A model generated the notes under the pieces. It saw only the letters and a program-made list of their open reading frames with translations, made no database searches and had not been told where the DNA came from. Shown piece by piece: positions 1 through 5,180 of a stretch of 5,180 nucleotides of DNA. Each line of letters starts with the position of its first letter. The first letter of the stretch is position 1. The position numbers were made by a program, and so were the translations under genes. Origin of the DNA: Sedimentisphaerales bacterium (lineage in GTDB: Bacteria > Planctomycetota > Phycisphaerae > Sedimentisphaerales > SG8-4); the NCBI GenBank assembly GCA_016932895.1, contig JAFGCA010000536.1:1-5180 (forward strand), written 5' to 3'.

Positions 1-480
1 GATCTGCTGGGCGGCGCCGTAGTGGCCGGTCAGAATGATGATGGCCCGGAATCCATCCCGGCGCATCTCGCGACAGAGCTGTTCGAGCCAGGGCCGCAAG
101 TGCGTGGAGAAGACGTCGTTTTCCGGGTCCATGATGAACGTGTGTGGCTGATTGAGCCCCCCGACGCCGCCGTACAACGTCGGCGCGACCACCCCGCCGC
201 TCCGCTGCGCGGCCCGCACACAGAGCGCGTGCGCCTTGACCGCATCCACGCCCACCACGTTGTGCACACCGTGCCATTCAATCGTGCCCAACGGCTGGAA
301 AATAGTCGGGCATGCCCCCTGGGCCTCGTCGATCTCCCTGGGGCGTAGATATTCGAGCCGCACCTCACGCCCGTCTTGCCCCTGCGCGTCGTTCTTCTCC
401 CGTCCCGCCGTTACCGAGCCAAGCAACGCCCCCGCCGCCGCCGTGCCCAAGAACTCTCGTCGCCCAAATCGATCCGCCAC
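1..480 (-). CDS. Tat-exported creatininase-family amidohydrolase, N-terminal 160 residues (partial)
   Basis: Read on the minus strand from GTG at 480-478, the frame stays open for 160 codons to the window edge, so the C-terminus is missing. Residues 4-21 form a twin-arginine signal (RFGRREFLGTAAAGALLG), suggesting Tat export as a folded, metal-loaded enzyme. The mature part matches the creatininase family (creatinine amidohydrolase type, PF02633). PLGTIEWHGVHNVVGVD (residues 63-79) corresponds to the family motif G-S/T-x-E-x-HG-x-H-x5-D, with Glu68, His70 and Asp79 as likely metal ligands. LTGHYG (150-155) corresponds to the conserved NGHGG segment. Family members of this kind are about 230-300 residues, so roughly half is present. 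The family includes creatininase and other cyclic-amide or formamide hydrolases; the substrate here cannot be told. The GTG start is supported by an AGGAG seven bases upstream and because it places the RR motif at residue 7. The gene is divergent from the PurF-like gene. Confidence 0.87.
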   Translation of the reverse strand, partial: MADRFGRREFLGTAAAGALLGSVTAGREKNDAQGQDGREVRLEYLRPREIDEAQGACPTIFQPLGTIEWHGVHNVVGVDAVKAHALCVRAAQRSGGVVAPTLYGGVGGLNQPHTFIMDPENDVFSTHLRPWLEQLCREMRRDGFRAIIILTGHYGAAQQI

Positions 481-487
481 AATATCT

Positions 488-492
488 CTCCT
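488..492 (-). promoter_or_regulatory. Ribosome binding site that fixes the GTG start of the creatininase-family gene
   Basis: The minus strand reads AGGAG, then seven bases (AGATATT), then GTG. No ATG in this frame gives the Tat signal at the N-terminus, so this site decides the start. Confidence 0.7.
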
Positions 493-551
493 TTCCTTCG
501 AGCCGGCCTCAAAAGGCCCGCATGACAACACGCTGCCAAAGATATCTTCAG

Positions 552-580
552 ATTGTAGCCCAAAGAACCGCCCGGGGAAA
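552..580 (-). promoter_or_regulatory. Candidate promoter of the creatininase-family gene
   Basis: On the minus strand a TACAAT (positions 557-552, five of six matches to the -10 consensus) lies 17 bases after a weak TTTCCC (580-575). It would start transcription near 545, leaving a leader of about 65 bases before the GTG. The -35 element is poor, so this rests mainly on the -10. Confidence 0.35.
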
Positions 581-611
581 GCGCGATAGAGCGGACGGTG
601 ACAGGAAGAGT

Positions 612-640
612 TTGAATTTGCCGCGCGACTATGGTACGCT
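612..640 (+). promoter_or_regulatory. Candidate extended -10 promoter of the PurF-like gene
   Basis: TTGAAT (612-617), a 17-base spacer and TACGCT (635-640), with TGG directly before the -10 (an extended -10 TGn). Transcription would start near 647, about 75 bases before the ATG. The arrangement and many bases recur in front of the ThuA gene (2614-2642), which raises confidence in both. Confidence 0.5.
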
Positions 641-720
641 GTAGTCGTTAGCAATAAACTCGGCTCGGTGATGAACTCCGGAGCCCCTCGCTTGCAAAGG
701 CAACAACAAGGAGACAGAGC

Positions 721-2223
721 ATGAGTGGCATCTTCGGTGTGGTGTCCCGGTCGAATTGTGCCGAGACCCTGTTCCACGGAACGGACTATCACTCGCATCT
801 GGGCACGGAGTACGGAGGCATGGCCGTCCTCGGGCAGGACTTTGCCCGCCAGATACACGACCTCAGCCAGAGCCAGTTCAAATCGAAGTTCTTCGAAGAC
901 TACGCTCGAATGAAGGGCAACAAAGGCATCGGCGTGGTCAGCGACCTTGATGAACAGCCGATCTATCTCAATTCGCGATTCGGCCCCTTCTGCCTGGCCA
1001 CCAACGGCTATATCGAAAATGCCGAAGAGCTGGCGGCCCAGTTGCTCAAGAAGGGCATCTCCTTCAGCGAAGTCAGCCGCAGGGCCGTCAACACCACGGA
1101 GTTGGTCGCCAAGCTCATCAGCCAGGGAACCGACCTGGTGAACGGGATCGAGAAGATGTTCGAGGCCATCGAAGGCTCGTGCTCACTGCTCCTGCTCAAC
1201 CGGACCGGGATCTACGCCGCCCGGGACCGGTTCGGGTATACGCCCCTGATTGTCGGGCAAAACCGGGACGGCTGGGCTGTGACCACGGAGACCTGCGCCT
1301 TTCGGAATCTCGGATTTGAGACGGTCAAACACATCGCCCCCGGCGAAGTCACCCTGCTCAACGAGGACGGAATCGTACAACGTCGACCGGGCCGGTCGAG
1401 AGCACAGCAAATCTGTGCGTTCCTGTGGATATACACCGGCTTTCCCGCTTCCAGCTACAACGGGATCAACGTGGAAATCGTCAGGGAACGAAGCGGACGC
1501 TGTCTCGCCCGGCATGACACGGACATCGAGGTGGACCTGGTCTCGGGCGTGCCCGACTCGGGATTCGCTCACGGGCTGGGGTACGCCATGGAATCGGGCA
1601 AGCCGTTCCGTCGTCCGCTGGTCAAATACACGCCCGGGTACGGCCGAAGCTACACTCCCCCCTCGCAACACACCCGCGACCTGATCGCCAAAATGAAGCT
1701 CATCCCCATCAAGGACGTCATCAACGGCAACAGCATCGTGATCTGCGAAGATTCCATTGTCAGAGGGACGCAGCTCAAGAACTTCACCATCAACAAGCTG
1801 TGGGACTGTGGGGCGAAAGAGATCCACGTACGACCGGCGTGCCCTCCCCTGATGTTCCCCTGCGTGTTCAACCTGTCCACGCGATCCATTCAGGAACTGG
1901 CCGCCCGCAAGGCGATTCGCGACATCGAGGGCCACGACCTCGCCGACGTTTCGGAGTACATCGACCACCACTCGGACAAATACAAAAAGATGGTGGACTG
2001 GATCGCGCGGGACCTGGGCGTCACGACGTTGCGTTACCAGACCGTGGACGATATGGTCGAAGCGATCGGGCAACCGCGCGAGCAACTTTGCCTCTACTGC
2101 TGGACAGGCGAGTGCCCCAAGGCCGCCTGCCCGAAGGGCACTATCGACATTGTGGCCGCGGGCAAGCCTGGCGGGCGAAAGAAACGGGCCGAAGACGCCG
2201 CCGACCAACAGAAGCTCTGGTAA
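721..2223 (+). CDS. PurF-like amidophosphoribosyltransferase paralogue lacking the N-terminal Cys nucleophile
   Basis: A complete 500-residue cytoplasmic protein with an Ntn glutamine-amidotransferase domain (about 1-225) and a PRPP phosphoribosyltransferase domain (about 260-400). PurF normally makes 5-phosphoribosylamine from PRPP and glutamine, the first committed step of purine synthesis. The PRPP loop is clear (ICEDSIVRGT, 341-350), as is the flexible-loop segment GRSYTPPSQ (308-316). Cys232, Cys381, Cys457 and Cys460 line up with the four [4Fe-4S] ligands of Bacillus subtilis PurF; Cys465 and Cys470 are extra. The protein begins Met-Ser-Gly, not Met-Cys-Gly, so the glutaminase nucleophile is Ser2. 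The GHxRY glutamine-binding motif is replaced by IGVVSDLDEQP (70-80), although NG (95-96) and the RD of 168-169 remain. It may be ammonia-dependent, structural, or have another reaction. I recall similar proteins with a non-Cys second residue in Bacteroidetes annotated as PurF. Length is near normal (about 470-505), with a charged tail after 475. AAGGAG at 708-713, seven bases before the ATG, supports the start. Confidence 0.9.
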   Translation: MSGIFGVVSRSNCAETLFHGTDYHSHLGTEYGGMAVLGQDFARQIHDLSQSQFKSKFFEDYARMKGNKGIGVVSDLDEQPIYLNSRFGPFCLATNGYIENAEELAAQLLKKGISFSEVSRRAVNTTELVAKLISQGTDLVNGIEKMFEAIEGSCSLLLLNRTGIYAARDRFGYTPLIVGQNRDGWAVTTETCAFRNLGFETVKHIAPGEVTLLNEDGIVQRRPGRSRAQQICAFLWIYTGFPASSYNGINVEIVRERSGRCLARHDTDIEVDLVSGVPDSGFAHGLGYAMESGKPFRRPLVKYTPGYGRSYTPPSQHTRDLIAKMKLIPIKDVINGNSIVICEDSIVRGTQLKNFTINKLWDCGAKEIHVRPACPPLMFPCVFNLSTRSIQELAARKAIRDIEGHDLADVSEYIDHHSDKYKKMVDWIARDLGVTTLRYQTVDDMVEAIGQPREQLCLYCWTGECPKAACPKGTIDIVAAGKPGGRKKRAEDAADQQKLW

Positions 2224-2268
2224 TCCCGACCGGACTGGAACACGGGCTCGGCTTCCACGCACGCACCG

Positions 2269-2466
2269 GATGGCGGGCCGGATCACATGCAGAAAACCGG
2301 CTCGCTCGGCTCGATCGACCCCTACAATCCGTTCCTGGGCATGTGGACCGCCATCACCCACCGGGCGAAATGGTACGATGGGCCGCTCCACCCCCAAGAA
2401 GGCCTCAGCCACGAGCAGGCGATTCGCTTCTATACCATCAGGCAAACGCAAGTCCTGAGAACGTAA
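2269..2466 (+). pseudogene. Relic of a YtcJ-type amidohydrolase (amidohydrolase family 3), internal C-terminal fragment
   Basis: In the frame of the PurF-like stop codon, about 57 codons read like the end of the amidohydrolase family 3 barrel. The segment runs from DGGPDHM (from 2269), resembling the GGSDHM active-site segment, through DPYNPFLGMWTAITHR to LSHEQAIRFYTI (ending 2439). The match then stops: eight unrelated residues and TAA at 2464-2466 follow, where the family would continue with about 90 more residues. Nothing of the roughly 400 upstream residues is seen, because the PurF-like gene lies directly before it. The ATG at 2287 has no ribosome binding site. I read this as a leftover of a deleted metal-dependent hydrolase, not a working small gene. 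The family match is from memory of conserved motifs and was not searched. Confidence 0.65.
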
Positions 2467-2472
2467 GTGCTT

Positions 2473-2493
2473 TGCATATGGACATATAATGCA
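2473..2493. other. AT-rich near-palindrome between the relic and the repeat
   Basis: TGCATAT (2473-2479) is mirrored by ATAT-AA-TGCA (2484-2493) with a two-base interruption, in otherwise GC-rich DNA. It contains a perfect TATAAT (2485-2490), but no -35-like hexamer sits 15-19 bases upstream. It could be a protein-binding site or chance. Confidence 0.2.
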
Positions 2494-2527
2494 GATTCGG
2501 AAAAGTCCTTGGGCGTTTGTCATGCTG

Positions 2528-2597
2528 AGCCGCAGGCGAAGGATCCGGGCTGCGGGGTTGAAATACTGCCCGCTCGAAGGCCAGATCGCCTGCGGCT
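2528..2597. repeat. 70-base palindromic element (REP/MITE-like), with TCATGCTGAGC edge motif
   Basis: AGCCGCAGGCGA (2528-2539) is the exact reverse complement of TCGCCTGCGGCT (2586-2597), giving a 12-base-pair stem with a 46-base loop. Inside the loop GCGGG (2552-2556) can pair with CCCGC (2569-2573). The left edge, GTCATGCTGAGC then GCGAAGGATC (from 2520), resembles the TCATTCTGAGCG...GCGAAGAATCT sequence that I recall as dispersed in intergenic regions of many bacterial genomes. No T-run follows either arm, so it does not look like an intrinsic terminator. Only one copy is in the window, so its being a dispersed repeat is inferred. Confidence 0.6.
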
Positions 2598-2613
2598 TTC
2601 ACCCGGGAAGCAT

Positions 2614-2642
2614 TTGTATTGTGCCGGCGGCTTTGGTACCCT
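2614..2642 (+). promoter_or_regulatory. Candidate extended -10 promoter of the ThuA-ThuA-phosphatase gene
   Basis: TTGTAT (2614-2619), a 17-base spacer and TACCCT (2637-2642), with TGG immediately before the -10. Transcription would start near 2649, about 57 bases before the ATG at 2706. Aligned without gaps to 611-640, the 30 bases from 2613 agree at about 21 positions, including TTTG, ATT, CT and TGGTAC. Confidence 0.5.
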
Positions 2643-2693
2643 ACGCTCCTAAGAAACGTGTTGATTCGATCCATGAGCGTTGCCAACTGTAAG

Positions 2694-2698
2694 AAGGA
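2694..2698 (+). promoter_or_regulatory. Ribosome binding site that fixes the start of the ThuA-ThuA-phosphatase gene
   Basis: AAGGA lies seven bases before ATG 2706. An in-frame ATG at 2673 would add 11 residues ahead of the signal sequence but has no such site, so 2706 is preferred. Confidence 0.65.
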
Positions 2699-2705
2699 AA
2701 CCAGC

Positions 2706-5180
2706 ATGAATCAAAGAATCAGGACCATCTCGTGGCAGACAGCGATCCTGTGTGCGGCGGTGTTCGCCCTGAGCACGTGCACCGTATCCCCCGAAACGGA
2801 AACCCGCAAGGTGGTGATTGTCACCGGCATCGACTACCCGGGACACAAATGGCAGGAGACCGCGCCGGCGCTGGCCCGCGTGCTGCGCGCCGACGCCCGA
2901 CTCAAAGTCGACGTGGTCGAGACGCCCAGCTTCCTGGCCTCGCCCAAGCTGCATGAATACGACACCTGCGTGCTGCATTTCATGAACTGGGAAAGCCCCG
3001 ATCCGGGCCCGAACGCCCGCGAGAACCTCGTTCGCTTCGTGTGCGAGGGCGGAGGCCTGGTGCCCATACATTTCGCCTGCGGGGCGTTCCAGGGCTGGGA
3101 CGAGTTTGTCAAGCTGGCCGGACGGGCCTACGACCCCAAAATGAGAGGCCACGACCCCCGCGGTCCGTTTCAGGTCACCATGACGGAGGTGGACCATCCC
3201 ATCACGGCCGGGCTGACCGCCTTCGAGACCGACGACGAGCTGTACACCTGCCTGGCGGGCGATACGCCCATCACCGTCCTGGCCCATTCCAAGTCCAAGG
3301 TTGACGGCAAGAACTACGCCATGGCGTTCATCCTGAACTACGGCCAGGGACGCGTCTTCCACAGTCCTCTGGGCCACGACGTCGGGGCGATTGTCAACCC
3401 GGCGGTCGCCGAGTTGCTGCGACGCGGCTGCGCCTGGAGCGCCGGATTGCCGCCTGTAGCCCCGGCGCCACAACCGCGTCCCAGGAAAATCGCGTTCATC
3501 GCGGGCACGCCCAGTCACGGCGAGGGCTGTCACGAATGGGACAAAGACGCACAGTTCCTCCAACAGTGCCTCGAGCAGGCCGCGAACGTCGAGCCGGTGC
3601 AGATTGATATTCACTACAACGGCTGGCCCGCAGACCCCGCGTCCCTGGACGACGCCGACGCGGTCATCTTCCTGGCGGACGGGCGCGAACATCACCCGCT
3701 CGCCCAGCCCGGCCGGATCGAGAAAATCCGCGCGCTGGCCGAGCGAGGAACGGGACTGGCCTTCCTTCACTACTGCGTGGACCCGCCCGAGGGAGCGCAG
3801 GAGGATTTCCTGAACTGGATCGGGGGTTGCTACGATCCCAACCGCTCGCAGAATCCGATCAACGTGGTGCAGACCGCTCCCGTGCAAACCGGCCATCCGA
3901 TCAGCCGGGGTTGCAGGGGATACGTCGCCGAGGACGAATGGTACTTCGACTTCGGCTTCTGTCCCGACAAACAACGCGTCACTCCCGTCATGACCGGAAA
4001 ACTCCCCCCGCGCGACCCGCAGGACAAGGTCCTGGCCTGGGCCTGCACGCGGACGGACGGAGGACGCGGCTTCGGCTTCGCCGGCGGTCACTACCGCAAA
4101 AACTGGCACATGGAGCCGTTCCGCAAGCTGGTCTTGAACGCGATTCTGTGGGTGGCGAAAGCCGAAGTCCCCGAGGAGGGAGTCGCCTCCATGCAGCCCT
4201 GGCGGTTCGTGAGCATTCCGGATTTTGTGAACGTGGACCTGACGTATCCCCAGCCTGGATGGGAAGAGACGCTGGACTACGTGCTCAAGGCGGTCAAGGC
4301 GGAAAACCCGGAGTTCGTCCTGGTCGCGGGCGATCTGGTCATGGGCCGCTGGCCGGATAAGGAGAGCATCGAGAAATACGCGGCCACCTATTACCCCGCC
4401 TGGATCAAACGGATGCAGGACCACGGGCTGACCTTCTACACCGCCATCGGCGACCACGATATCGGCGACAATCCCTGGCCCGATGATAAGGCCAAGCTGG
4501 TCCGCACCTTCAAGAGGCAATTCCAGAAGTATCTCAAGATGCCATTGAACGGCCCGCTCCGCATGAAGGGCACGGCCTTCTGGCTCGTTCACGAAAACGC
4601 GTTGTTCGTCGCGCTCGACGTCTTCGAGAAAGGCGAGGGCCCCCAGGGCGGCATCGTCCCGAAAGTCACGGGCGAGCAGCTCGAATGGCTCCGGCAGACC
4701 CTCGCCGACAACCCGGGCGTCGAGCACGTCGTCGTCATGGGCCATACGCCGATCCTCGGGCCCGTCGCTAAAGAAAGCTCCAGTGGACTGATGTTAGAAG
4801 GCGGCGCCGAATCGCCGCTCTGGCAGACGCTGAAAGAACACCACGTGGATGTATACCTGTGCGGCGAAGTTCACGCCATCACCTGCACCAAAGCCGACGG
4901 CGTGCTGCAGATCGCTCACGGTGGCCTCTTCGGCTACAACCCCAAAGTCAACTATCTCGTGGCCACGGTATGGCCCGATCAAATCGAGCTGGAGCTCAAG
5001 GAAATCGCCATCGTCAATGAAGGGGACCGCCTCTGGCAGGAAGGCCGGAACCGCCCCCACGAGCGCGTCACCATCACCGACGAGACAAAACGCGCGGGCT
5101 TTGCCACCGTCGGAACTGCCATCCTTCGTGCACAGGACGGGGGCCAAACCATCGAACATGCAACCGGCCGCTTCGAGCCC
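2706..5180 (+). CDS. Exported ThuA-ThuA-metallophosphatase multidomain protein (C-terminus beyond window)
   Basis: An uninterrupted frame of 825 codons open at the right edge. Residues 1-25 look like a Sec signal with a weak lipobox (LSTC, Cys25; Thr at -1 is atypical), so it may be a lipoprotein. A first ThuA-like domain (about 35-245, PF06283 type) shows HFACGAF (122-128), DHPITAGL (163-170), DDELY (176-180) and GQGRVFHSPLGHD (213-225). A second, more divergent one (about 261-485) shows IAGTPSHG (265-272), AEDEWY (408-413), RGFGFAGGHYRKNW (454-467) and LNAILW (477-482). A calcineurin-like phosphoesterase domain (about 500-770) follows: IPDFVNVD (504-511), AGDLVMGRW (541-549), IGDHDIGDNPWP (581-592), MGHTP (678-682) and CGEVHA (719-724). 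Metal motifs differ from canonical DxH, GNHD and GHxH, having DFV, GDHD and GEVH. ThuA proteins are linked to sugar use or breakdown, and the phosphatase domain suggests a periplasmic phosphoester hydrolase; the substrate is unknown. Confidence 0.85.
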   Translation, partial: MNQRIRTISWQTAILCAAVFALSTCTVSPETETRKVVIVTGIDYPGHKWQETAPALARVLRADARLKVDVVETPSFLASPKLHEYDTCVLHFMNWESPDPGPNARENLVRFVCEGGGLVPIHFACGAFQGWDEFVKLAGRAYDPKMRGHDPRGPFQVTMTEVDHPITAGLTAFETDDELYTCLAGDTPITVLAHSKSKVDGKNYAMAFILNYGQGRVFHSPLGHDVGAIVNPAVAELLRRGCAWSAGLPPVAPAPQPRPRKIAFIAGTPSHGEGCHEWDKDAQFLQQCLEQAANVEPVQIDIHYNGWPADPASLDDADAVIFLADGREHHPLAQPGRIEKIRALAERGTGLAFLHYCVDPPEGAQEDFLNWIGGCYDPNRSQNPINVVQTAPVQTGHPISRGCRGYVAEDEWYFDFGFCPDKQRVTPVMTGKLPPRDPQDKVLAWACTRTDGGRGFGFAGGHYRKNWHMEPFRKLVLNAILWVAKAEVPEEGVASMQPWRFVSIPDFVNVDLTYPQPGWEETLDYVLKAVKAENPEFVLVAGDLVMGRWPDKESIEKYAATYYPAWIKRMQDHGLTFYTAIGDHDIGDNPWPDDKAKLVRTFKRQFQKYLKMPLNGPLRMKGTAFWLVHENALFVALDVFEKGEGPQGGIVPKVTGEQLEWLRQTLADNPGVEHVVVMGHTPILGPVAKESSSGLMLEGGAESPLWQTLKEHHVDVYLCGEVHAITCTKADGVLQIAHGGLFGYNPKVNYLVATVWPDQIELELKEIAIVNEGDRLWQEGRNRPHERVTITDETKRAGFATVGTAILRAQDGGQTIEHATGRFEP

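Follow-up and report, generated by a model that had tools for sequence, protein, structure and literature searches.

The gene at positions 721–2223 (+ strand) of the window, by which we mean the whole 5,180-nucleotide stretch of DNA that was analysed, encodes a 500-residue homologue of PurF, the amidophosphoribosyltransferase that catalyses the committed step of purine synthesis with glutamine as a substrate. Its N-terminus reads MSGIFG, with Ser at the position of the catalytic Cys. The question this raises is whether we are looking at a damaged or misread purF or at a member of a distinct family and, if the latter, what such a protein might do.

The start of the gene gives no reason to suspect misreading. 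A Shine-Dalgarno-like AAGGAG lies 7 nt 5' of the ATG, and an in-frame stop is found 5' of position 721 with no ATG, GTG or TTG in between. The start is therefore sound, and we rule out a mis-called start as the source of the absent Cys. Brown et al. 2011 found wrongly called starts in three archaeal purF genes (PMC3261824). The window flanks hold a creatininase-family ORF (- strand) and, downstream, a ThuA and metallophosphatase ORF, with no purine gene among them. A promoter scan found nothing sigma-70-like in 540–2760, and there is no tRNA within the window. The features referred to below are as follows.

708..713, +, Shine-Dalgarno-like AAGGAG, 7 nt 5' of the ATG
721..2223, +, ORF for a PurF paralogue without glutaminase site (500 aa; TIGR01134 222.4 bits; best PDB matches 1gph/1ao0)
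721..1395, +, Ntn (class II amidotransferase) domain, residues about 1–225, active site dismantled (Pfam GATase_7 at 74–194; alignment; AlphaFold2)
724..726, +, Ser2 codon, position of catalytic Cys1
799..801, +, Leu27 at the E. coli Arg26 position
937..942, +, junction (residues 73/74) of the deletion, 8 residues long, in which Arg73/Tyr74 are lost (gap in 76/76 loci, 120/120 nearest proteins, 15/15 further genes)
1003..1008, +, Asn95-Gly96 (E. coli Asn101-Gly102); the Asn is variable in the clade
1093..1095, +, Thr125, aligned with Asp127 in the MAFFT alignment (alignment-dependent)
1396..2115, +, phosphoribosyltransferase (PRTase) domain, residues about 226–465 (PDB alignment; Foldseek 1ao0_A)
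1414..1416, +, Cys232, first [4Fe-4S] ligand position (Cys in 75/76 loci, 120/120 nearest)
1747..1773, +, PRPP-binding loop EDSIVRGTQ (343–351), RGTQ for RGTT; Asp344 and Arg348 invariant
1861..1863, +, Cys381, second [4Fe-4S] ligand position (75/76, 120/120)
2089..2100, +, Cys457 and Cys460, third and fourth [4Fe-4S] ligand positions (76/76 and 75/76; 120/120 each)
2119..2220, +, low-confidence C-terminal tail, residues 467–500 (pLDDT <50), shorter or absent in many relatives

The PurF fold and the glutaminase site

The NCBIfam purF model (TIGR01134) matches residues 3–464 at 222.4 bits, below its cut-off of 350, and the closest PDB structures are those of B. subtilis PurF (1gph/1ao0, E about 1e-56), with the same outcome when the family profile is used. 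Identity is 25.6% to E. coli PurF and 28.5–30.9% to six canonical PurFs. When an AlphaFold2 model (33 sequences, mean pLDDT 87.0) was compared with the PDB by Foldseek, the 17 best matches were all PurF chains, with 1ao0_A matching across the whole protein (E 2.9e-38, TM 0.79/0.86). Canonical PurF (TIGR01134; B. subtilis 1gph/1ao0, E. coli 1ecf) and the window protein thus have in common the two-domain fold, the PRPP loop and the four Fe-S cysteine positions, but the window protein lacks Cys1, Arg26, His71, Arg73, Tyr74 and Asp127 and scores under 350 bits.

To place these losses, we used a MAFFT alignment of E. coli PurF with 76 of the 80 loci that we fetched (the other four are truncated and were left out) and the 120 nearest proteins. 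The 80 loci are the best matches of a scan whose matches had to contain TDYHSHLG or C[AST]FLWIYT, which favours the letters of those peptides among them. As a cross-check we used 15 distinct genes of the same kind found outside the motif scan (19 rows, in which two repeat scan genes and two more are repeat fetches of one other gene). We call proteins of this kind S/G-type and their Cys-bearing relatives, described below, C-type; both names are coined here. The E. coli positions Cys1, Arg26, His71, Arg73, Tyr74, Asn101, Gly102 and Asp127 are those we take to be the glutaminase sites.

In the window protein, Cys1 is replaced by Ser2, Arg26 by Leu27 and His71 by Val72; Arg73 and Tyr74 fall inside an 8-residue deletion (GIGVV|SDLDEQP); Asn101 and Gly102 correspond to Asn95 and Gly96; and Thr125 aligns with Asp127. 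The clade looks much the same. Ser occupies the catalytic position in 120/120 of the nearest proteins by alignment (119/120 by N-terminus, P0010 having an alternative start upstream), among them the closest, at 94% identity; no homologue with 95% identity was found. In the 76 loci the position is Ser in 37, Gly in 34, a gap in 3, Asp in 1 and Ala in 1. The position of Arg26 is Leu or Met in all 196 aligned relatives, the Arg73/Tyr74 loop is deleted in 196/196, and the Asp127 column, in a gap-rich stretch, has no Asp in the MAFFT alignment (0/196). All 15 genes outside the motif scan have Ser/Gly at the catalytic position, Leu/Met at that of Arg26, and neither Arg73 nor Tyr74. Every listed site is present in the 14 canonical PurFs of the alignment, but since these were chosen by the GH[VT]RY motif and DDS, their His71, Arg73 and Tyr74 are kept by selection; canonical PurFs chosen without that motif (L121–L125, L130–L132 and L160 minus strand) have all the sites in 9/9.

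The first-pass annotation, made from the window alone, had proposed that Ser occupies the place of the catalytic Cys and that several glutaminase residues are gone together, so that a single sequencing error would not account for it. Both points are borne out, by Ser in 120/120 and Ser/Gly in 71/76 for the former, with position 2 checked across the clade, and by the same state in 196/196 and 15/15 further genes for the latter; the alignment with E. coli likewise confirmed a PurF relative without glutaminase residues. Some details need amending. The GHxRY segment is lost as stated, but it has not been replaced by IGVVSDLDEQP: the segment with Arg73 and Tyr74 is deleted in 196/196, by 8 residues in the window protein. 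The loss of Asp127 holds (Thr125 aligned, no Asp in 196/196), though its exact partner depends on the alignment, a second one placing Arg there in the window protein and Asp in one relative (L133). The fold is kept, as claimed and as the 17 best Foldseek matches indicate; of the Asn-Gly pair said to be kept, Gly is retained in 192/196 but Asn in only 87/196 (73/120 nearest, 14/76 loci). The loss of Arg26 (Leu27) is additional to those the annotation had listed. Our conclusion from these comparisons is that, at the level of sequence, glutaminase loss is a trait of the clade and not of one gene.

Could the Ser act as a substitute Ntn nucleophile? We consider this unlikely, because the position is Gly in 34/76 loci and because replacing the Cys of E. 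coli PurF by Ser or Ala leaves glutamine activity undetectable while ammonia activity is kept (Mei and Zalkin 1989, as reported in PMC3261824). The lost Cys and glutamine pocket speak strongly against ordinary glutamine use by the predicted protein.

Retained sites and selection

The PRPP-binding half is another matter. Asp344 and Arg348 of the PRPP loop are present in 76/76 loci and 120/120 nearest proteins, and the window protein matches the canonical loop pattern [DE]DSIVRGT. The four cysteines, which we take to be the [4Fe-4S] ligands in B. subtilis PurF, are conserved at the positions of the B. subtilis type, with the cluster itself putative.

We estimated Nei-Gojobori dN/dS for seven pairs, in several of which dS is near saturation, and obtained 0.025–0.112 for the Ntn half and 0.024–0.128 for the PRTase half. 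Mean column entropy (Ntn/PRTase) is 1.49/1.19 bits in the paralogues, not far from the 1.37/1.13 bits in the 14 canonical PurFs. Within the dead Ntn domain a separate set of residues is near-invariant (Cys13, Asp22, Tyr23, Ser25, Glu117, Ser153 and Asn196), of which the first four are present in 15/15 genes outside the motif scan; near-invariant and clade-specific in the PRTase half are RGTQ, an inserted Tyr303, His284, Trp236 and Glu252. Given purifying selection as strong as in the PRTase half, together with these residues, the Ntn domain is, by its sequence, a remodelled, selected domain, and the description of the glutamine site as "worn" does not survive.

Relatives, distribution and gene neighbourhood

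One relative, L137, comes from the phylum of G025, which is a Desulfobacterales genome; it keeps Cys, Arg26 and His71 but has lost the Arg73 loop. The C-type set comprises L137 and 120 homologues, the named ones listed being Deltaproteobacteria or Thermodesulfobacteriota. Across these 121 sequences Cys1 is present in 120, Arg26 in 121 and His71 in 120, while Arg73 and Tyr74 are deleted in 121; Asn101 is replaced by Ser/Gly in 121, and at the Asp127 position 106 carry Asn and 11 carry Asp. The C-type thus differs from the S/G-type in keeping Cys1, Arg26, His71 and a short propeptide-like N-terminus, and resembles it in the Arg73/Tyr74 deletion, in RGTQ (in the rows shown) and in the Fe-S cysteines (121/121). 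Cys13 is found in 74/76 S/G-type sequences, 119/121 C-type sequences and none of the 14 canonical PurFs. In the one C-type contig that we read (L142), carB is followed by the C-type gene.

In a tree, 16 C-type sequences group with the S/G-type and not with the canonical or long PurFs, with an SH-aLRT of 100. A second tree (60 rows) gives bootstrap 100 to each of the S/G-type, C-type and PurF'-like groups, and also to the branch that separates canonical and PurF'-like sequences together from the rest. Since the C-type lacks the Arg73 loop yet has the Cys, and is joined to the S/G-type, we infer that the Arg73 loop was probably lost before the Cys, which would make the Cys-bearing C-type an evolutionary intermediate.

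Named loci of the S/G-type come from Planctomycetota, Omnitrophota, Elusimicrobiota, Thermodesulfobacteriota, Acidobacteriota, Spirochaetota, Chloroflexota, Lentisphaerota, Bacteroidota, Lokiarchaeia and others. The gene is sparse in the Planctomycetota sample, with 12/294 carriers, and commoner both in the phylum of G025, with 13/59 (one of them divided between two contigs), and in the Bacteroidales, the order of G024 (a Prolixibacteraceae genome), with 15/40; a wider sample of the phylum of G024 has 1/60, the one being G024 itself. A plasmid search returned S/G-type relatives in four records, at 43.5–45.9% identity.

Most carriers also encode another PurF. In the genomes of the fetched loci, a PurF above the cut-off was found in 21/26 and 19/29; adding a long Cys-bearing PurF in G024, G026 and G054 and a canonical-looking fragment in G050 brings the total to 44/55. 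The long PurF, of the Bacteroidales/Lentisphaerota type (about 590–680 aa, KHEC start), occurs with the paralogue where no PurF of the genome reaches the TIGR01134 level. In the three that we read from end to end, Cys1, Arg26, His71, Arg73, Tyr74, Asn101 and Asp127 are all present and Gly102 is changed to Phe; identity to the window protein is about 20%. A search for the long PurF in the other 11/55 genomes found none (6/6 positive controls were recovered). PurD is encoded in 50/55 genomes, including 9 of those 11, so the absence of PurF may be either real or due to assembly loss. Nine genomes, then, have PurD and no PurF besides the paralogue, which incomplete assemblies can explain.

The phylum-level samples agree. 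A PurF above the cut-off occurs in 10/12 planctomycetotal carriers (nine listed; G122 by its E-value, 9.4e-133), and the remaining two have short partial PurF matches, one at a contig end. All 13 carriers in the phylum of G025 have a second match that is canonical-level by score (207–255 bits, family profile), and 13/15 Bacteroidales carriers have a long or canonical PurF as judged by score and length; in the other two, G466 and G468, PurD is present and the long PurF was not found. A Cys-type PurF is missing from 2/15 Bacteroidales carriers (both rechecked) against 2/25 non-carriers (at the threshold used, not rechecked), so paralogue-only genomes are not enriched and a replacement of PurF is unsupported. 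With another PurF in most carriers as well, we reject the paralogue as a general PurF replacement.

In the Lokiarchaeia-related genomes (G016 relatives) the two genes commonly lie together. Among the 41 S/G-type rows listed there, mostly assigned by score (the sequences read being L160–L163, L040, L044, L045 and L048), 38 have a canonical PurF listed for the same genome, and 32 lie on the same contig as canonical purF, 294–568 bp apart (match to match). Elsewhere, we looked in flanks of up to 10 kb for purF, purSL, purQ, purM, purD, purE, purB, purC, guaA, carA and carB, and found at least one in 22/80 loci, or 24/80 with a looser purF motif (the original missed L044 and L045); 58/80 loci, or 56/80 with the looser motif, have none, many loci being short. 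With the original motif the counts include carB (10), purM (6), purF (5) and purSL (5), and DUF1846 is there in 5; a rough estimate puts the chance expectation at about four gene matches. The marker genes were picked after recurrent neighbours had been noticed, and related loci are not independent. Examples of gene order are purSL-purQ-purF-paralogue-purM (L016), purSL-purQ-paralogue-purM (L029) and carA-carB-paralogue (L007). In Peptoclostridium acidaminophilum (protein WP_025436666.1), Parabacteroides and Bacteroides, pepT lies 3' of the paralogue (3/3 records opened of 4 such matches), with gcvT next in both Bacteroidales records. This linkage would suit cells that feed on amino acids and are rich in ammonia; a search of the other fetched loci found neither gene. 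No partner gene is constant across phyla in the 80 loci.

Candidate functions and known counterparts

From sequence, the S/G-type is a widespread ancient PurF paralogue family that has lost the glutamine-hydrolysis site and kept a PRPP-binding PRTase and the Fe-S cysteines. Because the PRPP site is retained and copies are linked to purine genes, it is simplest to read the protein as an accessory PRPP aminotransferase that depends on ammonia and works in addition to PurF; we would put the chances of this at about even. The paralogue would make 5-phosphoribosylamine from PRPP and free ammonia when ammonia is plentiful, the canonical PurF of the same cell would work from glutamine, and the remodelled Ntn domain would serve as scaffold, lid or effector site. 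Among the functions that the first-pass annotation had offered, ammonia use appears the best supported. Consistent with it are the glutaminase residues gone in 196/196 beside invariant PRPP-loop Asp and Arg (15/15 further genes agreeing), the dN/dS of 0.024–0.128 over both domains, the linkage to purine, guanine and carbamoyl-phosphate genes, and, by analogy, the ammonia activity that E. coli Cys1Ser/Ala PurF retains (as reported in PMC3261824). Several observations point the other way. The change from RGTT to RGTQ, the inserted Tyr303 and His284 could mean another acceptor. Tyr74, which we take to be an ammonia-channel residue of PurF, is deleted. There is no purine gene in the window flanks, 58/80 loci lack markers and pepT/gcvT recur in no other fetched locus; and, as regards a replacement of PurF, paralogue-only Bacteroidales are not enriched.

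The same data can be read in other ways. That another PurF usually coexists (13/13 in the phylum of G025, 10/12 Planctomycetota, 13/15 Bacteroidales, 38/41 listed Lokiarchaeia-related rows), that the paralogue adjoins purF in 32/41 listed Lokiarchaeia-related rows, and that new near-invariant residues (Asp22, Tyr23, Ser25) in the dead domain suggest a kept interface or ligand site would suit a regulatory pseudo-glutaminase, one that would form a complex with canonical PurF (or CarB) or act as its sensor, and would bind PRPP or nucleotides without turnover of its own. We think this rather unlikely: the PRPP-loop Asp and Arg are kept as strictly as in the enzyme, a conservation that a pure regulator might not require, and many copies are not near purF, having carB, pepT or unrelated genes as neighbours. 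Less probable still, in our estimation, is a phosphoribosyltransferase of a different kind, one that passes the phosphoribosyl group to another amine or is supplied with an amine or ammonia by a partner that docks onto the remodelled face of the Ntn domain. RGTQ, Tyr303, His284, Trp236 and Glu252, clade-specific and near-invariant, would be in keeping with it, as would the C-type, which lacks the Arg73 loop and still has Cys, Arg26 and His71, as if amide specificity had changed before the Cys was lost; yet the recurrent neighbours are nucleotide-synthesis genes and not one new pathway, and a constant partner gene is missing from the 80 loci. The absence of several catalytic residues together could also come about in a decaying purF copy or through a sequencing or start-codon artefact, to which we assign a negligible probability, the open frame with its Shine-Dalgarno sequence and stop, the same state in 196/196 and 15/15, and dN/dS of 0.024–0.128 having refuted pseudogene, single-genome error and start artefact alike.

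A more elaborate scheme, which we put forward as a doubtful one, is that the glutaminase pocket has been rebuilt: the C-type would have dropped the glutamine-binding loop and kept the Cys, and the S/G-type would then have dropped the Cys and fixed a patch of Cys13 and Asp22-Tyr23-x-Ser25-His26, giving a new PRPP enzyme, or a PRPP/nucleotide sensor that, together with PurF, CarB and PurLQ, would keep the purine and pyrimidine pathways in balance in many bacteria and in Asgard archaea.

A vestigial Cys-less Ntn domain kept as a scaffold is familiar from beta-lactam synthetase and other class II amidotransferase homologues, though the synthetase domain and chemistry of beta-lactam synthetase are unlike those of the PurF paralogue. 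There are also the Cys-less second PurFs of Crenarchaeota, named PurF' by Brown et al. 2011 (PMC3261824), which are reported to cluster near purF and other purine genes, are found beside a Cys-bearing PurF and were proposed to depend on ammonia. At the level of the family, the S/G-type is like PurF' in lacking the N-terminal Cys and in occurring beside a Cys-bearing PurF. It differs in having Ser/Gly where PurF' is described as often having Ala or Val, in a more dismantled site and in a range that is bacterial and Asgard. A Cys-less PurF with an ammonia hypothesis was thus already known, and the S/G-type is a further variant. Tandem second copies in G016 relatives (L150–L154), which we judged PurF'-like, have Cys in 3, Ser in 1 and Val in 1, with Arg26 in 5/5 and RGTT in 4/5 (RGST in L154); they fall among canonical PurFs in the tree, whose PurF'-like members are these five, and one clade with the C- and S/G-types is not rejected (AU p 0.49). 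In the PurF literature searched, which covered few subscription journals, PMC3261824 was the one paper that dealt with the idea, and we found no description of the bacterial S/G-type or C-type.

Where these proteins carry a name in the sources, it is mostly "amidophosphoribosyltransferase", though the glutaminase site is gone. As the family is found across many phyla, Asgard archaea among them as well as cultivable Bacteroidales and a clostridium, this mis-annotation can mislead metabolic models. If the S/G-type is indeed ammonia-dependent, it would be a purine counterpart of the ammonia-using synthetases, and would provide a test of the 2011 hypothesis for crenarchaeal PurF' (PMC3261824).

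Flanking genes in the window

The ORFs on either side of the paralogue are both truncated by a window edge:

1-858, minus strand: creatininase-family ORF (PF02633 at residues 171-283)
2619-5180, plus strand: fusion of ThuA (PF06283) and calcineurin-like phosphoesterase (PF00149)

N-terminal to its PF02633 domain, the creatininase-family ORF carries a GRREFLG stretch, which we take to be Tat-like. The fusion ORF likely starts at ATG 2706, and by our reading of its sequence the resulting leader would resemble the lipoprotein type.

Neighbourhoods and records at other loci

At five fetched loci (L010, L018, L019, L027 and L068) the paralogue has a nearby DUF1846 protein (PF08903), with carB also present at most of them. 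CRISPRi on a DUF1846 gene of Clostridioides difficile is described as giving a strong viability defect (PMC12548448).

L148 and L149, listed in PLSDB as 'plasmids' of Parabacteroides and Bacteroides, are probably chromosomal contigs: they contain either rplU with rpmA or eno.

Tandem, canonical and long PurF proteins

In five genomes related to the Lokiarchaeia genome G016, the second PurF ORF of a tandem pair (L150-L154) lacks the glutamine-binding Arg73 loop; three of the five retain the Cys. Possibly, these are PurF', the crenarchaeal second PurF, with Cys.

One in-frame TGA interrupts the canonical purF (G005:C1:363133-364455, minus strand) on an Omnitrophota chromosome of 1.1 Mb, for which sequencing error, decay and recoding are alternative explanations. 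In the Planctomycetota sample, the best purF match is divergent in many genomes (about 7e-91 to 2e-112), and 82 of 294 have no match above the purF cut-off (TIGR01134, 350 bits).

Long PurF-like proteins with a KHEC start and the glutaminase residues present were found at three loci:

L134, 387-2285
L135, 1111-2970, minus strand
L136, 614-2392

Such proteins score far under the same cut-off (137 bits for L135), and therefore automatic annotation may overlook the real PurF of Bacteroidales and Lentisphaerota.
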